Assembly (NCBI GenBank): GCA_001567485.1
Contig: JZRA01000092.1
Span: forward strand, 1-64,000
Direction of reading: 5' to 3'
Origin: Chloroflexi bacterium OLB13
GTDB lineage: Bacteria; Chloroflexota; Anaerolineae; Aggregatilineales; Phototrophicaceae
Length of the DNA: 64,000 nt
The translations under genes and the position numbers were made by a program. This document shows positions 1 through 64,000 of the stretch, in pieces. Position 1 is the first letter of the stretch; the number at the start of each line of letters is the position of its first letter. The notes below the pieces were generated by a model. That model saw only the letters and a list, made by a program, of their open reading frames with translations, searched no databases and was not told the origin of the DNA.

Positions 1-192
1 TAGCGTTCGTTTCAGCCCTATTCAACTTATTGTTGCAGCTTAACCGTCTCTTTGAACCAGATGCCGCTCCTGATGACCGTTTGCTCAAGTTCGCACACTT
101 CGCTTTATGATCTAGCACCATTGGTTAACTAGTACCAAAACAGCTTAGGCGGTATAGTAAACGCAGTGACGATTTCCGCCGTGGGGGTCATG

Positions 193-705
193 ATGGGCCG
201 CAAGATGCTGCTCGGCTTATCCTTCATCTGTACGTTGTTCATTTTTGCTACACCGGTGTATGCCCAGCTCACGGTCGATCCACAGGCGATCGTGAAGGCG
301 CTTGCGCCGCGGCCCGGCGTCGACCTGCTGCTCGACCTGCTGCTGTACGGAATCTTCGGCATCGCTTTCATCACGATGCTGCTCGTCCCTGACAAACAGC
401 TCGTCCCATCGCTGATTATGGTCGGCGTGATCCTCGCCGCCTTGATCGCCAAGCTCGGTATCACCGCCAACTGCAACCTCGAAACCCTCGCATTGAACGT
501 GTCGATGTTCGCATTCCCGCTGCTTGTGGCAGGCATGGTGCGCGCCCGTGGCGGCAAGACACCGCCCGCGATGTGGCCGGCGATTGTCACCGGCATAGTC
601 GGCGGCATCTACTTCTTCCTGTTCTGGGCGCTGAAGCAGCAGACCTGCCCGAACCTGTGCATCGGGTGCCTGAGCACACCTGAAGGGGGCGGCGCGCGAT
701 TCTAG
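193..705 (+). CDS. small multi-pass membrane protein, unknown function
   Basis: About 170 residues. The N-terminus is a hydrophobic stretch ending VYAQ, which looks like a signal peptide or a first membrane anchor. Four further hydrophobic segments follow, at roughly residues 45-65, 75-93, 105-122 and 132-152, so this is an integral membrane protein. The C-terminal tail holds several cysteines (CPNLCIGC), which could form a disulfide or a small metal site. I chose ATG 193 because a GGGGG run lies five bases upstream; GTG 166 and ATG 190 are alternatives. The stop codon overlaps the start of the glycerate kinase reading frame, suggesting co-transcription. I do not recognise the family and assign no function. 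Confidence 0.6.
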   Translation: MGRKMLLGLSFICTLFIFATPVYAQLTVDPQAIVKALAPRPGVDLLLDLLLYGIFGIAFITMLLVPDKQLVPSLIMVGVILAALIAKLGITANCNLETLALNVSMFAFPLLVAGMVRARGGKTPPAMWPAIVTGIVGGIYFFLFWALKQQTCPNLCIGCLSTPEGGGARF

Positions 706-1826
706 TCGCACCCGGAGCGTTCAAGCACAGCATGTCCGCCGTTGTCGCGGCGGACGCGATTGCGCGCGGGCTGCGTGCATCGCCGCTCGACGAGGCGATT
801 GACCTGCTTCCGATTGCCGACGGCGGCAACGGCACGGTTGACGCATTCCTCGTTCACGGTGGCCGGCGCGAGACTCGCCGCGTGACCGGGCCGCTTGGCC
901 GACCCGTTGACGCTGATTTCGCGCTGCTGCCAGATGGGCGCACGGCAGTGATTGAGATGGCGCTCGCCTCCGGCTTAGAGCTGATCGAACAGCCTGACAC
1001 AGGCCGCGCCTCAACCTACGGAACCGGCGAACTCATCCGCGCTGCGCTCGATGCCGGCGCGAGCAGACTCATCGTCGGCATGGGCGGCAGCGCCACGACC
1101 GACGGCGGCGCGGGCTGTCTGATGGCGCTGGGCTTGGCTGTCACGCGAGTCGATGGGACGCAAATCGAGTCTGGTGGAACGGCACTGCACGACGCAGTCT
1201 ACATCGACCCGTCCGGGCTTGACCCGCGTTTGCGCACTGTCGAGATCATCGTGGCGACCGATGTTGACAATCCGGCAGTCGGGCCTGAGGGTGCCGCTGC
1301 GGTATTTGGCCCGCAGAAAGGCGCCGACGGCGCGCTTGTCGAATCGCTCGACACGGCGCTTATCCATTGGTTCTCGCTTGCCGCATCGGTGACCGGTCAC
1401 GACGTCACGCGTGAGCCGGGGGCGGGCGCGGCGGGCGCACTCGCTGGTGGGCTGCTCGCCTTCACGCAGGCCAAACTGGTGTCCGGCGTCGATCTACTGC
1501 TTGACTATGCGCAGTTCGATGCGCGTGTTCAGCAGCACCGGCTCGTCATCACGGGCGAGGGCCGCTTGGACGATCAGAGCCTGCGCGGCAAGGGGCCGGT
1601 AGGCGTTGCGCGACGCGCTCAGAAGTTCGGCGTGCCGACGATTGCGTTCGCCGGATCCGTGGCCGCGACTCCAGCCGCGCTCCGTGACGCAGGGTTCGCC
1701 GCCGCCTTCCCCATCGTAGATCGCATCATGACCCTGTCTGACGCGTTATCCCTCGGCCCGGCCCTGCTTGAAGCCGCGGCCTACCGGGTCGGGTGTACAA
1801 TCGCACTTGCAAGAACCATCTCGTAA
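699..1826 (+). CDS. glycerate kinase (type 2, GarK/GlxK family)
   Basis: Phosphorylates glycerate with ATP, feeding it into lower glycolysis. The frame carries the family landmarks ADGGNGTVDAF near the N-terminus, GMGGSATTDGGAGCL in the middle and ITGEGRLDDQS near the C-terminus. The first ATG (732) would remove the strand-loop that begins the fold. The frame is open from 684, and the codons just upstream of 732 read LVAPGAFKHSMSA, which matches the conserved N-terminus (IAPDSFKGSLSA-like) including its lysine. The only plausible start there is ATT at 699, nine bases after AAGGGGG at 683-689. A non-ATG start or a sequence error is therefore likely. Length from ATT is 375 residues, normal for the family. 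The start overlaps the previous gene's stop. Confidence 0.85.
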   Translation: MLVAPGAFKHSMSAVVAADAIARGLRASPLDEAIDLLPIADGGNGTVDAFLVHGGRRETRRVTGPLGRPVDADFALLPDGRTAVIEMALASGLELIEQPDTGRASTYGTGELIRAALDAGASRLIVGMGGSATTDGGAGCLMALGLAVTRVDGTQIESGGTALHDAVYIDPSGLDPRLRTVEIIVATDVDNPAVGPEGAAAVFGPQKGADGALVESLDTALIHWFSLAASVTGHDVTREPGAGAAGALAGGLLAFTQAKLVSGVDLLLDYAQFDARVQQHRLVITGEGRLDDQSLRGKGPVGVARRAQKFGVPTIAFAGSVAATPAALRDAGFAAAFPIVDRIMTLSDALSLGPALLEAAAYRVGCTIALARTIS

Positions 1827-1890
1827 CCACCACTTTATGTTGTAACTTCACGTTGTGGCGTATGCTTTCAGCGTGTCTAGGAGTATCGTT

Positions 1891-2751
1891 ATGCCAACTT
1901 GGTCGCCCTATGCGCCAGACCGCACCGAGCATACGGTCAGCGGCACTGTGCTCGTATCCCCCGACATTTACAGCCCGCAGCTTGAAAACTCGCGCGATGT
2001 CTTCGTCTATCTGCCCCCTACGTATACTTCGTCGTCCCGCCGCTATCCTGTGATCTACATGCACGATGGGCAGAACGTGTTCGACGATGCCACCAGCTAC
2101 GCCGGCGAATGGCATGTCGACGAAACGTTCGAAAGCCTGCATGACGAAGGTTTGGAAGCCATCGTGGTTGCGATTGCGAACATCGGAGACGCTCGCATCA
2201 CCGAATACAACCCGTACACGTCGTCGCGGTTCGGGGCGGCACGCGGCGAAGCCTACGTGCAGTTCATCATCTATACGCTCAAGCCGATGATCGACGCCGA
2301 GTTCCGTACGCTGCCGGGATCCGAATCGACCGCGATCGCCGGCTCGTCAATGGGCGGGCTGGTCTCGCTGTATGCGTGGTTAGCGTATCCGCACGTGTTC
2401 GGCCTCTGCGCCGCGATGAGTCCGTCGCTGTGGATCGCTCGCGGAGCGGCCATCGACCATGCCGCGCACGCGCATCTGAACGCCGGGAGACTCTATCTCG
2501 ACATCGGCGCAAAGGAGCTGCCGCGGCGCTTCAGCAGATACGTGGGTGGCGTGAACGATGCCGTCCAGCGGCTCTACGACCAGCTTCGCAAGCGCGGCAT
2601 CCCTCAATCACGGTTGATGCTCGTGCGCGACAAGCAGGGTGAGCACAACGAAGCCAGTTGGGCGCGCCGCTTCCCGAATGCGATACGCTTCCTGCTTGGC
2701 GACGGCGTTACCCTGCAATCCACGGCAAAAGGTCGAGGTCGAGCGCCGTGA
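1891..2751 (+). CDS. esterase D/Fes-family alpha/beta hydrolase
   Basis: A 286-residue esterase of the putative-esterase family (enterochelin esterase, esterase D, antigen 85 fold). The oxyanion and substrate region reads PVIYMHDGQNVFDD near residues 53-66. The nucleophile elbow is GSSMGG (151-156) with Ser153 as the likely catalytic serine. A C-terminal histidine in GEHNEASW fits the usual position of the catalytic His. No signal peptide is visible, so the enzyme is probably cytoplasmic. ATG 1891 was chosen because AGGAG (1879-1883) precedes it by seven bases. The 3' end overlaps the convergent aldolase gene by 44 bases. The substrate cannot be read from sequence. Confidence 0.82.
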   Translation: MPTWSPYAPDRTEHTVSGTVLVSPDIYSPQLENSRDVFVYLPPTYTSSSRRYPVIYMHDGQNVFDDATSYAGEWHVDETFESLHDEGLEAIVVAIANIGDARITEYNPYTSSRFGAARGEAYVQFIIYTLKPMIDAEFRTLPGSESTAIAGSSMGGLVSLYAWLAYPHVFGLCAAMSPSLWIARGAAIDHAAHAHLNAGRLYLDIGAKELPRRFSRYVGGVNDAVQRLYDQLRKRGIPQSRLMLVRDKQGEHNEASWARRFPNAIRFLLGDGVTLQSTAKGRGRAP

Positions 2752-3625
2752 TGCGCTCCACCATCTCGTCAAGCACTTCTGGGCCGTGATTCTCAAGCGG
2801 CGGCCGCACGTCCCAGCTTGCCCCTCCGTATCGCAGGCGCAGCAGGGCCTTATACGCCGCCGCGCCCGGTGGATAAGACTCCATCACGGCGCGCAATTCG
2901 GTCACTTTGGACTGCAAATCACCGGCTGATTCATGACCGCTGCGCCATGCGTCATATACGCGCACACACGCAGCCCCAGCCGAGTTCGCTCCTGCGGTGA
3001 TACATCCGGCAGCGCCCAGCATGAGTCCCTCCAGCAGTACGCGCTCCGAACCCACGAACACCGGCAGCCCCGGCACGGTTTCGAGCAGCGCGCTGGTATA
3101 GGCCATATCACCGCCGCTGTCCTTCACCCCGCTGATACGATCTCCGAATCGATCAAAGAGGCGCTGGGCCAGCGGCACGGTAATCGGCACGCCGGATATC
3201 GGTGGGATGTGATATAGCATCGCAGACCGATCAGCCGGCACGGACTGCTCGATCACGGCGACATAGTAGTTGAACAGCCCATCGACCGACGCCCGGCGGA
3301 AATAGTACGGCGGCACGATCACGACGGCGTCCGCTCCGTTGTCGAACGCGTCACGGGTCGCCGTAATGGTATCGGTCAGACTGCTGCACCCGGTGCCCGC
3401 CAGCACCTTCAACCCGTTCGCCGCAGACACCGCAGTCTTTACAAGTTGCGGGCGTTCGGACAGGCCGATCGACGGCCCTTCGCCTGTCGTGCCGGTCACA
3501 AGCACACCACTGCAACCTTCCATCGCCAGCGTGTGCAAGTGCATGGCGAACGCTTCATGGTCGATCGTCAGGCCGTGCATAGGTGTCACCGCTGCGCAGA
3601 TCACGCCGCCGAACTGCTGCGTCAT
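2708..3625 (-). CDS. DapA/NanA-superfamily aldolase (substrate unknown)
   Basis: Class I (Schiff base) lyase of the dihydrodipicolinate synthase/N-acetylneuraminate lyase superfamily, 305 residues. Visible signatures are GTTGEG (45-50), the catalytic Tyr138 in LYHIPP and the Schiff-base Lys168 in GVKDSGG. Usual length, TIM barrel with a helical C-terminus. ATG 3625 was chosen over an upstream start because it begins the conserved strand (GGVICAAVTP) and has GAGG upstream. The family includes lysine-biosynthetic DapA, sugar-acid aldolases and dehydratases. The neighbours do not include other lysine genes and lysA is far away, so I do not call it dapA. The gene is divergent from the alanyl-tRNA editing gene across a 74-base gap. 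Confidence 0.8.
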   Translation of the reverse strand: MTQQFGGVICAAVTPMHGLTIDHEAFAMHLHTLAMEGCSGVLVTGTTGEGPSIGLSERPQLVKTAVSAANGLKVLAGTGCSSLTDTITATRDAFDNGADAVVIVPPYYFRRASVDGLFNYYVAVIEQSVPADRSAMLYHIPPISGVPITVPLAQRLFDRFGDRISGVKDSGGDMAYTSALLETVPGLPVFVGSERVLLEGLMLGAAGCITAGANSAGAACVRVYDAWRSGHESAGDLQSKVTELRAVMESYPPGAAAYKALLRLRYGGASWDVRPPLENHGPEVLDEMVERITALDLDLLPWIAG

Positions 3626-3699
3626 ATCCGAAACCTCGTTCGTGCTACAATGCGAATTCCGTCCGAATTGTACCGCGTGGCAGAGCCGCAAAACCGCTG

Positions 3700-4902
3700 A
3701 TGACCCAACGACATTACCTGACCGACTCGTTCGTTACCCGATTTGAAGCCACCATCGTCGAATCCCTCGATCACGAAGGCCGCCACGCGGTCATCCTCGA
3801 CGCGACCTATTTCTATCCGACAGGCGGTGGACAGCCAAACGACACGGGCACGATCAACGGTATTCCGGTGTTGGATGTCCTCACCCGTCCGCACGATCTC
3901 GCCGTCGTTCATGTGCTGAAGAGCGCGCTTCCAACCGGGCCGGCCCACGCTGAGGTTAACTGGCGGCGGCGCTTCGACCACATGCAGCAGCACACCGGCC
4001 AGCACATCCTCACCCAAGCCTTCGTCACAACAGTGAACGCGGCCACAGTCGGATTTCACCTCAGCCCCGATACCGTGACAATTGACCTCGACAACGCGGT
4101 CGACATCAGCCAAATACAGCAAGCCGAACGCCTCGCCAACGAGGTGGTGTTCAGCGGGCTTGCCGTGACCGCGCGCGAAATCCCCCGTGGCGAACTCGAA
4201 GGGGTGCGTATACGCCGGATCCCTGAACACGTCACAGGCGACACCCTACGCGTCATCAGCGTCGGCGACTTCGATCACACCGCCTGCGGCGGGACACACG
4301 TCGCCAACTCCGGTCAGATCGGGTTGATCAAAGTCATCCGCGCCGACCGTAAGGCCGGCAAGACACGCATTGAGTTCCGCTGCGGGACGCGCGCGCTGGA
4401 AGACTACAGCCAGCGCCTCGACATCACACAGGCGCTTACCTCTCAACTAAGCACCGGTCTGGCGGAGCTGGCCGAAAGCGTGACGCGGCTTCAGGACGAC
4501 CTCAAGGCTCAGCAGCGTCAGCGTAACACGCTTGCCGGCGAACTACTTCACTATAAGGTCGCGGAACTGCTGTCCTCCGCAGAAACACGCGGCGATACGC
4601 GCATCGTTACGTTCGCTGACGACTCCTACAGCGTCGCCGAAATGCGCCAGCTCGCCAAGCAGTTGACCGAGCAGCCCGGAGTTGTCGCCCTACTCGGCAT
4701 TCCCGGCGACCGTTCGAACGTGCTGGTGATGGCGTCGGCAGGCAGCGCGGTCGATGCGCGCGCCGTACTCGATGCAGCGCTCGGCGTGCTCGGCGGGCGC
4801 GGCGGCGGATCGTCCGCGATGGCGCAAGGCGGCGGCGTGCCTGCGGACATCGATTCACTGCGGCGCGCGCTGAGCGCCGCGGTGGACTCAATCACAAGCT
4901 AG
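3700..4902 (+). CDS. alanyl-tRNA editing protein, AlaX-L type
   Basis: Trans-editing hydrolase that deacylates mischarged tRNA-Ala (typically Ser-tRNA-Ala), 400 residues. The zinc site is intact: HTGQH (His98 and His102) plus CGGTH (Cys196 and His200). After this AlaRS-type editing domain there is a coiled segment (about 235-300) and a C-terminal DHHA1 domain ending in the glycine-rich GGRGGGSSAMAQGGG, the AlaX-L arrangement. ATG 3700 starts the conserved domain; in-frame codons upstream encode no family sequence. A TACAAT box at 3646-3651 could be the -10 element, but no good -35 is visible. It overlaps the convergent GNAT gene by 11 bases. Confidence 0.88.
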   Translation: MTQRHYLTDSFVTRFEATIVESLDHEGRHAVILDATYFYPTGGGQPNDTGTINGIPVLDVLTRPHDLAVVHVLKSALPTGPAHAEVNWRRRFDHMQQHTGQHILTQAFVTTVNAATVGFHLSPDTVTIDLDNAVDISQIQQAERLANEVVFSGLAVTAREIPRGELEGVRIRRIPEHVTGDTLRVISVGDFDHTACGGTHVANSGQIGLIKVIRADRKAGKTRIEFRCGTRALEDYSQRLDITQALTSQLSTGLAELAESVTRLQDDLKAQQRQRNTLAGELLHYKVAELLSSAETRGDTRIVTFADDSYSVAEMRQLAKQLTEQPGVVALLGIPGDRSNVLVMASAGSAVDARAVLDAALGVLGGRGGGSSAMAQGGGVPADIDSLRRALSAAVDSITS

Positions 4903-5704
4903 ACAGCGCGCGCCGCTTCAGTACGTACCAGCACCGATCCTCGTGCCGCAGGAAATCGTCGATGACAAAGCCGCGCTCGAAGGCGTCGGTGAGCTGCGTT
5001 CGCAGCGCCGTTTGCCAGCGTTCGGCGACGCCCCGATTCTCCCGCCCCAGCGTCGAGAACGAGGCCGGAATCTCGACACACGCCGCTGCTTGCGAACCCG
5101 TGGCGCGTGTGACGACCTCATCACCGTCGAGGCGCACGAGCACGGTGTCTGGAAGTGCGCTGACCGCCGGCGACGCGCCCTGCCGTGCCCGTTCAACCCG
5201 ATCCGACGCAAGATCCCAGCGTGCCTCGAAACGGTCAGTCGGCAGCCCCGGATTAAGCGCATCGTCGTACGTCCCGTACATGTCGACGAGATACTTGTTG
5301 ATCGACACCCCTAGCACACGCAGGTTGAAGTTCGCGTTGCCGGCCTGCATCGGGTCGAACGTCCAGCGTATCTCCCGGTATCCGTGCATAAGCGCCCACT
5401 CTCGCTGCGCCCACTTGATCCCCGCGCCAATCCCCTGTCCCCGATATTCGGGCAGCACGCCGGCGACATGCGACCAGAGCACCCACTGGCCGTCGGTATA
5501 GGCTGGGAAGGCCCACGACATACCGATCATCGCGTCACGGTCGTAGGCGCACAGCACGAGGCCGCCTTTGAGCGCCGACACGCGCATCACATTGGTCGGT
5601 GACGCGAACTGCACATCCCATCCCCAAATCACCGCTTCGAGGCGGGACGCCTGTTCGAGGTCGGCGTTCTCGGTCAAGATTCGATAGCTGATAGGATCGC
5701 TCAT
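4892..5704 (-). CDS. GNAT acyltransferase, COG3375-like
   Basis: A 270-residue GNAT-fold acyltransferase. The acetyl/acyl-CoA binding loop is seen as VLPEYRGQGIGAGIKWAQRE (motif A, with RGQGIG), preceded by a strand ending SHVAGVL. The long C-terminal half with WTFDPMQAGNANFNL and INKYLVDMYG is typical of the COG3375 group rather than RimI-like enzymes. In Geobacillus and related bacteria such a GNAT acts as a D-amino-acid N-succinyltransferase next to an N-succinylamino acid racemase. Here the OSBS/NSAR homologue lies about 1 kb away across a divergent promoter region, so the same pairing is plausible but inferred. ATG 5704 was chosen over 5728 because it begins the conserved region; the ribosome site is weak. 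Confidence 0.75.
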   Translation of the reverse strand: MSDPISYRILTENADLEQASRLEAVIWGWDVQFASPTNVMRVSALKGGLVLCAYDRDAMIGMSWAFPAYTDGQWVLWSHVAGVLPEYRGQGIGAGIKWAQREWALMHGYREIRWTFDPMQAGNANFNLRVLGVSINKYLVDMYGTYDDALNPGLPTDRFEARWDLASDRVERARQGASPAVSALPDTVLVRLDGDEVVTRATGSQAAACVEIPASFSTLGRENRGVAERWQTALRTQLTDAFERGFVIDDFLRHEDRCWYVLKRRALSSL

Positions 5705-5784
5705 ATCCGTCCCGGTGTAGCATCTCATGTCAAGTGGCTGGTAAGCTAGAACGTCAGCATTCTACACGATCAAGGAGCAGACCC

Positions 5785-6672
5785 ATGGAACGAGTTGGCG
5801 TGATCGGGCTAGGGATCATGGGCCGCGGCATGGCTGCGAACATCTTGAAGGCCGGGTTCCCCACGACCGTCTGGAATCGCACCGCATCGCGGATGACGCC
5901 GCTGGTCGAGGCGGGCGCGGCAGCTGCCACGTCGCCAGCCGACGTCGCGCGCCACAGCGACATTATTCTGACCTGCGTTAGTGATACACCCGATGTTGAG
6001 CAGGTGCTCTTCGGCGAGGATGGCGTTGTGCATGGCGCAGCGTCCGGCGCGCTCGTGATCGACTCGAGCACCATCAGCCCCAATGCGACGCGGGAGTTCG
6101 CGGAGAAGCTGGCCGGCCGCGGCATCGCGATGCTGGACGCGCCGGTGTCGGGAGGGAGCGAGGGCGCGGAGCGCGGTACGCTCAGCGTGATGGTTGGCGG
6201 CGAGGCCGCATCGTTCGAACGCGCGCTGCCGATGTTGAATGCAATCGGCAAGACGATCACGCACGTCGGGCCGTCCGGCAGCGGCCAATCCACCAAGCTG
6301 GTCAACCAGATCCTGTGCGTAGCGAACATGCTGGCGGCCAGCGAGGCGCTGCTGCTGGCGAAGGCGTCGGGGCTAGACCTCGAACGCACGCTGCAAGCGG
6401 TCGGCGGCGGCGCTGGCGGAAGCTGGATGCTGAACAACCGCGGGCCGCAGGTCATCAAGCGTGATTTCCGGCCCGGTTTCACCATCGACTTGCAGCAGAA
6501 GGACTTGCGGCTGGTGCTGGAGGCCGCTGACGAGCTTGGCCTCCCCCTCACCCTTACGTCGATGTGCCACGGGATGTATAACGTACTGCAGCGGCAAGGG
6601 TTGGGCGAGGAAGGCAATCACGCGCTCGCCCGCGCCGTCGAACAACTCGCCGGTATCGTCATCGAAGGATAG
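5785..6672 (+). CDS. NAD(P)-dependent 3-hydroxyisobutyrate dehydrogenase-family reductase
   Basis: A 295-residue beta-hydroxyacid dehydrogenase. The Rossmann fingerprint is GLGIMGRGMA (8-17). The substrate-binding motif DAPVSGGSEGAE lies at 118-129. The catalytic lysine is Lys171 in STKLVNQ. The family includes 3-hydroxyisobutyrate dehydrogenase, tartronate semialdehyde reductase (GarR/GlxR) and related enzymes; residues alone do not fix the substrate. AGGAG (5773-5777) sits seven bases before ATG 5785. The stop codon directly abuts the GTG of the OSBS/NSAR gene, so the two form an operon. Glycerate kinase upstream (0.7-1.8 kb) would be compatible with a tartronate semialdehyde reductase role, but that is only suggestive. 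Confidence 0.85.
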   Translation: MERVGVIGLGIMGRGMAANILKAGFPTTVWNRTASRMTPLVEAGAAAATSPADVARHSDIILTCVSDTPDVEQVLFGEDGVVHGAASGALVIDSSTISPNATREFAEKLAGRGIAMLDAPVSGGSEGAERGTLSVMVGGEAASFERALPMLNAIGKTITHVGPSGSGQSTKLVNQILCVANMLAASEALLLAKASGLDLERTLQAVGGGAGGSWMLNNRGPQVIKRDFRPGFTIDLQQKDLRLVLEAADELGLPLTLTSMCHGMYNVLQRQGLGEEGNHALARAVEQLAGIVIEG

Positions 6673-7833
6673 GTGGTCGTGCGCGCCATTACGGTTTCGG
6701 AAGTCCGTCTGTATCCGCTGCATATTCCATTCGTCGAGCCGTTTGTCACCTCGTTTGGCGAGGAACCTTTCAAGGCAGGGGTGCTGGTTGAGCTGCACAC
6801 CACCGAAGGCGTCACGGGCTGGGGCGAAGCGTCCGTCGAGATCAATCCCGGCTACGGGTCAGAGACCGTAGCGACCGGTATGCACATCCTGCGTCATTTC
6901 CTCGTCCCGCTGGTGATCGGCAAGCGCATCGATCACCCGACCCAAATGCCCGCCTTGCTGCATCCCGTTCGCGGCAGCGCACACGCTAAGGCCGGGCTAG
7001 AAGCCGCGGTGTGGGACGCGTTCGCTAAAGCCAACGATATGCGACTGGTCGACGTGTTCACGCAAACACTTGGAGATCAGCACGCAAGCCGCGAGCGCGC
7101 GACGGTCGGCGTCAGCATCGGCATCATGGACTCGCTCGAACAGCAGTTGGCGATCGTCCGCAAGCGTGTGGCACAAGGCTACGCGCGCATCAAGTTGAAG
7201 ATCAGGCCCGGCTGGGATGTACAGGTCGCCGCGGCGGTGCGGGAAGCGTTCCCGGACATCCTGCTCATGCTGGATGCCAACAGCGCCTATTCGTTGGCCG
7301 ATACCGACCACCTCAAGGCGTTGGATGCGTTCAACCTGCTGATGATCGAACAGCCGCTGTCGCACGACGACATCCACGACCACGGCATCTTACAGGCAGC
7401 GCTCAAGACACCGATTTGCCTCGACGAAAGCGTGAAGTCGGCGGGTGATTTGAAGCTGGCGCTGAAAATCGGCGCGCTCAAGATCCTCAACCTCAAGCCA
7501 GCGCGTGTAAGCGGTTATACCGAGAGCCTCGCTATCTACAAGCTGTGTGCCGAGCACCACGTACCGCTGTGGATCGGCGGCATGCTCGAATGCGGAATCG
7601 GGCGCGCGGGCAACGTGGCAATTGCATCCCTGCCTGCCGTCACCCTGCCCTGCGACATCTCGGCGACCGACCGTTACTTCACCGAGGACATCACCGAGCC
7701 GCCGTTCGTGCTCAACCCCGACAGCACCATCACCGTTCCAACCGGCCCCGGCATCGGTGTCGAGGTCATTGAGGATCGCGTGAAGGCGTCCGCTGAGCGG
7801 TGGGCCGCGCTCAACCCTTACCCCGTCGGATAA
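6673..7833 (+). CDS. o-succinylbenzoate synthase / N-succinylamino acid racemase family (enolase superfamily)
   Basis: 386 residues with a complete muconate-lactonizing-subgroup active site: the KxK pair Lys174/Lys176 (IKLKI), metal ligands Asp201 (LDAN), Glu226 (IEQP) and Asp251 (LDES), and the second acid/base Lys275 (LKPARVSG). The loop GMLECGIGRAGN and the segment PCDISATDRYFTEDI are typical of OSBS/NSAR proteins. Such enzymes make o-succinylbenzoate for menaquinone, racemise N-succinylamino acids, or do both. No other menaquinone gene is present, while a GNAT of the succinyltransferase type lies nearby, which favours racemase function (inference). The start is GTG 6673, immediately after the upstream stop; GTG 6679 is an alternative. 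It overlaps the convergent phosphodiesterase by 16 bases. Confidence 0.87.
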   Translation: MVVRAITVSEVRLYPLHIPFVEPFVTSFGEEPFKAGVLVELHTTEGVTGWGEASVEINPGYGSETVATGMHILRHFLVPLVIGKRIDHPTQMPALLHPVRGSAHAKAGLEAAVWDAFAKANDMRLVDVFTQTLGDQHASRERATVGVSIGIMDSLEQQLAIVRKRVAQGYARIKLKIRPGWDVQVAAAVREAFPDILLMLDANSAYSLADTDHLKALDAFNLLMIEQPLSHDDIHDHGILQAALKTPICLDESVKSAGDLKLALKIGALKILNLKPARVSGYTESLAIYKLCAEHHVPLWIGGMLECGIGRAGNVAIASLPAVTLPCDISATDRYFTEDITEPPFVLNPDSTITVPTGPGIGVEVIEDRVKASAERWAALNPYPVG

Positions 7834-8612
7834 GGCACGCGGTATGCTCGAATGATCGTGTCGCCATTGGGCATGATCGTCACGAGGTTGTAGCCCGGAA
7901 CCTGCACCGGATCACGCGTGAAATCCTTCTGGCGGGGCCACGTGCGCGTTTGATACCACGTACTGCGGGCACTGGCATACAGGATGCCGTCGCGCATGAT
8001 GGTCACATCCTCGTGGATATGGCCGAACAAGACGCAGCGCACGCGTTTACGCGCGCCCCGCAGCACGCGGTGCAATGCCTCGCCGTCGTTCAAGCCGATA
8101 GCGTCCATCGGCGGTGATCCGAGCGCGATCGGATGGTGATGCACGACGACCACCAGCGGCTGATCGGTCGGCAGCGCGACGATGTTTTCGAGCCACGTCA
8201 GCTGCGCATCACCCAGTCGGCCATTGCCTTGATGCGCGATGCTGCTGTCCAGACAGGCGAAATACACACCGTTCACCTCAAACGTATAGTGATACGTGTC
8301 CGGCACGCGCCCGTTCACCGTGCGGTACAGCCATTTCGACCGGTCGTGATTGCCGGCGATGACGTGCAGCGGCGGCTGCAGCACTTTCAGGGTCGAAAGC
8401 ACCGTCATATAGTCCGATTCGCGCTTAGGATCGTGGCCGACATCGCCCGTATGCAGCACGAAGTCGACCGGAACCGGCAGCGAATTGATCTGCTTGAACA
8501 CGGCGCGGGTCGTCTCGTGCGCGTTAGGGTGCGCTTGATAGTCAGGGTGATCCTTGCCGGTGAGGTGCGTATCACTGACATGCACAAAGGTCACTAGCGG
8601 CAGCACGGTCAT
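7818..8612 (-). CDS. calcineurin-like metallophosphoesterase (CpdA-like)
   Basis: A 264-residue binuclear metallophosphoesterase with all family motifs in order: SDTH (Asp14/His16), HTGDVGHD, GNHD, HHHP and GHIH. The order and spacing resemble cAMP phosphodiesterase CpdA and related class III phosphodiesterases, but the natural substrate is unknown. No signal peptide. I chose ATG 8612 because it overlaps the ComEC stop as ATGA; longer in-frame starts would lie inside comEC and add low-complexity sequence. Probably translated together with comEC from one minus-strand transcript. Confidence 0.85.
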   Translation of the reverse strand: MTVLPLVTFVHVSDTHLTGKDHPDYQAHPNAHETTRAVFKQINSLPVPVDFVLHTGDVGHDPKRESDYMTVLSTLKVLQPPLHVIAGNHDRSKWLYRTVNGRVPDTYHYTFEVNGVYFACLDSSIAHQGNGRLGDAQLTWLENIVALPTDQPLVVVVHHHPIALGSPPMDAIGLNDGEALHRVLRGARKRVRCVLFGHIHEDVTIMRDGILYASARSTWYQTRTWPRQKDFTRDPVQVPGYNLVTIMPNGDTIIRAYRVPYPTG

Positions 8613-10933
8613 CGCTCCGTTTCGACGTAAAGATCCGTTCCATTCGTATAGAAGTGTAACGTGCCTTGCAGATCCGTGCGGAAAAACGGCACGTCGGGCA
8701 GCAGCCGCAGCACATCTGGATCTGGGTCGCCCAGCACATTTGCGCGGTCGGATTGCAGCGCAACAACGCGAGGCTGAACCGCGTCCAGAAAGTCTGCATC
8801 CAACCCGCGCGCCCCCCCGTGCATCGGCAGCAGCATGACCGTCGCCAGCGGCCACTCGCCGGCGGCCAGCAAATCACGCTGCGCCGCGGCGTTGGCATCA
8901 GACGGCAGCAAGAACGACATATCGCCGTATGTCACACGCAGCACCATAGCGACATCCGCGATGCCATCGTCGGCAGCTGGCACGCTGGCGGGGTGCAGTA
9001 CTTCGATGTACGCGCCATCGCCGAGGTCGATCATCCGCCCCGCCTCGATTGTCTGCGGAGGGTGAATCGCCGTGATCTCCGCCAGCTCGGCCCCGGCGTT
9101 GAACTGACCGTGATACAGGACGTGATCGACGTCATATCGGCGGAGCACGGCGGGAAGCGCGGAGATGTCGAACGGGTCGGGATGTGTCACGATCACGGCG
9201 TCGATGTGCCGGTCGTAGAATGCCATCCGCTGTCCGAGGGCCGTGAGTAATCGGCTTGGGTAACGGCCGCCATCGACCAACACCTGCGCGCCGTTCGGGG
9301 ACTGGATGAACACCGCGTGACTGTGCCCGACATCGAGCACCCATACATGCAAGTTGCCATCCGGCTGGCCTGAGATCACAGCGCCGGTGAGTCCGAGCAC
9401 AATTCCGAGCGCCGCCAGTCCGGTCAGAAGCACGCGGCGGCCGCGCAGTCGATCCAGCCAACCGGGGCGCGTCGCCGTGACCAACGACGACGTGACCGCC
9501 GCGCCGACGAGAATCAGCGGGATCACCGGGTGCACGCTGACCTCAAGGCTTGTTTGCGCCGCGGCCGAACGTTCGGCGACCGTTGTCATCCACGCCAGCG
9601 GCACAAGCAGGGCGCTTGCGACGAATGTTCCGAGAATCGGCAGCGCACCGACGACAATCAACACGAACCCTCCAATCAGGATGATAGACTGCAGCGGCAC
9701 GACCAGCAGGTTCGTAAGCAGCGTCGCCGCGGGAAATGTGCCGAACACAGAAGCCGAAATCGGCAGCGTGAGCACGGACGCCGAGATCGTCACCGTTCCA
9801 GCAGCAGCGAACATCCGTACGACGCTGAGCGACAGCGTGGCCGGCCGTTCTGGCAGCGTGAACGGCTCGACCGCCCGATCCAAGCGCGGTTGAATCACGG
9901 CGATCCCCAACATCGCCGCGAAGCTTAACTGAAAGCCGACATCGAACAACGTCCTCGGCGCCAACGCCGTGAGCACGACAGCGGCAAAACCGAGCGATAC
10001 GACGAGGTTGGACTGCCGGCGAAGCGCGTGACCGATCAGGACGAGCGCCGCCATCAATGCGGCACGGGCCGCCGACGCCGCGAAGCCGACCAGCGCTAGG
10101 TAGACGATCAACGCGCCGACGCCGAAGAGCACGGGCACAAGCGGACGCTGTGCACGGCGTATCCACGCCAGCGCGAAGCCCGCGACGAGCGTCATGTTGA
10201 AGCCGCTGACGGCGAGTAGGTGCGACAGGCCGGAGTCCGCGTAGGCGCTGCGTGTCGATGGCGCGATGTACTGCTCATTCCCGGTCACGACCGCCGTTAG
10301 AATCCCCGCGTGCGGCTCCGGCAGTAGTGACGTGAACAGCGCGCCGATCCTGTCGCGTAGGCCGGAGACCGCGTGTACTACGGGCGATCCGCCGCCGGTG
10401 GTCACAACCTCGACCTCGGAAACGCGATCCATCAGCGAGAACACGCCTTGCCGGCCGAGGAAATCCGCATAGTCGAAGCGGTCGAACGCCTGAGGCGCGC
10501 GCAGCCTTCCCGATACGCGCACAAGGTCGCCATACGCCACGCTGGCCGTGCTCGGCGCGTCAACCAGTACGATGCCGGACGTGGGCACGGGGACGCCGGA
10601 CACGTTGACGGTCTGCGCCTGAACACGCAGGCGGACAGACGCATCACGGCGATCCGGCGGCTCGATCACAGCGCCTTCAATCTGCACGCCTCCGCGTCCA
10701 TTGTACGCCGCAAGCGCGCTGCTGCGCGGCTCAAGCGACATACGCACGGCCCCCAACGCCATCACCGCGACAAGGGCGAAAAGCAGGCGCCAGTCACGCA
10801 CATGCCGATTGATCCACCCGGCCAGCACGCCGCCTGCGCAGATCAACAGCCAGAACGTCGTCGTCAGGGCGCTAAACTGCGATGCCGCCCATATCCCGGC
10901 CAACCACGCAAGCGCCACATACGCGAGCAGCAT
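8609..10933 (-). CDS. ComEC/Rec2-family DNA uptake channel protein, with degenerate MBL domain
   Basis: 774 residues. Order: two N-terminal membrane segments and a DUF4131-like OB region (to about 190), the Competence membrane domain with the hallmark HLLAVSGFNMTLVAG (about 235) and many helices to about 520, then a C-terminal metallo-beta-lactamase-like domain. ComEC is the inner-membrane channel for incoming single-stranded DNA in natural transformation. The C-terminal domain looks degenerate. The usual HxHxDH metal motif reads THPDPFDISAL near residue 585, and the usual GD(A/S)xL element reads GHSHAVF. The downstream phosphodiesterase overlaps by four bases. No other competence gene is in the window. 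Confidence 0.87.
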   Translation of the reverse strand: MLLAYVALAWLAGIWAASQFSALTTTFWLLICAGGVLAGWINRHVRDWRLLFALVAVMALGAVRMSLEPRSSALAAYNGRGGVQIEGAVIEPPDRRDASVRLRVQAQTVNVSGVPVPTSGIVLVDAPSTASVAYGDLVRVSGRLRAPQAFDRFDYADFLGRQGVFSLMDRVSEVEVVTTGGGSPVVHAVSGLRDRIGALFTSLLPEPHAGILTAVVTGNEQYIAPSTRSAYADSGLSHLLAVSGFNMTLVAGFALAWIRRAQRPLVPVLFGVGALIVYLALVGFAASAARAALMAALVLIGHALRRQSNLVVSLGFAAVVLTALAPRTLFDVGFQLSFAAMLGIAVIQPRLDRAVEPFTLPERPATLSLSVVRMFAAAGTVTISASVLTLPISASVFGTFPAATLLTNLLVVPLQSIILIGGFVLIVVGALPILGTFVASALLVPLAWMTTVAERSAAAQTSLEVSVHPVIPLILVGAAVTSSLVTATRPGWLDRLRGRRVLLTGLAALGIVLGLTGAVISGQPDGNLHVWVLDVGHSHAVFIQSPNGAQVLVDGGRYPSRLLTALGQRMAFYDRHIDAVIVTHPDPFDISALPAVLRRYDVDHVLYHGQFNAGAELAEITAIHPPQTIEAGRMIDLGDGAYIEVLHPASVPAADDGIADVAMVLRVTYGDMSFLLPSDANAAAQRDLLAAGEWPLATVMLLPMHGGARGLDADFLDAVQPRVVALQSDRANVLGDPDPDVLRLLPDVPFFRTDLQGTLHFYTNGTDLYVETER

Positions 10934-10938
10934 ACGGC

Positions 10939-12183
10939 CTAATCAGCTGTGGAAAGGCGGTGGGCCGCCCACGCGATAATCTCATCCGCGACCTCGGACT
11001 TGCTCATCAGCGCCAGTGGGTGGATATCGCCATCTGCTGACAACAGCGTCACGCGGTTGGTATCCACGGCAAAACCGGCGTCGCCAGCCGTGATGTCGTT
11101 CGCAACGATCAGGTCAAGCCCCTTGCGCGCGAGTTTCGACCGGGCGTTGGCGATCAGGTCTTGGCTCTCGGCCGCGAACCCGATGACGACCTTCGGCGTA
11201 TGGCGCACTTCTCGCAGGCGGCGGATTTCCATGAGGATGTCCTGCGTCTGCTCCATGTCGAGTGTGAGACCAGATGTCCCGCCGGGCTTCTTGATCTTCT
11301 CGGCCTGCACAATCCGAGGCCGGTAATCAGCGACGGCGGCGGCCATGACGAGCACATCCGTCGCCGGCGCATGTTCCAGCACGGCGTCGAGCATCTGCTG
11401 GGCGGTCGATACAGCAACCAGTGCGGCGCCTGATGGCACGGGGAGATCGGCCGTACTGATGAGCGTCACATCCGCGCCCGCGTCGAGCGCGGCTTGCGCC
11501 AGCGCATAGCCCTGTTTGCCGCTCGACCGGTTCGACACATACCGCACTGGATCAATGGGTTCGCGTGTGCCGCCCGCCGTCACGACGACTTTTCGGCCTG
11601 CCAGCGGCCCCGCCCGCCCCAACAGCCGCCGAATATGGCCGATCAGCGCCGGCGTCTCTGGAAGCCGGCCCTTGCCCACCAGCCCGGAGGCGAATCGCCC
11701 GGTCTCCGGCTCGACGATCCACACCCCACGCTCGGTCAGCACGCGCAGGTTGGTCTGCACCGCGTCGTGCATGTACATCCCGCCGTCCATCGCGGGAGCA
11801 ATCAGCAGCGGCGCACGCGACGCCAGCGCAGTGACCGAAAGCAGATCATCTGCGAGGCCCACCGCGAGCTTGGCGATTGTGTTGGCCGTGGCCGGCGCGA
11901 TAACCAGTGCGTCCGCGCTCTCGCCGAGGCCGACGTGCGCTATGTGCGTCGGCAGGCCACCAGACGATTCAGCACGCCACATGTTCGTGTATACGGGCCG
12001 GCCCGTGACCGACTGGAACGCCAGCGGTGTCACGAACTGCTGGGCGGCGTCGGTCATAATCGTATCGACCAGCGCACCCATTTGTGTGAGTTTGCTGGCA
12101 AGATCAACGCTCTTGTACGCCGCTATGCTGCCGGACACGCCGAGCACGATCCTGCGTTCGCGCAGCACCGCCAGACTCAACAT
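10939..12183 (-). CDS. coaBC: bifunctional phosphopantothenoylcysteine decarboxylase / phosphopantothenate-cysteine ligase
   Basis: Catalyses two steps of coenzyme A synthesis. The N-terminal flavoprotein CoaC domain (about 10-180) has GVSGSIAAYK and the catalytic His80 region THIAH. The C-terminal CoaB ligase domain (about 190-414) has VTAGGTREPIDPVR, SNRSSGKQG and AAVADYRP. Two CoaC positions differ from the well-studied enzymes: the PAMN motif reads PAMD (Asp133), and the mobile-loop cysteine in ACG is Ser166 (FASGLVGKGR). ATG 12183 was chosen because GAGG lies about ten bases upstream and it starts close to the first strand. coaD lies elsewhere in the window (23.4 kb). Confidence 0.9.
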   Translation of the reverse strand: MLSLAVLRERRIVLGVSGSIAAYKSVDLASKLTQMGALVDTIMTDAAQQFVTPLAFQSVTGRPVYTNMWRAESSGGLPTHIAHVGLGESADALVIAPATANTIAKLAVGLADDLLSVTALASRAPLLIAPAMDGGMYMHDAVQTNLRVLTERGVWIVEPETGRFASGLVGKGRLPETPALIGHIRRLLGRAGPLAGRKVVVTAGGTREPIDPVRYVSNRSSGKQGYALAQAALDAGADVTLISTADLPVPSGAALVAVSTAQQMLDAVLEHAPATDVLVMAAAVADYRPRIVQAEKIKKPGGTSGLTLDMEQTQDILMEIRRLREVRHTPKVVIGFAAESQDLIANARSKLARKGLDLIVANDITAGDAGFAVDTNRVTLLSADGDIHPLALMSKSEVADEIIAWAAHRLSTAD

Positions 12184-12292
12184 GGTTATCGACCTCGCCA
12201 ATGACGACCGGGCAGACATCCGACGATGTCCGCGCGGTCAGTCTACCTAATCGCTGGGGGCCGCGCCACGCACCCGGAGAAGCGAGCGGTCG

Positions 12293-13441
12293 CTAAACAC
12301 GTTCATCCGCGGTATCCCGATAAAGCGCGCGATATGCCAGCACAGTTTCTCTTGCGACGGACTGCTGCGTGAAGTGTTCGATCACACGCATCCGGCCCTT
12401 TTCCGCCAGCTGCTGGCCGCGTTCGGGTAGGTCGATGAGCGATTGGATCGCATCGCGCAGGGCGGACACAGAACCCTCAGGGACGATGATCCCCCCATCC
12501 CCCACGACCGACGGGATCGCGCCGCTGTCCGCGCCGATCACCGGCACGCCGGACGCCATCGCCTCGACCAGCACCCGGCCGAACTGTTCCTTCCAATTCG
12601 GGCGGGTCAACGACGGCAGCGCGAGCACGTCGATACTGTGATACAGGCGTGGCATCTCGGTTGACGGCACCTGCGGGCGAAACTCCACGCGGTCAGCGAT
12701 GTGCAGCGACGCGGCCATCGCTTTCAGCCGGTCAAGTTCCGGGCCGCCGCCGACGATCAACGCTCGCCAAGCGCCGGTCAATTGGGCGAGCGCGTCGAGC
12801 AAGACGTGCACCCCCTTTTCAACGACCAGTCGGCCGAAGTAACCGATGACGAAAGGATGATCCGCAGTGCGCGGCTCAGGCTTGGGACGGAACAACTCAG
12901 GGTCGGTTCCGAACTGCGGGATCGTGCGTATTGGCCCGGAATACCCCTTCGCACGCCACACATCGGCGGCGCTGTCCGTCCCCGCGATGAGCAGATCGCA
13001 GCGCGCCAAGGCCCATCGCTCTCCCCACGAAAACGGCGGCGGATAGTGACGCAGCAGATTCTGCCAGCTGAATATCACGACTTTGGCGCCGATTCGACGC
13101 GCGTGCCAGATCGCCTGCCACGTCGCCGCGTTATATGGCTCCTCGTCGATGTGAACCAGATCGGGCTTCAGATCCGCAAAAAGCCGACCCAGTCCGCGAT
13201 ACACGTGCAGATGAAAGTTCCCGTTGAACCGGATCGGCAGCACGCGCAGGTCATAGCCGCCCACATACACGCGTTCGAGAGCTTGCTCGCCACGCTCGTC
13301 ACGCCACGCCGGCGGCACGGCCACGGTCAGGTCAATCCCTAGCCGGGCAATATCCTCAAGTTTCTTTTGATAGATCCCGACGACACACGCTTTGGAGATC
13401 ATCAGCACGCGCAGCGGCCGGTGTGAGGGTCGTTCAGTCAT
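12293..13441 (-). CDS. GT4-family glycosyltransferase
   Basis: A 382-residue GT-B retaining glycosyltransferase. The N-terminal acceptor domain starts RPLRVLMISK. The C-terminal nucleotide-sugar domain has GYFGRLVVEKGVHVLLDA and the EX7E-type motif EQFGRVLVEAMASGVPV, followed by ADSGAIPSVVGDGG. ATG 13441 overlaps the end of the biotin carboxylase gene by eight bases, implying translational coupling, although the two functions are unrelated. Probably cytoplasmic, acting on lipid-linked or polysaccharide acceptors. Donor and acceptor are not evident. Confidence 0.85.
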   Translation of the reverse strand: MTERPSHRPLRVLMISKACVVGIYQKKLEDIARLGIDLTVAVPPAWRDERGEQALERVYVGGYDLRVLPIRFNGNFHLHVYRGLGRLFADLKPDLVHIDEEPYNAATWQAIWHARRIGAKVVIFSWQNLLRHYPPPFSWGERWALARCDLLIAGTDSAADVWRAKGYSGPIRTIPQFGTDPELFRPKPEPRTADHPFVIGYFGRLVVEKGVHVLLDALAQLTGAWRALIVGGGPELDRLKAMAASLHIADRVEFRPQVPSTEMPRLYHSIDVLALPSLTRPNWKEQFGRVLVEAMASGVPVIGADSGAIPSVVGDGGIIVPEGSVSALRDAIQSLIDLPERGQQLAEKGRMRVIEHFTQQSVARETVLAYRALYRDTADERV

Positions 13442-14930
13442 GCAACCTGAATCCATCCGGCCGCGCCCATGGCGAATACGGATCGCGCTGCGAAGCGGCC
13501 GCATCAACCGGCGCCGATGCCCCGGCCTCGCTCAACGCCAAGGCGATCAGCACGGCCGCATCGACCCCGGATTCAGGGTCGTCGATCAAGTCTCCCAGAT
13601 TCGCATCGACATACGTGGTATCAATCTCGCCGGCGGCGAATACCGGGTCGTCCAGCAGACGAATCAGAAAGCGGACATTGGTCGTCACGCCCAGCACCAC
13701 CATCTGTCGCAGGGCGTGAAGGAGCTTTCTGCGTGCGCCGTCCCGTGTCGGGGCATACGCGATGATCTTCGCGATCATCGGGTCGTAATGAATCGTGACC
13801 GCATCGCCGGCGCGCACCCCACTGTCTATACGGATGCCCGGCCCGGCGGGCATGTCGAGCGTGTGCAGTGTGCCAATCGACGGTAGGAAACTGCGCTGCG
13901 CATCTTCGGCATACACGCGGCACTCGATGGCGTGTCCGCGCTGCGTCACATCCGACTGCTCGAATGGGATCGGCAGCCCCCCGGCGATGAGGAACTGCAG
14001 CTCCACCAAGTCGAGGCCGGTCACGCTCTCGGTGACGGGATGCTCGACCTGAAGCCGGGTGTTCATCTCCAGAAAATAGAACTGCCCATCTTGCGATGCG
14101 ATAAACTCGACGGTGCCGGCATTGACGTACCCGACGGCCTGCGCAGCGCGCACAGCCGCCATGCAGATTTCCTCCCGCTGCTGTGCATTCAGCATCGGTG
14201 ACGGGGACTCCTCGACGATCTTCTGGTGACGGCGCTGGGCGCTGCACTCCCGGTCGAACAGATGCACCGTCTTGCCGTGACGATCCGCCAGCACCTGTAC
14301 CTCGATGTGCCGGCCGCGCTCGATGTACCGTTCGAGGAACACGCGTGGATCGCCGAACGCCTTCTCTGCCTCCCGACTCGCGGACGACAACCCGGCCTCC
14401 AGATCTTCCGGCCGCCAAGCGATCCGAATCCCTTTGCCTCCCCCGCCGCCCGCCGCTTTAATCATCAGCGGAAAGCCGATTCGCTGGGCCGCGGTGAGAT
14501 AGTCGGCGTCTCTGACGTCCTCAGGCTGATAACCGGGTACGACCGGAACTCCCGCCGCCTCCATGATGCGCCGCGCCGCGGTCTTGACGCCCATCGCGCG
14601 AATCGCGGCCGGTGGCGGGCCAACCCACGTCAGCCCGGCCGCGAGCACGGCTTCGGCGAAATCCGGGCTTTCACTGAGAAACCCATATCCCGGATGCACA
14701 CAGTCACACCCGGTCGACCGCGCCGCGTCGATCAGCCGCTCAATAGCAAGATAGCTTTCGGCTGGTGACGGCGGCCCCAGCTCGACGGCATGATCCGCGA
14801 GTTCCACATGAAGCGCGTGCCGGTCGGCTGTCGAATACACCGCCGTCGCCGCGATTCCGAGGGCGTGACATGCGCGGATGATACGCACGGCGATCTCCCC
14901 ACGGTTGGCAACCAAACAGTGTTTTAGCAC
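13434..14930 (-). CDS. biotin carboxylase subunit of an acyl-CoA carboxylase
   Basis: 498 residues. Carboxylates the biotin of a carrier protein using ATP and bicarbonate. Biotin carboxylase N-domain (LVANRGEIAVRIIRA), ATP-grasp with the glycine-rich loop KAAGGGGGKGIR, HIEVQVLAD, the signature ECSAQRRHQKIVEESP and FLEMNTRLQVEHPVTE, then the C-domain (YDPMIAKIIAY). It resembles the alpha subunit of propionyl- or methylcrotonyl-CoA carboxylase, but stops at SPWARPDGFRLHD, where those proteins would enter the BT and biotin-carrier domains. So it has no biotinyl domain of its own. The start is GTG 14930 with AGGAG about six bases upstream. No carboxyltransferase gene is nearby. Confidence 0.9.
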   Translation of the reverse strand: MLKHCLVANRGEIAVRIIRACHALGIAATAVYSTADRHALHVELADHAVELGPPSPAESYLAIERLIDAARSTGCDCVHPGYGFLSESPDFAEAVLAAGLTWVGPPPAAIRAMGVKTAARRIMEAAGVPVVPGYQPEDVRDADYLTAAQRIGFPLMIKAAGGGGGKGIRIAWRPEDLEAGLSSASREAEKAFGDPRVFLERYIERGRHIEVQVLADRHGKTVHLFDRECSAQRRHQKIVEESPSPMLNAQQREEICMAAVRAAQAVGYVNAGTVEFIASQDGQFYFLEMNTRLQVEHPVTESVTGLDLVELQFLIAGGLPIPFEQSDVTQRGHAIECRVYAEDAQRSFLPSIGTLHTLDMPAGPGIRIDSGVRAGDAVTIHYDPMIAKIIAYAPTRDGARRKLLHALRQMVVLGVTTNVRFLIRLLDDPVFAAGEIDTTYVDANLGDLIDDPESGVDAAVLIALALSEAGASAPVDAAASQRDPYSPWARPDGFRLHD

Positions 14931-14967
14931 GGTGTCTCCTTACCGGCGCGGGCCGGTCGCATGACAG

Positions 14968-15945
14968 CTAGTTGGACGCGTTCCGCGCCGGCTTGTTCTG
15001 CAAGATCTCCTCAATGGCCGCGTCAAGCTCCGACGTGATCGTGACATCGAGCGCCTTGAGGTTCTCATAGATATGATCCGGTTTGGTCGCCCCGGTGATC
15101 ACACTTGAGACCGCGCGGTGCTTCATCGCCCACGCGAGGGCCAGCGCAGCCATTGACACACCGGCCTCAGCGGCTAGCGCGGTCAATTTGCGAACACGGT
15201 CGATGCGATCTTCCGTGATCTGCTTGGCGAACCAATCCGGGTCGGCGCTCGCGCCACGACTGCCCGCAGGGATTCCCTCGTTGTACTTACCCGTCAGGAC
15301 GCCCTGCGCCAGCGGACTCCACACCACCAGCCCGATCCCATACTTATCGCACACACCTTCCAGCTCGCCTTCGACCTGCTCACGATCCAGCATGTTGTAA
15401 AGCGGCTGTTCGGTGACTGGCGCATATCCGTTGGTGGCATGGGCGTGACCGACAGCCTCCTCGACGGCGGCCGCAGACCACATGCTCGTGCCCCAATACA
15501 GGATCTTGCCCTGCGTGATGAGGTCGCTAATCGCGCGGACCGTCTCGTCAGTCGGCGTCTGCTCGTCGTAGCGATGGCAGAAAAACAGGTCGAGATAGTC
15601 CATATCAAAGCGCTTCAGGGACTTCTCAACCGACTCCATGATGTGCTTGCGGCTCAGCCCACGATCGTTGACGTCTTCGCTCATCCCCCAGTACGCCTTC
15701 GTGCTGATTACGAGGTGCGACCGGTTGTAGCGTTTGATCGCTTTACCGACGACTTTCTCGGCCTCGCCGCGTGCGTAGATGTCGGCAACGTCAATGAAGT
15801 TGATCCCACTCTCGATCGCAGTATGAAGACAAGCGATGGCGGTGTCGTCTTCGACGCGGCTGCTGCCGTAGGTCAGCCACGCCCCAATACTCAGTGCGCT
15901 CACCTTCAGGCCCGTTCGGCCCAGCCTCCGATACTGCATCGCCAT
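14968..15945 (-). CDS. aldo/keto reductase (Kv-beta-like / YghZ-like)
   Basis: 325-residue (beta/alpha)8 NADPH-dependent oxidoreductase. The catalytic tetrad is visible: Asp in FIDVADIYARG with Tyr in the same motif, Lys in ISTKAYWG and His in LFFCHRYDEQTP. The C-terminal cofactor segment SSVITGATKPDHIYENLKA fits the potassium-channel beta-subunit-like AKR group. AAAGGGG precedes the ATG by about six bases. A TATACT box on the minus strand about 50 bases upstream, near 15992-15997, could be the -10 element. Divergent from rpe. Confidence 0.88.
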   Translation of the reverse strand: MAMQYRRLGRTGLKVSALSIGAWLTYGSSRVEDDTAIACLHTAIESGINFIDVADIYARGEAEKVVGKAIKRYNRSHLVISTKAYWGMSEDVNDRGLSRKHIMESVEKSLKRFDMDYLDLFFCHRYDEQTPTDETVRAISDLITQGKILYWGTSMWSAAAVEEAVGHAHATNGYAPVTEQPLYNMLDREQVEGELEGVCDKYGIGLVVWSPLAQGVLTGKYNEGIPAGSRGASADPDWFAKQITEDRIDRVRKLTALAAEAGVSMAALALAWAMKHRAVSSVITGATKPDHIYENLKALDVTITSELDAAIEEILQNKPARNASN

Positions 15946-16079
15946 TTTGAATCCCCTTTAGATCGACACTTTACGCTTTCTGATCGCCGAGAGTATAACG
16001 TAAGGCGGTAACGCAACGAACGGTGTTCACCAATTGTTATATTATTGGGAACACTTGACGGATCACCGGACATCTAACA

Positions 16080-16751
16080 TTGGCTCCACCCAAGATCGTT
16101 CCTTCACTACTTTCGGCGGATTTCACGCAGCTTGGCTTGCAGGTCTCAGAATGTGAATACGCCGGCGCCGACTGGCTGCACCTCGACGTCATGGACGGCC
16201 GTTTCGTCCCGAACATCACGTTCGGCCCGATGATCGTCGAGGCGGTGCGGCGCGCCACGCAAATCCCGCTCGACGTGCATTTGATGATCGTCGAGCCAGA
16301 GCGTTACGTCGAGGATTTCATCAAGGCCGGCGCCGACCACGTCACAGTGCATGTCGAGGCATCCCCCCACTTGCATCGCACGCTTCAGATGATCCGCGAA
16401 CTGGGCGCAAAAGCCGGCATCGCGCTCAATCCACATACACCGGTCGTCGCGATCGAAGAGGTGCTTGAGAGCGCCGACATCGTGCTGGTGATGACGGTTA
16501 ATCCGGGGTTCGGGGGGCAGCGGCTCATCGAGCCGACGCTCGGCAAGATGCAGCAGCTAGCCGACATGGCGTCGCGCCGGGGCCTATCGCTTGAGGTCGG
16601 CGCCGATGGTGGCATAAACCGGGAGACGGCACATCGCGCAGCAAGCGCGGGCGCGTCGTATCTCGTCGCCGGAAACGCGATTTTCCGCGACCCGACCGGG
16701 ATTGCGAGCGCGCTGGATTCGCTGCGGCGCGCGGCTTCAGGCGGCGCATGA
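16080..16751 (+). CDS. rpe: ribulose-phosphate 3-epimerase
   Basis: Interconverts ribulose-5-phosphate and xylulose-5-phosphate (pentose phosphate and Calvin-type pathways). 223 residues, family length. Signatures: KIVPSLLSADF at the N-terminus, WLHLDVMDGRFVPNITFGP with metal/catalytic His and Asp, LDVHLMIVEP, MTVNPGFGGQ and the phosphate-binding EVGADGGIN. The start codon is TTG at 16080; no ATG or GTG lies in a sensible position and the ribosome site is weak. Position next to rpmB matches a cluster known from Firmicutes (rpe ... rpmB ... fakA ... recG). Confidence 0.92.
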   Translation: MAPPKIVPSLLSADFTQLGLQVSECEYAGADWLHLDVMDGRFVPNITFGPMIVEAVRRATQIPLDVHLMIVEPERYVEDFIKAGADHVTVHVEASPHLHRTLQMIRELGAKAGIALNPHTPVVAIEEVLESADIVLVMTVNPGFGGQRLIEPTLGKMQQLADMASRRGLSLEVGADGGINRETAHRAASAGASYLVAGNAIFRDPTGIASALDSLRRAASGGA

Positions 16752-16760
16752 TGACAAACG

Positions 16761-16784
16761 AAAAAGCCGGACAAGCCGGCTTTC
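16761..16784. terminator. bidirectional terminator between rpe and rpmB
   Basis: Eight-base-pair perfect stem (AAAGCCGG at 16763-16770 and CCGGCTTT at 16776-16783) with a five-base loop. A-rich on one side and T-rich on the other, in the 59-base gap between convergent rpe and rpmB, so it can serve both. Confidence 0.8.
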
Positions 16785-16810
16785 ACGTATCCCTTGTGGT
16801 GTCGAACGCG

Positions 16811-16993
16811 TTACGCGCCCTTCGCCATCGCCTTAATGCACTTGGTGCACATCGTCTTGCGAACGAAAACGCCGCCCTCTTTGACCTTCACGACCTGAAG
16901 ATTGGGGCTGAATTTGCGCCTCGTCGCATGCATTGAGAAGCTGCGGGAGTTGCCAAACTGCGGCTTTTTCCCGCAAACTGCGCAGATAGCCAT
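16811..16993 (-). CDS. rpmB: 50S ribosomal protein L28
   Basis: 60 residues, complete. MAICAVCGKKPQFGN, then HATRRKFSPNLQ and VRKTMCTKCIKA are the L28 core. Two CxxC pairs (CAVC and CTKC) make this the zinc-binding C+ form. ATG 16993. Transcribed away from fakA, sharing a short divergent region of about 100 bases. The same adjacency (rpmB beside fakA) is conserved in many Gram-positive bacteria. Confidence 0.95.
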   Translation of the reverse strand: MAICAVCGKKPQFGNSRSFSMHATRRKFSPNLQVVKVKEGGVFVRKTMCTKCIKAMAKGA

Positions 16994-17011
16994 AGGAGTT
17001 TACCCGTACTT

Positions 17012-17041
17012 TTGCCGATACCGATTAGAAAATGCTACCAT
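17012..17041 (+). promoter_or_regulatory. possible sigma70-type promoter for fakA
   Basis: TTGCCG (17012-17017) and TACCAT (17036-17041) are separated by 18 bases, about 60 bases before the fakA start. Both hexamers are imperfect, so this is tentative. Confidence 0.35.
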
Positions 17042-17098
17042 AGCCCATTGAACGAATTCAAGGTACGATCCGCCCGCCGCGGATCGCGAGGTGCACCA

Positions 17099-18781
17099 AT
17101 GATCGTAGAACTTTCCCGTCGCGTATGCGATGGTTTCCGACTGAAGTTTCTTTATGCGTCTGGACTGGCGTGGCTAGAGCATAACCGGGAACGGGTTAAT
17201 CAGCTCAACGTCTATCCGGTGCCAGACGGAGACACCGGCACCAATATGACGCTGACGATGCGCAAGGCGTATGCCGCCATCTCCGATTGGGACGACTCGC
17301 ACGTCGGAAAAGTCGCGGATGCGATGGCGCGTGGGGCGCTGCTCGGCGCGCGCGGCAATTCCGGCGTCATCCTGTCGCAGATCCTGCGCGGGTTTGCCAA
17401 CGTACTGAAAGACCGCGAGGTCTTTGACGCGTCGACCTTCGCCTATGCCTGCCGGGCCGCTTCCGAAGAGGCGTATCGTGCGGTGGAGAAACCGGTCGAA
17501 GGCACGATCCTTACGGTGGCAAAGGCCGCCGCCGAGGCCGCTTACCGGGTTGCACAAGAAGAGAGCGACCTTCAAGTGGTGCTGGAAGTCACTTTGGCGA
17601 CGGCTAAGGACGCGCTGCGCCGCACACCGGAGCAGCTCGACATCCTGCGCAAAGCAGGAGTGGTCGATTCGGGCGGTCAGGGGTTGGTGTACATCCTCGA
17701 AGGCATGGCGCGCATGCTGCAAGGCGAGCCGGTTATGCTGCACGAGACTCTTCTCGCGCAGGATGTGCCGACCGGCGACACGCACGATGGGACGTGGCAG
17801 GACAAGCTCGAACCCGAAGACGAGGACGGTTACGGATACGATGTGCAGTTCCTAATGCGCGGCGACAATTTCGACGTCGCACAGGTACGGCGCGACTTCG
17901 AGTCGATGGGCTGGTCAACGCTCGTGGTCGGCGATCCGTCGCTGATCAAGGTGCACATTCACGTGCATAACCCCGCGCATCCCATCGGTTACGCGATCGA
18001 GGCCGGCGCGATGCTGGATGATGTCGTCGTCGAGAACATGCAGCTTCAGTACGAGGCACAAGCGGCGCAGCGGGTCAAGAAGGATATCGACGATGCGCCG
18101 GTAATGGTCGACGGAGTCGCCGTCGTAGCTGTAGCGGCGGGCGACGGAATGCGAAAGCTCATGGTGCGCGAACTCGGCGCAGCAGTCGTCATCAGCGGCG
18201 GCCAAACCATGAACCCCAGCGCCGAGGACTTCCTCACAGCGATCAACAACCTGCCGAACGACGAAGTGATCCTACTGCCTAACAACAAGAACATCATCCT
18301 CGCGGCCGAACAGGCGGCGAAACTGGCCGTTGGAAAGACTGTCCGGGTCGTTCCAACGCGAACGGTTCCGCAAGGGGTCGCCGCTCTAATGGCGTACATC
18401 AACGCCAACGGCAGCGTCAGCCTTGACGACCTCGCTGGCGAAATGGCGGCCTCGACACACTCCGTTCGCACGATCGAAGTGACCACTTCGACGCGATCGA
18501 TCACGCTGGATGACGTGACCGCTAAAGAAGGTGAAGTGATCGCCTTGCTGGACGGTAAGCTGGCCGGCTCCGGTCAATCTCCGGAGGGGGTTGTCGAACA
18601 CGTCTTGACCACCCTGAACGCCAGCCAAGCAGAGCTTATCACCCTGTACTTTGGCGACGCCGTGCGTGAGGCGCAGGCATCGCGGCTGGGTGAACGGCTC
18701 GGCGAACTCTTTCCGGGGCCAGAGATCGTGGTAGTCCGGGGCGGTCAACCGCTCTATCCTTATCTGATCAGCATTGAATAA
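17099..18781 (+). CDS. fakA: fatty acid kinase catalytic subunit FakA-like (DAK2/YloV family)
   Basis: 560 residues. Phosphorylates fatty acids bound to a DegV/FakB carrier to give acyl phosphate for phospholipid synthesis. The N-terminal DAK2 kinase domain has NVYPVPDGDTGTNM (37-50) with metal-binding aspartates, ARGARGNSGVILSQI-like sequence (GALLGARGNSGVILSQ) and DSGGQGLVYILEGM. The middle domain (YGYDVQFLMRG ... VHIHVHNP) and the C-terminal DegV-associated domain follow in the standard order. ATG 17099 has GCGAGG eight to ten bases upstream and starts just before the DAK2 fold. Two DegV-family genes follow directly, the expected carrier partners. Confidence 0.88.
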   Translation: MIVELSRRVCDGFRLKFLYASGLAWLEHNRERVNQLNVYPVPDGDTGTNMTLTMRKAYAAISDWDDSHVGKVADAMARGALLGARGNSGVILSQILRGFANVLKDREVFDASTFAYACRAASEEAYRAVEKPVEGTILTVAKAAAEAAYRVAQEESDLQVVLEVTLATAKDALRRTPEQLDILRKAGVVDSGGQGLVYILEGMARMLQGEPVMLHETLLAQDVPTGDTHDGTWQDKLEPEDEDGYGYDVQFLMRGDNFDVAQVRRDFESMGWSTLVVGDPSLIKVHIHVHNPAHPIGYAIEAGAMLDDVVVENMQLQYEAQAAQRVKKDIDDAPVMVDGVAVVAVAAGDGMRKLMVRELGAAVVISGGQTMNPSAEDFLTAINNLPNDEVILLPNNKNIILAAEQAAKLAVGKTVRVVPTRTVPQGVAALMAYINANGSVSLDDLAGEMAASTHSVRTIEVTTSTRSITLDDVTAKEGEVIALLDGKLAGSGQSPEGVVEHVLTTLNASQAELITLYFGDAVREAQASRLGERLGELFPGPEIVVVRGGQPLYPYLISIE

Positions 18782-18792
18782 CACCCACGCCG

Positions 18793-19665
18793 ATGCTGGA
18801 TTGCTCAATTGTCACAGACGGCGCCGCAGGGTTTGCAGAAGACTCTGGCGCGAGTCTGCCGCTTCATATTGTGCCGTGGCGTGCCGCTGACGAGCACTCG
18901 TCAGCGGCGTTGAGCGCGGCGCGCGGCGCACTGCACGAAAGCGCCAGTCACCGCACCGCCCCGCCGACCGGCGGCGCGCCGGGGCCGGAAGATTACTACC
19001 ATGCATTCCGGGCGGCTAAGCGCAACGCGCCCATCGTCATCTGCATCACTTCATCGGGCGCGCTGTCGGACAGCTTTGCCAACGCCCGCACGGCCGCCAT
19101 GAGCGCCGGGCCACAAGACATCACCGTGATCGACTCACGCACGATCTGCGCAGGTCAGGGTTTGGTGGTCATGCGCGCGCTCAAGCAGGCACAAACGTAC
19201 AACTCGATTGAACAGCTCGTGCGCGATATCCGGAACGCTGCGGCTCGCGTGTTCTCGATATACTATGTTGAATCCACCGAGACGTTGCTCCATAATGGCA
19301 TACTCCCGGCGGAACACAGCGTTTTGTCATCGATGCTGAGCGTTCGGCCCCTGCTTACGCTCGACGATGGACATCTGGTGACGACCGGAAAGGCGCGCAC
19401 ACGCGCTCAGATCGTCGACCAGTTGATCGAATTCGCACAGGGGTTCAGCGCGTTCGAGTCAGCGGTAATCGTGCAGCCCGAAGGCACGCAGCGGTCGGAA
19501 GTGACGCGGCAGCTGCTGGCGCGCTGGCATGGCGAAATTCCGGGCCAACCGCCCTCTCTCAGCAGTTGCACAGCGGCGATGGCGTCGTTTCTTGGGCCTC
19601 ACGCCGGCGGTTTAGTGGTTCTAGGTTCGCGCATAGGTGAGACCCATGACATTCTTAAAGATTAA
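18793..19665 (+). CDS. divergent DegV/FakB-like protein
   Basis: 290 residues with DegV-fold features. The N-terminus IVTDGAAGFAED corresponds to the VTDSTADLP element of the family. CITSSGALSDSFANAR is the fatty-acid head-group loop and VIDSRTICAGQGLVV the second-domain entry. It is more divergent than its neighbour: the usual RRGGR segment is replaced by VESTETLLHNG. It starts 11 bases after the fakA stop and overlaps the next degV gene by 20 bases, so fakA and two carriers are one transcription unit. Likely a FakB paralogue with a different acyl preference; this is inference. Confidence 0.75.
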   Translation: MLDCSIVTDGAAGFAEDSGASLPLHIVPWRAADEHSSAALSAARGALHESASHRTAPPTGGAPGPEDYYHAFRAAKRNAPIVICITSSGALSDSFANARTAAMSAGPQDITVIDSRTICAGQGLVVMRALKQAQTYNSIEQLVRDIRNAAARVFSIYYVESTETLLHNGILPAEHSVLSSMLSVRPLLTLDDGHLVTTGKARTRAQIVDQLIEFAQGFSAFESAVIVQPEGTQRSEVTRQLLARWHGEIPGQPPSLSSCTAAMASFLGPHAGGLVVLGSRIGETHDILKD

Positions 19666-20500
19666 GTTCGTGACCGACAGCGTTGCCGACTTGCCGCAGG
19701 AACTTGTCGACAAGCATGACATCGGTGTCGTTCCAACCTTCGTCAATTACGGAGGGCAGAGTTTCGCCGACGATGGCAAAGAACTGAATCGTGAAACGTT
19801 CTACGACGATCTGCCGTCATTACCAACCCACCCGACAACCGCAGCGCCCCCACCCGCCCTTGCCGAGGAGGCGTTGCAGCGCGCGGCGGAATCGGCCGAT
19901 CATGTCATCGCCATCGTAACCCCGGCCAAGCTGTCGACCACGTACAACTCGTTCCGCATCGGCGGATCGGGTTTGCCTTCAAACAGGTACACGTTGATTG
20001 ACAGCGGGCAGGTCAGCCTTGGCATGGGATGGCAGGTCATCGTCGGCGCGGAAGTCGCGGCGCAGACCGGAAGCGTGGAAGCCACCCTCGACGCCATTCA
20101 GCGCGTTCAGCACAATCAGGCGCTGTACTGCGCGCTGCTCACGATGGAATTCCTCAGGCGTGGGGGCCGTGTCAGCTGGGCCGCCGCCGGGATTGGCGCG
20201 CTGCTGCAGATCAAGCCCATTCTTCAGGTGACGAACGGCGACGTGCTGCCGGCCGCACGCGTCCGCACGTTCAGCAAGGCGGTCGATCACATGATCGAGC
20301 TAATTCGACAGCAAGCGCCGCTCGACAAACTGGCGATCATCCACTCCAACAATCTCGAAGGCGCGCAGCACGTGAAGGATACGATCGCCGACATCCTGCC
20401 TGTGGATACGCATATCGTGCGCGTAGGGCCGACGCTCGGCGTACATATCGGGCCGGGATCACTCGGGTTCGCTTCGGTCAGCACATCTTGGAAGGCGTAG
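19646..20500 (+). CDS. DegV family protein (FakB-type fatty acid carrier)
   Basis: 284 residues with canonical DegV signatures: KFVTDSVADLPQELV at the N-terminus, VTPAKLSTTYNSFR (ligand-binding serine loop), LIDSGQVSLGMGW and the conserved LRRGGRVSW with KPILQVTNGDV. It would hold a fatty acid for phosphorylation by FakA. ATG 19646 follows AGGTGAG by about six bases and overlaps the preceding gene, suggesting translational coupling. recG follows after 12 bases. Confidence 0.88.
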   Translation: MTFLKIKFVTDSVADLPQELVDKHDIGVVPTFVNYGGQSFADDGKELNRETFYDDLPSLPTHPTTAAPPPALAEEALQRAAESADHVIAIVTPAKLSTTYNSFRIGGSGLPSNRYTLIDSGQVSLGMGWQVIVGAEVAAQTGSVEATLDAIQRVQHNQALYCALLTMEFLRRGGRVSWAAAGIGALLQIKPILQVTNGDVLPAARVRTFSKAVDHMIELIRQQAPLDKLAIIHSNNLEGAQHVKDTIADILPVDTHIVRVGPTLGVHIGPGSLGFASVSTSWKA

Positions 20501-20512
20501 CTCAACACCGTC

Positions 20513-23358
20513 ATGCCCTCTGCCATTGAACAGCTAGTCAAGATACTCAAACTCGAACGTCAGCAAGGCGCCAACAATCGTGCTGTCGTCGGTGGGCTGC
20601 GCGCCTACAGCGCAACGTGGTCGATGCAAGCGTATGAACAGGCGCGCCGGCCCGAACAGCGGCGGCTTGTCGATGAACTGACGTCGCTCATGCGCGGCTA
20701 CGACGACATCGGTGAACGCGAGCGTCGTTTACAGATCGTAAATTATATGCTCGACCGCGTGACCGGCCGGGTTCAGCCGCCCACCGAACGGGAAGTATTC
20801 GAGGCGGGCGATGCCGCCAAACAACCGCCGCCCACGGCTCAATCCACGCCTAAGCCTGTGGCTCCCACCGAAACGCCCGCGCACGAGTCGCGTCCACCAA
20901 AATCAGAGACGCCAGCCGACCCTCGCGAGCAAGCCGCGCGCGAACAGCCCGCACAGCCCCGTCCACCCCGCCAAGACCGGCGAGATCGCGCTGAACAGAC
21001 ACGCGATCAGGGACGTCGCGAGGAGAGGCGGAACAAGCAGGATCGGCCGCGCGGAGAACAGCAGCGGCGTGAGGGTGGGCCGAATCGGCCTGACCGCGAT
21101 CAACACGGCAAGCAGCAGCACGACCGGCACGATCAACAGCGGCCGCGGGGTGGCGACGAGGGTGACCTGAGCTTCGACGTGAGTGATCCGATCGAAGTGC
21201 TGCATACCGGACAGCTCGACATCCCGACGGAAATCCGGCTGGCGCGGCCGCCGCGGTCGCCACGGCCGAACGTCGATCCCGAAGCCGCTACGGACATCAT
21301 GCGCGGCCTCAGGGCGTCGGTCGAAACCGTGCGCGGGATCGGGCCGAAGATGGTCGAGTCGCTTGCGAACCTCAACGTACATACGATCGAGGACATGCTG
21401 GCGCTGCTGCCACGCCGCTACGACGACTATACGCGGCTCACCTCGATTTCGCGGCTCGTGCCGACTCAGAACACAACGGTCATCGCTACGGTTCGACGCA
21501 GCGAACTCAAGGCGATCAAGAGTAAGCGTAAAGACCTGTGGGTCGAGTTTTACGACGGCACGGGCACGCTGCACGTCACGTTCTTCGGGCAGCACTACTT
21601 GAGCCGCACATTCCAGCCATCGACTCAATTTGTGCTGCACGGACGAGTCACGGCGTTCCGGGGCCAACCGCAGATGACGAACCCGGAATGGGAGCAGATC
21701 GACCCGGAGAACCTGCGCCAAATCGGTATCGTGCCGATCTACCCGCTGACCGAAGGCATCTCAGGGCGCACGATGCGCCGCCTGATGCGCGATACTGTTA
21801 CGTACTGGGCGGAACGCCTGCCCGATTACATGCCGGTAACGGTGCTTGAGCGAACCGATCTGGCCGACCTCGGCTGGGCGATTAAGAACCTGCACTTCCC
21901 TGAGGGCCACGACCATCTGGCTCATGCGCGCAACCGGTATGTATTCGATGAACTGCTGCTGATGCAGTTGTCGATCCTCGCAACACGCCGTGAATGGCAA
22001 AGCACCCCCGCAGAGCCGCTTCCGGTGGATGACGGGTTCATGGACGAATTCATCGCTTCCGTCTTCCCGTACTCGCTGACGACAGCCCAGCAGCGTGCCA
22101 TCGCAGACATCCGCCACGACGCCGCGAAGCCCATTCCGATGAACCGGCTGCTGCAAGGCGACGTGGGATCCGGCAAGACGGCCGTGGCGATCAGCGCGAT
22201 GATCCTCGCCTTCGCCAACGGCAAGCAGGCGGCGTTGATGGCCCCGACCGGCATCCTCGCCGAGCAGCATTACCGCAGCATCTCACGCCAGCTCGAAGCG
22301 ACACCGGGAGATCGCAAACCGCACGTCGCTCTGCTGACCAGCGCGCTCAGCGCCGCCGATAAGCGCGCCGTGATTGCCGGACTCGCCGACGGCTCGATTG
22401 ATATCGTCATCGGCACGCACGCCGTCATCGAAGAGGGCGTGACATTCCAGAATCTTGGGCTGGCCGTCATCGACGAACAGCACCGCTTCGGCGTGCAGCA
22501 GCGTGGCCGGCTGCGCGGTAAGGGCCTCAATCCGCATGTCTTGGTGATGACGGCGACCCCGATTCCACGCACGCTGGCACTCACGCTGTTCGCTGACCTC
22601 GACCTGACCGTCCTCGATGAGATGCCGCCGGGACGCACCCCCATCGACACGTATATCATCCCCGACGTCAAGCGGGAGCGGATGTATCGCTTTGTCGAGG
22701 AGCAGCTTGAACAGGGCCGGCAGGCGTTCATTGTGCACCCGCTGGTCGAGGCATCGGAGACGATCGAAGCCGCCTCGGCCGTTGAGGAATACGAACGGCT
22801 CAGTCAGGTGTTTTATCGCTACCGCGTCGGCTTGCTGCACGGCAAAATGCGCCCTGCCGAGAAAGACGACATCATGGGGGCGTTCAGCCACGGCGAGATC
22901 GACGTGCTCGTCACCACGTCAGTGGCCGAGGTCGGCGTGGATGTACCGAACGCCAACGTCATCATCATCGAAGGCGCGAACCGGTTCGGGCTGGCTCAGC
23001 TGCATCAGTTCCGCGGGCGTGTCGGGCGCGGTCAGCACAAGTCGACGTGCTTCCTTGTACCGGATGCGGATACGCCAGAGTCTGAGGCGCGGCTCAAGGC
23101 ATTGACCGAGACCACGGACGGCTTCAAGTTGGCCGAAATCGACTGGCAGCAGCGCGGCGCAGGTGACTTGATCGGGACGCGCCAAAGCGGTCGCAGCAAG
23201 CTCCAACTGCTGCACGCGATGGTGCCGCACTTGGTCGATATGGCCCAGCGCGAGGCGCGCACACTCTTCGAAGAGACCCGTACCTGACCCTGCCGGAACA
23301 CCGGCTGCTGGCGGAACGGGTCGCCATGCTGTACGACCCGGAGATCGACGTCAGCTAG
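20513..23358 (+). CDS. recG: ATP-dependent DNA helicase RecG, apparent C-terminal frameshift
   Basis: Remodels stalled replication forks and Holliday junctions. About 945 residues. An N-terminal helical extension (1-85) is followed by an unusually long charged, disordered linker (about 90-225, rich in Arg, Gln and Asp). Then come the wedge/OB domain (VRGIGPKMVESLANL onward) and the helicase motifs LQGDVGSGKTAVA, DEQHRFG, MTATPIPRTLAL, TSVAEVGVDVPNA and QFRGRVGRG. The frame ends at TGA 23285-23287, but the reading frame one base earlier continues DPYLTLPEHRLLAERVAMLY and on to TAG 23356-23358. That matches the usual RecG tail (EEDP...LPEH..L). A single missing G near 23275 explains it. The call runs to 23358. 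Confidence 0.9.
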
Positions 23359-23385
23359 GCGCAACAAGGCGGAAGGACAATCTAA

Positions 23386-23925
23386 ATGGCCGACACTGGT
23401 CACATCGCCGTATATCCCGGTTCGTTCGACCCGATTCACAACGGGCATATTGATGTCGCTGAACGAGCAGCCAAGTTCTTCGATAAGGTCATCGTCGCCG
23501 CCTATGATCTGCCGAAAAAGCGTCTGCTGTTCGACGCAGATCGCCGAATGGAGATGATGGCAGAAGCATTAAGGCATATCCCAAACGTAGAAGTTGCGAA
23601 ATTTTCCGGCTTGCTTGTAAACTATGTTGCAAGCGTCGGAGCGATGGCGATTATCCGTGGTCTGCGGGTCTTCTCCGATTTCGAGTTCGAGTTTCGTATG
23701 GGCCTTGCCAACAAGAAGCTCGCGCCCGACATCGAAACGATCTCGATCATGGCGGATGAACGGCACATCCACATCAGCTCCAGCACCATTCGCGAAATCG
23801 CAGAACTCGGGGGTGATGTGTCGACAATGGTTCCGGGTTTTGTGGACAGGGCTTTGGTCGCGCGCTTTGAGGAACTACGCGCACTTCAGCCGGAGCCGGG
23901 CTACACCATAAGCATCCGCGACTGA
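23386..23925 (+). CDS. coaD: phosphopantetheine adenylyltransferase
   Basis: Penultimate step of coenzyme A synthesis. 179 residues. Nucleotidyltransferase motif PGSFDPIHNGH (11-21) with the TxGH-like His, LPKKRLLFDADRR, IIRGLRVFSDFEFEF and the C-terminal ISSSTIREIAELGGDV. GGAAGGA precedes ATG 23386. It directly follows recG, whereas rsmD often lies between them in other bacteria. Confidence 0.94.
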   Translation: MADTGHIAVYPGSFDPIHNGHIDVAERAAKFFDKVIVAAYDLPKKRLLFDADRRMEMMAEALRHIPNVEVAKFSGLLVNYVASVGAMAIIRGLRVFSDFEFEFRMGLANKKLAPDIETISIMADERHIHISSSTIREIAELGGDVSTMVPGFVDRALVARFEELRALQPEPGYTISIRD

Positions 23926-23951
23926 ACGGGTGAATGAGAGGTTGAGGACTG

Positions 23952-24476
23952 ATGGATATTCTGCAACTGGTTGACCGGCTCGAAGATCTGATTGATGAAG
24001 GACGTCACGTTCCTTTCAGCAAATACACCGTGGTTGATGAAGAACGCGCGCTAGCGATTCTCGACCAGATGCGGATTTCCATCCCGGAAGAAATCGTCAA
24101 GGCGACGACGGTCATCTCGGAACGGAACCGTATCCTTGAGAAGGCCAACGAAGAAGCCGCGCGAATCCTACAGGATACGCGCACCAAAGGCGCCGAAATG
24201 CTCGACAACGACACGTCGGTACAGGCCGCACAGGTGCGCGCGCGCGAAGTGCTCGACCGTGCGCGCCGCGACGCCGAGCAGATCATGAACGACGCGGACT
24301 CGTACGTCGTCGATGCACTGCGTGACCTCGAACAACGCCTCGGTCGGATGATCGGCGAAGTACGCAACGGTATCGCCGAGGTCGAGCAGCCGGCGGATCA
24401 GATCGTCCAGAGCTACGACCCGAACGCGCTGCCGATTTTGCAGCAGCAGAATCAAGACATCAACGCCAACCGCTAG
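23952..24476 (+). CDS. coiled-coil protein, DivIVA / ATP-synthase-B-like
   Basis: 174 residues, no signal or membrane segment. The N-terminus (LVDRLEDLIDEGRHVPF) is followed by SIPEEIVKATTVISERNRIL and a long heptad-rich, Glu/Arg/Ala-rich helix (about 50-145), as in DivIVA or F0-b family hits. A similar gene often follows coaD in Chloroflexota (from memory). It may be a cytoplasmic scaffolding or division-associated protein, but no specific motif confirms that. ATG 23952 is preceded by a weak GAGG site. A strong terminator follows. Confidence 0.7.
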   Translation: MDILQLVDRLEDLIDEGRHVPFSKYTVVDEERALAILDQMRISIPEEIVKATTVISERNRILEKANEEAARILQDTRTKGAEMLDNDTSVQAAQVRAREVLDRARRDAEQIMNDADSYVVDALRDLEQRLGRMIGEVRNGIAEVEQPADQIVQSYDPNALPILQQQNQDINANR

Positions 24477-24513
24477 ATTCATCCGCGGTCGTCAACCCCT
24501 CTCTGCCTCCGTA

Positions 24514-24546
24514 CAGCCGGGCGCCTCAGGCCCGGCTGTTTGTTTG
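24514..24546 (+). terminator. rho-independent terminator
   Basis: Perfect nine-base-pair stem CAGCCGGGC (24514-24522) / GCCCGGCTG (24530-24538), seven-base loop, followed by TTTGTTTG. Ends the fakA-recG-coaD unit. Confidence 0.88.
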
Positions 24547-24574
24547 CGGTTCACCTACGCCGGGCGGGCGCGGG

Positions 24575-24602
24575 TTTACGCGGCGTTCCACGGCTGTATA
24601 AT
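24575..24602 (+). promoter_or_regulatory. sigma70-type promoter for TPR protein gene
   Basis: TTTACG (24575-24580), 16-base spacer, consensus TATAAT (24597-24602), 40 bases before the gene start and directly after a terminator. Confidence 0.6.
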
Positions 24603-24643
24603 GGCGGTCGCCGATAGGTCGGCACAAGCACATGGGACGCTGT

Positions 24644-25794
24644 ATGACCAACAACCCACTCGATGACACCCAGCCCGTCCGCACCCTGCCCCCGGAGCCA
24701 CACGGCGAATCATCCGTGTACGGATCACTTGACCCGGACGGGCCGCGCATGTATCAGCCTCAATCCGGAATGGGCTGCGGGTCGGCGATCCTCGTTTTCG
24801 GCGTGCTGGGTCTCTTCGCGCTCGGAATCGTTGGGTTATCCGCGACCGCCGGATGGACGACAGGCCAGCGCACGGCCGCATCCAACGCAACGTCAACCGC
24901 CGATGCGGACACGGCGCTGCAAGTCGAGCTGGTGTCCACCGATATTGAGAGCGGCAGTTTCGAGTTGGCGAGCTATCGTATTCAGTACCTTGCGACTCAA
25001 CAAAGCGGTATGCCTGCCCTGCCCAGCCTGCTCGAAACCGGGACGGCGGTGTATCTCACCCTTCAACCGACCGCGACGCTCACGCCGACGCAAACACCGA
25101 CGGCCTCCCCCACCGACGCCGGGCCGACCGCTTCACCCACCCTCGAAGCAACCGCCACATTGGCCGACCCGTTCGATCTCGCAGGACGGCTCGCGCGCGC
25201 TCAGAGCGCAGTCTCGCTCGGTCAGTGGTTGGACGCGATCGACGAACTGGACGTGATCATCGGCATCGATCCGAACTATGAAGTCGCACTGGTGCGCAGC
25301 TTGATGTCGCGCGCCCTCACGCCGAAGCTCTCCAGCGTTACCGGATGGGCGATCTGGGAGAGGCGATCTATCTGACCGACCGCGCAGAAGACTTCGGGCC
25401 GCTCGCTGACGGGCTTGAGTTCGAGCGATACGTCGCGCAGCTCTATCTCAGCGCGCGCTCGCGTGTCGGGACAAATGACTACATCGGGGCCATCAACGCA
25501 CTGCAAGAGGTCGTGAGTCTGTCGCCGAATTACCAGAACGGCGAGGTTCAGCGGCTGCTGTTCAACAACTACGTGTTGTATGCCGATGCGCTGACCTATG
25601 GCTCCCCATGCGCCGCGGTCACGCAGTACACCAACGCTCTCAGGCTGTTCTCAGATCCGCAGGTCAGCGATAAACGGACGGTAGCGGAGAACTGGTGCGA
25701 GAACGGCACGCCAACGCCGGAGGGCTTCGTCCCCACGGTCGATCCGGGGAATCCCAACGGACAGACCGCGCCAATCGGCCAACCGGGGTCGTAG
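24644..25794 (+). CDS. membrane-anchored TPR-like protein with Thr/Pro linker, apparent frameshift
   Basis: Reads in two frames that join near 25316-25321. The first frame ends ...LMSRALTPKLS, while the frame one base earlier continues AEALQRYRMGDLGEAIYLTD; one missing base (probably T) restores a single protein of about 383 residues. Features: a cytoplasmic N-terminal tail, one membrane helix (GCGSAILVFGVLGLFALGIV), an extracellular region, a TPTQTPTASPT-type linker, then TPR-like helical pairs (AQSAVSLGQWLDAIDELDVI and NDYIGAINALQEVVSLSPNY), ending in a Pro/Gly-rich tail. ATG 24632 is an alternative start. Probably a surface scaffolding protein; function unknown. Confidence 0.7.
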
Positions 25795-25812
25795 CGGACT
25801 CAGACAGTGTTC

Positions 25813-25920
25813 AGTGCGCATTCACGTCTGCTTCAGCGGGGCGCACTACACTGCGCATCAGGTAGAAGCAGACGTCGTATCGTTAGTCCCTCCTTGGCTC
25901 GTGTGTAAACCGTCTGCTTC
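25813..25920 (+). other. structured intergenic element with competing inverted repeats
   Basis: ACGTCTGCTTC (25824-25834) is perfectly inverted as GAAGCAGACGT (25865-25875), and CGTCTGCTTC recurs directly at 25911-25920. The middle segment can therefore pair with either outer copy. A nested hairpin GCGCA (25841-25845) / TGCGC (25852-25856) lies inside the first. A strong terminator-like hairpin follows at 25951. No coding signal seen. It could be a small RNA, a 3' UTR switch or a remnant. Confidence 0.4.
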
Positions 25921-25950
25921 TTGGCCAGACCGACACTGGCCTATCCCTCC

Positions 25951-25991
25951 ACAGAACGCTGGCATGTCCCCCCCATGCCGGCGTTCTGTTT
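25951..25991 (+). terminator. strong terminator-like hairpin upstream of maoC-like gene
   Basis: Sixteen-base stem (25951-25966 with 25974-25989, one G-T wobble) and a seven-base loop containing a C run, followed by only a short T stretch. Separates the TPR unit from the next gene. Confidence 0.7.
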
Positions 25992-25999
25992 GGCAGCGC

Positions 26000-26005
26000 T
26001 ATAAT
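26000..26005 (+). promoter_or_regulatory. -10 element (TATAAT) for MaoC gene
   Basis: Consensus TATAAT, 32 bases before the ATG; no convincing -35 is visible. Confidence 0.45.
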
Positions 26006-26037
26006 CCTCACGGCGCAGCGTACAGTGGAGACCCTTC

Positions 26038-26496
26038 ATGGCCGGTAAAACGTTCGATGAGTTGGAAGTGGGGATGGTCATCACCCACGATCTTCGGCGC
26101 ACACTGACCGAGTTCGACAACGTGCTGTTCAGCAGCTTGACCCTCAACAATCAACCGCTGCACCTCGACGCCGAATTCGCGGCCAGCACCGAGTTCGGTA
26201 GGCCGATTGTGAACGGCATCTTCACGATGGGGTTGGTCGTCGGGATAACCGTCGGTGACTTAACCGCCGGCACGATCATCGCTAACCTCGGCTACGAGAA
26301 CGTCAAGCACCCGAAGCCGATGTTCGCCGGGGATACGCTGCATGTCGAAACGGAGATCATCGCCAAGCGCGAAAGTCGTTCCCGGCCCGAGGCGGGAATC
26401 GTGACGATGCGCCATATCGGGCGCAATCAGCACGGAGACATCACGATCGAGGTCACCCGCAGCGCGCTTTTCCTGAAACAGCGGCCCTCACGTTAG
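26038..26496 (+). CDS. MaoC-family acyl-CoA hydratase/dehydratase
   Basis: 152-residue single hot-dog domain. The hydratase catalytic Asp/His motif appears as NNQPLHLDAEFA (QPLH corresponding to the DxNPxH motif, with Asn in place of the usual Asp), followed by FGRPIVNGIFTMGLVVG. Closest family types are (R)-enoyl-CoA or mesaconyl-CoA hydratases; the substrate is not readable. GTGGAGA precedes the ATG. The 3' end overlaps the convergent gene by nine bases. Confidence 0.8.
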   Translation: MAGKTFDELEVGMVITHDLRRTLTEFDNVLFSSLTLNNQPLHLDAEFAASTEFGRPIVNGIFTMGLVVGITVGDLTAGTIIANLGYENVKHPKPMFAGDTLHVETEIIAKRESRSRPEAGIVTMRHIGRNQHGDITIEVTRSALFLKQRPSR

Positions 26497-27078
26497 GGGA
26501 CGTTTGAACTGGCCGGTCTGCGATACGCTGGGTTTAGCGGGCTTACGCCGGCGGAACCGCAGCAGGTAGATCACCAGTCCTAAGGCTTGCATCACAACCA
26601 GCGCGATCAGCGCGCCAACGGCGGCCGTCAACAAGCGCGGCCACTGCGGTGATTCTTCAGCGGCAGCTTCTGACGGCTGCGGGTGAGCATCAACGATGTT
26701 CTGCGCTCCAAACTCAAGCACCGCAGGCAGTTCGCCACCACGCAGCGTCACGGTCATCGTATCGGGAGTCGTCGCGACGTACTCCGCGGCCGTCACCTGA
26801 ATGGAATACTGTCCCGGCGGCAGAAATTGAAAACAAATGACGCCTTGCGCCGCTGTCGGGGATTCGGCGAGCAGCGCGCTGGCAACCACAATGCCCGACT
26901 CGTCCAGCAGGTCGGCCGCCATCCCTGACGTCAACAGAGGTTCACCCGCATCGCGCGTCAAGTTAGCGTTCCGATCTTCGAAGCCGCGCACACAGAACTG
27001 ACCATCGCCAGACTCCTGCGCCGCCGCGGCAGTCACAGCGAGGACGAGCGCGAGCACAGCCCACACGATTCGTGCCAT
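26488..27078 (-). CDS. secreted, membrane-anchored SdrD B-like domain protein
   Basis: 196 residues. A signal peptide (MARIVWAVLALVLAVTAAAA) is followed by a single beta-sandwich repeat resembling the SdrD B / collagen-binding B type (CVRGFEDRNANLTRDAGEPL ... FQFLPPGQYSIQVTA). A C-terminal membrane helix (LLTAAVGALIALVVMQALGLVIYLL) and a basic stop-transfer tail (RFRRRKP) come last. It lies three bases after the larger LysM/SdrD-like gene and probably forms an operon with it. Likely a surface-anchored adhesin-like or structural protein. Confidence 0.7.
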   Translation of the reverse strand: MARIVWAVLALVLAVTAAAAQESGDGQFCVRGFEDRNANLTRDAGEPLLTSGMAADLLDESGIVVASALLAESPTAAQGVICFQFLPPGQYSIQVTAAEYVATTPDTMTVTLRGGELPAVLEFGAQNIVDAHPQPSEAAAEESPQWPRLLTAAVGALIALVVMQALGLVIYLLRFRRRKPAKPSVSQTGQFKRPLT

Positions 27079-27081
27079 CGC

Positions 27082-28750
27082 CTACCGTCCCCGGATAAAG
27101 AGGGCGAGCGCCGCACCGCCCATGATGACCGCCACCGCGATCCCAATCACCAGAATCCCGCCGTACTGCGCCAGCGGATTGGCCGCCTGCGCCTCGGCGG
27201 GCTGCGGAGTCGGCAGCGGCGTGCTCTCCACTTGGGGCTGCGCGGTCGGTGGAATGACTGGCTGAACCCCCTGTGCAACGCCAAACCGAACGTTGGTGCG
27301 TGTTAGTTCCTGTACGCGGAGGTTCAGTGACTCGGCCGTCGTCGGGCCATACCCCTCCGGCGATTCCAGCTCGGCGGTATAGTCGCCGGCGTCGAGGTCA
27401 TCAACGCACACAGGGTCGTTGGCCGTCGTGGTGATCGAGCGAACGCGCACCCCGCCCTGCACAACCAGCACCGTCGCATCAGCGACAAGCAGCTCGCCGC
27501 CTTCCTGTATCCGATTCTGATTGACATCGTCAAACGCCCAGAAGCATACGCGCGTCACGTCGGCCGGTTCGGTCGGCGCCTGCGCGACCTGCGTGATGGG
27601 CGCAGGGGGCAAGTCCGTCGCGGTGGCCGAAGGCGTGAACGTCGCAGTCGGCATAATTTCGGTCGCCTCGATAGTTGCTGTGGACTCAACCGTCGTCGTT
27701 GCGTCTGCTTCGACGGAAGTGCCGTCGGTTGCTGTCACTGTCGCGGTCGGAGCGGCTGCCGTCGTCGTACCGATCTGTACAGCCGTCACGCTCCCCGTCT
27801 GTGTCGCCGCGGCTTGTGTTCGGGACGGCGTGGGTGTCCTGCTGGTCAGCTGACTGCCGGCGTCGCCGTGAACGGCGGGCGCACCAGAATCTCCTGCCCT
27901 ACTTGTAGGAAATTGCGGCTGGTCAGGTTGTTGAGCGCCAGCAGTTCATCCCGCGTGGTCTGGTACGCGACCGCAATCGCGTCGAGCGTATCGCCCGGCA
28001 CGACGACATGCACGATCGACCCGTCCTCGCGCTGGCCCTGCGCCATCACGAACGGCGCAAAGGCGGGCGTCGGCAGGACGTTGGCCGACCCCGGCGTGCC
28101 CGAAGCAGCGGCGCCACTGCCACCCAGAGTTAACGTCGTATCGTCCCAGTAGATCGCGTTGGGATTGGTCGGGGAGGTTTGCGTCGAATACAAGAACAGA
28201 GTCACCGCCCCGCCAGCACCCGCAGTCGCATCGACGGTCGCCTGCACCCAACTGTTCGGCGAGGCCACCCACGGCGACCACACACGCCCGGAGCGAGTGG
28301 GTCAGACCCACCGTTGGGATCAATGCCGATGCGGAACTGTGCGCCCGGCGGCGGCGAATTGCCACGCTCCATAAATGCGCGCGCGGTTCCACGCACGTTG
28401 CTGCCGGCCGCCACGCTAACGCGCTGGAACACGGCGGTCGTAAACGTAGCAAATCCGCGTGAAATGCTGAGCGATCGACCACCGTCGAACTTGAACAGGC
28501 CGGTATGCGGATAGCCGTCCGGCACAAGGTTCATCCACGACTCAGTCCGCGGCGAGGTCAGAATCCAGCCATCCCAAGCAGCAGGCACACCGAAAACGGT
28601 GCCTTCATCGACGCTGTTCAAGATGACGTTGTAGTTTCCCGGTGCTTCAAAGCTGGGATCTTGCAGCAGATTTCCGGACTGGCCGGCCGCCGGCACAACC
28701 ACGATCAGGAAGACTAGGAGTGCGGCGGTGCCCAGCGAGACTCGTTTCAT
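27082..28750 (-). CDS. LysM and SdrD-like surface protein, two apparent frameshifts
   Basis: Three consecutive minus-strand frames form one protein of about 555 residues. Order: signal peptide (ALLVFLIVVVPAAGQSG); a beta-sandwich, carbohydrate-binding-like region (LLQDPSFEAPGNYN ... RIGIDPNGGSDPLAPG); its continuation WSPWVASPNSWVQATVDATA in the next frame; a LysM motif (HVVVPGDTLDAIAVAYQTTR ... LQVGQEILV); a Thr/Pro/Ala-rich linker; an SdrD-like repeat (VCFWAFDDVNQNRIQEGGEL); and a C-terminal membrane helix with RGR tail. The shifts lie near 28276-28292 (missing G, GTG-GTG context) and near 27846-27865, both explained by one missing base. ATG 28750 has GGAG about six bases upstream. Probably binds peptidoglycan or glycan at the cell surface. 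Confidence 0.68.
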
Positions 28751-28792
28751 CGCGTGCTCCATCGCGTATACGCATAACCGGAATGAGGCCGC

Positions 28793-28798
28793 ATTATA
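28793..28798 (-). promoter_or_regulatory. -10 element (TATAAT) for the LysM/SdrD-like gene
   Basis: Consensus TATAAT on the minus strand about 43 bases before ATG 28750, in the gap after fbp; the -35 is not recognisable. Confidence 0.45.
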
Positions 28799-28853
28799 TC
28801 ATCTCCGGTATGCGAGGCGGAGGCCGTCAGCAGACCGTCGGAACGCCGTGGGG

Positions 28854-29924
28854 TTATCGCGTGCCAAGCTGTGCCTCACGCTGGCGGTATGGCAGGTATT
28901 GTCCACGCCATTCATGGTCGTATTGGGCGACAAACTCTTCCGCTTGATCGACCAGCTCCTTGTTGCCGACGAAACACGGCGTGCGTTGATGGAGCGTGTG
29001 TGGCTGAATGTCGAGCAGGTCGCCGATTCCGTCCGAGGCGCGGCCCCCCGCCTGTTCGGCGATAAACGCCACTGCTTGCCCTTCGTAGGTGAGGCGCAGT
29101 TTGCCGTTGGGCTTGTCTCCGCCGCCAACCTCGCCCGGATATACGAACACGCCGCCGCGCAGTAGATTCCGGTGGAAATCCGCGACGAGCGATCCGGTGT
29201 AGCGGTGGCTAAGCGGCGGCTTCCCCGTGCCGTGAAGGCCCTGAAGCTCCTTAACGTAACGCCGGACACCGGGCGTCCAGTGTTTCTCGTGGCCGTGGTT
29301 GGCGCTGTAGTACAGCGGTTTCTCAGGGAACCGCATATTCGGATGACTCAGCAGAAATTCGCCGAGGCTCAGGTCAAGCGTAAAGCCGTGAACGCCTGTA
29401 CCCGTCGAGTACACGAGCATCGTGCTCGAACCATAGATGACGTAGCCAGCGACCGCTAGTGACCGACCCGGTTGAAGGAGGTCTTGTAACGTTCCCACCG
29501 GGCCGGACGTGATCCGCCGGTGGACTGAGAAGATCGTGCCGACCGACACGTTCACGTCGATGTTGGACGAGCCGTCCAATGGATCGTACAGCAGGACGTA
29601 CTTGCCGCTGCCGTACCTCGGCGCGACCTCGATAATCTCCTCATGTTCCTCGGACGCCATCGCCGCAAGGCGGCCAGTGTGATCGTTCATACGGACGATC
29701 ACTTCGTCCGCGAACACGTCCAACTTCTGCTGCCGTTCACCGTGAACGTTCTCCGTGCCGGCCGCCCCTACGATGTCGCCCAGACCGAAGCGCCGAATCT
29801 CACTGGCGATCAGCTTGGCGGCCAACGCGATGTCATACAGGAGATTGGTCAGCGTCCCGGTAGCATCAGGAAAGCGCGCCTGCTGCTGCAAGATAAATCG
29901 CTCGATCGTCATGAGCTGAGTCAT
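28854..29924 (-). CDS. fbp: fructose-1,6-bisphosphatase class I
   Basis: Gluconeogenic/Calvin-cycle hydrolysis of fructose-1,6-bisphosphate. 356 residues. Metal site motifs SEEHEEI and [21 protein letters not shown] are intact, as are the substrate motifs [12 protein letters not shown] and [23 protein letters not shown]. The substrate-side [21 protein letters not shown] segment near the C-terminus is also present. ATG 29924 is preceded by GGAGG at about seven bases. A TATAAT box on the minus strand (29952-29957) fits its promoter. Divergent from the TIM-barrel epimerase gene. Confidence 0.94.
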
Positions 29925-29951
29925 TGCGCCACCTCCACGTAAATTGTGCAT

Positions 29952-29957
29952 ATTATA
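29952..29957 (-). promoter_or_regulatory. -10 element (TATAAT) for fbp
   Basis: Consensus TATAAT on the minus strand, implying a leader of about 20 bases that contains the GGAGG site; no clear -35. Confidence 0.5.
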
Positions 29958-29998
29958 CAAGGACTGGAACCACAACGCTCATAGACGGCAGGCTCGAT

Positions 29999-30004
29999 TA
30001 CAAT
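29999..30004 (+). promoter_or_regulatory. -10-like element (TACAAT) for epimerase gene
   Basis: TACAAT 28 bases before GTG 30032; the same hexamer precedes lysA. The -35 is unclear. Confidence 0.35.
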
Positions 30005-30031
30005 GATCGCGTTGTGTAGTGGGAGACAATC

Positions 30032-30805
30032 GTGTTTCGCCTTGCCGTCAGTGTTGGCGCATTACCCGGAACATCGCTTGAGGAGCAGGTGCAGGCGGCA
30101 GCGGCAGCAGGTTTCGACGGGGTCGAATTCGCATGCAGCGAGGCCGAGGCGCTCGACGTCGCTATGGCGGCATCTGCACTGCAAGCATCCGGTCTTGCGG
30201 CGTCCAGCATCCGCGCCGGGCACACGTATTTGATCCATCCGGATTACAACATGCGCGAAAAGGCGCTCTTCCACCTGCGCCGGGCCATGGCCGCATCGGT
30301 TGATTTGGGCGCGGCAGGCGTGGTCTTTTACGGCCACTATGCCTCTCACACGGTGCTGCCGGATCTCCATCCGTATAAGTCGGCCATTGAGCTGGAGGCC
30401 GAGCTGCTCATCACGCAGCTCCGCGCGACACTGTGCGACCTCGCGTATGCGCTCGGCACGCGTCTGCTGCTCATGCCCGCCGATCACACCTGCTCGACGC
30501 TGTTGACCCATCCCGATCATGCGCAGATCATTCGATCGCGTGTGGACGAACATCCGCATCTACAGCTTGCACTGCATTATTCGCATCTGACAGCCGAAGG
30601 CATCGACCTCGCACGATGGGCCGGACGCGACGCCGTCAAGGTGATCGCCACCCATCACGACGCGAAAACTCTGCACGACATCGCGCCGATACTGATCAAC
30701 TCCGGGTTTGATGGATGGCTGGTCGTGGATTCGGGCCATCCGCTGTCGCTGCGTGAGCTGCAACTGCGGGTGCAGGCGCTCCACGCGGCACAGCCGGTTT
30801 CCTAA
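30032..30805 (+). CDS. sugar phosphate isomerase/epimerase-like TIM-barrel protein
   Basis: 257 residues of the xylose-isomerase-like/AP-endonuclease-2 TIM-barrel superfamily: SLEEQVQAAAAAGFDGVEFA at the N-terminus, AAGVVFYGHYASHTV and RLLLMPADHTCSTL in the middle, and DGWLVVDSGHPLS at the C-terminus. Metal-binding candidates (Glu, His, Asp) sit at barrel-strand ends, but the family Glu ligand in the middle (usually xxENH) reads LMPADH, so metal binding is uncertain. The start is GTG 30032 after GGGAGA. Function unknown beyond superfamily. Confidence 0.7.
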   Translation: MFRLAVSVGALPGTSLEEQVQAAAAAGFDGVEFACSEAEALDVAMAASALQASGLAASSIRAGHTYLIHPDYNMREKALFHLRRAMAASVDLGAAGVVFYGHYASHTVLPDLHPYKSAIELEAELLITQLRATLCDLAYALGTRLLLMPADHTCSTLLTHPDHAQIIRSRVDEHPHLQLALHYSHLTAEGIDLARWAGRDAVKVIATHHDAKTLHDIAPILINSGFDGWLVVDSGHPLSLRELQLRVQALHAAQPVS

Positions 30806-30922
30806 ACAGCTTCAAACACGTTACAAACCAATTTCGCATCATCGTAGTGTTTGCGTCAGGCGAAAACTAGCCGACGCATAGCGAGCGTTGCTTTGGCGTG
30901 CATCGGTTGTAACACATGAGCA

Positions 30923-30928
30923 TATAAT
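30923..30928 (+). promoter_or_regulatory. -10 element (TATAAT) for SH3-repeat protein
   Basis: Consensus TATAAT 45 bases before ATG 30974; no -35 at proper spacing. Confidence 0.4.
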
Positions 30929-30973
30929 TAGATTATGCGAAGTGTGACATCAGTTCACAGGACGGTATCTAAC

Positions 30974-32047
30974 ATGCGCAAATTTCTGCTCCTCATCGGC
31001 CTGCTGGCTGTAACCGCCCTATCCACGGTTGCAAGCCCAGCACAAGCTCAAGGCACGCCACTCGCGACCGTCACAACGGCGGATCACCTCAACGTGCGTG
31101 TTACCCCCTCAACGCAGTCGGGCGTCATCGCGGTGATCGACCGCGGCATGACGTTTCAAGTGCTTGGGCGCTCGTCGGACGGCTTATGGTGGCAGATTCT
31201 GCTTCCGCCCAGCGGTCAAGCAGGTTGGATCTCCGGCCAGTACGTTCAGGTTGTCAATGCCGTATCGGTACCGGTGCTCGGCACGGGCGGCCCGGGGCCA
31301 GCCACGGTCTCGACGGCCGTAGTCACCACCGGCAGCCTGAACGCGCGGGCAATCCCTGATCCGTATGCCGGTCAAATCCTGACGACGGTCTCGCTCGGCA
31401 CGGTGCATGTGGTCGTCGGCAAGACATCGGGCGAGCCGCTGTGGGTGCAGATCAACCTACCGGGCGGCGGCACGGGCTGGATCAACGCCGGTTACGCCAA
31501 CGTGACCAATCTAAGCTTGGTGCCGGTCACGTACAACAACTCCGGTCAGCCCCAGCCCGGCGGCTATGTCTCCGGCTACGTCGTCAACGTCTACTTCCTG
31601 AACGTACGTACCGCTCCGAATCCGTTCGTGAACAATGTCATCACGATGATCGCGCGCAATCAGACGTTCCAAGTCGTTGGCAAGACGTCCGGCGAGCCGT
31701 TGTGGATCGAGATCATCCTGCCCAGCGGCGTGCGCGGTTGGGTCAACTCGGACTACACGGTGGTATCAAACATGGCCGCGGTGCCGGTCACGTATAACAA
31801 CACCGGCCAGCAGCAGACCGGCGTGACCGGGACGGTCGTCAACTGCTACTTCCTGAACGTGCGCAGCACACCGAATCCGTTCATTCAGAACGTGCTCGCG
31901 GTGATCGCTCGCAACCAGACCTTCCCGGTGGTCGGCAAGAACAGCACCGGGACATGGTACCAGATCAACGTGAACGGCGTGATCGGGTGGGTCAACGGGG
32001 ATTTCCTGTACGTCAGCAATCCGGGCGCACTGCCGGTCACCTTCTAG
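30974..32047 (+). CDS. secreted protein with four bacterial SH3 domains
   Basis: 357 residues. The signal peptide (MRKFLLLIGLLAVTALSTVA, cleavage after AQA) is followed by four SH3b repeats, each with a LNVR or LNAR entry motif: DHLNVRVTP, GSLNARAIPDP, YFLNVRTAPNP and YFLNVRSTPNP. Each repeat ends in GWI/GWV followed by a tyrosine-rich strand. Repeats 3 and 4 are nearly identical, separated by PVTYNNTGQQQ-type linkers. Such domains usually bind cell-wall peptides or glycans. There is no catalytic domain and no membrane anchor, so the protein is probably released or wall-associated. AGGA precedes ATG 30974 by about 12 bases. It overlaps the convergent gene by four bases. Confidence 0.85.
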   Translation: MRKFLLLIGLLAVTALSTVASPAQAQGTPLATVTTADHLNVRVTPSTQSGVIAVIDRGMTFQVLGRSSDGLWWQILLPPSGQAGWISGQYVQVVNAVSVPVLGTGGPGPATVSTAVVTTGSLNARAIPDPYAGQILTTVSLGTVHVVVGKTSGEPLWVQINLPGGGTGWINAGYANVTNLSLVPVTYNNSGQPQPGGYVSGYVVNVYFLNVRTAPNPFVNNVITMIARNQTFQVVGKTSGEPLWIEIILPSGVRGWVNSDYTVVSNMAAVPVTYNNTGQQQTGVTGTVVNCYFLNVRSTPNPFIQNVLAVIARNQTFPVVGKNSTGTWYQINVNGVIGWVNGDFLYVSNPGALPVTF

Positions 32048-33552
32048 TGATCCACGCGATCACCTGCCCCGCCGTCCTTACGAGACGGCGGGGCTTTTGA
32101 TTCCCGCGCCAACGCGATGCGTGATGTCGCCAGCGCAAGCGAGACCGTCAACCAGAACAACAGGATGGATGCCTGAAAGTCGATGCGGAAGTAGTACAGG
32201 TCGCCGATGCCGTTGACCAGCGCCGCGATCAACGCCGCGTGATAGCCGAGATGAATCGACTCAAGTTCATCGTCCCCGATCACGCGCTTCCATGCGGCAT
32301 AGCCGTATCCCAGCACGGCGATCATTACAAGCGCGAACAACGCGACGCCAACCAGACCGATCTGGTTCGCCATGATGAGGTACATACTGGCGACGCTCGA
32401 ATACAAGTCAATGGAGGGTGAGCCGGTGAATCCGATGCCGAAGATCGGGTACTGGCCGATGAGTTTGAGCGAATCACCATACTCGCCAATGCGCATCTGC
32501 GTCGCCAAGTCGCCGCCGGTAAACGCGTCGATAAACCGCTGCATGTAATCCTGTGCCTGTGGGACAAGCAGGATAAGCGCGCCGGCCGCGAGCATCAGCG
32601 GCACAAAGCGGCGATAGCGAACGAGGGCGATCGTCCCCAGCCCAACGCCAAGCGCTAGCATCGACGTGCGCGAATACGTCAGGAACAGCGCCAAGCCGAT
32701 CAACCCGAGGACAGCCAGCGTGAGCACACGGTAGCGCAGGACGGGCCGGCGGGCGAACACCTGCGGCGCGATCATGGCGCCGGCAATCGCCAGCGCCCCG
32801 CCGAGCGTATTCGGATCGACCCATGTCCCGATCGCGCGCTCCGGAAGCCCCGGATTCTGCTCGATATAGCGGATGATGTTGCTGCCCGGATAGCCGATCC
32901 GCTGGAGCGTGCGCAGAAGGCGTTCGGCCAGATCGTCGGGCAGACGGTACAGCACCAGCGCGGCTACCGCCTGCACGCCTACGCATAGGATCACGACCAG
33001 CACCAACCGCCGAAGCATCTTAGGATCACGCAGCAGGTCGACCAGCACGAACACCAGCAGCATAATCAGGATCGTCTCGCTGAATTGACGCAGGATCAGG
33101 CTGGTCGGCGCGGCGTAGCGCAACCCGAGCACGAAGCACGCCAGAATCCACAAGACGTATAGAGCCAACATGCCGTGTACCGGCGTCGTGCGAAAGTCGT
33201 TACGCTTTCCAACCATCCACTGCGCGCCGTAAACGATCAGGAAGGCGCCGATCATCACGTCGATCAGTGTCGGCGTGAACCCGATGCTGAACGGCAGCGT
33301 GCCGAATGGCAGCAGCGCCATGATCGCCACGACCCCATACAGCGCGGCCTGCGCGTTGGTCAGGACGTACAGGCCGGCCAGTCCGCCGACCACCGCCGCG
33401 CTCGTGTAAAGCGGGCCGAGCACCGCCAGCCCAACCGCGATGCCTATACCGCACGCGGCAGCGACGGCAGCGATCACGACGACCATGAGGCGGGGGTTGA
33501 GGCCGGTTATCCAATCTACGAAGAGGGTTCGCGGGCGCGACATCTCACGCAT
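32044..33552 (-). CDS. O-antigen ligase/polymerase-like membrane protein (Wzy/WaaL type)
   Basis: 502 residues with about 12 hydrophobic segments and a large extracytoplasmic loop between roughly residues 340 and 390, the Wzy_C/WaaL arrangement. Characteristic pieces are IGTWVDPNTLGGALAI, LFLTYSRTSMLALGV and the loop GQYPIFGIGFTG. Would polymerise or ligate polysaccharide repeat units at the membrane. ATG 33552 overlaps the YfhO stop as TAATG, with GGAGG nine bases upstream. Last gene of the minus-strand polysaccharide operon. Its final codons carry the terminator of the convergent SH3 gene. Confidence 0.8.
   Translation of the reverse strand: MREMSRPRTLFVDWITGLNPRLMVVVIAAVAAACGIGIAVGLAVLGPLYTSAAVVGGLAGLYVLTNAQAALYGVVAIMALLPFGTLPFSIGFTPTLIDVMIGAFLIVYGAQWMVGKRNDFRTTPVHGMLALYVLWILACFVLGLRYAAPTSLILRQFSETILIMLLVFVLVDLLRDPKMLRRLVLVVILCVGVQAVAALVLYRLPDDLAERLLRTLQRIGYPGSNIIRYIEQNPGLPERAIGTWVDPNTLGGALAIAGAMIAPQVFARRPVLRYRVLTLAVLGLIGLALFLTYSRTSMLALGVGLGTIALVRYRRFVPLMLAAGALILLVPQAQDYMQRFIDAFTGGDLATQMRIGEYGDSLKLIGQYPIFGIGFTGSPSIDLYSSVASMYLIMANQIGLVGVALFALVMIAVLGYGYAAWKRVIGDDELESIHLGYHAALIAALVNGIGDLYYFRIDFQASILLFWLTVSLALATSRIALARESKAPPSRKDGGAGDRVDH
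32066..32098 (+). terminator. rho-independent terminator embedded in the convergent gene
   Basis: Perfect 11-base-pair stem GCCCCGCCGTC (32066-32076) / GACGGCGGGGC (32084-32094), seven-base loop, then TTTT. It lies inside the last codons of the minus-strand membrane protein gene. Confidence 0.85.
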
Positions 33553-35741
33553 TAACGTGTCCTCCGCAGCCGGGCGAACGCCGTAACCCCGGCGCCGGCT
33601 AACAGTATCAGCCACGTCACCGCGCTGACCCATACGCCAATACGATACGGGATCGGCTCGTAGTAAAGTTCGACGGTGTGCTTGCCCGCCGGCAGTTCAA
33701 GGGCCGACAGCCCGCCGTAGGCACGCATCAGCGGCACGTCCTGCCCATCTACAGCCGCGCGCCAGCCCGGATAGTTGACCATCGCCAGCGAGAGAATGGC
33801 GTTGTCGGGCGTCTCGGCGTCGATCACGATGCGCTCCGGCTCGAACAGCGTGACCGTCGATGCGTAATGTTCGCGCGGTTCCATGACAAGCGACAGCAGT
33901 GGGGGTTGATGCAGGATCGCCGTCGTGCGCGGATTGAATGTCGGATCGGCCAGCAGCAAGCGCGCGTCCTCGTCGGAATCGACCACGGTGACATCATACA
34001 CGAAGTGCGCAAACGGTCGCGGCGCGGTAAGCCGGTGCAGATTGACCGGGCCAATGCTGTCCTCGCCGCGGGCGATCACCTCCGACGGCACGGGAAGCGC
34101 CGCCCAATCCGAGTACACATAGCGAACCGCAAACAGTTCCCATGCGCGCTCGTCGGGAAGCCCTTCCTCGATGATGGCCTGTGGGCCGGCAAGAAACAGC
34201 GGGCTGATGCCGTGAATATCGGCGATCCGGTAATAGCTGCCCCAGTTTCCGCCAAGCACACGCCGACCATCGACACGCTCCTCCGGCCGTATGCGCTGCT
34301 GGACTTCGCCGATCAGCGGATTGGTGTTGATCTGCTGCTCTGGCGGCCGAGATTCATAGTTGGTGGAACTGAAGCTGACGACGAGCAGCTCAAACACGGC
34401 GAGGCCGATCAGAACGCCGAGCGCTTTCCGTCGCATCCCCGCCGTGCAAATCGACGCGATCACGGCGATCGCAAGCGACATCGGGGCGAACAGCGCATAC
34501 TGCGGCGAGGACTTCGGCTCGATGACAAGCGCGCACACGGCGACAACTGCGACAACCCCTGCCCCCGCAAGTATCCGGCGGCGTGACGGCGCCGCCGTGC
34601 CCAGTTGAATCGCGCCATATCCGACAAGAATCGCGGCCGCGTTGGCGACGAGGAAGGCCGCGCGCTCCTGTCCACGGAAGAAGGACAGCCCCGGCACGAC
34701 GTTGTAAAGCAGCGGATAGACCGGCCCGTTGGCGCCTAAACTGAACAGCAGGCCGGCAGCAAGAACGCCGAACCAGAACCACACCCCACGGCTGGGGCGT
34801 GTTATGGCGAACGCGGCCAACAGCAGCCCTACCGCGCCGATCCACAGTGGAGACCACTGACTGACCACGTTTGGCACGCCGATTTGCAGCAGATGGCTGA
34901 CTGGAAACCCCGTGCTCTTCGCGGCGTAGTCGAACCCGGCGCGGCTGGTGAGCATCAGGTACTCCAGACCGGGAAGCAGCGTAACGGCCACGACGCCTAC
35001 CGATGTCCCGCCCACCAGCGCGATCGCCGCGACAGCGTGGACGGCTCGAGCGCGGATCGTCCACAGCCGGAACAATCCATACGCGACCGTCACACCTGTG
35101 AGGAAGAAACTCGTCTGTGGATGGCCCGCCATCCAACTGATGCCGAGAAACCACCCCGCCGCCGCGATCCAGCGCCAATGGACACCCCGGCGAGTCGCTT
35201 CGTGCAGCGCCAGCATCACCGCGGGGAACCAGATCGCGGCCTCCAGCAGCGCGAGTTGAAGCGGTGGATAACCGGTCGTATACCCGCCAAATCCGGCGAC
35301 CAAGGCCGCCGCGAGCGCCGCTGCCGGAGACCCTTCGCGCTCGGCCGTCAAGCGCCGTGCGAGCGCGTAAAACAGCAGCACGTACACAAGGACGTGCGCA
35401 ACCATCTCTAGTTCTAAAGCATGGTAGATCCAACCAGTCCCCGCGAGGTTCGCCAGCGCAATCGTGAGCAGGCGCGGCGGATAGAACACGGCCGCCTGCG
35501 TATCGGCGATAAACGGAAGCCCGCCGTTGTTATACGGATCCCATAAGGGAATCTCACCGGCGCTCAAGCGCGCCTGTTGATAGGCTCCGAACGCAGCGAA
35601 CTGCGCGGAAAAGTCGCCGCGCGCGAGCGATACCTGCTGGTCTGCGTTCGGCGTCAGCAGCCGCCAGAAGAACGCCGCCCAGACCAGCACGAGCACCGTG
35701 ACGCACAGAAGATCCGGCGCTGCCGCACGCAGGCGTGTCAC
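33552..35741 (-). CDS. YfhO-family membrane protein
   Basis: 729 residues. Around 12 N-terminal membrane segments start at LLCVTVLVLVWAAFFW. The first periplasmic loop contains GDFSAQFAAFGAYQQARLSA and IPLWDPYNNGGLPFIADTQ, typical of YfhO/GT-C-like proteins, where an acidic residue is often catalytic. A soluble beta-rich region (about 480-690) precedes the last membrane helix. YfhO proteins are linked to glycosylation of lipoteichoic acid or other surface polymers. The start is GTG 35741, overlapping the upstream stop as GTGA. It sits between a glycosyltransferase and an O-antigen-ligase-like gene. Confidence 0.82.
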   Translation of the reverse strand: MTRLRAAAPDLLCVTVLVLVWAAFFWRLLTPNADQQVSLARGDFSAQFAAFGAYQQARLSAGEIPLWDPYNNGGLPFIADTQAAVFYPPRLLTIALANLAGTGWIYHALELEMVAHVLVYVLLFYALARRLTAEREGSPAAALAAALVAGFGGYTTGYPPLQLALLEAAIWFPAVMLALHEATRRGVHWRWIAAAGWFLGISWMAGHPQTSFFLTGVTVAYGLFRLWTIRARAVHAVAAIALVGGTSVGVVAVTLLPGLEYLMLTSRAGFDYAAKSTGFPVSHLLQIGVPNVVSQWSPLWIGAVGLLLAAFAITRPSRGVWFWFGVLAAGLLFSLGANGPVYPLLYNVVPGLSFFRGQERAAFLVANAAAILVGYGAIQLGTAAPSRRRILAGAGVVAVVAVCALVIEPKSSPQYALFAPMSLAIAVIASICTAGMRRKALGVLIGLAVFELLVVSFSSTNYESRPPEQQINTNPLIGEVQQRIRPEERVDGRRVLGGNWGSYYRIADIHGISPLFLAGPQAIIEEGLPDERAWELFAVRYVYSDWAALPVPSEVIARGEDSIGPVNLHRLTAPRPFAHFVYDVTVVDSDEDARLLLADPTFNPRTTAILHQPPLLSLVMEPREHYASTVTLFEPERIVIDAETPDNAILSLAMVNYPGWRAAVDGQDVPLMRAYGGLSALELPAGKHTVELYYEPIPYRIGVWVSAVTWLILLAGAGVTAFARLRRTR

Positions 35742-36883
35742 GCCGGCCTCTCCAGCACGCTGTCGAAGAAGTCGATGTGCGCCTGCACGATGCCCGGCCA
35801 CGCGAATGCCGCCGCGAGTTCCACCGTGCCGCCGCGCAGTCGATCCGCCAGCGCCGGATCACCAGCAAGCCGCGCCAATTGAGCCGCCAGCGTGTGCGAG
35901 TCGCCTCGCTCCGCAAACAGCATATTCTCACCGTCGATGAACGTCTCAATAGCGACCGTCGGCCGCGTCGTGACAATCGGCACACCCGCGTTGATCGCGG
36001 CCATCAGCGACGATCGGCGGTACGACGCCCCGTCACGGAAGGGCAGCGCGACGACATCCGCGGCCTGCAAATAGGCGGCAATCTCGTCCTCCTGAAGCGG
36101 GCCAGTCTTCCGCATCATACGATCAAGGCCCAGATCGCGGATCTTACTTTCAACCCGGCGTACCTCTGCTCCGTTGGTCGGGTCGCTGGCGCCCAGCGAA
36201 TCCCCCACCATCCACACTTGTACCGGTCTCTTTAGGGTGCTGACAGCATCGAGCAGCACATCCACACCCTTACTGTGGTTGATGAAGCCAAAATATGCCA
36301 CGACGAATGCGTCCGCGGCGGCGCCCATCGCCTGACGCACCTCGCGGACTCGCGTCGTATCACGCGGCGACGCGGGAACGCTGCTGCCAATCGGGATCAG
36401 GGCGCGCTGGCCGTGCCACGCCAACTGTCCGAAATCCTCGTGATTCGTGCAGATCACCCCGCTGGATGCCTGCGCCAACCGCCGCACAATCCACGGTCGA
36501 ATCGGGCCAGCCTTGGGGAATAGATAGGGCACGCGCAGGTCGTGGAACGTGGTCACAAACGGACGCCGCAAGCGGTCAGGCAGAAAATGCACCCACGGCG
36601 ACATACCGTAAGCCGCGGTTTGAAAGTGCAGGTTGATGACGTCGAGGCGCTGTCGTTCGGCCCAACGCCCGATCGCCCGCGCAATCCCGATTCCCCAACG
36701 CGCCGCCGCAGCCTCCACCACGACGCGATCATCAAGCGAGCGCGCGCGGACGTCGCTAAACACACTGACATCATGCCCGGCTTCGGACAGCATCGACGCA
36801 AGCATCGCGCAGTGCTGACCGACGCCCCCTTTCATCGGCGGGTATTCCCCGGTAATCAGCCCGATTCGCAGCCGCCGGCTCAT
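35738..36883 (-). CDS. GT4-family glycosyltransferase
   Basis: 381 residues. N-domain: LRIGLITGEYPPMKGGVGQH, the donor/acceptor glycine loop. C-domain: AYFGFINHSKGVDVLLDAV and the DVVALPFRDGASYRRSSLMAA region, where the second Glu of the EX7E motif is not obvious. ATGA overlap with the upstream GT2 gene. Cytoplasmic or membrane-peripheral. Builds part of the glycan handled by the downstream YfhO and ligase-like proteins (inference from operon). Confidence 0.84.
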   Translation of the reverse strand: MSRRLRIGLITGEYPPMKGGVGQHCAMLASMLSEAGHDVSVFSDVRARSLDDRVVVEAAAARWGIGIARAIGRWAERQRLDVINLHFQTAAYGMSPWVHFLPDRLRRPFVTTFHDLRVPYLFPKAGPIRPWIVRRLAQASSGVICTNHEDFGQLAWHGQRALIPIGSSVPASPRDTTRVREVRQAMGAAADAFVVAYFGFINHSKGVDVLLDAVSTLKRPVQVWMVGDSLGASDPTNGAEVRRVESKIRDLGLDRMMRKTGPLQEDEIAAYLQAADVVALPFRDGASYRRSSLMAAINAGVPIVTTRPTVAIETFIDGENMLFAERGDSHTLAAQLARLAGDPALADRLRGGTVELAAAFAWPGIVQAHIDFFDSVLERPA

Positions 36884-37794
36884 AACCCTGACCGCAGCAC
36901 TTGACCATACGCGGCGAGGCGCTCGGCCCTGATCTGGCGCTGACGGCCCAGCAGCCATTTCACGCCTTCAAGCCCCCACTGCCACGCATAGACGAGCTTT
37001 AAGACGAGGCCAAGCAGCACGCCAAAGCCGCGGCCGTACACCTTCGTGAAATACCGCACCTTGCTGCGGTTGTAGAGGACGTGCTTCCGGCCGGACACCT
37101 GTCCTGAACTGCGCCCGCCGTGATGGATGATCTGCGCGTCTCCGCAGTACACAACACGCCAGCCCGCCGCTTTGGCGCGATAGCACCAATCCAGTTCCTC
37201 GAAGTACATCACGAATCCTTCATCGAAACCGCCGATCTGCTCGGTCACGTCACGGCGCACCATCATGCACGAACCCTGCACCGAGTCGACATCGGCCGTG
37301 GCGTCGTCCGCGATCTCGGCAGCTTCAAAACGGCGGATTAGATCCGGGGCAAAGCGGCGCAGCCACGGTGTCTCAAAGACTGCCGTGCGCCGGTCGGGAA
37401 AGTGACGGCGTGTCGACTGGTTCGTACCATCCGTGTTCAACGTGCGCGGGCCGGTGATCCCGATGCTGGCGTCACGTTCAAGCAAATCGGCAAGGGTGGC
37501 GACCGCGTCGCCAATGACCTCCGTATCGGGGTTCAACAGCAGCAGATAGCGACCCGCAGCCTCAGCCATCCCGATGTTGTTGCCGCGTGTGAAGCCGGCG
37601 TTTTCATCCAGAGCAATCAGCTTGACGTGCGGGAATTCAGCGCGCACCCTCTGTGGGGTTCCGTCCTCAGAGGCGGAATCGACCACGATGACCTCTACGG
37701 CGTAACGGCCTGCCCCGGCGTCTTTCAGGCTGTTGAGGCAAGCGCGCAGGTCGTCAGCGACGTTCCAACTGACTATGATGATTGAGATGTCCAC
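36880..37794 (-). CDS. GT2-family glycosyltransferase (rhamnosyltransferase-like)
   Basis: 304 residues. GT-A fold with ISIIIVSWNVADDLRACL, VIVVDSASEDGTP, the Mn-binding region LLLLNPDTEV (DxD as Asp-Thr-Glu), GSCMMVRRDV and the acceptor motif GFDEGFVMYFEELDWCYRA. A C-terminal amphipathic/hydrophobic segment (GFGVLLGLVLKLVYAW) suggests membrane association. The start is GTG 37794, eight bases after AGGAGGT; longer frames from 37818 lack a ribosome site. First gene of the polysaccharide operon. Confidence 0.86.
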   Translation of the reverse strand: MDISIIIVSWNVADDLRACLNSLKDAGAGRYAVEVIVVDSASEDGTPQRVRAEFPHVKLIALDENAGFTRGNNIGMAEAAGRYLLLLNPDTEVIGDAVATLADLLERDASIGITGPRTLNTDGTNQSTRRHFPDRRTAVFETPWLRRFAPDLIRRFEAAEIADDATADVDSVQGSCMMVRRDVTEQIGGFDEGFVMYFEELDWCYRAKAAGWRVVYCGDAQIIHHGGRSSGQVSGRKHVLYNRSKVRYFTKVYGRGFGVLLGLVLKLVYAWQWGLEGVKWLLGRQRQIRAERLAAYGQVLRSGL

Positions 37795-37907
37795 GGACGC
37801 GCACCTCCTCGCGGGCATTTTACCAACTGTTTACGATTGAACAGAGGTTTCCTTACGAGTATCTCCTACCCTGAAGCCAAGTCAGTGCATTAAGGAGGGA
37901 CACCCAC

Positions 37908-38366
37908 ATGAAAACCAAGCGCCTCGTTCTATTCGTTACCACCGCCATGTTGATCTTGAGCCTTGCCGGGTTCGCCAGCGCGCAGGATGTCGGACAGCGC
38001 GGCCGTGGCGATGGCTTCGGACGGCCGCGCCGGGCGCCGATCCACAAGTCGATCCGGCACATCTTCGATGTCATCGCCGAGGCCACCGGGCTTGACTCGC
38101 ACGAAATTCGGCAGCAGTTGGCCGACGGAGCGACACTGGCCGAGGTCATCACGAACGCCGGCGCCAGTGTCGAGGACATCAAGTCCGATCTGCTCGCCCA
38201 GCTCACCGAACGGTTGAACGAGGCGGTCGCTAACGGTCGCATGACGCAGGCGCTGGCCGACGGCCTCGTCGCTGAAGCGTCCGTCCGCCTTGATCGACTG
38301 TTCGAGCGCGAGTTTCCGAGCCGGCCAGAACGCGGGCCAGTCCGCGAACGGTTTGACGGCGTCTAG
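37908..38366 (+). CDS. small secreted helical protein, unknown function
   Basis: 152 residues. Signal peptide (LVLFVTTAMLILSLAGFASA, cleaved before QDVGQ). The mature part is Arg/Gly-rich at first (RGRGDGFGRPRR). It then has helical units of a type common in Chloroflexota secreted proteins: EATGLDSHEIRQQLADGATL, EVITNAGASVEDIKSDLLAQ and LNEAVANGRMTQALADGLVA. The units resemble DUF2680-like repeats. An excellent ribosome site (AAGGAGG) precedes ATG 37908, so it may be highly expressed. Function unknown. Confidence 0.72.
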   Translation: MKTKRLVLFVTTAMLILSLAGFASAQDVGQRGRGDGFGRPRRAPIHKSIRHIFDVIAEATGLDSHEIRQQLADGATLAEVITNAGASVEDIKSDLLAQLTERLNEAVANGRMTQALADGLVAEASVRLDRLFEREFPSRPERGPVRERFDGV

Positions 38367-38392
38367 TCGATACGCCCGATCAGACGGTACAG

Positions 38393-38412
38393 CGCCCCTC
38401 AGCCGAGGGGCG
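38393..38412 (+). terminator. terminator-like hairpin
   Basis: CGCCCCTC (38393-38400), four-base loop, GAGGGGCG (38405-38412) then TTGT; the T tract is weak. Lies 27 bases after the stop. Confidence 0.6.
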
Positions 38413-38436
38413 TTGTGCGTAATGCGGCATTCGCCG

Positions 38437-38465
38437 TTGACCGCCGCGCGCCACCCTTGTAAGAT
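38437..38465 (+). promoter_or_regulatory. sigma70-type promoter for rpsF-ssb-rpsR
   Basis: TTGACC (38437-38442), 17-base spacer, TAAGAT (38460-38465). One of the best-spaced promoters in the window; leader of about 95 bases before rpsF. Confidence 0.62.
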
Positions 38466-38565
38466 GACGTGTCGGCCGCGCATCGCGGCGCTCACAACCT
38501 TTTCGCCTCAACAGCGGTACGCCCGTATCGCTGAGGGGCTGTGATCCGTGGAAAGGACACACACC

Positions 38566-38859
38566 GTGCTCAAAGACTACGAAGTCGTCTTCATTGTTCG
38601 CATTGAAGGCACCGACGACCAGATCAACGAGGTCGTCGATCAGGTGAAGAGCTTTGTCGAACAGGACAACGCCAGCACCGTGAACCGCATCGACCGTTGG
38701 GGCCGCCGCAAGCTGGCCTACGAGGTCAACCGCCAGCGCGAGGGTTATTACGTGCTGTTCGATGCATCCATCGACGGCGCACACGTCGAGGAATTGGATC
38801 GCAGCATGCGGCTGACCCCGGCGCTTCTGCGCTACCTTATCATCCGCAAGGACGAATAA
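38566..38859 (+). CDS. rpsF: 30S ribosomal protein S6
   Basis: 97 residues starting LKDYEVVFIVRIEG, with WGRRKLAYEVNRQREGYYVLF, the conserved core of S6 that pairs with S18 on the 30S platform, and ending LLRYLIIRKDE. GTG 38566 was preferred over GTG 38548 because AAAGGA lies eight bases upstream and family members begin at this point. First gene of the conserved rpsF-ssb-rpsR operon. Confidence 0.93.
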   Translation: MLKDYEVVFIVRIEGTDDQINEVVDQVKSFVEQDNASTVNRIDRWGRRKLAYEVNRQREGYYVLFDASIDGAHVEELDRSMRLTPALLRYLIIRKDE

Positions 38860-38881
38860 CAGGCGGCGTATCAAACCCTCT

Positions 38882-39271
38882 ATGGCACGTGGATTGAACA
38901 AGGTCATGATTATCGGAAGCGTCGGCCGTGAACCCGAACTGCGTTATACGCCGAACGGGGCGCCCGTCGTGAATTTCGATGTCGCCGTCGTCAGCCATAC
39001 ATGGCAGACCCTCGACGGCGAACGCAAAGAAAAGACCGAGTGGTTCAACATCGTGGCATGGGGCCGGTTGGCGGAAATCTGCAAGACGCACCTCAGCCGG
39101 GGCAATCAGGTGTATATCGAAGGACGGCTGCAGACCCGCAGTTGGGAAGACGAGACCGGTAAGAAGCTTTTCCGGACGGAGATCGTCGCGCGTGACATGA
39201 AGCTGCTTGGCGAGCGGCGTCAGGACGCAGACTACGACTTTGACGATCTCGACGACGATAGTGGTATCTAG
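38882..39271 (+). CDS. ssb: single-stranded DNA-binding protein
   Basis: 129 residues. OB-fold [62 protein letters not shown]. The C-terminal tail is very acidic ([15 protein letters not shown]), as needed for partner binding, but ends SGI rather than the classical DIPF. Protects ssDNA in replication and repair; partner of RecG among others. In the standard place between rpsF and rpsR. Confidence 0.94.
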
Positions 39272-39321
39272 GCATTCGACAGCGACAGAGGCTCAAGCTC
39301 AAGGAAGAAGGAGATCCACCC

Positions 39322-39711
39322 ATGACGGACGTGGAAGAGACGAATAACGAGCAGGATTCAGCAGCGGGATCACGGCCGGAGGGCCGTTCACGCGGCGACC
39401 GTGGCGACCGCGGGGACCGTGGCGACCGCGGGGATCGTGGCGACCGTGGGGATCGCGGCGACCGTGGGGGCCGTGGGGATCGCGGCGGACGCGGTTTCGC
39501 AGGCGGACGGCGGCGCGGCACGTACTGCCCCGAAGGCCGCTGCTTCGACTACAAGGATGTCGAAACGTTGAAGCGGTATATCAGCGAGTCGGGCCGAATC
39601 AAGCCGCGCCGGCAGACCGGTAACTGCGCGCGCTGCCAGCGTCAGCTTGCGCGTGAGATCAAGCGCGCGCGTCACCTTGCGCTGCTGCCCTTCGTCAGCA
39701 TCAACGACTAG
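39322..39711 (+). CDS. rpsR: 30S ribosomal protein S18 with RGD-repeat N-terminal extension
   Basis: 129 residues. The C-terminal 75 residues are S18: [40 protein letters not shown] and [14 protein letters not shown]. Four cysteines (CPEGRC and CARC) suggest a zinc-binding C+ form. The first 50 or so residues are an added low-complexity region with about nine GDR/GGR units (39391-39490), coded by a degenerate nine-base DNA repeat. It is in frame and preceded by AAGGAGGAGAT-like Shine-Dalgarno sequence, so it is translated. Glycine/arginine tails of this sort often bind RNA. Confidence 0.92.
39391..39490 (+). repeat. in-frame tandem repeat coding Arg-Gly-Asp/Gly units in rpsR
   Basis: Tandem nine-base units of the form CGTGGCGAC / CGCGGGGAT, about 11 copies with third-base and Asp/Gly variation. 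Encodes the low-complexity N-terminal arm of S18 and could vary in copy number between strains. Confidence 0.85.
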
Positions 39712-39731
39712 CGAATCTAGGAACGCAGCAC

Positions 39732-41126
39732 ATGGCAAAGAAACGCAAGTCGACGCCGCTGCCAAAGGCACCGGCGGCCAAAGAGGCCAAGCAGCTTATC
39801 GAACCCACCCGTATCGATCGGCTGCTCGGCCGTAACCCCAACCAAGAACAGACCCGCCATGAGCGCGAAGCGGCTGTTCAGCGCCTGATCGTAATGAGCG
39901 TCGTTGCGGCGGCCGTCGTCATCGGCATCCTGCTGGTGATCGCGTTCGTCGTAGATGGCATTGTCCGTCCAAGCCAGAATGTCGCAACTGTCTCTGGCGA
40001 GTCGATCTCCGTCGGCGATTATCAGCAGCGCGTGCGCATCGAACGCGCACTGCAAATCGAGCTAATTAACGACGCTTTGAACGACATCGTCGAAGAGAAC
40101 GGCGTTACCGTCGATGAGGCGGGCAACTTCGTCCTCCAGCAGCAGCCGTATGCAACGTACTGGTCTGAACTCAACACATCGGACGTCATGGGTCTGCGCG
40201 TGCTTGACGACATGGTGGACGACAAGCTCATCGCGGCGGCCGCCGCCGAGCTGGGTGTGACTGTCACCGACGAGGACGTGCAGGCGTACATCGACGACCT
40301 CATCGGGTACGATCCCGAAGCCGTCGCGCTGATCGGCACGGATCCAACGGCGACGCCGGAGCCGACCATCACACCGACTCCGTTTGTTTCGCCGACGCCG
40401 ACAACCGAACCGACCGCGACCACTGCGCCTACGGCAACGCCGACGATCGAAGGCGCTACGCCAATCCCGACGGCCACGGCAACGGTCACGCCGGCTCCGA
40501 CCGAAGCTGTGCCGACGCGCAGCGCTGAAGAAGTCCGAACCCAATTCGAGAATCAGAAGCAGTCGTTTATCTCAGAAGTCGCGCGTTTGTCGGGCGCCAG
40601 CGAGAGCGCGGTGCTGGATGTCCTCCGCGCGCGCGCCCTGCGTAAGGCAGTCGCCGATCACCTGTCCGGCAGCGCCGAGGACGAAACGCTGTACGCCGAT
40701 GCGCGTCATATCCTCGTCGAAACCGAGGAGCAGGCGCAGGACATCATCGCTGCGCTGGAAGGCGGGGAATCGTTCGGTGATCTGGCACGCGCCGCGTCGA
40801 CCGATACCGGCTCAGGCGCAAATGGCGGCGAGTTGGGCTGGGCGCCTGTTTCCAACTACGTCGAGCCGTTCGCCAACGCCGTGCGCGACGCGGAGATTGG
40901 CGCGATCGTCGGGCCGGTAGAGTCCGAATTTGGTTATCACATCATCCAAGTCCGGGCGAAGGAAAACCGTGAGGCCACCGACGCTGAGATCGAGCGTGCC
41001 AAGGATCTCGTGCTGACGGACTGGATTGACGAGGTTCGCACCGCGGCCGAAGGGTCGTACGAGACCACCAACGCGTGGGCTTCGAACATCCCGCAGTCAC
41101 CGAACTTCATCTATCACGCACGCTAA
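39732..41126 (+). CDS. membrane-anchored parvulin-type peptidyl-prolyl isomerase
   Basis: 464 residues. A basic cytoplasmic tail, one membrane helix (LIVMSVVAAAVVIGILLVIAFVV) and a SurA-like chaperone part (NVATVSGESISVGDYQQRV ... RVLDDMVDDKLIAAAAAELG). Between the two halves of the chaperone domain lies a Thr/Pro-rich insertion (TPTPTTEPT-type, about 200-260). The C-terminal rotamase domain has DARHILVETEEQAQDIIAAL, SFGDLARAASTDTGS, GGELGWAP and EFGYHIIQV. Folds exported proteins outside the membrane. It is 20 bases after rpsR and likely in that transcript; a strong terminator follows. Confidence 0.88.
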   Translation: MAKKRKSTPLPKAPAAKEAKQLIEPTRIDRLLGRNPNQEQTRHEREAAVQRLIVMSVVAAAVVIGILLVIAFVVDGIVRPSQNVATVSGESISVGDYQQRVRIERALQIELINDALNDIVEENGVTVDEAGNFVLQQQPYATYWSELNTSDVMGLRVLDDMVDDKLIAAAAAELGVTVTDEDVQAYIDDLIGYDPEAVALIGTDPTATPEPTITPTPFVSPTPTTEPTATTAPTATPTIEGATPIPTATATVTPAPTEAVPTRSAEEVRTQFENQKQSFISEVARLSGASESAVLDVLRARALRKAVADHLSGSAEDETLYADARHILVETEEQAQDIIAALEGGESFGDLARAASTDTGSGANGGELGWAPVSNYVEPFANAVRDAEIGAIVGPVESEFGYHIIQVRAKENREATDAEIERAKDLVLTDWIDEVRTAAEGSYETTNAWASNIPQSPNFIYHAR

Positions 41127-41139
41127 ACACAGCCTACGA

Positions 41140-41169
41140 CCCCCTGCCGAATTTCCGGCGGGGGGTTTT
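41140..41169 (+). terminator. rho-independent terminator
   Basis: Ten-base-pair stem (41140-41149 / 41156-41165, one T-G wobble), six-base loop, then TTTTGTTTT. Ends the rpsF to parvulin unit. Confidence 0.88.
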
Positions 41170-41193
41170 GTTTTCTAAACGCCGGATTATAAT
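41166..41193 (+). promoter_or_regulatory. promoter for fhaA, near-leaderless
   Basis: TATAAT (41188-41193) with a poor -35 (TTTTGT, 41166-41171; 16-base spacer) that overlaps the terminator T tract. Only nine bases separate the -10 from ATG 41203, so the mRNA would be nearly leaderless. Confidence 0.5.
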
Positions 41194-41202
41194 CTTCCTA
41201 GT

Positions 41203-41979
41203 ATGAATGATGATCGGCTTTCTCGACTTGAGGCGCGGCTCGAACAGTGGGTTGAAACCACGTTCGCGGCGGCATTCGGCTACAAGGTCAACGTATTCGA
41301 CCTTGCGCTGTATCTCGTGCGCGCGCTCGAAGAAGGACTCCGGCTCGATCCGACCGGCATCAACCGCCCGCTTGCGCCCGACAGCTACGTCCTTCAGATC
41401 GCCCCTGACCTGCATCAGAAGTTAGTCGCCAAGTATCCCGATTTAGCGGAACGGCTGTGCACGTACTTGATCACGCTGGCCTCACAGGCCGACTATCGCT
41501 TCAGCCGCGCGCCGTCGCTCCGGCTCATCGCGCAGGAAGGCGTCGCTATTCGCCGTCCGCTGGCGTTCGCAAACCACAGCGACGACACCAACGGCAGCAC
41601 GCTCGGCTTGACCGCGGTGACCATGCCGCTGACCGACTATCTGAGCCACAAGCCGCACCTGATCCTGAACGGCGGGACACGCGTCGATCTGGATAGGGAC
41701 ATCGTCAACGTCGGCCGTATGGTGGACAACGACGTGGTCGTCGATGATCCGTATGTCTCGCGTTATCACGCGCAAATCCGCCGCCGTGGCAACGAATTTC
41801 TCTTGTTCGACATCAACAGCTCGCGCGGCACGTCCGTGAACGGTATACGCGTGCGCGAACATCTGCTGCGCTCCGGAGACGTGGTCGATATCGGACGTTC
41901 ACGGCTGATCTACATCGACGACCGCCCCGACGACGACAACCATCACTCCCCGCCAACGGATACATTCGAAGGGTTATAA
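41203..41979 (+). CDS. FhaA-like protein: DUF3662 plus FHA domain
   Basis: 258 residues. The N-terminal FhaA_N/DUF3662 domain (LSRLEARLEQWVETTFAAAF ... YVLQIAPDLHQKL) is joined by a linker to a C-terminal FHA phosphothreonine-binding domain with Gly171-Arg172, Ser186-x-x-His189 and Asn213-Gly214 (VNVGRMVDN, VSRYHAQI, TSVNG), all the conserved contacts. In Actinobacteria, FhaA scaffolds cell-wall proteins such as MviN/MurJ on phosphorylation. Here it starts a locus with fhaB, a SEDS polymerase and a PBP-like gene; murJ lies 5 kb on. No Ser/Thr kinase is in the window. Confidence 0.87.
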   Translation: MNDDRLSRLEARLEQWVETTFAAAFGYKVNVFDLALYLVRALEEGLRLDPTGINRPLAPDSYVLQIAPDLHQKLVAKYPDLAERLCTYLITLASQADYRFSRAPSLRLIAQEGVAIRRPLAFANHSDDTNGSTLGLTAVTMPLTDYLSHKPHLILNGGTRVDLDRDIVNVGRMVDNDVVVDDPYVSRYHAQIRRRGNEFLLFDINSSRGTSVNGIRVREHLLRSGDVVDIGRSRLIYIDDRPDDDNHHSPPTDTFEGL

Positions 41980-41980
41980 A

Positions 41981-42430
41981 TTGGTGGACGCGGAGTTGAT
42001 CCTGTTCGGTCTGCGCGTCGCGTCGGCCGTATTGATTGTCGTGTTTGCCTGCGTAATCGGTTGGCTGCTCGTCCGCGAACTACGGGCCGCGGCGGCTGAG
42101 CATCAGGTACAGCGGCGATCCTTCGGCAGCCTCGTCGTGATGTTCGATGTCGACAGCAAGATGGTTCCGACCGGAAAACGTTTCCCACTGCTGCCGACGA
42201 CCAGCCTCGGCCGTTCGCCGACCAACACCATTCCGGTCGATGATAACTTCGCCAGCTCGGTTCACGCGACGATCACGCGACGCAGCGACCAGTGGTGGCT
42301 GGAAGATCGTCGCAGCCGGAACGGGACGACGCTCAACGGGATTCCGGTCGAAAAGCCTGCGATCATCACGCACGGCGACATCATCGGAATCGGCAAGATG
42401 CGGTACATGATCGAATTGATGGAGAACTAG
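41981..42430 (+). CDS. FhaB-like membrane-anchored FHA protein
   Basis: 149 residues. One N-terminal membrane helix (FGLRVASAVLIVVFACVIGWLL), then an FHA domain with LGRSPTNTIPVDDNFASSVH, RSRNGTTLNG and GDIIGIGKMRYMIEL; Arg, Ser/His and Asn contacts are present. It matches the FhaB (FipA) type that follows fhaA in Actinobacteria. The start is TTG 41981 or GTG 41984; AAGGG lies about seven bases before the TTG. Two bases separate it from fhaA, so the two are co-translated. Confidence 0.84.
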   Translation: MVDAELILFGLRVASAVLIVVFACVIGWLLVRELRAAAAEHQVQRRSFGSLVVMFDVDSKMVPTGKRFPLLPTTSLGRSPTNTIPVDDNFASSVHATITRRSDQWWLEDRRSRNGTTLNGIPVEKPAIITHGDIIGIGKMRYMIELMEN

Positions 42431-42433
42431 CGC

Positions 42434-43321
42434 ATGGCCGAAACGGCAGTGATCGGCGTCATCGGTGGCAGCGGCCTGTACAACATGCCGGAGATCAGCG
42501 ATAAGGTAAGCGTCACCGTATCGACCCCATTCGGGTCACCCAGCGGGTCAATCGTCATCGGGACACTGCGCGGCAAGCGTGTCGCGTTCCTCCCGCGCCA
42601 CGGCGAGGGTCACACGCTGCTCCCCTCAGAAGTCCCCTATCGGGCGAATATCTACGCGCTGAAGTCGCTCGGCGTGCGGTTCATTATCGCCGCCAACGCG
42701 TGCGGATCGCTGACCGAGTCGTACCGGCCGGGGCATCTCGCGCTGCCCGATCAGCTCTACGATAACACGCGCTCGGAACGCGGCGGGCGGACATTCTTCG
42801 GTGAGGGCATCGTCGGTCACGTATCGATGGCCGATCCCTTCAGCCCTGAACTGTCCGGCGTAATTGCGCGGGCGGCGGCGGCCCAAGTCCCTGATGCCGT
42901 GATTCACCGCGGCGGGCTGTTTGTGGTGATCGAAGGCCCGCGTTTCAGCACGCGGGGCGAAAGCCGAACCTACCGCGCATGGGGCGGCCAGTTGATCGGC
43001 ATGACGACCGCGCCCGAAGCATTTCTCGCCAACGAAGCCGAGATCGCCTACGCCGCCATCGCCCACATCACCGACTACGACGTATGGCACGAGTCCGAAG
43101 AGCCGGTTACGACGGAAATCGTCATGGCGACAATGGCGAAGAACATCGACCACGTTCAGCGCGTGATCGCCGCGGCCGTTGAGCGCCTCGACGTGAACGC
43201 AGACTACGCCGCGCATCACACGTTGGACAACGTCGTGATGACGGCGCGCGCGCGAATCCCCGCGGCGACGGCGGACAAGCTCAGGCTGCTGCTTGGCGCG
43301 CGGCTCGACCCGGGGACGTAA
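42434..43321 (+). CDS. mtnP: S-methyl-5'-thioadenosine phosphorylase
   Basis: 295 residues. Purine nucleoside phosphorylase family 2 of MTAP type: VIGVIGGSGLYNM, FLPRHGEGHTLLPSEVPYRA, ANACGSLTESYRPGHL, VVIEGPRFSTRGESRTYRAW and IGMTTAPEAFLANEAEIAYA. Cleaves methylthioadenosine to adenine and methylthioribose-1-phosphate. Three bases after fhaB. It is unrelated to cell wall work, so it interrupts an otherwise conserved cell-wall locus. Confidence 0.92.
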   Translation: MAETAVIGVIGGSGLYNMPEISDKVSVTVSTPFGSPSGSIVIGTLRGKRVAFLPRHGEGHTLLPSEVPYRANIYALKSLGVRFIIAANACGSLTESYRPGHLALPDQLYDNTRSERGGRTFFGEGIVGHVSMADPFSPELSGVIARAAAAQVPDAVIHRGGLFVVIEGPRFSTRGESRTYRAWGGQLIGMTTAPEAFLANEAEIAYAAIAHITDYDVWHESEEPVTTEIVMATMAKNIDHVQRVIAAAVERLDVNADYAAHHTLDNVVMTARARIPAATADKLRLLLGARLDPGT

Positions 43322-43330
43322 GGCGCTGCC

Positions 43331-44635
43331 GTGTCAAGCCATCGCTCGCTGAATCCCAGTCGTCACGAGGCTGTCGCCGAGCGTATCCTACTGGTCATCG
43401 CCGGCCTGTTCGTCGTCGTCAACCTCGCCGCACTCAACATTCTGCGCGGAGTCGGCTCGCAAGATTGGACGCCGATCCTCGTTTGGATCGCGGCGGCGGC
43501 TGGCGGCCACCTTGTGCTTGAACGCCGCCTACCCAACCACGATCCGCTGCTGTTCCCGCTGGTGATGATGCTCAGCGGCTTCGGGATCGCGGTTATCGAC
43601 CGTCTCGCCCCCGTGTTCGCTGACCGGCAGGCGGCGTGGCTGCTGCTGAGCACGGCGGCGCTCGTGTTCTCTGCGGCTTGGCCGACCGTGCTGCGGCTCC
43701 TGCGCGATTACCGGTACCTGCTGTTTTTCGGCGGGCTGGGACTGCTGCTCGCTTCTTTCGTGTTCGGCGTAAATCCGTCAGGTCAGCCGGGCGCGCCGAC
43801 ACTGTGGTTGGGGGCGTTCGGTCTGTACTTCCAACCGGCCGAAATCCTCAAAATCGTGCTGGTCGCTTTCCTTGCGAGCTACCTCGCCGAACAGTTTCCG
43901 CTGCTGTCAAGCGCGCGCGCAAACCGGGCGCTCGAAGGCAGTTTCCTATCGCCACGCCTGATCGGGCCGGTGCTGCTGATGTGGGGCATCTGTCTGCTGG
44001 TGTTGATCTGGCAGCGCGATCTTGGGGCGGCGCTCGTGTTCTTTCTGGTGTTTCTGCTGCTGCTGTATGCGGCTAGCGGACGTCTCTTGGTGCTCGTGGC
44101 CGGCGGTGTCCTGATCGTCGCAGCAGGTGTCCTCGCCTATTCGACGTTTCCCGTCGTCACACAGCGCGTCGACATCTGGATCGACCCGTGGTCGCGGGCC
44201 GAGGGCAGCGCCTATCAGATCGTGCAGAGTCTGATCGCTGTATCAGCGGGCGGGGCGTTCGGACAGGGCATTGGGCAGGGTTCGCCAGCCTATGTGCCTG
44301 TCGTGCACTCTGATGCAGTTTACGCAGCGGTAGCCGAAGAATGGGGGCTGCTGGGGGCGGCGTTCATCGTCTTGATGCTGCTGGTGCTGGTTGCTCGGGG
44401 TCTTCGCGTAGGTATCCGCCTGACGGATCGGCCGTTCTCGGCGCTGCTCTCAACCGGCTTGACGCTCGTGATCGGCGTGCAGAGCCTGCTCATTCTCGGC
44501 GGCGTGATGCGCCTGATCCCGCTGACCGGCATTACGCTGCCGTTCGTCAGCTACGGCGGCAGCTCCCTGCTGGTGTCGTTCGTCATGGTCGGGGTGCTGC
44601 TGCGCCTGTCCGCCGAGGATCCTTATGCGATTTGA
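43331..44635 (+). CDS. FtsW/RodA/SpoVE-family (SEDS) peptidoglycan polymerase
   Basis: 434 residues, about ten membrane segments. SEDS signatures: YFQPAEILKIVLVAFLASYL, IWQRDLGAALVFF, VHSDAVYAAVAEEWGLLGA (holding the conserved extracellular Asp) and PLTGITLPFVSYGGSSLLVS. These proteins polymerise glycan strands from lipid II and work with a class B PBP. The start is GTG 43331. It overlaps the PBP-like gene by 11 bases, the standard pairing. Confidence 0.9.
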   Translation: MSSHRSLNPSRHEAVAERILLVIAGLFVVVNLAALNILRGVGSQDWTPILVWIAAAAGGHLVLERRLPNHDPLLFPLVMMLSGFGIAVIDRLAPVFADRQAAWLLLSTAALVFSAAWPTVLRLLRDYRYLLFFGGLGLLLASFVFGVNPSGQPGAPTLWLGAFGLYFQPAEILKIVLVAFLASYLAEQFPLLSSARANRALEGSFLSPRLIGPVLLMWGICLLVLIWQRDLGAALVFFLVFLLLLYAASGRLLVLVAGGVLIVAAGVLAYSTFPVVTQRVDIWIDPWSRAEGSAYQIVQSLIAVSAGGAFGQGIGQGSPAYVPVVHSDAVYAAVAEEWGLLGAAFIVLMLLVLVARGLRVGIRLTDRPFSALLSTGLTLVIGVQSLLILGGVMRLIPLTGITLPFVSYGGSSLLVSFVMVGVLLRLSAEDPYAI

Positions 44636-45994
44636 CACGTCGCTTCAGCGGTTATTCATCGCGCTCGCGCTGGCGTTCACAGCGGTGCTTCTCGCCACCA
44701 GCTATTGGGCAATCGCCGGCCCGGAGACCGTCTTGCGAGGGCCGTATAACTACCGTCTCCGTGACGATGCGGCGCGTATCGTGCGCGGCACAATCCTTGA
44801 CCGTGACGGCGATATCCTGACGGTGTCCGCCCTTGATGAGAATGGACGGGTGACGCGCGCTCCGATTACGGCCGACCTGTTCGCGCTTATCGGATATTCG
44901 AGCCTTCAGTACGGCACAAGTGGCGTCGAGAACGCATTCGATGCCCAGTTAACCGGCGCTGACCTGTACAGCCCGCTTGAAGCGAGATACGGCATAACCT
45001 CCTGCACTATCCGCGCGTCGGCAGTGATGTCAAGCTCTCGATCGACGACACCGTTCAGCGCGCAGCATGGCACGCGCTCGCTGACGATCCCGGTGGCGCG
45101 GTCGTCCTTGATCCAGCGAGCGGCGACGTGTTGGCGCTGGTCAGTCAGCCGAGCGTTGACCCGGCGACGCTTGACGCCGACTGGGCGCGGCTTGTCCAGT
45201 CGCCGGATAACCCGTTCGTGAACCGCGCGGTGCAGGGCGCGTATCCATCCTCCATCGCCGAGCGTATCACCGCGCTGGCGGCGTGGCTGGTCGACGGACG
45301 CACGCGCGACACAACCGTCGAACGGACGGTGATCGGCTGCGGACGCGCAGACACACCGCTCATTTCGATTGCAGACGCCTTTGTGGAGGGCTGCCCCGGA
45401 TTGACCGGCTGGATCACGGAACAGGTCGGGGCCACGCGCATGGGCGAAGTACGTGCGCTGTTCGGCCTAGACACGCGCACCAGTCTGCCAGGGTTCGACG
45501 CCGCCCCGATCCCGACTACGGATCAGCCGGAGACAGCGACTCAGGATATCGTGAGCCTCCGGTCGCCGCTTGATCTCGCCGTGATGATCGCGACACTCGA
45601 AAATGATGGGAACGCCCCGGCCCCGTCTCTGCTTGCAAGTGCGCGACCACCGGGGAAGACAGAATTCGTCACGATACGGCCCGCGGAGGCCTCACGGGCG
45701 GTGGTGACATCGACGATCGCCCGCACACTAGCAAGCGTGCTGCGGCGGATTGGCACAGCCGCGCTCGACGATGTGAACCTGCCGTGTACGCTGCAAGATC
45801 CTGCGCTTTATGTCTCGTCGGATCGACAGGGGGATACGCTGGTGCGTTCGGTCATCGCGGCATTCGCGACGGAGGATGGACAGACGCGGGCGTTGGCAAT
45901 GATCGTCGAGCAGCAGCTTGACGCGGAAGACGATCTCGCCGCGCGCGCGGCAGTGTTGATGTGCGCGGTTCAGGACGCCGCAGAACGCGACTGA
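44625..45994 (+). CDS. PBP2-like protein lacking catalytic motifs, apparent frameshift
   Basis: Two frames join near 44975-45000. The second begins NLLHYPRVGSDVKLSIDDTV, and one missing base restores a protein of about 456 residues. An N-terminal membrane helix (FIALALAFTAVLLATSYWAI) is followed by a class-B-PBP N-domain (RGTILDRDGDILTVS, IGYSSLQYGTSGVENAFDAQ), then a transpeptidase-like domain (GGAVVLDPASGDVLALVSQP, NPFVNRAVQGAYPSS). Where family members have the SxxK nucleophile (YPPGSTFK-like) this has YPSSIAERI. No SxN or KTG motif is found at the expected places (EGCPGLTGW; PCTLQDPALYVSS). So it is probably catalytically dead. Its stop overlaps the convergent gene by 25 bases. Confidence 0.78.
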
Positions 45995-47055
45995 TCGGCG
46001 TGTGACCCACGCAGGCGGGCTAGCTCGAGTTCGCGCTCGACGGCAGGCGAGAATAGGCGCTGACGATACACGAAGGCCGTCCCCAGCCCGACCAGCACAC
46101 GGTACCACTTGTGGAAGAACCCCTCCAGCAGCGCAGCGGCGGCGGCGACACCGACGGTGAGTTCTGGATTCTGCGGCGCGACGATTGCCATCAACATCGC
46201 TGCCTGCGAAATCTCCGTCACCCCTGCCCCATTCGGCACGAAACTCAGCGCGCCGATAGCTGTCGATACGCCGACGATAAACGCAGCCTGAAGCACCAGC
46301 GTCAGCGTCAGCGGAAGGCCGAACGCGACGAGGATCACCACGAACGCCAGTGCCGTGAACGCGTACACGCCAACACCGAACATCATCGTGACCAAAACAT
46401 GGCGCAGACTGAAAACTGTACGGCTGCTCTCGTACAGCTCGCGAAACCAGTGGCTGGTTCTGCGGATCAACGGAATGCGCGCGATGATCGCGAGAATCAG
46501 TTCTCCCAACGGCCGCACCTGTACCGCCAACAGGCCGAATAGGATCAGCCCGGCGGACGAGAACACGATGGCGCGGCTGAAATCCCGATACTCGCCGAGT
46601 TGAAGCTGTTCCTCAGCCGCGAACATCGCGACCGCCAGCAGGATAATGACGCTGATGCCGTCGACCACACGCTCCGCAACCACGACGGGCACGGTGCGCG
46701 CTGTCGGCGTCCCGGATTTGACTTTGACCAACACGGCCTTGAGTAGTTCGGCGGCCTTGCCGGGGCTGACGACCAGCACAAACCCGACGACGAAGATCAC
46801 GGCGCTGTCGAGCACGCTCATCCGTTCACGCGCGCCGATCACGCCCATGTAGTACTGCCACGTGAAGAACCGGAAGACGAACGTCCCTGTTTGCGCTAAC
46901 GCGATCCACAGCAGCGCGATCCACGGGAAACCGTCGAACGCCTGAACGACGCCCTCCGTGAACTGGCCCTGATTGTCGAACACGATCAACACGGCGATAT
47001 AAAGCGCCAGCGAGATCAACAGGCCGATGATGATCTGGTTGCGGTATCTGCGCAT
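45970..47055 (-). CDS. UPF0104/lysylphosphatidylglycerol synthase-TM-like membrane protein
   Basis: 361 residues, about eight membrane segments. Family landmarks are FFTWQYYMGVIGARERM, VVSPGKAAELLKAVLVK, VVVAERVVDGISVIILL and the C-terminal GALSFVPNGAGVTEISQAAM. These are the flippase-like domain found in MprF and in UPF0104 proteins, often near glycosyltransferases, with a role in lipid transport. The window has no MprF synthase domain. Alone on the minus strand, convergent with the PBP-like gene. ATG 47055. Confidence 0.82.
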   Translation of the reverse strand: MRRYRNQIIIGLLISLALYIAVLIVFDNQGQFTEGVVQAFDGFPWIALLWIALAQTGTFVFRFFTWQYYMGVIGARERMSVLDSAVIFVVGFVLVVSPGKAAELLKAVLVKVKSGTPTARTVPVVVAERVVDGISVIILLAVAMFAAEEQLQLGEYRDFSRAIVFSSAGLILFGLLAVQVRPLGELILAIIARIPLIRRTSHWFRELYESSRTVFSLRHVLVTMMFGVGVYAFTALAFVVILVAFGLPLTLTLVLQAAFIVGVSTAIGALSFVPNGAGVTEISQAAMLMAIVAPQNPELTVGVAAAAALLEGFFHKWYRVLVGLGTAFVYRQRLFSPAVERELELARLRGSHADQSRSAAS

Positions 47056-47205
47056 ACGGCGACAGTCTCTTCCTAACGTAGCGGAGCCATTCTAACAGCC
47101 GTGTTTAGGAGCGCCTACGGTCAGGCGCGCCCGACGTTGGCCTTGCGATGGTAAGGCGGCGGGCAGGCGGCCGCACGAGATGAGGGAAACGCAGTAGGAT
47201 CACCG

Positions 47206-47234
47206 TTCCGGCGTTTGAATGCCCCGTGTATACT
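47206..47234 (+). promoter_or_regulatory. possible promoter for C39 peptidase gene
   Basis: TATACT at 47229-47234 with a poor -35 (TTCCGG, 47206-47211; 17-base spacer), about 34 bases before the ATG. Confidence 0.35.
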
Positions 47235-47267
47235 CGACTTACGGTAAGCCGAAAGTACCGACGACCC

Positions 47268-48842
47268 ATGAACGATAATCCCGAGATTGAAGACACCAAG
47301 CCACGGCCCGCATATCGGCCAGCTGATCCCAACGTCCCGCCAGCACAGCCACCCGAGCAGCCCGCGAGTCCTGTCCCGGCGGCGGGTCAACCCGGCCTCC
47401 GCGCGAAGGCATCCCCATATCCGCGCCTTTCTCCGGCTCCAGCAGGCCCGCCGCGCTGGCTGCTGTGGGGCGTGATCGGCCTGTTTGTGCTCGGCATGTT
47501 GGGTATCGGCGGCGCGATTGCGGCGTTTCGCTTCGTGCTTGAACCTGCGCAGCAGGAGCGCGTCATGGAGGCGCTTCCGTTCATGCAGGCGTTCCTGCCA
47601 CCACGTCCCGGCCCCGACGACACGCTCCCGACACCACAAGCAAGCGGAACCGAGGTCTCACCGGAGGATTTGCTGTCCGGCTTGAGCCTCACGGTTCCGA
47701 CCGAGACCGTGCCAACACCTGAACCAACGCAAGCCGCCGCGACCGAGCAGCCCACCGATGCGCCGACCCACGAGCCGACGCCCGCGCCCACCGAGCAGCC
47801 GACCGCCGAGCCGACCGCCGAAGCGGCAGCACCTACCGGTGACGCGCAGGCCGCCGCGCCCCAGCCAACGTCCGGGCCGGTGCAGGTCTCGAACGACACC
47901 ATCCTGCCGCGAACTGTGCAGCTGACCGGTTTCAACTATCAGAAGCAGACGTGGAATAACTGCGGGCCAGCGAACATCACGATGACGCTCAGCTATTTCG
48001 GATGGACGCAAGATCAGGCCTTCGCTGCGACGTTCCTCAAGCCGGGCGGGCGCGAAGACAAGAACGTGTCGCCGCAGGAGCTGGTCGCGTTTGTCGAGGA
48101 GCAAAGCAACCTCGACGCCCTCACCCGCGTCGGCGGCACGGTGCAGCTTCTCAAATCACTGCTCGCCAACAACTTTCCGGTGATCGTCGAGACGGGTGCG
48201 CGCTTCGAGGGCTACGACTGGCTCGGCCACTATCGCACACTGGTCGGCTATGACGATAATCAGGGCCAATTCCTCATCATGGACAGCTTCCTCGGCGAAA
48301 ACACGATCGAGGGCTATACCCAGTTGGACTTGGACTGGAAGCACTTCAACCGCACGTTCGTCGTGTTGTACGAGCCGCAGCGCACCGATCTGATTCAGCG
48401 GCTGCTCGGCGATTATATGGATGAGCGCATGGCGGCCCAAATCGCGCTGGAGCAGGCCACGGCCGAAGCCACCGCGAACAGCACCGACGGGCACGCATGG
48501 TTCAACCTCGGCAGCAGCCTTGTGATGCTCGGCGAATACGAGCGCGCGGCGTCGGCGTTCGACCGTGCGCGGGTCGCTGGCGTGCCGTGGCGCATGACGT
48601 GGTACCAGTTCGGCCCATTCGAAGCCTATTACGGCGCACAGCGGTACAATGAAGTCCTGAGCCTCGTGGATGCGAACCTCGCCAGCGGTGCTGAGTACGT
48701 TGAAGAGACGTATTACTGGCAGGGGCGTGCGTTAGAAGCACTAGGCAACAGCACGGGCGCACAAAGCGCGTATCGCTCCGCGCTGCGCCGCAACCCGCGT
48801 TACGAACAAGCGCAGGCCGCGCTCGACAGGATAGGCTCGTAA
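47268..48842 (+). CDS. membrane-anchored C39-like cysteine peptidase with TPR tail
   Basis: 524 residues. A Pro-rich cytoplasmic N-tail, one membrane helix (LLWGVIGLFVLGMLGIGGAI), a long Thr/Pro/Glu linker (to about 205), then a C39-like papain-fold domain: NNCGPANITMTLSYFGW with Cys232, and HYRTLVGYDDNQGQFLIMD carrying the His and Asp of the triad. It ends in TPR-type repeats (NLGSSLVMLGEYERAASAFD; GRALEALGNSTGAQSAYRSA). Extracytoplasmic. Such domains are often called 'C39 family peptidase' or peptidase_C39-like; the substrate is unknown. It is one base from murJ and in the same operon. Confidence 0.83.
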   Translation: MNDNPEIEDTKPRPAYRPADPNVPPAQPPEQPASPVPAAGQPGLRAKASPYPRLSPAPAGPPRWLLWGVIGLFVLGMLGIGGAIAAFRFVLEPAQQERVMEALPFMQAFLPPRPGPDDTLPTPQASGTEVSPEDLLSGLSLTVPTETVPTPEPTQAAATEQPTDAPTHEPTPAPTEQPTAEPTAEAAAPTGDAQAAAPQPTSGPVQVSNDTILPRTVQLTGFNYQKQTWNNCGPANITMTLSYFGWTQDQAFAATFLKPGGREDKNVSPQELVAFVEEQSNLDALTRVGGTVQLLKSLLANNFPVIVETGARFEGYDWLGHYRTLVGYDDNQGQFLIMDSFLGENTIEGYTQLDLDWKHFNRTFVVLYEPQRTDLIQRLLGDYMDERMAAQIALEQATAEATANSTDGHAWFNLGSSLVMLGEYERAASAFDRARVAGVPWRMTWYQFGPFEAYYGAQRYNEVLSLVDANLASGAEYVEETYYWQGRALEALGNSTGAQSAYRSALRRNPRYEQAQAALDRIGS

Positions 48843-48843
48843 C

Positions 48844-50475
48844 ATGACTCAACCTGAGACGCGCGACCAGCAGACGCGCCGGATCGCGCGATCCACGGCT
48901 GTCGTGATGGTCAGCTTCGCCGTCGCGAAGGCCATTAGTCTGCTGCAAACCGTGGTCATCGCCAACGCGTTCGGCCTCGGCAGCGAATGGGACGCCTATG
49001 TGGCGGCCAACCGTATCCCGGAGTTGATCTTCACGCTGATCTCCGGCGGCGCGCTGGCGACGGCGTTCCTACCGGTGTTCAGCGGTATGTTGGCCGAAGG
49101 CAAACGCGACGACGCATGGCGCACCGCCAGCCACGTTATTAACTTCGTCTTCTCCGTGACGCTGGCCGTCAGTGCGATTGTGTTTGTGTTCGCGCCGCAG
49201 CTGGTGGCGTCGGTCGTCGCGCCGGGGTTCGACGCGGAAACACAGGCGCAGACCGTCGCATTGATGCGCCTTCTGCTCGTCAGCACGCTGATCTTCTCGG
49301 TCAGCGGCATCGTCATGGGCATTCTGCAAAGCCACAATCATTTCTTGCTGCCCGCGCTCGCTCCGATCATGTTCGACGTCGGGATCCTGTTCGGCGTGAT
49401 CGTACTGCTCGGCCCGTTCGGCGTGAACGGCATAGCGATGGGCGCTGTACTGGGCGCTGCAATGCACCTCGTTACTCAAGTGCCGGGGCTTATCCACTTC
49501 AAGGCGCGCTGGTCACCCGGCCTCGGCCTGCGTGATCCGCAGTTGTGGCGCATCATCCGGCTGATGATTCCACGCATCGGCGGATTGGGCGTGTTCAGCT
49601 TGAACTTCCTCGTGATGAACAACATCGCATCACGCTTGGGAACGGGTTCGGTCGCCGCGTTGGATTGGGGTTGGCGGCTGATGCAAATCCCGCAAACACT
49701 GATCGGGACGGCGATGGGCGTCGTGGTTTTTCCGACGCTGGCGGCGTTCAGCGAACTCGGCGATGTCGACGGCAAACGGTCAGCGATGTCCGGCGCGGTA
49801 CGGTTCATCTTGATCGGGACGATCCCGGCGTCGGTCGCGCTGGTGGTTTCCGGTCAGCCGCTGATCTCCCTGCTGGAACGCGGCGCGTTCGACGCATCGG
49901 CGTCCGCGCTAGTCTACAGCACGCTGGTGTGCTTCAGCCTCGGCTTGATCGTGCATTCGGTGCTGGAGGTCGTCGCGCGCAGTTTCTACGCGGATAAAGA
50001 CACATTCACACCGTTTGTCGCGGCCCTCGCCGGCGCGGCGATCAACCTCGTCGGGTCGTTCGCGTTCAGCGGCGTCCTGACCGTCGATCCGGCAGCAGGC
50101 AGTGATCGCGGATTCGTCGGTGGGTTAGCGCTCGCTAACTCGCTTGGGGTAATGGCCGAGGTCGCGATATTGATCTTCATCCTGCGACGCCGCTGGGCCG
50201 GCATCGAGGGGGACACACTGACGCGCACGCTCATTCACGTCACGGCAGCATCGCTCGTGATGGGCGCGGCGGTCTTTGCGTTTAACACCGCGTGGGGGGC
50301 GTTCGGGCTTCCGGGTGGCTTACTGTGGACGATCATCCAAGTCGCGGCCAACGCCGTGATTGGGATCACCGTGTTTGTCGGCATGGCGATCGTCCTGCGA
50401 ATCCGCGAACTCCGGGTGCTCATGGACGTCGTACTGCGCCGGCGTGAGGCTGCGGCCGAGGCGCTGACCCCATGA
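48844..50475 (+). CDS. murJ: lipid II flippase MurJ / MviN family
   Basis: 543 residues, 14 membrane segments, MATE-like MVF family. N-terminal ARSTAVVMVSFAVAKAISLL, GLGSEWDAYVAANRIPEL, the conserved SGGALATAFLPVFS and GILQSHNHFLLPALAPIMFDV. Flips lipid-linked peptidoglycan precursor for polymerisation, here probably by the SEDS protein encoded 4 kb upstream. Followed by an ATGA-overlapping MBL hydrolase gene. Confidence 0.92.
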   Translation: MTQPETRDQQTRRIARSTAVVMVSFAVAKAISLLQTVVIANAFGLGSEWDAYVAANRIPELIFTLISGGALATAFLPVFSGMLAEGKRDDAWRTASHVINFVFSVTLAVSAIVFVFAPQLVASVVAPGFDAETQAQTVALMRLLLVSTLIFSVSGIVMGILQSHNHFLLPALAPIMFDVGILFGVIVLLGPFGVNGIAMGAVLGAAMHLVTQVPGLIHFKARWSPGLGLRDPQLWRIIRLMIPRIGGLGVFSLNFLVMNNIASRLGTGSVAALDWGWRLMQIPQTLIGTAMGVVVFPTLAAFSELGDVDGKRSAMSGAVRFILIGTIPASVALVVSGQPLISLLERGAFDASASALVYSTLVCFSLGLIVHSVLEVVARSFYADKDTFTPFVAALAGAAINLVGSFAFSGVLTVDPAAGSDRGFVGGLALANSLGVMAEVAILIFILRRRWAGIEGDTLTRTLIHVTAASLVMGAAVFAFNTAWGAFGLPGGLLWTIIQVAANAVIGITVFVGMAIVLRIRELRVLMDVVLRRREAAAEALTP

Positions 50476-51122
50476 GCTTCGAAATCCGTGTCCTGACACT
50501 CGGCATCGCAGCTACAAATTGTTACATCGTCTCGGATGGCGCGACCGGCGAAGCGGTGCTGATTGATCCAGTCGATCAGCCCGAACTGCTGCTAAAGACG
50601 CTGCGCGACAACAACCTCACGCTTAAGCTCATTCTGGCGACGCACGGTCATTTCGATCATGTACTCGCCAGCGCCGCGCTGAAAGAGGCGACCGGCGTCC
50701 CGTTCTACATCCACCACGACGATGTGCGCTGGCTCGACCGCCTACCGGAACAAGGCCTGCGCTTTACGGGCACGCCGTTCCCGAAGGCCGCCGTGCCCGA
50801 CCGCTTGCTCACCGATGAGCAGGAGACGATCACAGTTGGCGGCATCACGTTCAAGACGTTGTTCACGCCGGGCCATTCGCCGGGGCATATCGCTTACTGG
50901 TGGCCGGACGCGCACCTCGTCTTCAGCGGAGACGCGCTCTTTCAGGGCAGCATCGGCCGCACCGACCTGCCCGGCGCAGATCACGCCACCCTCATCCGCT
51001 CGATATTTGACAAACTATTGTCGCTAGGGGATGATACACAGGTCTTACCGGGCCACGGGGAAGCGACAACCATCGGCGCAGAACGCCGATCCAACCCCTT
51101 CCTTCAGCTGCCGTCCGAATGA
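50472..51122 (+). CDS. MBL-fold metallohydrolase (glyoxalase II-like)
   Basis: 216 residues. Metal motif THGHFDH (57-63), then FTPGHSPGHIAYW, FSGDALFQGSIGRTDLPG and LPGHGEATTIGAE. All ligands of a binuclear MBL hydrolase are present. The SGDALFQGSIGRTD segment is typical of hydroxyacylglutathione-hydrolase-like bacterial proteins of unknown thiol specificity. ATGA overlaps at both ends (murJ and the thioredoxin-like gene) show an operon. Confidence 0.87.
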   Translation: MSFEIRVLTLGIAATNCYIVSDGATGEAVLIDPVDQPELLLKTLRDNNLTLKLILATHGHFDHVLASAALKEATGVPFYIHHDDVRWLDRLPEQGLRFTGTPFPKAAVPDRLLTDEQETITVGGITFKTLFTPGHSPGHIAYWWPDAHLVFSGDALFQGSIGRTDLPGADHATLIRSIFDKLLSLGDDTQVLPGHGEATTIGAERRSNPFLQLPSE

Positions 51123-51598
51123 ACGTCTTCAATCAGTTCTCATTTCCGCTCATGGCCGCCGGCGTATTGGCGCTTGTGTATGTCGTCTTGCGCCGTCGTC
51201 TGGCGTTCCGCTGGGTGATTTCGGTCGAGATCGTGATCGTCGTGGTTCTTGTGGGGACGTTCTTCGCGCTGCGGCCCGGTGAAGGCGACGTGGATTCCGC
51301 CGAGGCGCTGGACGACCTGCTCGGCAGCGGACAGCCGGTCATGGTGGAGTTCTTCTCGAACTTCTGCACCGTGTGTCTTGTTTTCCGGCCGCGCGTGGAC
51401 GAGATCGACTCGGAATTCGGTGACGACTACAACATCGTTCGCGTCAACATCCACAGCGAAGCCGGTCAGCGTATCCGCGAAGCCTTCGAGTTCTCTTTCA
51501 CGCCTGAGTTCATCCTCTTTGATGGCGCGGGGATCGAGGTGTGGCGCGACCATACGCCGCCCTCCGACGCGCAGCTGACCGCGCTGCTCGCAGGTTGA
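51119..51598 (+). CDS. membrane-anchored thioredoxin-like protein
   Basis: 159 residues. Two N-terminal hydrophobic segments (FPLMAAGVLALVYVVL and WVISVEIVIVVVLVGTFFAL), then a thioredoxin fold. The redox site is SNFCTVCLVF (Cys83 and Cys86, CxxC in place of CGPC), and the cis-proline is in FTPEF. Likely reduces or oxidises exported proteins, or handles the thiol of the neighbouring hydrolase. ATGA overlap with the MBL gene. Confidence 0.78.
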   Translation: MNVFNQFSFPLMAAGVLALVYVVLRRRLAFRWVISVEIVIVVVLVGTFFALRPGEGDVDSAEALDDLLGSGQPVMVEFFSNFCTVCLVFRPRVDEIDSEFGDDYNIVRVNIHSEAGQRIREAFEFSFTPEFILFDGAGIEVWRDHTPPSDAQLTALLAG

Positions 51599-51602
51599 CG
51601 GC

Positions 51603-52517
51603 GTGCACGTCCTGCTCGTATTCATCGATGGCGTCGGCCTCGGCGCTGATGACGCGGCCGTTAATCCACTGATCGCCGCACACGTCCCGACACTCGAATC
51701 GCTCAGCGCCGGCCAGCGGTGGACGGCCGCGGCCGTGCGTTCAGACAATGGTCGCGCGGCCTTCATCCCCACCGATGCCACGCTCGGCGTGGCCGGCCGG
51801 CCGCAAAGTGGCAGCAATCAGGCGGCGATCCTGACCGGCATCAACGTCCCACAGCGGCTCGGCTATCATTACGGGCCGAAGCCGGATGCGCCGACCCGCC
51901 ACCTGCTTGAAGAGACGAACTTGTTCAAGACGGTGCTCGAAGCGGGCCGCACGGCCGACCTGATTAACGCGTACCCTCCCCGCCTGCATCACGACATCAA
52001 TCGGGGCAAAACACTGCGGTCAAGCATTCAACACGCGGCATGGGCGGCCGGCCTTGCGATGCACACCGCCGACGACCTTCTCAACGGCGACGCCCTCAGT
52101 GAGGACTGGACGGCCCGTGCATGGCGTGAATATCTTGGCTTCCCGAATGCTCCAACGTACGCTCCTGAGGACGCTGGCCGGCGTATGGTCGAGGTATCAC
52201 GCAGATACGACTTCGCATTCTTCAGCCACTGGTTCACCGACGTCATCGGTCATCGCGGCCCGTTCGAGGACGGCGTCAAACTGATCGAAACGATCGACCG
52301 GGTGCTGGCGGGCGCGCTCGACGCATGGGATGACGACGAAGGGCTTCTGATCGTGACCAGCGATCACGGCAACTTCGAGGCGCTCGACCACGGAAAGCAC
52401 ACCGAGAATCCTGTCCCGACCGTTGTGATTGGCGCGGCACGCCATATATTCGCCGATGGCTACAGCAACCTGACTCAAGTCACGCCGCGCATCCTTGAAG
52501 CGCTCGGCATCGGTTAA
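51603..52517 (+). CDS. alkaline-phosphatase-superfamily metalloenzyme (phosphomutase-like)
   Basis: 304 residues. Superfamily metal motifs: LLVFIDGVGLGADD at the N-terminus, a potential nucleophile Ser in SGSNQAAILTG, HWFTDVIGHRG and TSDHGNFEALDHGKHTENPVP at the C-terminus. This order matches iPGM/phosphopentomutase-like or metalloenzyme-superfamily proteins, but it is much shorter than cofactor-independent phosphoglycerate mutase. The reaction is unknown. The start is GTG 51603, four bases after the previous stop. Confidence 0.78.
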   Translation: MHVLLVFIDGVGLGADDAAVNPLIAAHVPTLESLSAGQRWTAAAVRSDNGRAAFIPTDATLGVAGRPQSGSNQAAILTGINVPQRLGYHYGPKPDAPTRHLLEETNLFKTVLEAGRTADLINAYPPRLHHDINRGKTLRSSIQHAAWAAGLAMHTADDLLNGDALSEDWTARAWREYLGFPNAPTYAPEDAGRRMVEVSRRYDFAFFSHWFTDVIGHRGPFEDGVKLIETIDRVLAGALDAWDDDEGLLIVTSDHGNFEALDHGKHTENPVPTVVIGAARHIFADGYSNLTQVTPRILEALGIG

Positions 52518-52579
52518 CCTGAGAAGCAGCACACAAGCCCGCAAGAACGCGGCCCCAACGTAAAACAAGCGGGATAAAC

Positions 52580-52613
52580 GCAGCCCCTGTACCGGATTCG
52601 GCACGGGGGCTGC
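52580..52613. terminator. hairpin between convergent genes
   Basis: GCAGCCCC (52580-52587) and GGGGCTGC (52606-52613) with further pairing inside (CCG/CGG). No long T tract; probably a bidirectional transcription end. Confidence 0.55.
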
Positions 52614-52638
52614 GAGTCTTGCCGTGACTGGGAGCGTG

Positions 52639-54063
52639 CTACGGCATTGCGGCGGCGAGCGTCGCGCAGGCGAGACACTGGCCGTTACGGACGATGGCGT
52701 AACCCGCTTGCGGATCCTCGCCGTACGCGGTGAAGTCTACGTTCCACACAATCAACATGCGCACACGCCCACCCTGCCGTGAGAGCCGGACGGCGTCGCC
52801 CAACCACTGCGCCTGTTCCTGCGCGCTCGTGTCGGCCGCCCATGCGAACCCACCGGGCAGCGGGCCGAAGCCCTCAGGCGACAGATAGCCGAGTTCGGTG
52901 AAGCACAGCGGCTTACTGGGGAAGGTTCCGGCGTAGAGGTCGACCATCGTGCCGTAGTAGCGCGTGTAGTGACCGGAGTTGCCACGCGGATCGCCGCTGC
53001 GCGCGGTTGGCGGCAGGATACCTTCGTTGTAGTGGATCCCGACACAGTCCATGTAGTTGGCGGCGCCGGCGTTCCGCATTTGGCTGATGAAGATGTTGTC
53101 GTCACAGCCGGCGGCTTGACACTGCCCACCCCAGAACCCGGTCGGCGACGGCGCGCCGCTGATCACGACGGTGTTGCCATTGGCGCTCTTGATCGCGTTA
53201 TAAGCCGCCGCGAGCATCTGCGTGTAGTTCGCGCCGTTGACCTGCCCGTTCGGCCACTCGCGATCAATGTTCGGTTCGTTCCACACCTCGATACCGTCAG
53301 CACCGAGCTGCGCAGTCCCGGCGAGGAACGATGCGAATTCCTGATAGTACTGCTGCGGGTTGCCCCCGAACTGCTCCGGATAACCGACGACCGAGAGCAG
53401 GATCTTGAAGCCGCGATCATGGGCCGCCTGAATAGCGCCCGCGGCCACGCTCGGCGGATCGCCGCGGTTCCAGCGCAGCTGCTGCTTGACCCACGTCATC
53501 TTGGCCGACCGCATCTGATCCACGAACGCGTAGCTCTGGATATGGCCGCCGAGCACGAATGACGTCAATCCGGCCCCGCCGCCGGGCACGGTTGGGACGG
53601 CAGTCGGCTGCCCCGGCGCTTGCGTCGGCACCGGGCCGCCGCTGCCACCCGGAATCTGGAGCCGTTGGCCGACGAAGATCAGGTTAACGTTGGCGATGCC
53701 GTTCAGCTGCGCGATGGCCGAGACCGTCGTGCCGAAGCGCTGCGCGATTCGACCCAGTGTGTCGCCGCGCACGACGATATACACCGACGGCGTTCCGCCG
53801 CCCGGCGCGCTGGTCGGCTGCGGGGGCGTCGTGCCACCACCACCGGGAATGACCAGTCGCTGGCCGGCATAGATCAGGTTGATATTGGCGATGTTGTTGC
53901 GCTGGGCGATGGCCGTGACCGACACCCCAAAGCGCAGGCTGATGCGATACAGCGTGTCGCCGTATTGCACCGTGTAGACCTGTTCCTGCTCGGTCTGGGC
54001 TGCAGCAGGCACCACAATACCGAGAAGTGCGATGAGCAGACAGACAAATACGAAACGACGCAT
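52639..54063 (-). CDS. secreted LysM protein with glycoside-hydrolase-like domain
   Basis: 474 residues. Signal peptide (FVFVCLLIALLGIVVPAAAQ), two LysM domains (YTVQYGDTLYRISLRFGVSV ... VIPGG; IVVRGDTLGRIAQRFGTTVS ... IPGG) separated by Pro/Gly linkers, then a TIM-barrel clan-A-like hydrolase. The acid/base Glu appears in DGIEVWNEPNID and the likely nucleophile Glu in PLCFTELGYLSP, resembling GH39/GH5-type enzymes. Acts outside the cell while bound to the wall. ATG 54063 was chosen because AGAGGAA lies seven bases upstream; a TTG at 54069 is also in frame. The substrate is unknown. Confidence 0.83.
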   Translation of the reverse strand: MRRFVFVCLLIALLGIVVPAAAQTEQEQVYTVQYGDTLYRISLRFGVSVTAIAQRNNIANINLIYAGQRLVIPGGGGTTPPQPTSAPGGGTPSVYIVVRGDTLGRIAQRFGTTVSAIAQLNGIANVNLIFVGQRLQIPGGSGGPVPTQAPGQPTAVPTVPGGGAGLTSFVLGGHIQSYAFVDQMRSAKMTWVKQQLRWNRGDPPSVAAGAIQAAHDRGFKILLSVVGYPEQFGGNPQQYYQEFASFLAGTAQLGADGIEVWNEPNIDREWPNGQVNGANYTQMLAAAYNAIKSANGNTVVISGAPSPTGFWGGQCQAAGCDDNIFISQMRNAGAANYMDCVGIHYNEGILPPTARSGDPRGNSGHYTRYYGTMVDLYAGTFPSKPLCFTELGYLSPEGFGPLPGGFAWAADTSAQEQAQWLGDAVRLSRQGGRVRMLIVWNVDFTAYGEDPQAGYAIVRNGQCLACATLAAAMP

Positions 54064-54224
54064 AATCAAATTCCTCTATTGGCCCGACTGGCACTATCGT
54101 GAATATACCACGCACGCGGAAAGACTGCGCCAAATCCGGTTGTTACACTTTTTTAATGTCGGCGCCTGTCTGCCGCTAAGTCGCTATGGTAGTATCAGGT
54201 CAAACACGCTTGGAGGGCCTGTAC

Positions 54225-54997
54225 ATGCGGCTTGCCGTGCTGTCCGACATCCATGGAAACCTCACCGCGCTGAACGTCGTGCTGAACGATTTAGCGGCCA
54301 ATGGCCCGTTCGACGTCACGTGGTGCTTGGGCGATTTGGCGGCCTTCGGCCCCCGTCCGCTGGAATGCGTCGACGTTATCCGCCGCCTTGCCGAAACCGA
54401 CGAGGGCAAGACGTTCAAGGTGATCGGTGGCAACACCGACCGTTATCTGATCGGCGGCGAACGGCTTCGCGTCGGCGCGGCGCAAGACGAGGCCGAACTC
54501 AAACGGCTCGCCGGCGAATTGCAAACGCGCGATACGATGCTCAACTGGTCGATGGGCGCGCTGGATTGGGAGAACTATAAATTCCTGCGGACGATCCTGC
54601 GCCGCGAACTGGCGACGAATGTACCCGGCTATGGGGTCGTGCTCGGTTTCCACGCCGTCCCCGGTGATGACGAAGCGTTCCTCACCGACTCGACGCCGGA
54701 TGAACTGGTCGCTGACATCATGCTCGACCGGGAAGGTCGGCTGGGCATCGGAGGGCATACCCATCGTCAGCTCAACCGCTTGGCCGGTGGTTGGCACATC
54801 GTCAACCCCGGCGCGTGGGATTATCCTTCGACCGCCCCGGCTTTGCGCAGTACGCGATCCTGTCGTTCGAGGACGGCGAGGTATCGATCGATCTGCGCAA
54901 TCTCCCCTACGACATCGACGCGGTGGTGGAAGATGCGCGTGATGTCGGTCATCCGAACCCGAACTGGCTCTCAGGCAAACTACGGCCCAACGGTTAA
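54225..54997 (+). CDS. metallophosphoesterase (YfcE/MJ0936-like), apparent frameshift
   Basis: About 257 residues after repair. MRLAVLSDIHGNLTAL, WCLGDLAAFGPRPLECVD, GGNTDRY, GFHAVPGDDEAF and IGGHTHRQL are the metal and substrate motifs of YfcE-type phosphodiesterases. The frame changes near 54822-54830: the in-frame reading after PGAWDYPS is nonsense, while the frame one base earlier gives FDRPGFAQYAILSFEDGEV and ends at TAA 54997. A missing T in TATCCTTTC would restore it. GGAGGG precedes ATG 54225. It is followed three bases on by the next gene. Confidence 0.8.
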
Positions 54998-55000
54998 CCC

Positions 55001-55625
55001 ATGCCACGTACACAGCAGCTTCTTGACGATCTTTCCGGCGACGCACACTTTGGCGTATTGATCATGGCGCAGCTGGACGCCGTGCCCGAAACACTCCAGT
55101 TCATCGTCTCCGCGGCCGACGAGATCCCCGGTCAGCCCGCGCTGGTCGACCGCCGGCGTTATGTCGTTCGCGCCATCGGCGTCGCGGAACACAATCTGAG
55201 CCTCGGGCTGTTCAACACGATTCGCATTCTGGACGAGCATCCGCTGCTGAATGCCTACAACCATGACCCGACAGCGTTGTTCTTCCGCGGCCAGCCCGAC
55301 GACGCCAGCGCGCTGTTCATCGACTTGATGCAGGCGTACGCGTCCACGTTCGGGCCGTGGCGGCATCCCCCCCCAATACTTGAACACCAGCAAACCGCTG
55401 CTTTCGCTCTTGCAAAGCGGGGGCGATCTGCTCGGTCAGATGCCGCTTTCACTCGCCCAAAGCCTCGCGGCAGTTCTCGAGCTGCACGGCCTCGAAACGC
55501 ACATGGTAAGTGAGCCGCTGAAACCCGATGAGCACGGCCGGTCACGGCAGCGCAAGGTGCTGATCCTTGACGAGTCGTATGTCATCGCGTTCGATTTCTC
55601 GGTCGAGTATTTAGGCAAAGCATGA
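55001..55625 (+). CDS. unknown protein, apparent homopolymer frameshift
   Basis: Two frames join at a run of eight C (55367-55374). With seven C the sequence runs ...GPWRHPPQYLNTSKPLLSLL and on to the TGA at 55623-55625, giving about 207 residues. Soluble, mixed alpha/beta, no signal. Recognisable stretches are GVAEHNLSLGLFNTIRILDE and VLILDESYVIAFDFSVEYLG. I do not recognise the family. It starts three bases after the phosphodiesterase and ends 33 bases before the SDR, so it is in the same transcript. Confidence 0.6.
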
Positions 55626-55658
55626 TCGTTCGTCGGTCAGGAAAAGGATCATTCTAAG

Positions 55659-56426
55659 ATGCAGCTTTCATCCATAGTCGCGCTGGTAACCGGCGGAGCC
55701 TCCGGCCTTGGCGGGGCAACCGCCGCACGGTTGGTGAAATCGGGCGCCAAAGTCGTTATCGCAGACGTCAACGAACAGATCGGACTGACTCACGCGCAAG
55801 CACTCGGCGGCAGCGCGCGCTTCATCCGCGTCGATGTCACGGACTCCGTGCAGCTGCAAGCCGCGATCGACTTGGCCGTGTCGGAATTCGGCGGCCTCAG
55901 CGCACTGGTCAACTGCGCGGGGATCGGCCCGGCGATGCGCACGTTGACCAAAGAAGGGCCGCATACGCTCGACCTTTTCGAGCGCGTGATCCGTGTCAAT
56001 TTGATCGGGTCGTTTAACGCCATCCGGTTAGCCGCCGCCGCCATGGCCGAACAGCCAGCGAACGCGGACGGAGAGCGCGGCGTCATCGTCAATACCGCGT
56101 CCGTCGCGGCCTTCGACGGCCAGATCGGACAGGCGGCATATTCGGCGTCCAAAGGCGGGATTGTAGGCATGACTCTACCCATCGCCCGTGACCTGTCGCG
56201 CGTCGGAATCCGGGTCGTCACCATCGCGCCGGGCCTGTTCGATACGCCGCTGCTGGCGGGATTGCCTGAGGCCGCGCGCGAGTCGCTCGGCCAGCAGGTG
56301 CCGTTTCCCTCCCGCTTAGGCCGCCCCGATGAGTACGCTCAGATGGTCGAGGCGATCATTGCCAACCCAATGTTGAACGGTGAGACGATCCGGCTGGACG
56401 GCGCGCTGCGAATGGCGCCGCGCTAA
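55659..56426 (+). CDS. SDR-family oxidoreductase (3-hydroxyacyl-CoA dehydrogenase type 2-like)
   Basis: 255-residue classical short-chain dehydrogenase. Cofactor motif [12 protein letters not shown] with the Asp after strand 2 (VVIADVNE), suggesting NAD(H). NCAG motif, catalytic Ser in [12 protein letters not shown], and YSASK with Tyr and Lys. The C-terminal [20 protein letters not shown] and [15 protein letters not shown] match 3-hydroxyacyl-CoA dehydrogenase type 2 (HSD10-like). The usual role there is fatty acid or branched-chain oxidation; here it is inferred. Confidence 0.88.
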
Positions 56427-56477
56427 ACGAAACGTAGGGTGCGGCGGGTGGCGATCAGCAGGCCAGCGCCAGACATC

Positions 56478-56507
56478 AGCGGCGGCATCCATGTGGACGC
56501 CGCCGCT
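56478..56507. terminator. bidirectional hairpin between SDR and YceI genes
   Basis: Perfect nine-base-pair stem AGCGGCGGC (56478-56486) / GCCGCCGCT (56499-56507), with additional TCCA/TGGA pairing in the loop. No T tract. Confidence 0.55.
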
Positions 56508-56539
56508 TCACAACGACCAGCAAGTCACATCTGCGCGTG

Positions 56540-57262
56540 CTAGTCCGCAGCAGGAGCCTGTGCCGTCGCGGTGAACTGAATCCGCAGAAGCACGTCATCG
56601 GTGACGTTCGCCACCCCCGGCGCGGACGGAATTTGCAGGTCATACGCGCTGCGCAGGACAGTCGCCTCGGCCGACCCGATCAGTTCGGTCTCAGACATGA
56701 GCGTCACCGTCACGTCGAACGTCACCGAGTTGGTGATCTGGCGGATAGGCAGATCGCCCGTCACGGTGAACGTGAACGTCTCGCCCACGCTGACGTGTTC
56801 GGGTAGGCCGTTGATAGCAGTCGGCGTAAAGGTCGTAAATTCGTACTCGTCACGGGATGATTCGAGGATTTCCGCACGAATCGCGCGATTGCGGAACTCG
56901 TTGTTGGTTTCCAGCGTGCGCAGGTTAATCTCAATCGGGCCGACCGACGAATTCTGCGGATTCTCAAGGTCGACCGCAATCGTGCCGCCCACCTGATCGG
57001 TCGTGCCAACAACGGTCGTTCGCACACCACGTAAATCTTCAAGCAGCGTAAAGCTGACTTCCGAGTTTTCCGGTGACAGCACGAACGGGATCGCGCCGGG
57101 GGCGGTTGACGTGTCGCTGCCGTCGGCGCTTACGTCACGACTCGCCTCGCCCGACCCGCCGACCAAGTAGGTGTAGGCCAATATCCCGCCAAATGAACCG
57201 ATCCCTAACGCCACCAGCACTGCGATGATGAGTACCCATACGGGGACGGTGCGCGTTAGCAC
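56540..57262 (-). CDS. membrane-anchored YceI-family protein
   Basis: 240 residues. One N-terminal helix (VWVLIIAVLVALGIGSFGGILAY), a short Asp/Ser-rich linker, then a YceI domain: FVLSPENSEVSFTLLEDLRG, GGTIAVDLENPQNSSVGPIE, NEFRNRAIRAEILE and YEFTTFTPTAI. YceI proteins are lipocalin-like and bind polyisoprenoids or amphiphiles. Most family members are secreted; this one keeps an anchor. The start is GTG 57262, after GAGGGG. No partner is evident. Confidence 0.82.
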   Translation of the reverse strand: MLTRTVPVWVLIIAVLVALGIGSFGGILAYTYLVGGSGEASRDVSADGSDTSTAPGAIPFVLSPENSEVSFTLLEDLRGVRTTVVGTTDQVGGTIAVDLENPQNSSVGPIEINLRTLETNNEFRNRAIRAEILESSRDEYEFTTFTPTAINGLPEHVSVGETFTFTVTGDLPIRQITNSVTFDVTVTLMSETELIGSAEATVLRSAYDLQIPSAPGVANVTDDVLLRIQFTATAQAPAAD

Positions 57263-57475
57263 GGCTTGATCCCCTCACTGGATACGTCAAGCAGCCTTGC
57301 GGCCAATGCTCCACGTACAGTACCTATCACGGCTATCTCAAATCGCAGCATGCAGCTTCCCTTCTATCCGATCACGCGGGTCACATGGACAGGATGGCCT
57401 ATCCTAGCTGTTCAGGATACGTAGAATTGTTACACGCGTGCAATCGAGAGATGAGGCTCCCGTGAGTATTTGGCG

Positions 57476-59244
57476 CTAGGCGCCAGATTCTGCCTCAACC
57501 GTGTCCCTCAATGCGTCGATACGTTGGTCAAACGTGCGGAACTTCTCAAGCCGTTCCTTGCTCTGTGCCGCTACCGTTTCAAGCCGGCTGAAGATGGGCG
57601 TAAGTACCTGTATGCCGTACTGCGCGAGGCGTGACCGTTCCTTGTTGGTCAGATCGTCCAACGCCGCGTGATACGTCTTTTGCAAGCGATCGATCCGCTG
57701 GTTGAAATCCTGCTTTGTCTCGACGGCGATTCGCCGCAGATAGCGGATCATCAGCAGGCTGCCGGGAAGCGCGAGCACGCGCCCGCGATCACGGCCGGAA
57801 TCGCCAGCGGAGCCGCCGCCACACCGCCGGGAAGCGCCCCACCAGCCAGTCCGAGCAGCAGCACGACAAGCCCGCCGAACGCGCTCAACAGGCTGTTGCG
57901 CAGGCCCGACAGATTCGACTCGAACAGCCGGTGCATATCACCGATCACCTGCCCCGACTCGTACGACTTGAGTTCAGTCTCGGCGATCCGGATCGCCTCG
58001 TCCAACCCTTCGCGCTGCTGCGCATAGGTCGTCGCGTCGAAGCCCAGCACTTCTCCCTCAAGTACATCCTTGAGACGGTTAAGCCGGTCGATCACACCGC
58101 GCCAGTACACACGGCTGTTGTCGACCAGCGCATTTACGTATGCCGACGCCGCATCGCTGATGTCGCGCGAGGCGCGGCCCAAGACCTGATCCTGAAACTC
58201 AGCCTGTAAACGCTCCTTACTGGGCGCGCCGCCGAACAAACGCACGCTGAGATTCGCGTCGATGAACGCCATACCACGCTCGCGCAGTGCTTGGAACACC
58301 TTGTCGATTTCGAGACGGGCAGACTTCAGCGGATCGGCGAGGGAAACGGACTGCTGCTCAAGTTCGCTGCGGATCGTCTTCGCCCGCGTCGAATCCGCGC
58401 TTACGGCGTCGTATTTCTCCTCAAGCTGGCGGACATAGCGGCGAACAACCTGCGCCGCCGTGTCCAGCTGCGCGAGAAGTTTCTGCTGTGCGGGGGGAGT
58501 CTGCGCGAACACGCCGCGCAGATGCGCCTTGACCGCGCCCATGCCGCCATCACCACCGGCCAGCGCATCCTTAGCGCTCACCATGAAGATCAGCGGGGCG
58601 AGGTTCAAGTGTTGTTTAACCTGCTGCTCGATAAACCGGCGCACGGTCTCCCGTTCATGAGGATCAAGTAGATCGATCTGATTCACGACGAGGATGATCT
58701 TCTTGCCGTACTGCATCGCGAGGTCGAGGTACAGCCGTTCGGCATCGGCCAGCGCGCGCTTAGCGGATAAAACGAAGATCACGAGATCGGAGCGATGCAG
58801 GAAGGATTTGGCGGTCGTCTCGTGGCGCTGAAACACCGAACCCGTCCCCGGCGTATCGACCAACGCCACGCCCGGCCCGCCGGTGTTCGGGTGCGACCAT
58901 TCGCGCGTGCTGGTGTCCTGCCGGACTGTCGGGACGCGAACCGGCTGCACGCCGTAGCGTACCAACTCGATCGCCTCGGTCGTCGGCGTGATTCCCATCG
59001 GCAGCAGAGGCTCGCCCAGCAGCGCGTTGATGAACGTGGACTTGCCGGCGTTGAATTCACCGATTATTGCGACGAGGAAAAACGCCTCGCGCAGGTCGGA
59101 GGCCATGTCTTGCAGGCGCGTCCTGTCCGCCTGCGCCTCGTCGCTAAAGCCAGAGAGCGCAGCGGCGACATCGGTCAGCAGGTGAATCGTCTGTTCACGC
59201 AGTGCTTCAAGCGCGCCGGTTCCCACCGGAGTCATTTGCATCAT
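57476..59244 (-). CDS. dynamin-like GTPase, second of a tandem pair, apparent frameshift
   Basis: About 589 residues after joining two frames near 57770-57790. GTPase motifs: GEFNAGKST (62-70), threonine of switch I in MGITPTTEA, DTPGTGS and NQIDLLD. Then come a long helical stalk (VVRRYVRQLEEKYDAVSADS), membrane-hairpin-like hydrophobic segments (LLSAFGGLVVLLLGLAGGAL and PGSLLMIRYL) and a coiled coil ending AESGA. The first frame ends ACSRFPAAC-stop, the next gives LALPGSLLMIRYLRRIAVET; one missing base restores continuity. Bacterial dynamin-like proteins remodel membranes, and pairs of unequal paralogues are typical. It begins two bases after its upstream partner's stop. Confidence 0.83.
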
Positions 59245-59245
59245 G

Positions 59246-61090
59246 TTAGCCTCGCAGTCCAAACAAGCCCTTGCGTCCCAGCTTGTTGACATCCTGTTCC
59301 AAGCGGTTCAGTTCTGTTTCCACGGTATGCAGACGAACCAACTGCTGATTGTGCAGTTCGGCCTGTGCGTCGACCAGCCGTGTCAAGGGCGCTGTGGCGT
59401 CACGGCGCAGGCGCATCGCAACCTCAAGCTGTGCATCAGCGGCTTTTTGCAGCGTCTTTGCATAGTCGGTCTGAACCGCGAAGATGCGCGTCTTGAGGCG
59501 CGCCGCAATCGCCCGACCCACCAGCGGCATAATCAAAAGGCCGATCATCGCCAAGGCAAGCAGCAGAACCAGCGCAACCAGTGTGGCTTGGCCGTTATCG
59601 CCCAGCACGCCGCTGGCGAAGATCACCAGCCCAAACACGACGATCAGCAGTTCCCACAACGCGAGATAGACGACCGCGTTACGGGCCGAGCGCGCGAAGT
59701 CCTCGGAACCCAACTTACGGACATCGTCCTCAAAGCGTGCGAGCACGGGGCGAACGTCTTGCAGCGGTTTGCGGTCGTACGTGATCGGAGCTTGCGGCGT
59801 GCCGATGACCTTGCTTTGAATCGCAGACGGCAGTCCCTTGATTTCGCGTTGGGTATACGACGCCAGTTCGTCGAAGTCCTTGAGGTCACGGCCCTCTAGC
59901 TGCGGGCCGAGCTTATCGACAATCGGCCCCAGCCCGGCGACAGGTGTAAAGACCTCGCGCTGTTGAAACGCGCTGACGACGTATTCGGGCGTTTTGCCGC
60001 GCCGGAACAATCGCGCGATGCCGATCAGTTCGAGCGCGCCGCGCCACACCGAGCCAACCACGCGGTTAAGCTGGAAGATATCGCTGACGGCCAACCCGGC
60101 GCGCGCTGCGGTATCGGCGAATTGGGCTTCGGCTTGCTGGACGGCGTCCCGGATGACCTGCTGTTGATCGCGTTCCTGCGCCGAAAGCTGCTGCTTGACG
60201 TTCTCCGAAATCGAGCGCGCGCGATCGAGCGCGCCCTGATTGGACTTCAACGTTGCAACGGCGTGAGCGGCCGCCGTCTCGGCGATTTGCAGCGGCGTGA
60301 GCAGCTTTTGCCGCAGGCGTTCGGCGTCATCTAGTTGAGAGTCGACGTACTGTTCGATCTGACCGAGGCCGCTGGCGCGCCAAGTCACCTCGTCATCTCC
60401 GGTCTGTGCAGTAAGGCCCAGCTTGGCGGACACCATCCACACCGGAACCGGCAGCCCCAAATGCGCTTGGCTGTGTTCCGTCACGTACTTCTGAACGGCG
60501 CTGCGCTCATCCTCGCTCAGCAGATCGCTCTGATTGACGAGGATGATGACCTTTTTCCCGTAATCGCGCAGGGTTTGAAGCGATTGCAGGCTGCTGGCGC
60601 TCATCGCCTGTGTCGCCAGCATGACGTAGAACACCGTGTCCGCGCGATGCAAAAACCGCCGCGTAATGTTCTCGTGAGTCTGAAAGATGCTCTCCAACCC
60701 CGGCGTATCGACAAGGCTGACTTTGTTGAGGATCGGCGCAGGATACATAACCGTGTCAGTATCCCCGCTGACGATACGCGACGCTTGCTCTCCGAAGCGC
60801 ATGATGCTGATTCGGTCGGTGGTCGGGATCGGCCCGACCGGCAGGATGTCGCCGGAGCCGAGCAGCGCGTTGATCAAGCTGCTCTTCCCTGAGCTGAACG
60901 ACCCGATAAACACGATCAAGTACGGGTTGTCCGCATGAAACAGCGCGTCACGCGCCTGTTCCGCGTTGACCGGATCTAGGCCGTCGATGCCCGGCAGGAC
61001 TTCAAGCAAATCCGTGATCGCGGTGAACTCGCGGCGGCGGAGGCTGTCATACTCACGCGTCAGCCGGTTCTCGCTAACTACATCAGCCAC
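59246..61090 (-). CDS. dynamin-like GTPase, first of a tandem pair
   Basis: 614 residues. P-loop GSFSSGKSS (63-71), PTTDRIS as switch I, DTPGLES, NQSDLLSED as the G4 motif, then stalk helices (AAAHAVATLKSNQGALDRAR) and a two-helix hydrophobic region (LALWELLIVVFGLVIFASGV and VALVLLLALAMIGLLIMPLV). A C-terminal coiled coil (ETELNRLEQDVNKLGRKG) closes it. GTG 61090 has AAAGG eight bases upstream; GTG 61099 is an alternative. The paired gene downstream suggests heteromeric assembly, as in known bacterial dynamin pairs (inference). Confidence 0.87.
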   Translation of the reverse strand: MADVVSENRLTREYDSLRRREFTAITDLLEVLPGIDGLDPVNAEQARDALFHADNPYLIVFIGSFSSGKSSLINALLGSGDILPVGPIPTTDRISIMRFGEQASRIVSGDTDTVMYPAPILNKVSLVDTPGLESIFQTHENITRRFLHRADTVFYVMLATQAMSASSLQSLQTLRDYGKKVIILVNQSDLLSEDERSAVQKYVTEHSQAHLGLPVPVWMVSAKLGLTAQTGDDEVTWRASGLGQIEQYVDSQLDDAERLRQKLLTPLQIAETAAAHAVATLKSNQGALDRARSISENVKQQLSAQERDQQQVIRDAVQQAEAQFADTAARAGLAVSDIFQLNRVVGSVWRGALELIGIARLFRRGKTPEYVVSAFQQREVFTPVAGLGPIVDKLGPQLEGRDLKDFDELASYTQREIKGLPSAIQSKVIGTPQAPITYDRKPLQDVRPVLARFEDDVRKLGSEDFARSARNAVVYLALWELLIVVFGLVIFASGVLGDNGQATLVALVLLLALAMIGLLIMPLVGRAIAARLKTRIFAVQTDYAKTLQKAADAQLEVAMRLRRDATAPLTRLVDAQAELHNQQLVRLHTVETELNRLEQDVNKLGRKGLFGLRG

Positions 61091-61192
61091 GGCAAGCACC
61101 TTTCCCGTGCGTCATGTCCATGGAAGCACCGTCATCGTAAACGGCACACAGGTAGCATACAAGATCATATTTGGCCCCGCATGAGTTGGCCG

Positions 61193-61220
61193 TTGTCCGG
61201 GCCAGTCGGGGCGCTACAAT
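61193..61220 (+). promoter_or_regulatory. sigma70-type promoter for lysA
   Basis: TTGTCC (61193-61198), 16-base spacer, TACAAT (61215-61220), 37 bases before ATG 61257. Confidence 0.55.
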
Positions 61221-61256
61221 GGCGGCGGCAGTCAAACACCCAACCTTGAGGGATTT

Positions 61257-62492
61257 ATGCTCAACGAGTCGATCCGGTTTCTGGATGATCGTTTGTACGT
61301 CGACAATGTCGAACTCGGCGCACTGGGCGATCAATTCGGGACACCGTTGTATGTGTACAGCTTGCGCCGTATCGCCGCCAATTATCGCGCTATCGCCGCG
61401 GCCTTCGCGCCCCTCGGCGCGGAGATTCACTTCAGCGCCAAATCGAACGGGAACTTGGCCGTCCTTGAAACTCTCGTAAAGGAAGGCGCTGGGATTGACG
61501 CGGTCAGCGCCGGTGAAGCCTATCGGGCGCTCCGTGCCGGCTGTGCGCCAGCGAAGATCGTGTTTGCCGGTGTCGGGAAAACGTTCGCCGAGCTTCAATG
61601 GGCGGTCGAACACGGCCTCGGCTGGTTCAATGTCGAGAACGAGTTGGAACTTGAGTACCTGAACCGTATCGCCAGCCAGACGGGAACGCGAATTCGGGCC
61701 GCCCTTCGCCTCAACCCGGATGTGACCGCCAACACCCACCCCTACATCGCCACCGGCCACGGCGCGGCAAAATTCGGCCTGACTGCCGATGTGGTTGACG
61801 CAGTTCTCGCGCGGCGCAGTTCTTATCCACACGTCGACATCACGGGACTGCACCTGCACATCGGCAGCCAACTCGGCGACACGCAGGCGACCGGTAAGGC
61901 GGTCGACACAGCCGTCGCCATCGCCAAGCAGCATGACGGGATCACGACGCTCAACGTGGGCGGCGGGCTGCCGCTGGCATACGATCCGCACAGCCAACTG
62001 CCCAGCCCACACGAATTCATGGACGTGTTGGCACAGCGCGCGGCCGGGTTTCAACTCCTGCTTGAGCCGGGCCGGTCGATCAGCGGGGACGCCGGCGTCT
62101 TGCTGACGACCGTGCTGTACGTCAAGCATCAAGGCGGGCAGCGCATCGTGATCGCCGATGGCAGCATGACCGAACTGCTGCGGCCGGCGCTGTACGGCGC
62201 CAAGCACGCCATCGTGCCGGTTGCTGCTCGTGGAGAATCTATCAGCCCGGCGCAGATCGTGGGGCCGGTGTGCGAAAGCTCGGACGTGTTAGGGCGTGAC
62301 GTGCCGCTGCCGGCGCTCGCTCCGGGCGACCTGCTGGCCGTGTTAGATGCCGGCGCGTACGGGATGGTCATGGCCTCGAACTACAACGCACGCGTCCGCC
62401 CCGCCGAAATCGTCATCGAGACAGACGGCTCGACCGTGCGCGTGGCTCGGCGGCGGGAAACGTGGGATGATCTCCTGTTGTGCGAGGTATAG
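61257..62492 (+). CDS. lysA: diaminopimelate decarboxylase
   Basis: 411 residues. Last step of lysine synthesis and a consumer of the peptidoglycan precursor meso-DAP. PLP lysine is Lys62 in HFSAKSNGN. GLHLHIGSQLGD, VGGGLPLAYD, LLEPGRSISGDAGVL, GPVCESSDVLGRD and DAGAYGMVMASNYN are the usual DapDC motifs, including the Cys and Tyr of the second active-site half. ATG 61257 with GAGGG nearby. Alone in its orientation; a terminator follows. Confidence 0.93.
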   Translation: MLNESIRFLDDRLYVDNVELGALGDQFGTPLYVYSLRRIAANYRAIAAAFAPLGAEIHFSAKSNGNLAVLETLVKEGAGIDAVSAGEAYRALRAGCAPAKIVFAGVGKTFAELQWAVEHGLGWFNVENELELEYLNRIASQTGTRIRAALRLNPDVTANTHPYIATGHGAAKFGLTADVVDAVLARRSSYPHVDITGLHLHIGSQLGDTQATGKAVDTAVAIAKQHDGITTLNVGGGLPLAYDPHSQLPSPHEFMDVLAQRAAGFQLLLEPGRSISGDAGVLLTTVLYVKHQGGQRIVIADGSMTELLRPALYGAKHAIVPVAARGESISPAQIVGPVCESSDVLGRDVPLPALAPGDLLAVLDAGAYGMVMASNYNARVRPAEIVIETDGSTVRVARRRETWDDLLLCEV

Positions 62493-62499
62493 AAAGCGA

Positions 62500-62523
62500 A
62501 AAGCCCCGCCGTTTGGGGGCTTT
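62500..62523. terminator. bidirectional terminator between lysA and tRNA-Met
   Basis: Eight-base-pair stem AAAGCCCC (62500-62507) / GGGGCTTT (62516-62523), loop of eight bases. A-rich and T-rich ends let it work for both strands. Confidence 0.8.
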
Positions 62524-62527
62524 CGGT

Positions 62528-62601
<74 letters not shown>

Positions 62602-62613
62602 TCGTTCTACAAC

Positions 62614-62637
62614 AAAGCCCACCGGGAGGCGGGCTTT
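62614..62637 (-). terminator. hairpin between the two tRNAs
   Basis: AAAGCCC (62614-62620) and GGGCTTT (62631-62637), ten-base loop, between initiator tRNA and the second tRNA on the same strand. Ends or attenuates transcription after the initiator tRNA, or marks a processing site. Confidence 0.6.
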
Positions 62638-62641
62638 TGAG

Positions 62642-62713
62642 TCGCGGGGGCAGGATTCGAACCTACGACCTTCAGGTTATGAGCCTGACGAGCTGCCTCT
62701 GCTCTACCCCGCA
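62642..62713 (-). tRNA. initiator tRNA-fMet (CAT)
   Basis: 72 bases, CCA not encoded. Shares the E. coli tRNA-fMet framework: GCGGGG acceptor, AGCTCGTC after the D loop, anticodon arm TCAGG-CTCATAA-CCTGA, AAGGTC variable loop and T-arm GTAGG-TTCGAAT-CCTGC. Position 1 appears to be T opposite G72, so there is no Watson-Crick 1:72 pair, an initiator feature. The D loop is short (AGAGGCA). Anticodon-stem pair 29:41 is A-T rather than G-C. Confidence 0.92.
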
Positions 62714-62823
62714 CTGTTAACACTTCGCATTCTAGTACCGCCGGCCCCCGGTGTCAACCGTGAATACCAGTCCAATCTGCTAGAACAGTGTTAGAAGCGC
62801 GGGGCGTACGCGGCGCTCGCCTG

Positions 62824-63999
62824 TCAGTCCTCGTTAATGAGCTTGACGAATTTGCGCTTGCCGACTTGCAGCACGGCCGGCAGATCCACAACCCGCACCA
62901 ACGCCGACAGCTCGGTCACAGGCTGATCAGCCAACCGGATCCCCCCCTGCTCGATCAAGCGCGCGGCTTCCTTGCCGCTGGCGACCATGTTCAGCCGGCG
63001 CAGCACGTCGACTACGCGCTCATCGGCCTCGATCGTCGCGGTCGGGATGTCGGTCGGGATACCCGGCCCGCCTTTACTGCGGAACACCTCGTCCCAACGC
63101 TGTTGAGCCGACACCGCATCGTCAGGGCTGTGGAAAATCGAGACGATCTCACGCGCGAGGCGCATCTTGGCCTCGTTCGGATGCAGTGACCCATCCTTCA
63201 GCGCGTGTTCGAACTCGGAGAGCTGCGCCGGCGTCCAGCCGAGGATCAATTTGTAGTAGATCGGCATCGCCACATCGGGAATACTCATCACCTTGCCGTA
63301 CATATCCCACGGCTCGCCCAGAAGCGGGATATGATTACCCTGCGACTTGCTCATCTTCTCATGGCCGTCAGTGCCGGGGAGCGACTCGCCCATGATGATC
63401 GCGATCTGCGGCTTTTGACCCAACCCCTGCTGCAGTTTGCGTCCTGCGACCACGATGTTGAACAGCTGATCCTGCCCGCCGACCTGCACATCCGCTTCCT
63501 GCGCGACCGCGTCATACGCCTGCATCAGCGCGTAGAAGAACTCGTGCAGGTAAATCGGAAGGCCGTCCCTGATGCGATTGGCGAAGTTCTCACGCACCAA
63601 AAACTGCTGTACAGTGAAGTTGCTCGCAAGCCGGATGATGTCCGCGAAATCGAGCGTGGACAGCCACTCGTCGTTGTAGCGCACCCGTGTCAAGTCGGGA
63701 TCGAGGATTTTGAACGCCTGCTCGGCATAGGTACGGGCGTTCTCGCGCACTTCGTCGACCGTAAGCTGATTGCGCGCCTTGTCCTTGTCCGACGGATCGC
63801 CGATCAGGCTGGTGAACGTGCCGATCAAGAACGTCACGTCATGGCCCAACTCTTGGAATTGGCGCAGCTTGCGCATGGTGATCGTATGGCCGAGGTGCAG
63901 ATCGGGCTTGCGCGGGTCATAACCACAGTACACACGCAGCGGCCGCCCCGCTTCTTCCGCCTCGATGAGCCGTTCGCGCAGTTCACGCGCCATCGTCAC
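62824..63999 (-). CDS. tyrS: tyrosyl-tRNA synthetase, 5' end cut by window
   Basis: At least 391 residues. Class Ic aminoacyl-tRNA synthetase: YCGYDPRKPDLHLGHTITM contains the HIGH-type motif HLGHT, GGQDQLFNIVVAG contacts tyrosine, KMSKSQG is the KMSKS motif, and the C-terminal S4 RNA-binding domain reads SGKEAARLIEQGGIRLADQP. Family members have about 25-35 more N-terminal residues before RELRERLIEAEEAGRPLRV, so the true start probably lies beyond 64000 and the GTG at 63999 and ATG at 63993 are internal. Confidence 0.92.
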   Translation of the reverse strand: MTMARELRERLIEAEEAGRPLRVYCGYDPRKPDLHLGHTITMRKLRQFQELGHDVTFLIGTFTSLIGDPSDKDKARNQLTVDEVRENARTYAEQAFKILDPDLTRVRYNDEWLSTLDFADIIRLASNFTVQQFLVRENFANRIRDGLPIYLHEFFYALMQAYDAVAQEADVQVGGQDQLFNIVVAGRKLQQGLGQKPQIAIIMGESLPGTDGHEKMSKSQGNHIPLLGEPWDMYGKVMSIPDVAMPIYYKLILGWTPAQLSEFEHALKDGSLHPNEAKMRLAREIVSIFHSPDDAVSAQQRWDEVFRSKGGPGIPTDIPTATIEADERVVDVLRRLNMVASGKEAARLIEQGGIRLADQPVTELSALVRVVDLPAVLQVGKRKFVKLINED

Positions 64000-64000
64000 T

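Follow-up and report, generated by a model that had tools for sequence, protein, structure and literature searches.

The pseudo-PBP gene and its operon

The window, i.e., the whole stretch of 64,000 nucleotides that was analyzed (Chloroflexi bacterium OLB13, contig JZRA01000092.1), encodes on its forward strand a class B PBP of the PbpA type, the start codon of which lies within the 3' end of a gene for a SEDS glycan polymerase. The features of the locus are as follows.

41203..43321, + strand: FhaA, FhaB, and MTAP-type phosphorylase, conserved upstream operon genes (PF12401+PF00498, PF00498, and PF01048, respectively)
43331..44635, + strand: SEDS (FtsW/RodA) glycan polymerase, the partner gene (PF01098, 224 bits)
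44625-45994, + strand: pseudo-PBP gene, PbpA-type class B PBP; its ATG overlaps the 3' end of the SEDS gene 43331-44635
44625..44992, + strand: first part of the pseudo-PBP, TM helix and pedestal/dimerisation domain (PBP_dimer_2)
44981..44999, + strand: frameshift site, frame 1 to frame 3 (the relatives' profile matches 44625-44981, then 44981-45976)
44996..45994, + strand: second part of the pseudo-PBP, remaining pedestal and dead transpeptidase domain (PF00905), frame open to 45994
45242..45265, + strand: former SxxK nucleophile motif, now YPSSIAER, the Ser and Lys columns being occupied by I and R
45338..45340, + strand: Cys conserved in the dead clade (92/93) at column 249 of the profile; a disulfide with column 268 is proposed
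45389..45397, + strand: former SxN motif, now G-C-P, from the alignment with dead and intact relatives
45809..45820, + strand: former KTG region, now Y-V-S-S (columns 419-422; alignment less certain)

The class B PBP architecture, consisting of a TM anchor, a pedestal, and the PF00905 fold, was recognized as the original prediction had proposed. Namely, the PbpA-subfamily domain PBP_dimer_2 scored 30.2 bits in the first frame (cut-off 27; 28.7 and 37.5 bits in close relatives), Transpeptidase PF00905 scored 49.8 bits in the second (cut-off 22.1), and the AlphaFold model of a relative, described below, was consistent with the same architecture. The frame of 44625 continues as nonsense until 45221, the second frame runs open through 331 codons, and the codon-position GC was of the coding type in both parts. 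The frameshift was absent from all 29 relatives of the same family and order (alignment A1). As all the motif positions lie 3' of the shift, the motif loss falls within the intact second frame and is unaffected by it, which had also been anticipated.

Hereafter, PBPs without the three catalytic motifs are referred to as dead and those with them as intact. Among the dead-clade loci with enough upstream DNA, FhaA and FhaB were found in 53/63 and MTAP in 59/63, the recurrent order being SurA-like, FhaA, FhaB, MTAP, SEDS, and dead PBP, and a C39-type protein and MurJ being close by. The PbpA-type location, by a SEDS gene and 3' of FhaA/FhaB, was found in the window and in those 53 of the 63 loci. 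The MTAP-type phosphorylase (42434-43321 of the window), which stands between FhaB and the SEDS gene, has no obvious link to the cell wall.

The SEDS protein of the window keeps the AEE, G371, and YGG residues and the equivalent of D297 of E. coli FtsW, which lies within H-T-D and is the presumed catalytic residue (PMC8765783). Because D297 falls in this retained H-T-D, the idea that the DPWSRAEGSAYQ stretch of the window SEDS marks a lost catalytic Asp was rejected. The D297 equivalent was Asp in all 177 of the 177 distinct SEDS partners (94/94 dead, 26/26 dead-fused, and 57/57 intact). In the QRDLG motif, the equivalent of E. coli FtsW P196, at which P196T is dominant negative (PMC8765783), was found to be Arg, Lys, Gln, or Asn throughout the subfamily, whether the PBP was dead or intact.

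Extent and origin of the motif loss

In the alignment, the columns of SxxK, SxN, and KTG in the window copy read YPSSIAER, GCP, and YVSS, in agreement with the earlier claim that all three motifs were lost. No KTG-like motif was found at the proper place in any frame near the gene, and the possibility that catalytic motifs lie elsewhere within the protein was rejected, as none was found at the right position. The homologue alignment proposed as a check further revealed that the three motifs are absent from 29/29 full homologues of the same family and order, whose consensus reads YQPGGxLQ at SxxK, xCPxPF at SxN, and GGHxxLAYSG at KTG. The loss at the nucleophile site was thereby borne out, whereas the contrast drawn with relatives reading YPPGSTFK did not hold for the family and order; likewise, the dead class B PBP by the SEDS gene is real but not peculiar to the window gene, the loss being clade-wide. 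Since the family and order relatives share the altered consensus, the loss was judged to be ancestral.

In a larger set of 110 distinct dead relatives and 87 intact Chloroflexota orthologues, the majority of the latter located by a SEDS gene, PGSxxK was present in 87/87 intact versus 0/110 dead sequences, and KTG in 87/87 intact ones. Column by column, the S and K of SxxK were retained in 87/87 intact orthologues and the Lys in 0/109 dead ones; at SxN, S (87/87) and N (87/87) of the intact proteins were opposed to Cys (95/95) and, in place of Asn, Pro (93/95) in the dead clade; and the Lys of KTG occurred in 98% of the intact and 2% of the dead sequences. A sequencing or alignment artefact might be suspected from the fragmented assembly (148 contigs) and the frameshift within the gene; however, the same loss is common to about a hundred other genomes in which the frames are intact, and we thus attach practically no weight to this explanation. 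Chance or artefact was ruled out by these dead relatives.

A search of 60 related genomes gave matches in nearly all of them, and 80 loci were recovered in a scan of named genomes. Every one of these loci was dead, and the source was in nearly all cases a MAG with the label Chloroflexi, Anaerolineae, Aggregatilineales, Ardenticatenia, or Thermoflexales; the scan pattern contained YQ and hence favoured dead members. The samples of the class and of the phylum were drawn evenly, but with a search profile built from dead members. At the threshold applied, some genomes of the class yielded no orthologue, and many weaker matches represented other PBPs. In the window's own class, dead members predominated, and the intact ones belonged to families f11, f13, f93, and f124. 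Other Chloroflexota classes have intact orthologues (YxPGSTFK, SxN, and KTGT), many of which lie directly 3' of a SEDS gene.

In a 78-row tree constructed with the motif columns removed, a single state change was sufficient, the dead rows making up one side of a branch (SH-aLRT 87) that is adjoined by the intact L128 and L137 of the same class, and a FastTree of all 201 rows agreed on the dead grouping (support 0.965). Judged from these trees, the dead state is one clade that stems from a single loss and is nested inside the intact orthologues. A dead fused SEDS-PBP, L163, from a genome coded to another class (G071) took a basal position in the dead clade, for which early branching, transfer, or taxonomy could be the cause. 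Another close dead-clade locus (L059) lies on a contig titled Bacteroidetes bacterium (JAPUDW010000283.1), probably a mislabelled bin. In the literature searched, which was limited to open-licence papers with partial coverage, no account of a naturally dead clade of class B PBPs was found.

Constraint and structure of the dead PBP

The dead PBPs have lost eleven columns whose residue is fixed to at least 90% in the intact orthologues, and these comprise the catalytic residues and adjacent positions (S212, F214, K215, T218, S267, N269, A273, A326, K419, G421, and T422). A smaller set, including Q209, C249, P269, and W372, is instead fixed in the dead clade, and both groups have kept F272, G331, Q332, G353, W432, and E452. 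When pairs were compared at a SEDS identity of 50-55%, the identity of the N half was 41.8% for dead pairs versus 42.1% for intact pairs, while that of the C half was 28.2% versus 41.1%. The equal conservation of the N half at matched SEDS divergence implied that selection on the TM and pedestal half has not been measurably changed by the catalytic loss. As estimated from these identities, relaxation is confined to the catalytic half of the dead PBP.

The Cys at column 268 was invariant in the dead clade (95/95), which could be taken to mean that cross-linking persists via an unorthodox nucleophile, such as this residue at the old SxN position. This explanation is very improbable in our view, because the Lys and KTG columns are also gone, a Cys at column 249 is co-conserved (92/93 dead versus 20/87 intact), and a Cys at column 268 also occurs in 37/87 intact orthologues as the middle residue of S-C-N. 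The co-conserved C249 together with the Cys of the intact S-C-N fits a disulfide, and a C249-C268 disulfide in the dead clade is thus our inference.

For L012, a dead member of the window's family, AlphaFold predicted a complete fold (pLDDT 90.9), the best solved match of which was M. tuberculosis PbpA (Z 44.9, rmsd 2.2 over 391 residues). That most of the clade still has a folded transpeptidase domain suggests a role of this domain beyond support of the pedestal. The domain might have been repurposed for binding or sensing of a stem peptide, nascent glycan, or regulator, the fold being kept for that function and not for SEDS activation alone, and the complete model fold, the six positions kept in both groups, and the new near-invariant residues in the dead pocket (Q209, C249/C268, P269, and W372) are all consistent with this. 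Nevertheless, for a given SEDS divergence, evolution of the C half is faster, there is no ligand evidence, and in the fused forms of another family (f9) Pfam recognizes the pedestal but only the first 42-45 transpeptidase positions; we hence regard such repurposing as rather unlikely.

The window copy itself had the longest end branch in the whole-set tree (1.33), and in a pruned tree its end branch was 1.23 versus 0.36 and 0.52 in the same-genus sisters. Its identity to relatives was on average 7.5 points below the SEDS-based expectation, the lowest of the members compared, and 8 of 48 family invariants were lost, all at or after the dead site. By branch length and identity, the window copy is evolving faster than its sisters and is the most diverged of the clade. 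Combined with the frameshift, these features would fit a decaying pseudogene, in which relaxed selection was followed by a real frameshift and SEDS was left to work alone or with another class B PBP. On the other hand, no family invariant up to column 208 has been lost from the copy, those 3' of the shift included, its 331-codon frame with coding-type GC is open, and it comes from an assembly in which an error cannot be excluded. The invariants kept on both sides of the shift and the coding-type GC pointed to either a recent frameshift or an assembly error. Decay of the gene remains possible but doubtful. This possibility concerns the window copy only and is compatible with the family-level explanation given below. 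Being frameshifted and the fastest-evolving member, the window copy is a poor exemplar, and the family-level conclusion is independent of it.

Partnership with SEDS and proposed function

At 27 loci, 26 of which were dead, a single ORF with no intervening stop gave both the SEDS and the PBP match, and further cases were found later. One in-frame fusion (L155) carries a catalytically intact PBP, indicating that fusion and catalytic loss are separable. A natural 910-aa SEDS-PBP fusion was modelled by AlphaFold with a pLDDT of 92.5 and a pTM of 0.88; these model scores, and nothing beyond them, speak for a definite predicted arrangement of the SEDS and PBP halves. In the fold search of this fusion, the listed chains matched the PBP half only, and the search hence provided no test of the complex geometry.

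The genome of the window encodes three SEDS proteins. Its intact PBPs number four of class B (L001-L004) and two of class A (L005 and L006), and five YkuD-type L,D-transpeptidase candidates are present as well. The search for other class B PBPs with intact motifs, which the original prediction had called for, thus succeeded, and these PBPs and YkuD candidates indicated that cross-linking capacity is present elsewhere in the genome. The same genome contains a class A PBP-like protein of ~1410 aa (L009; G000:C86:12457-13116) whose transpeptidase motifs are lost (QPGGAIAPI, ANQL, and VAATNQ); in its GT51 region, STRNPTF takes the place of the TEDxxF of the paralogues. Most of its relatives have intact transpeptidase motifs; L258, L262, L266, L270, L271, and L279 look degenerate, which suggests repeated losses.

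At the family level, the presence of a pseudo-transpeptidase beside or fused to an apparently active SEDS is strongly supported by the sequence comparisons. An activator or scaffold function of the dead PBP, as originally put forward, fitted the data best, since the dead clade spans the class, the place in the operon is conserved, the SEDS Asp is kept, the constraint on the SEDS-contacting half is unchanged, and fusions are recurrent; such a function is likely, activation itself being an inference. Our preferred explanation, which we consider probable, is that the lineage lost transpeptidation once and was kept as a non-catalytic SEDS partner. Under this explanation, a single event in an ancestor shared by much of the window's class would have deprived a PbpA-type lineage of its transpeptidase activity; docking of the TM helix and pedestal on SEDS would hold the polymerase in, or switch it to, the active state; the dead transpeptidase domain may persist as a folded cap or docking surface; and glycan strands from the SEDS-dead PBP pair would be cross-linked by other enzymes. 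Complex formation, activation, and cross-linking elsewhere are all inferred, with no activity or binding data. Activation of SEDS by bPBPs has been located at the pedestal-ECL4 contact, and thus FtsI homologues can be essential even though their own transpeptidation is dispensable (PMC8078798). In E. coli, the TM helix of PBP2 alone already stimulates RodA (PMC10449877), and the need for the pedestal is therefore not universal.

Among known systems, M. tuberculosis PbpA was the best sequence and fold match to the dead clade, with which it shares the short pedestal, the adjoining SEDS gene, and PBP_dimer_2. The mycobacterial PbpA/RodA operon also has FHA-domain genes upstream, as in the dead clade. 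RodA and PbpA are located with pkn genes in mycobacteria (PMC3601408). Unlike the dead clade, which is without all three motifs, M. tuberculosis PbpA has retained SxxK, SCN, and KTG, and beta-lactams acylate it. Division is still supported by B. subtilis PBP2B and S. aureus PBP1 when they carry catalytic mutations, another PBP then performing the cross-linking (PMC8078798; PMC9426605), although the dispensability of PBP1 transpeptidation depends on a strain background with PBP2A (PMC9426605). The likeness is that a class B PBP is needed beyond its own transpeptidation; the difference is that those are laboratory mutants of active enzymes, whereas the inactive state of the dead clade is natural, ancient, and fixed. 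The RodA-PBP2 and FtsW-FtsI complexes and natural SEDS-PBP fusion ORFs (PMC10449877) resemble the dead clade in that SEDS is paired or fused with a class B PBP, but the described pairs contain an active transpeptidase and the fusions found here mostly a dead one.

The action of class B PBPs as SEDS activators apart from their own cross-linking has so far been argued from mutants. The dead clade represents a natural separation of the two roles, in which the catalytic residues were removed while the polymerase-contacting half and the polymerase were kept, and its fused single-chain members are directly usable in lipid II assays and structures. On balance, we lean toward the view that, in a large Chloroflexota lineage, SEDS is permanently paired with a pseudo-transpeptidase, often within one polypeptide, and that these pairs would constitute natural SEDS-activator complexes in which polymerisation is uncoupled from cross-linking by the partner.
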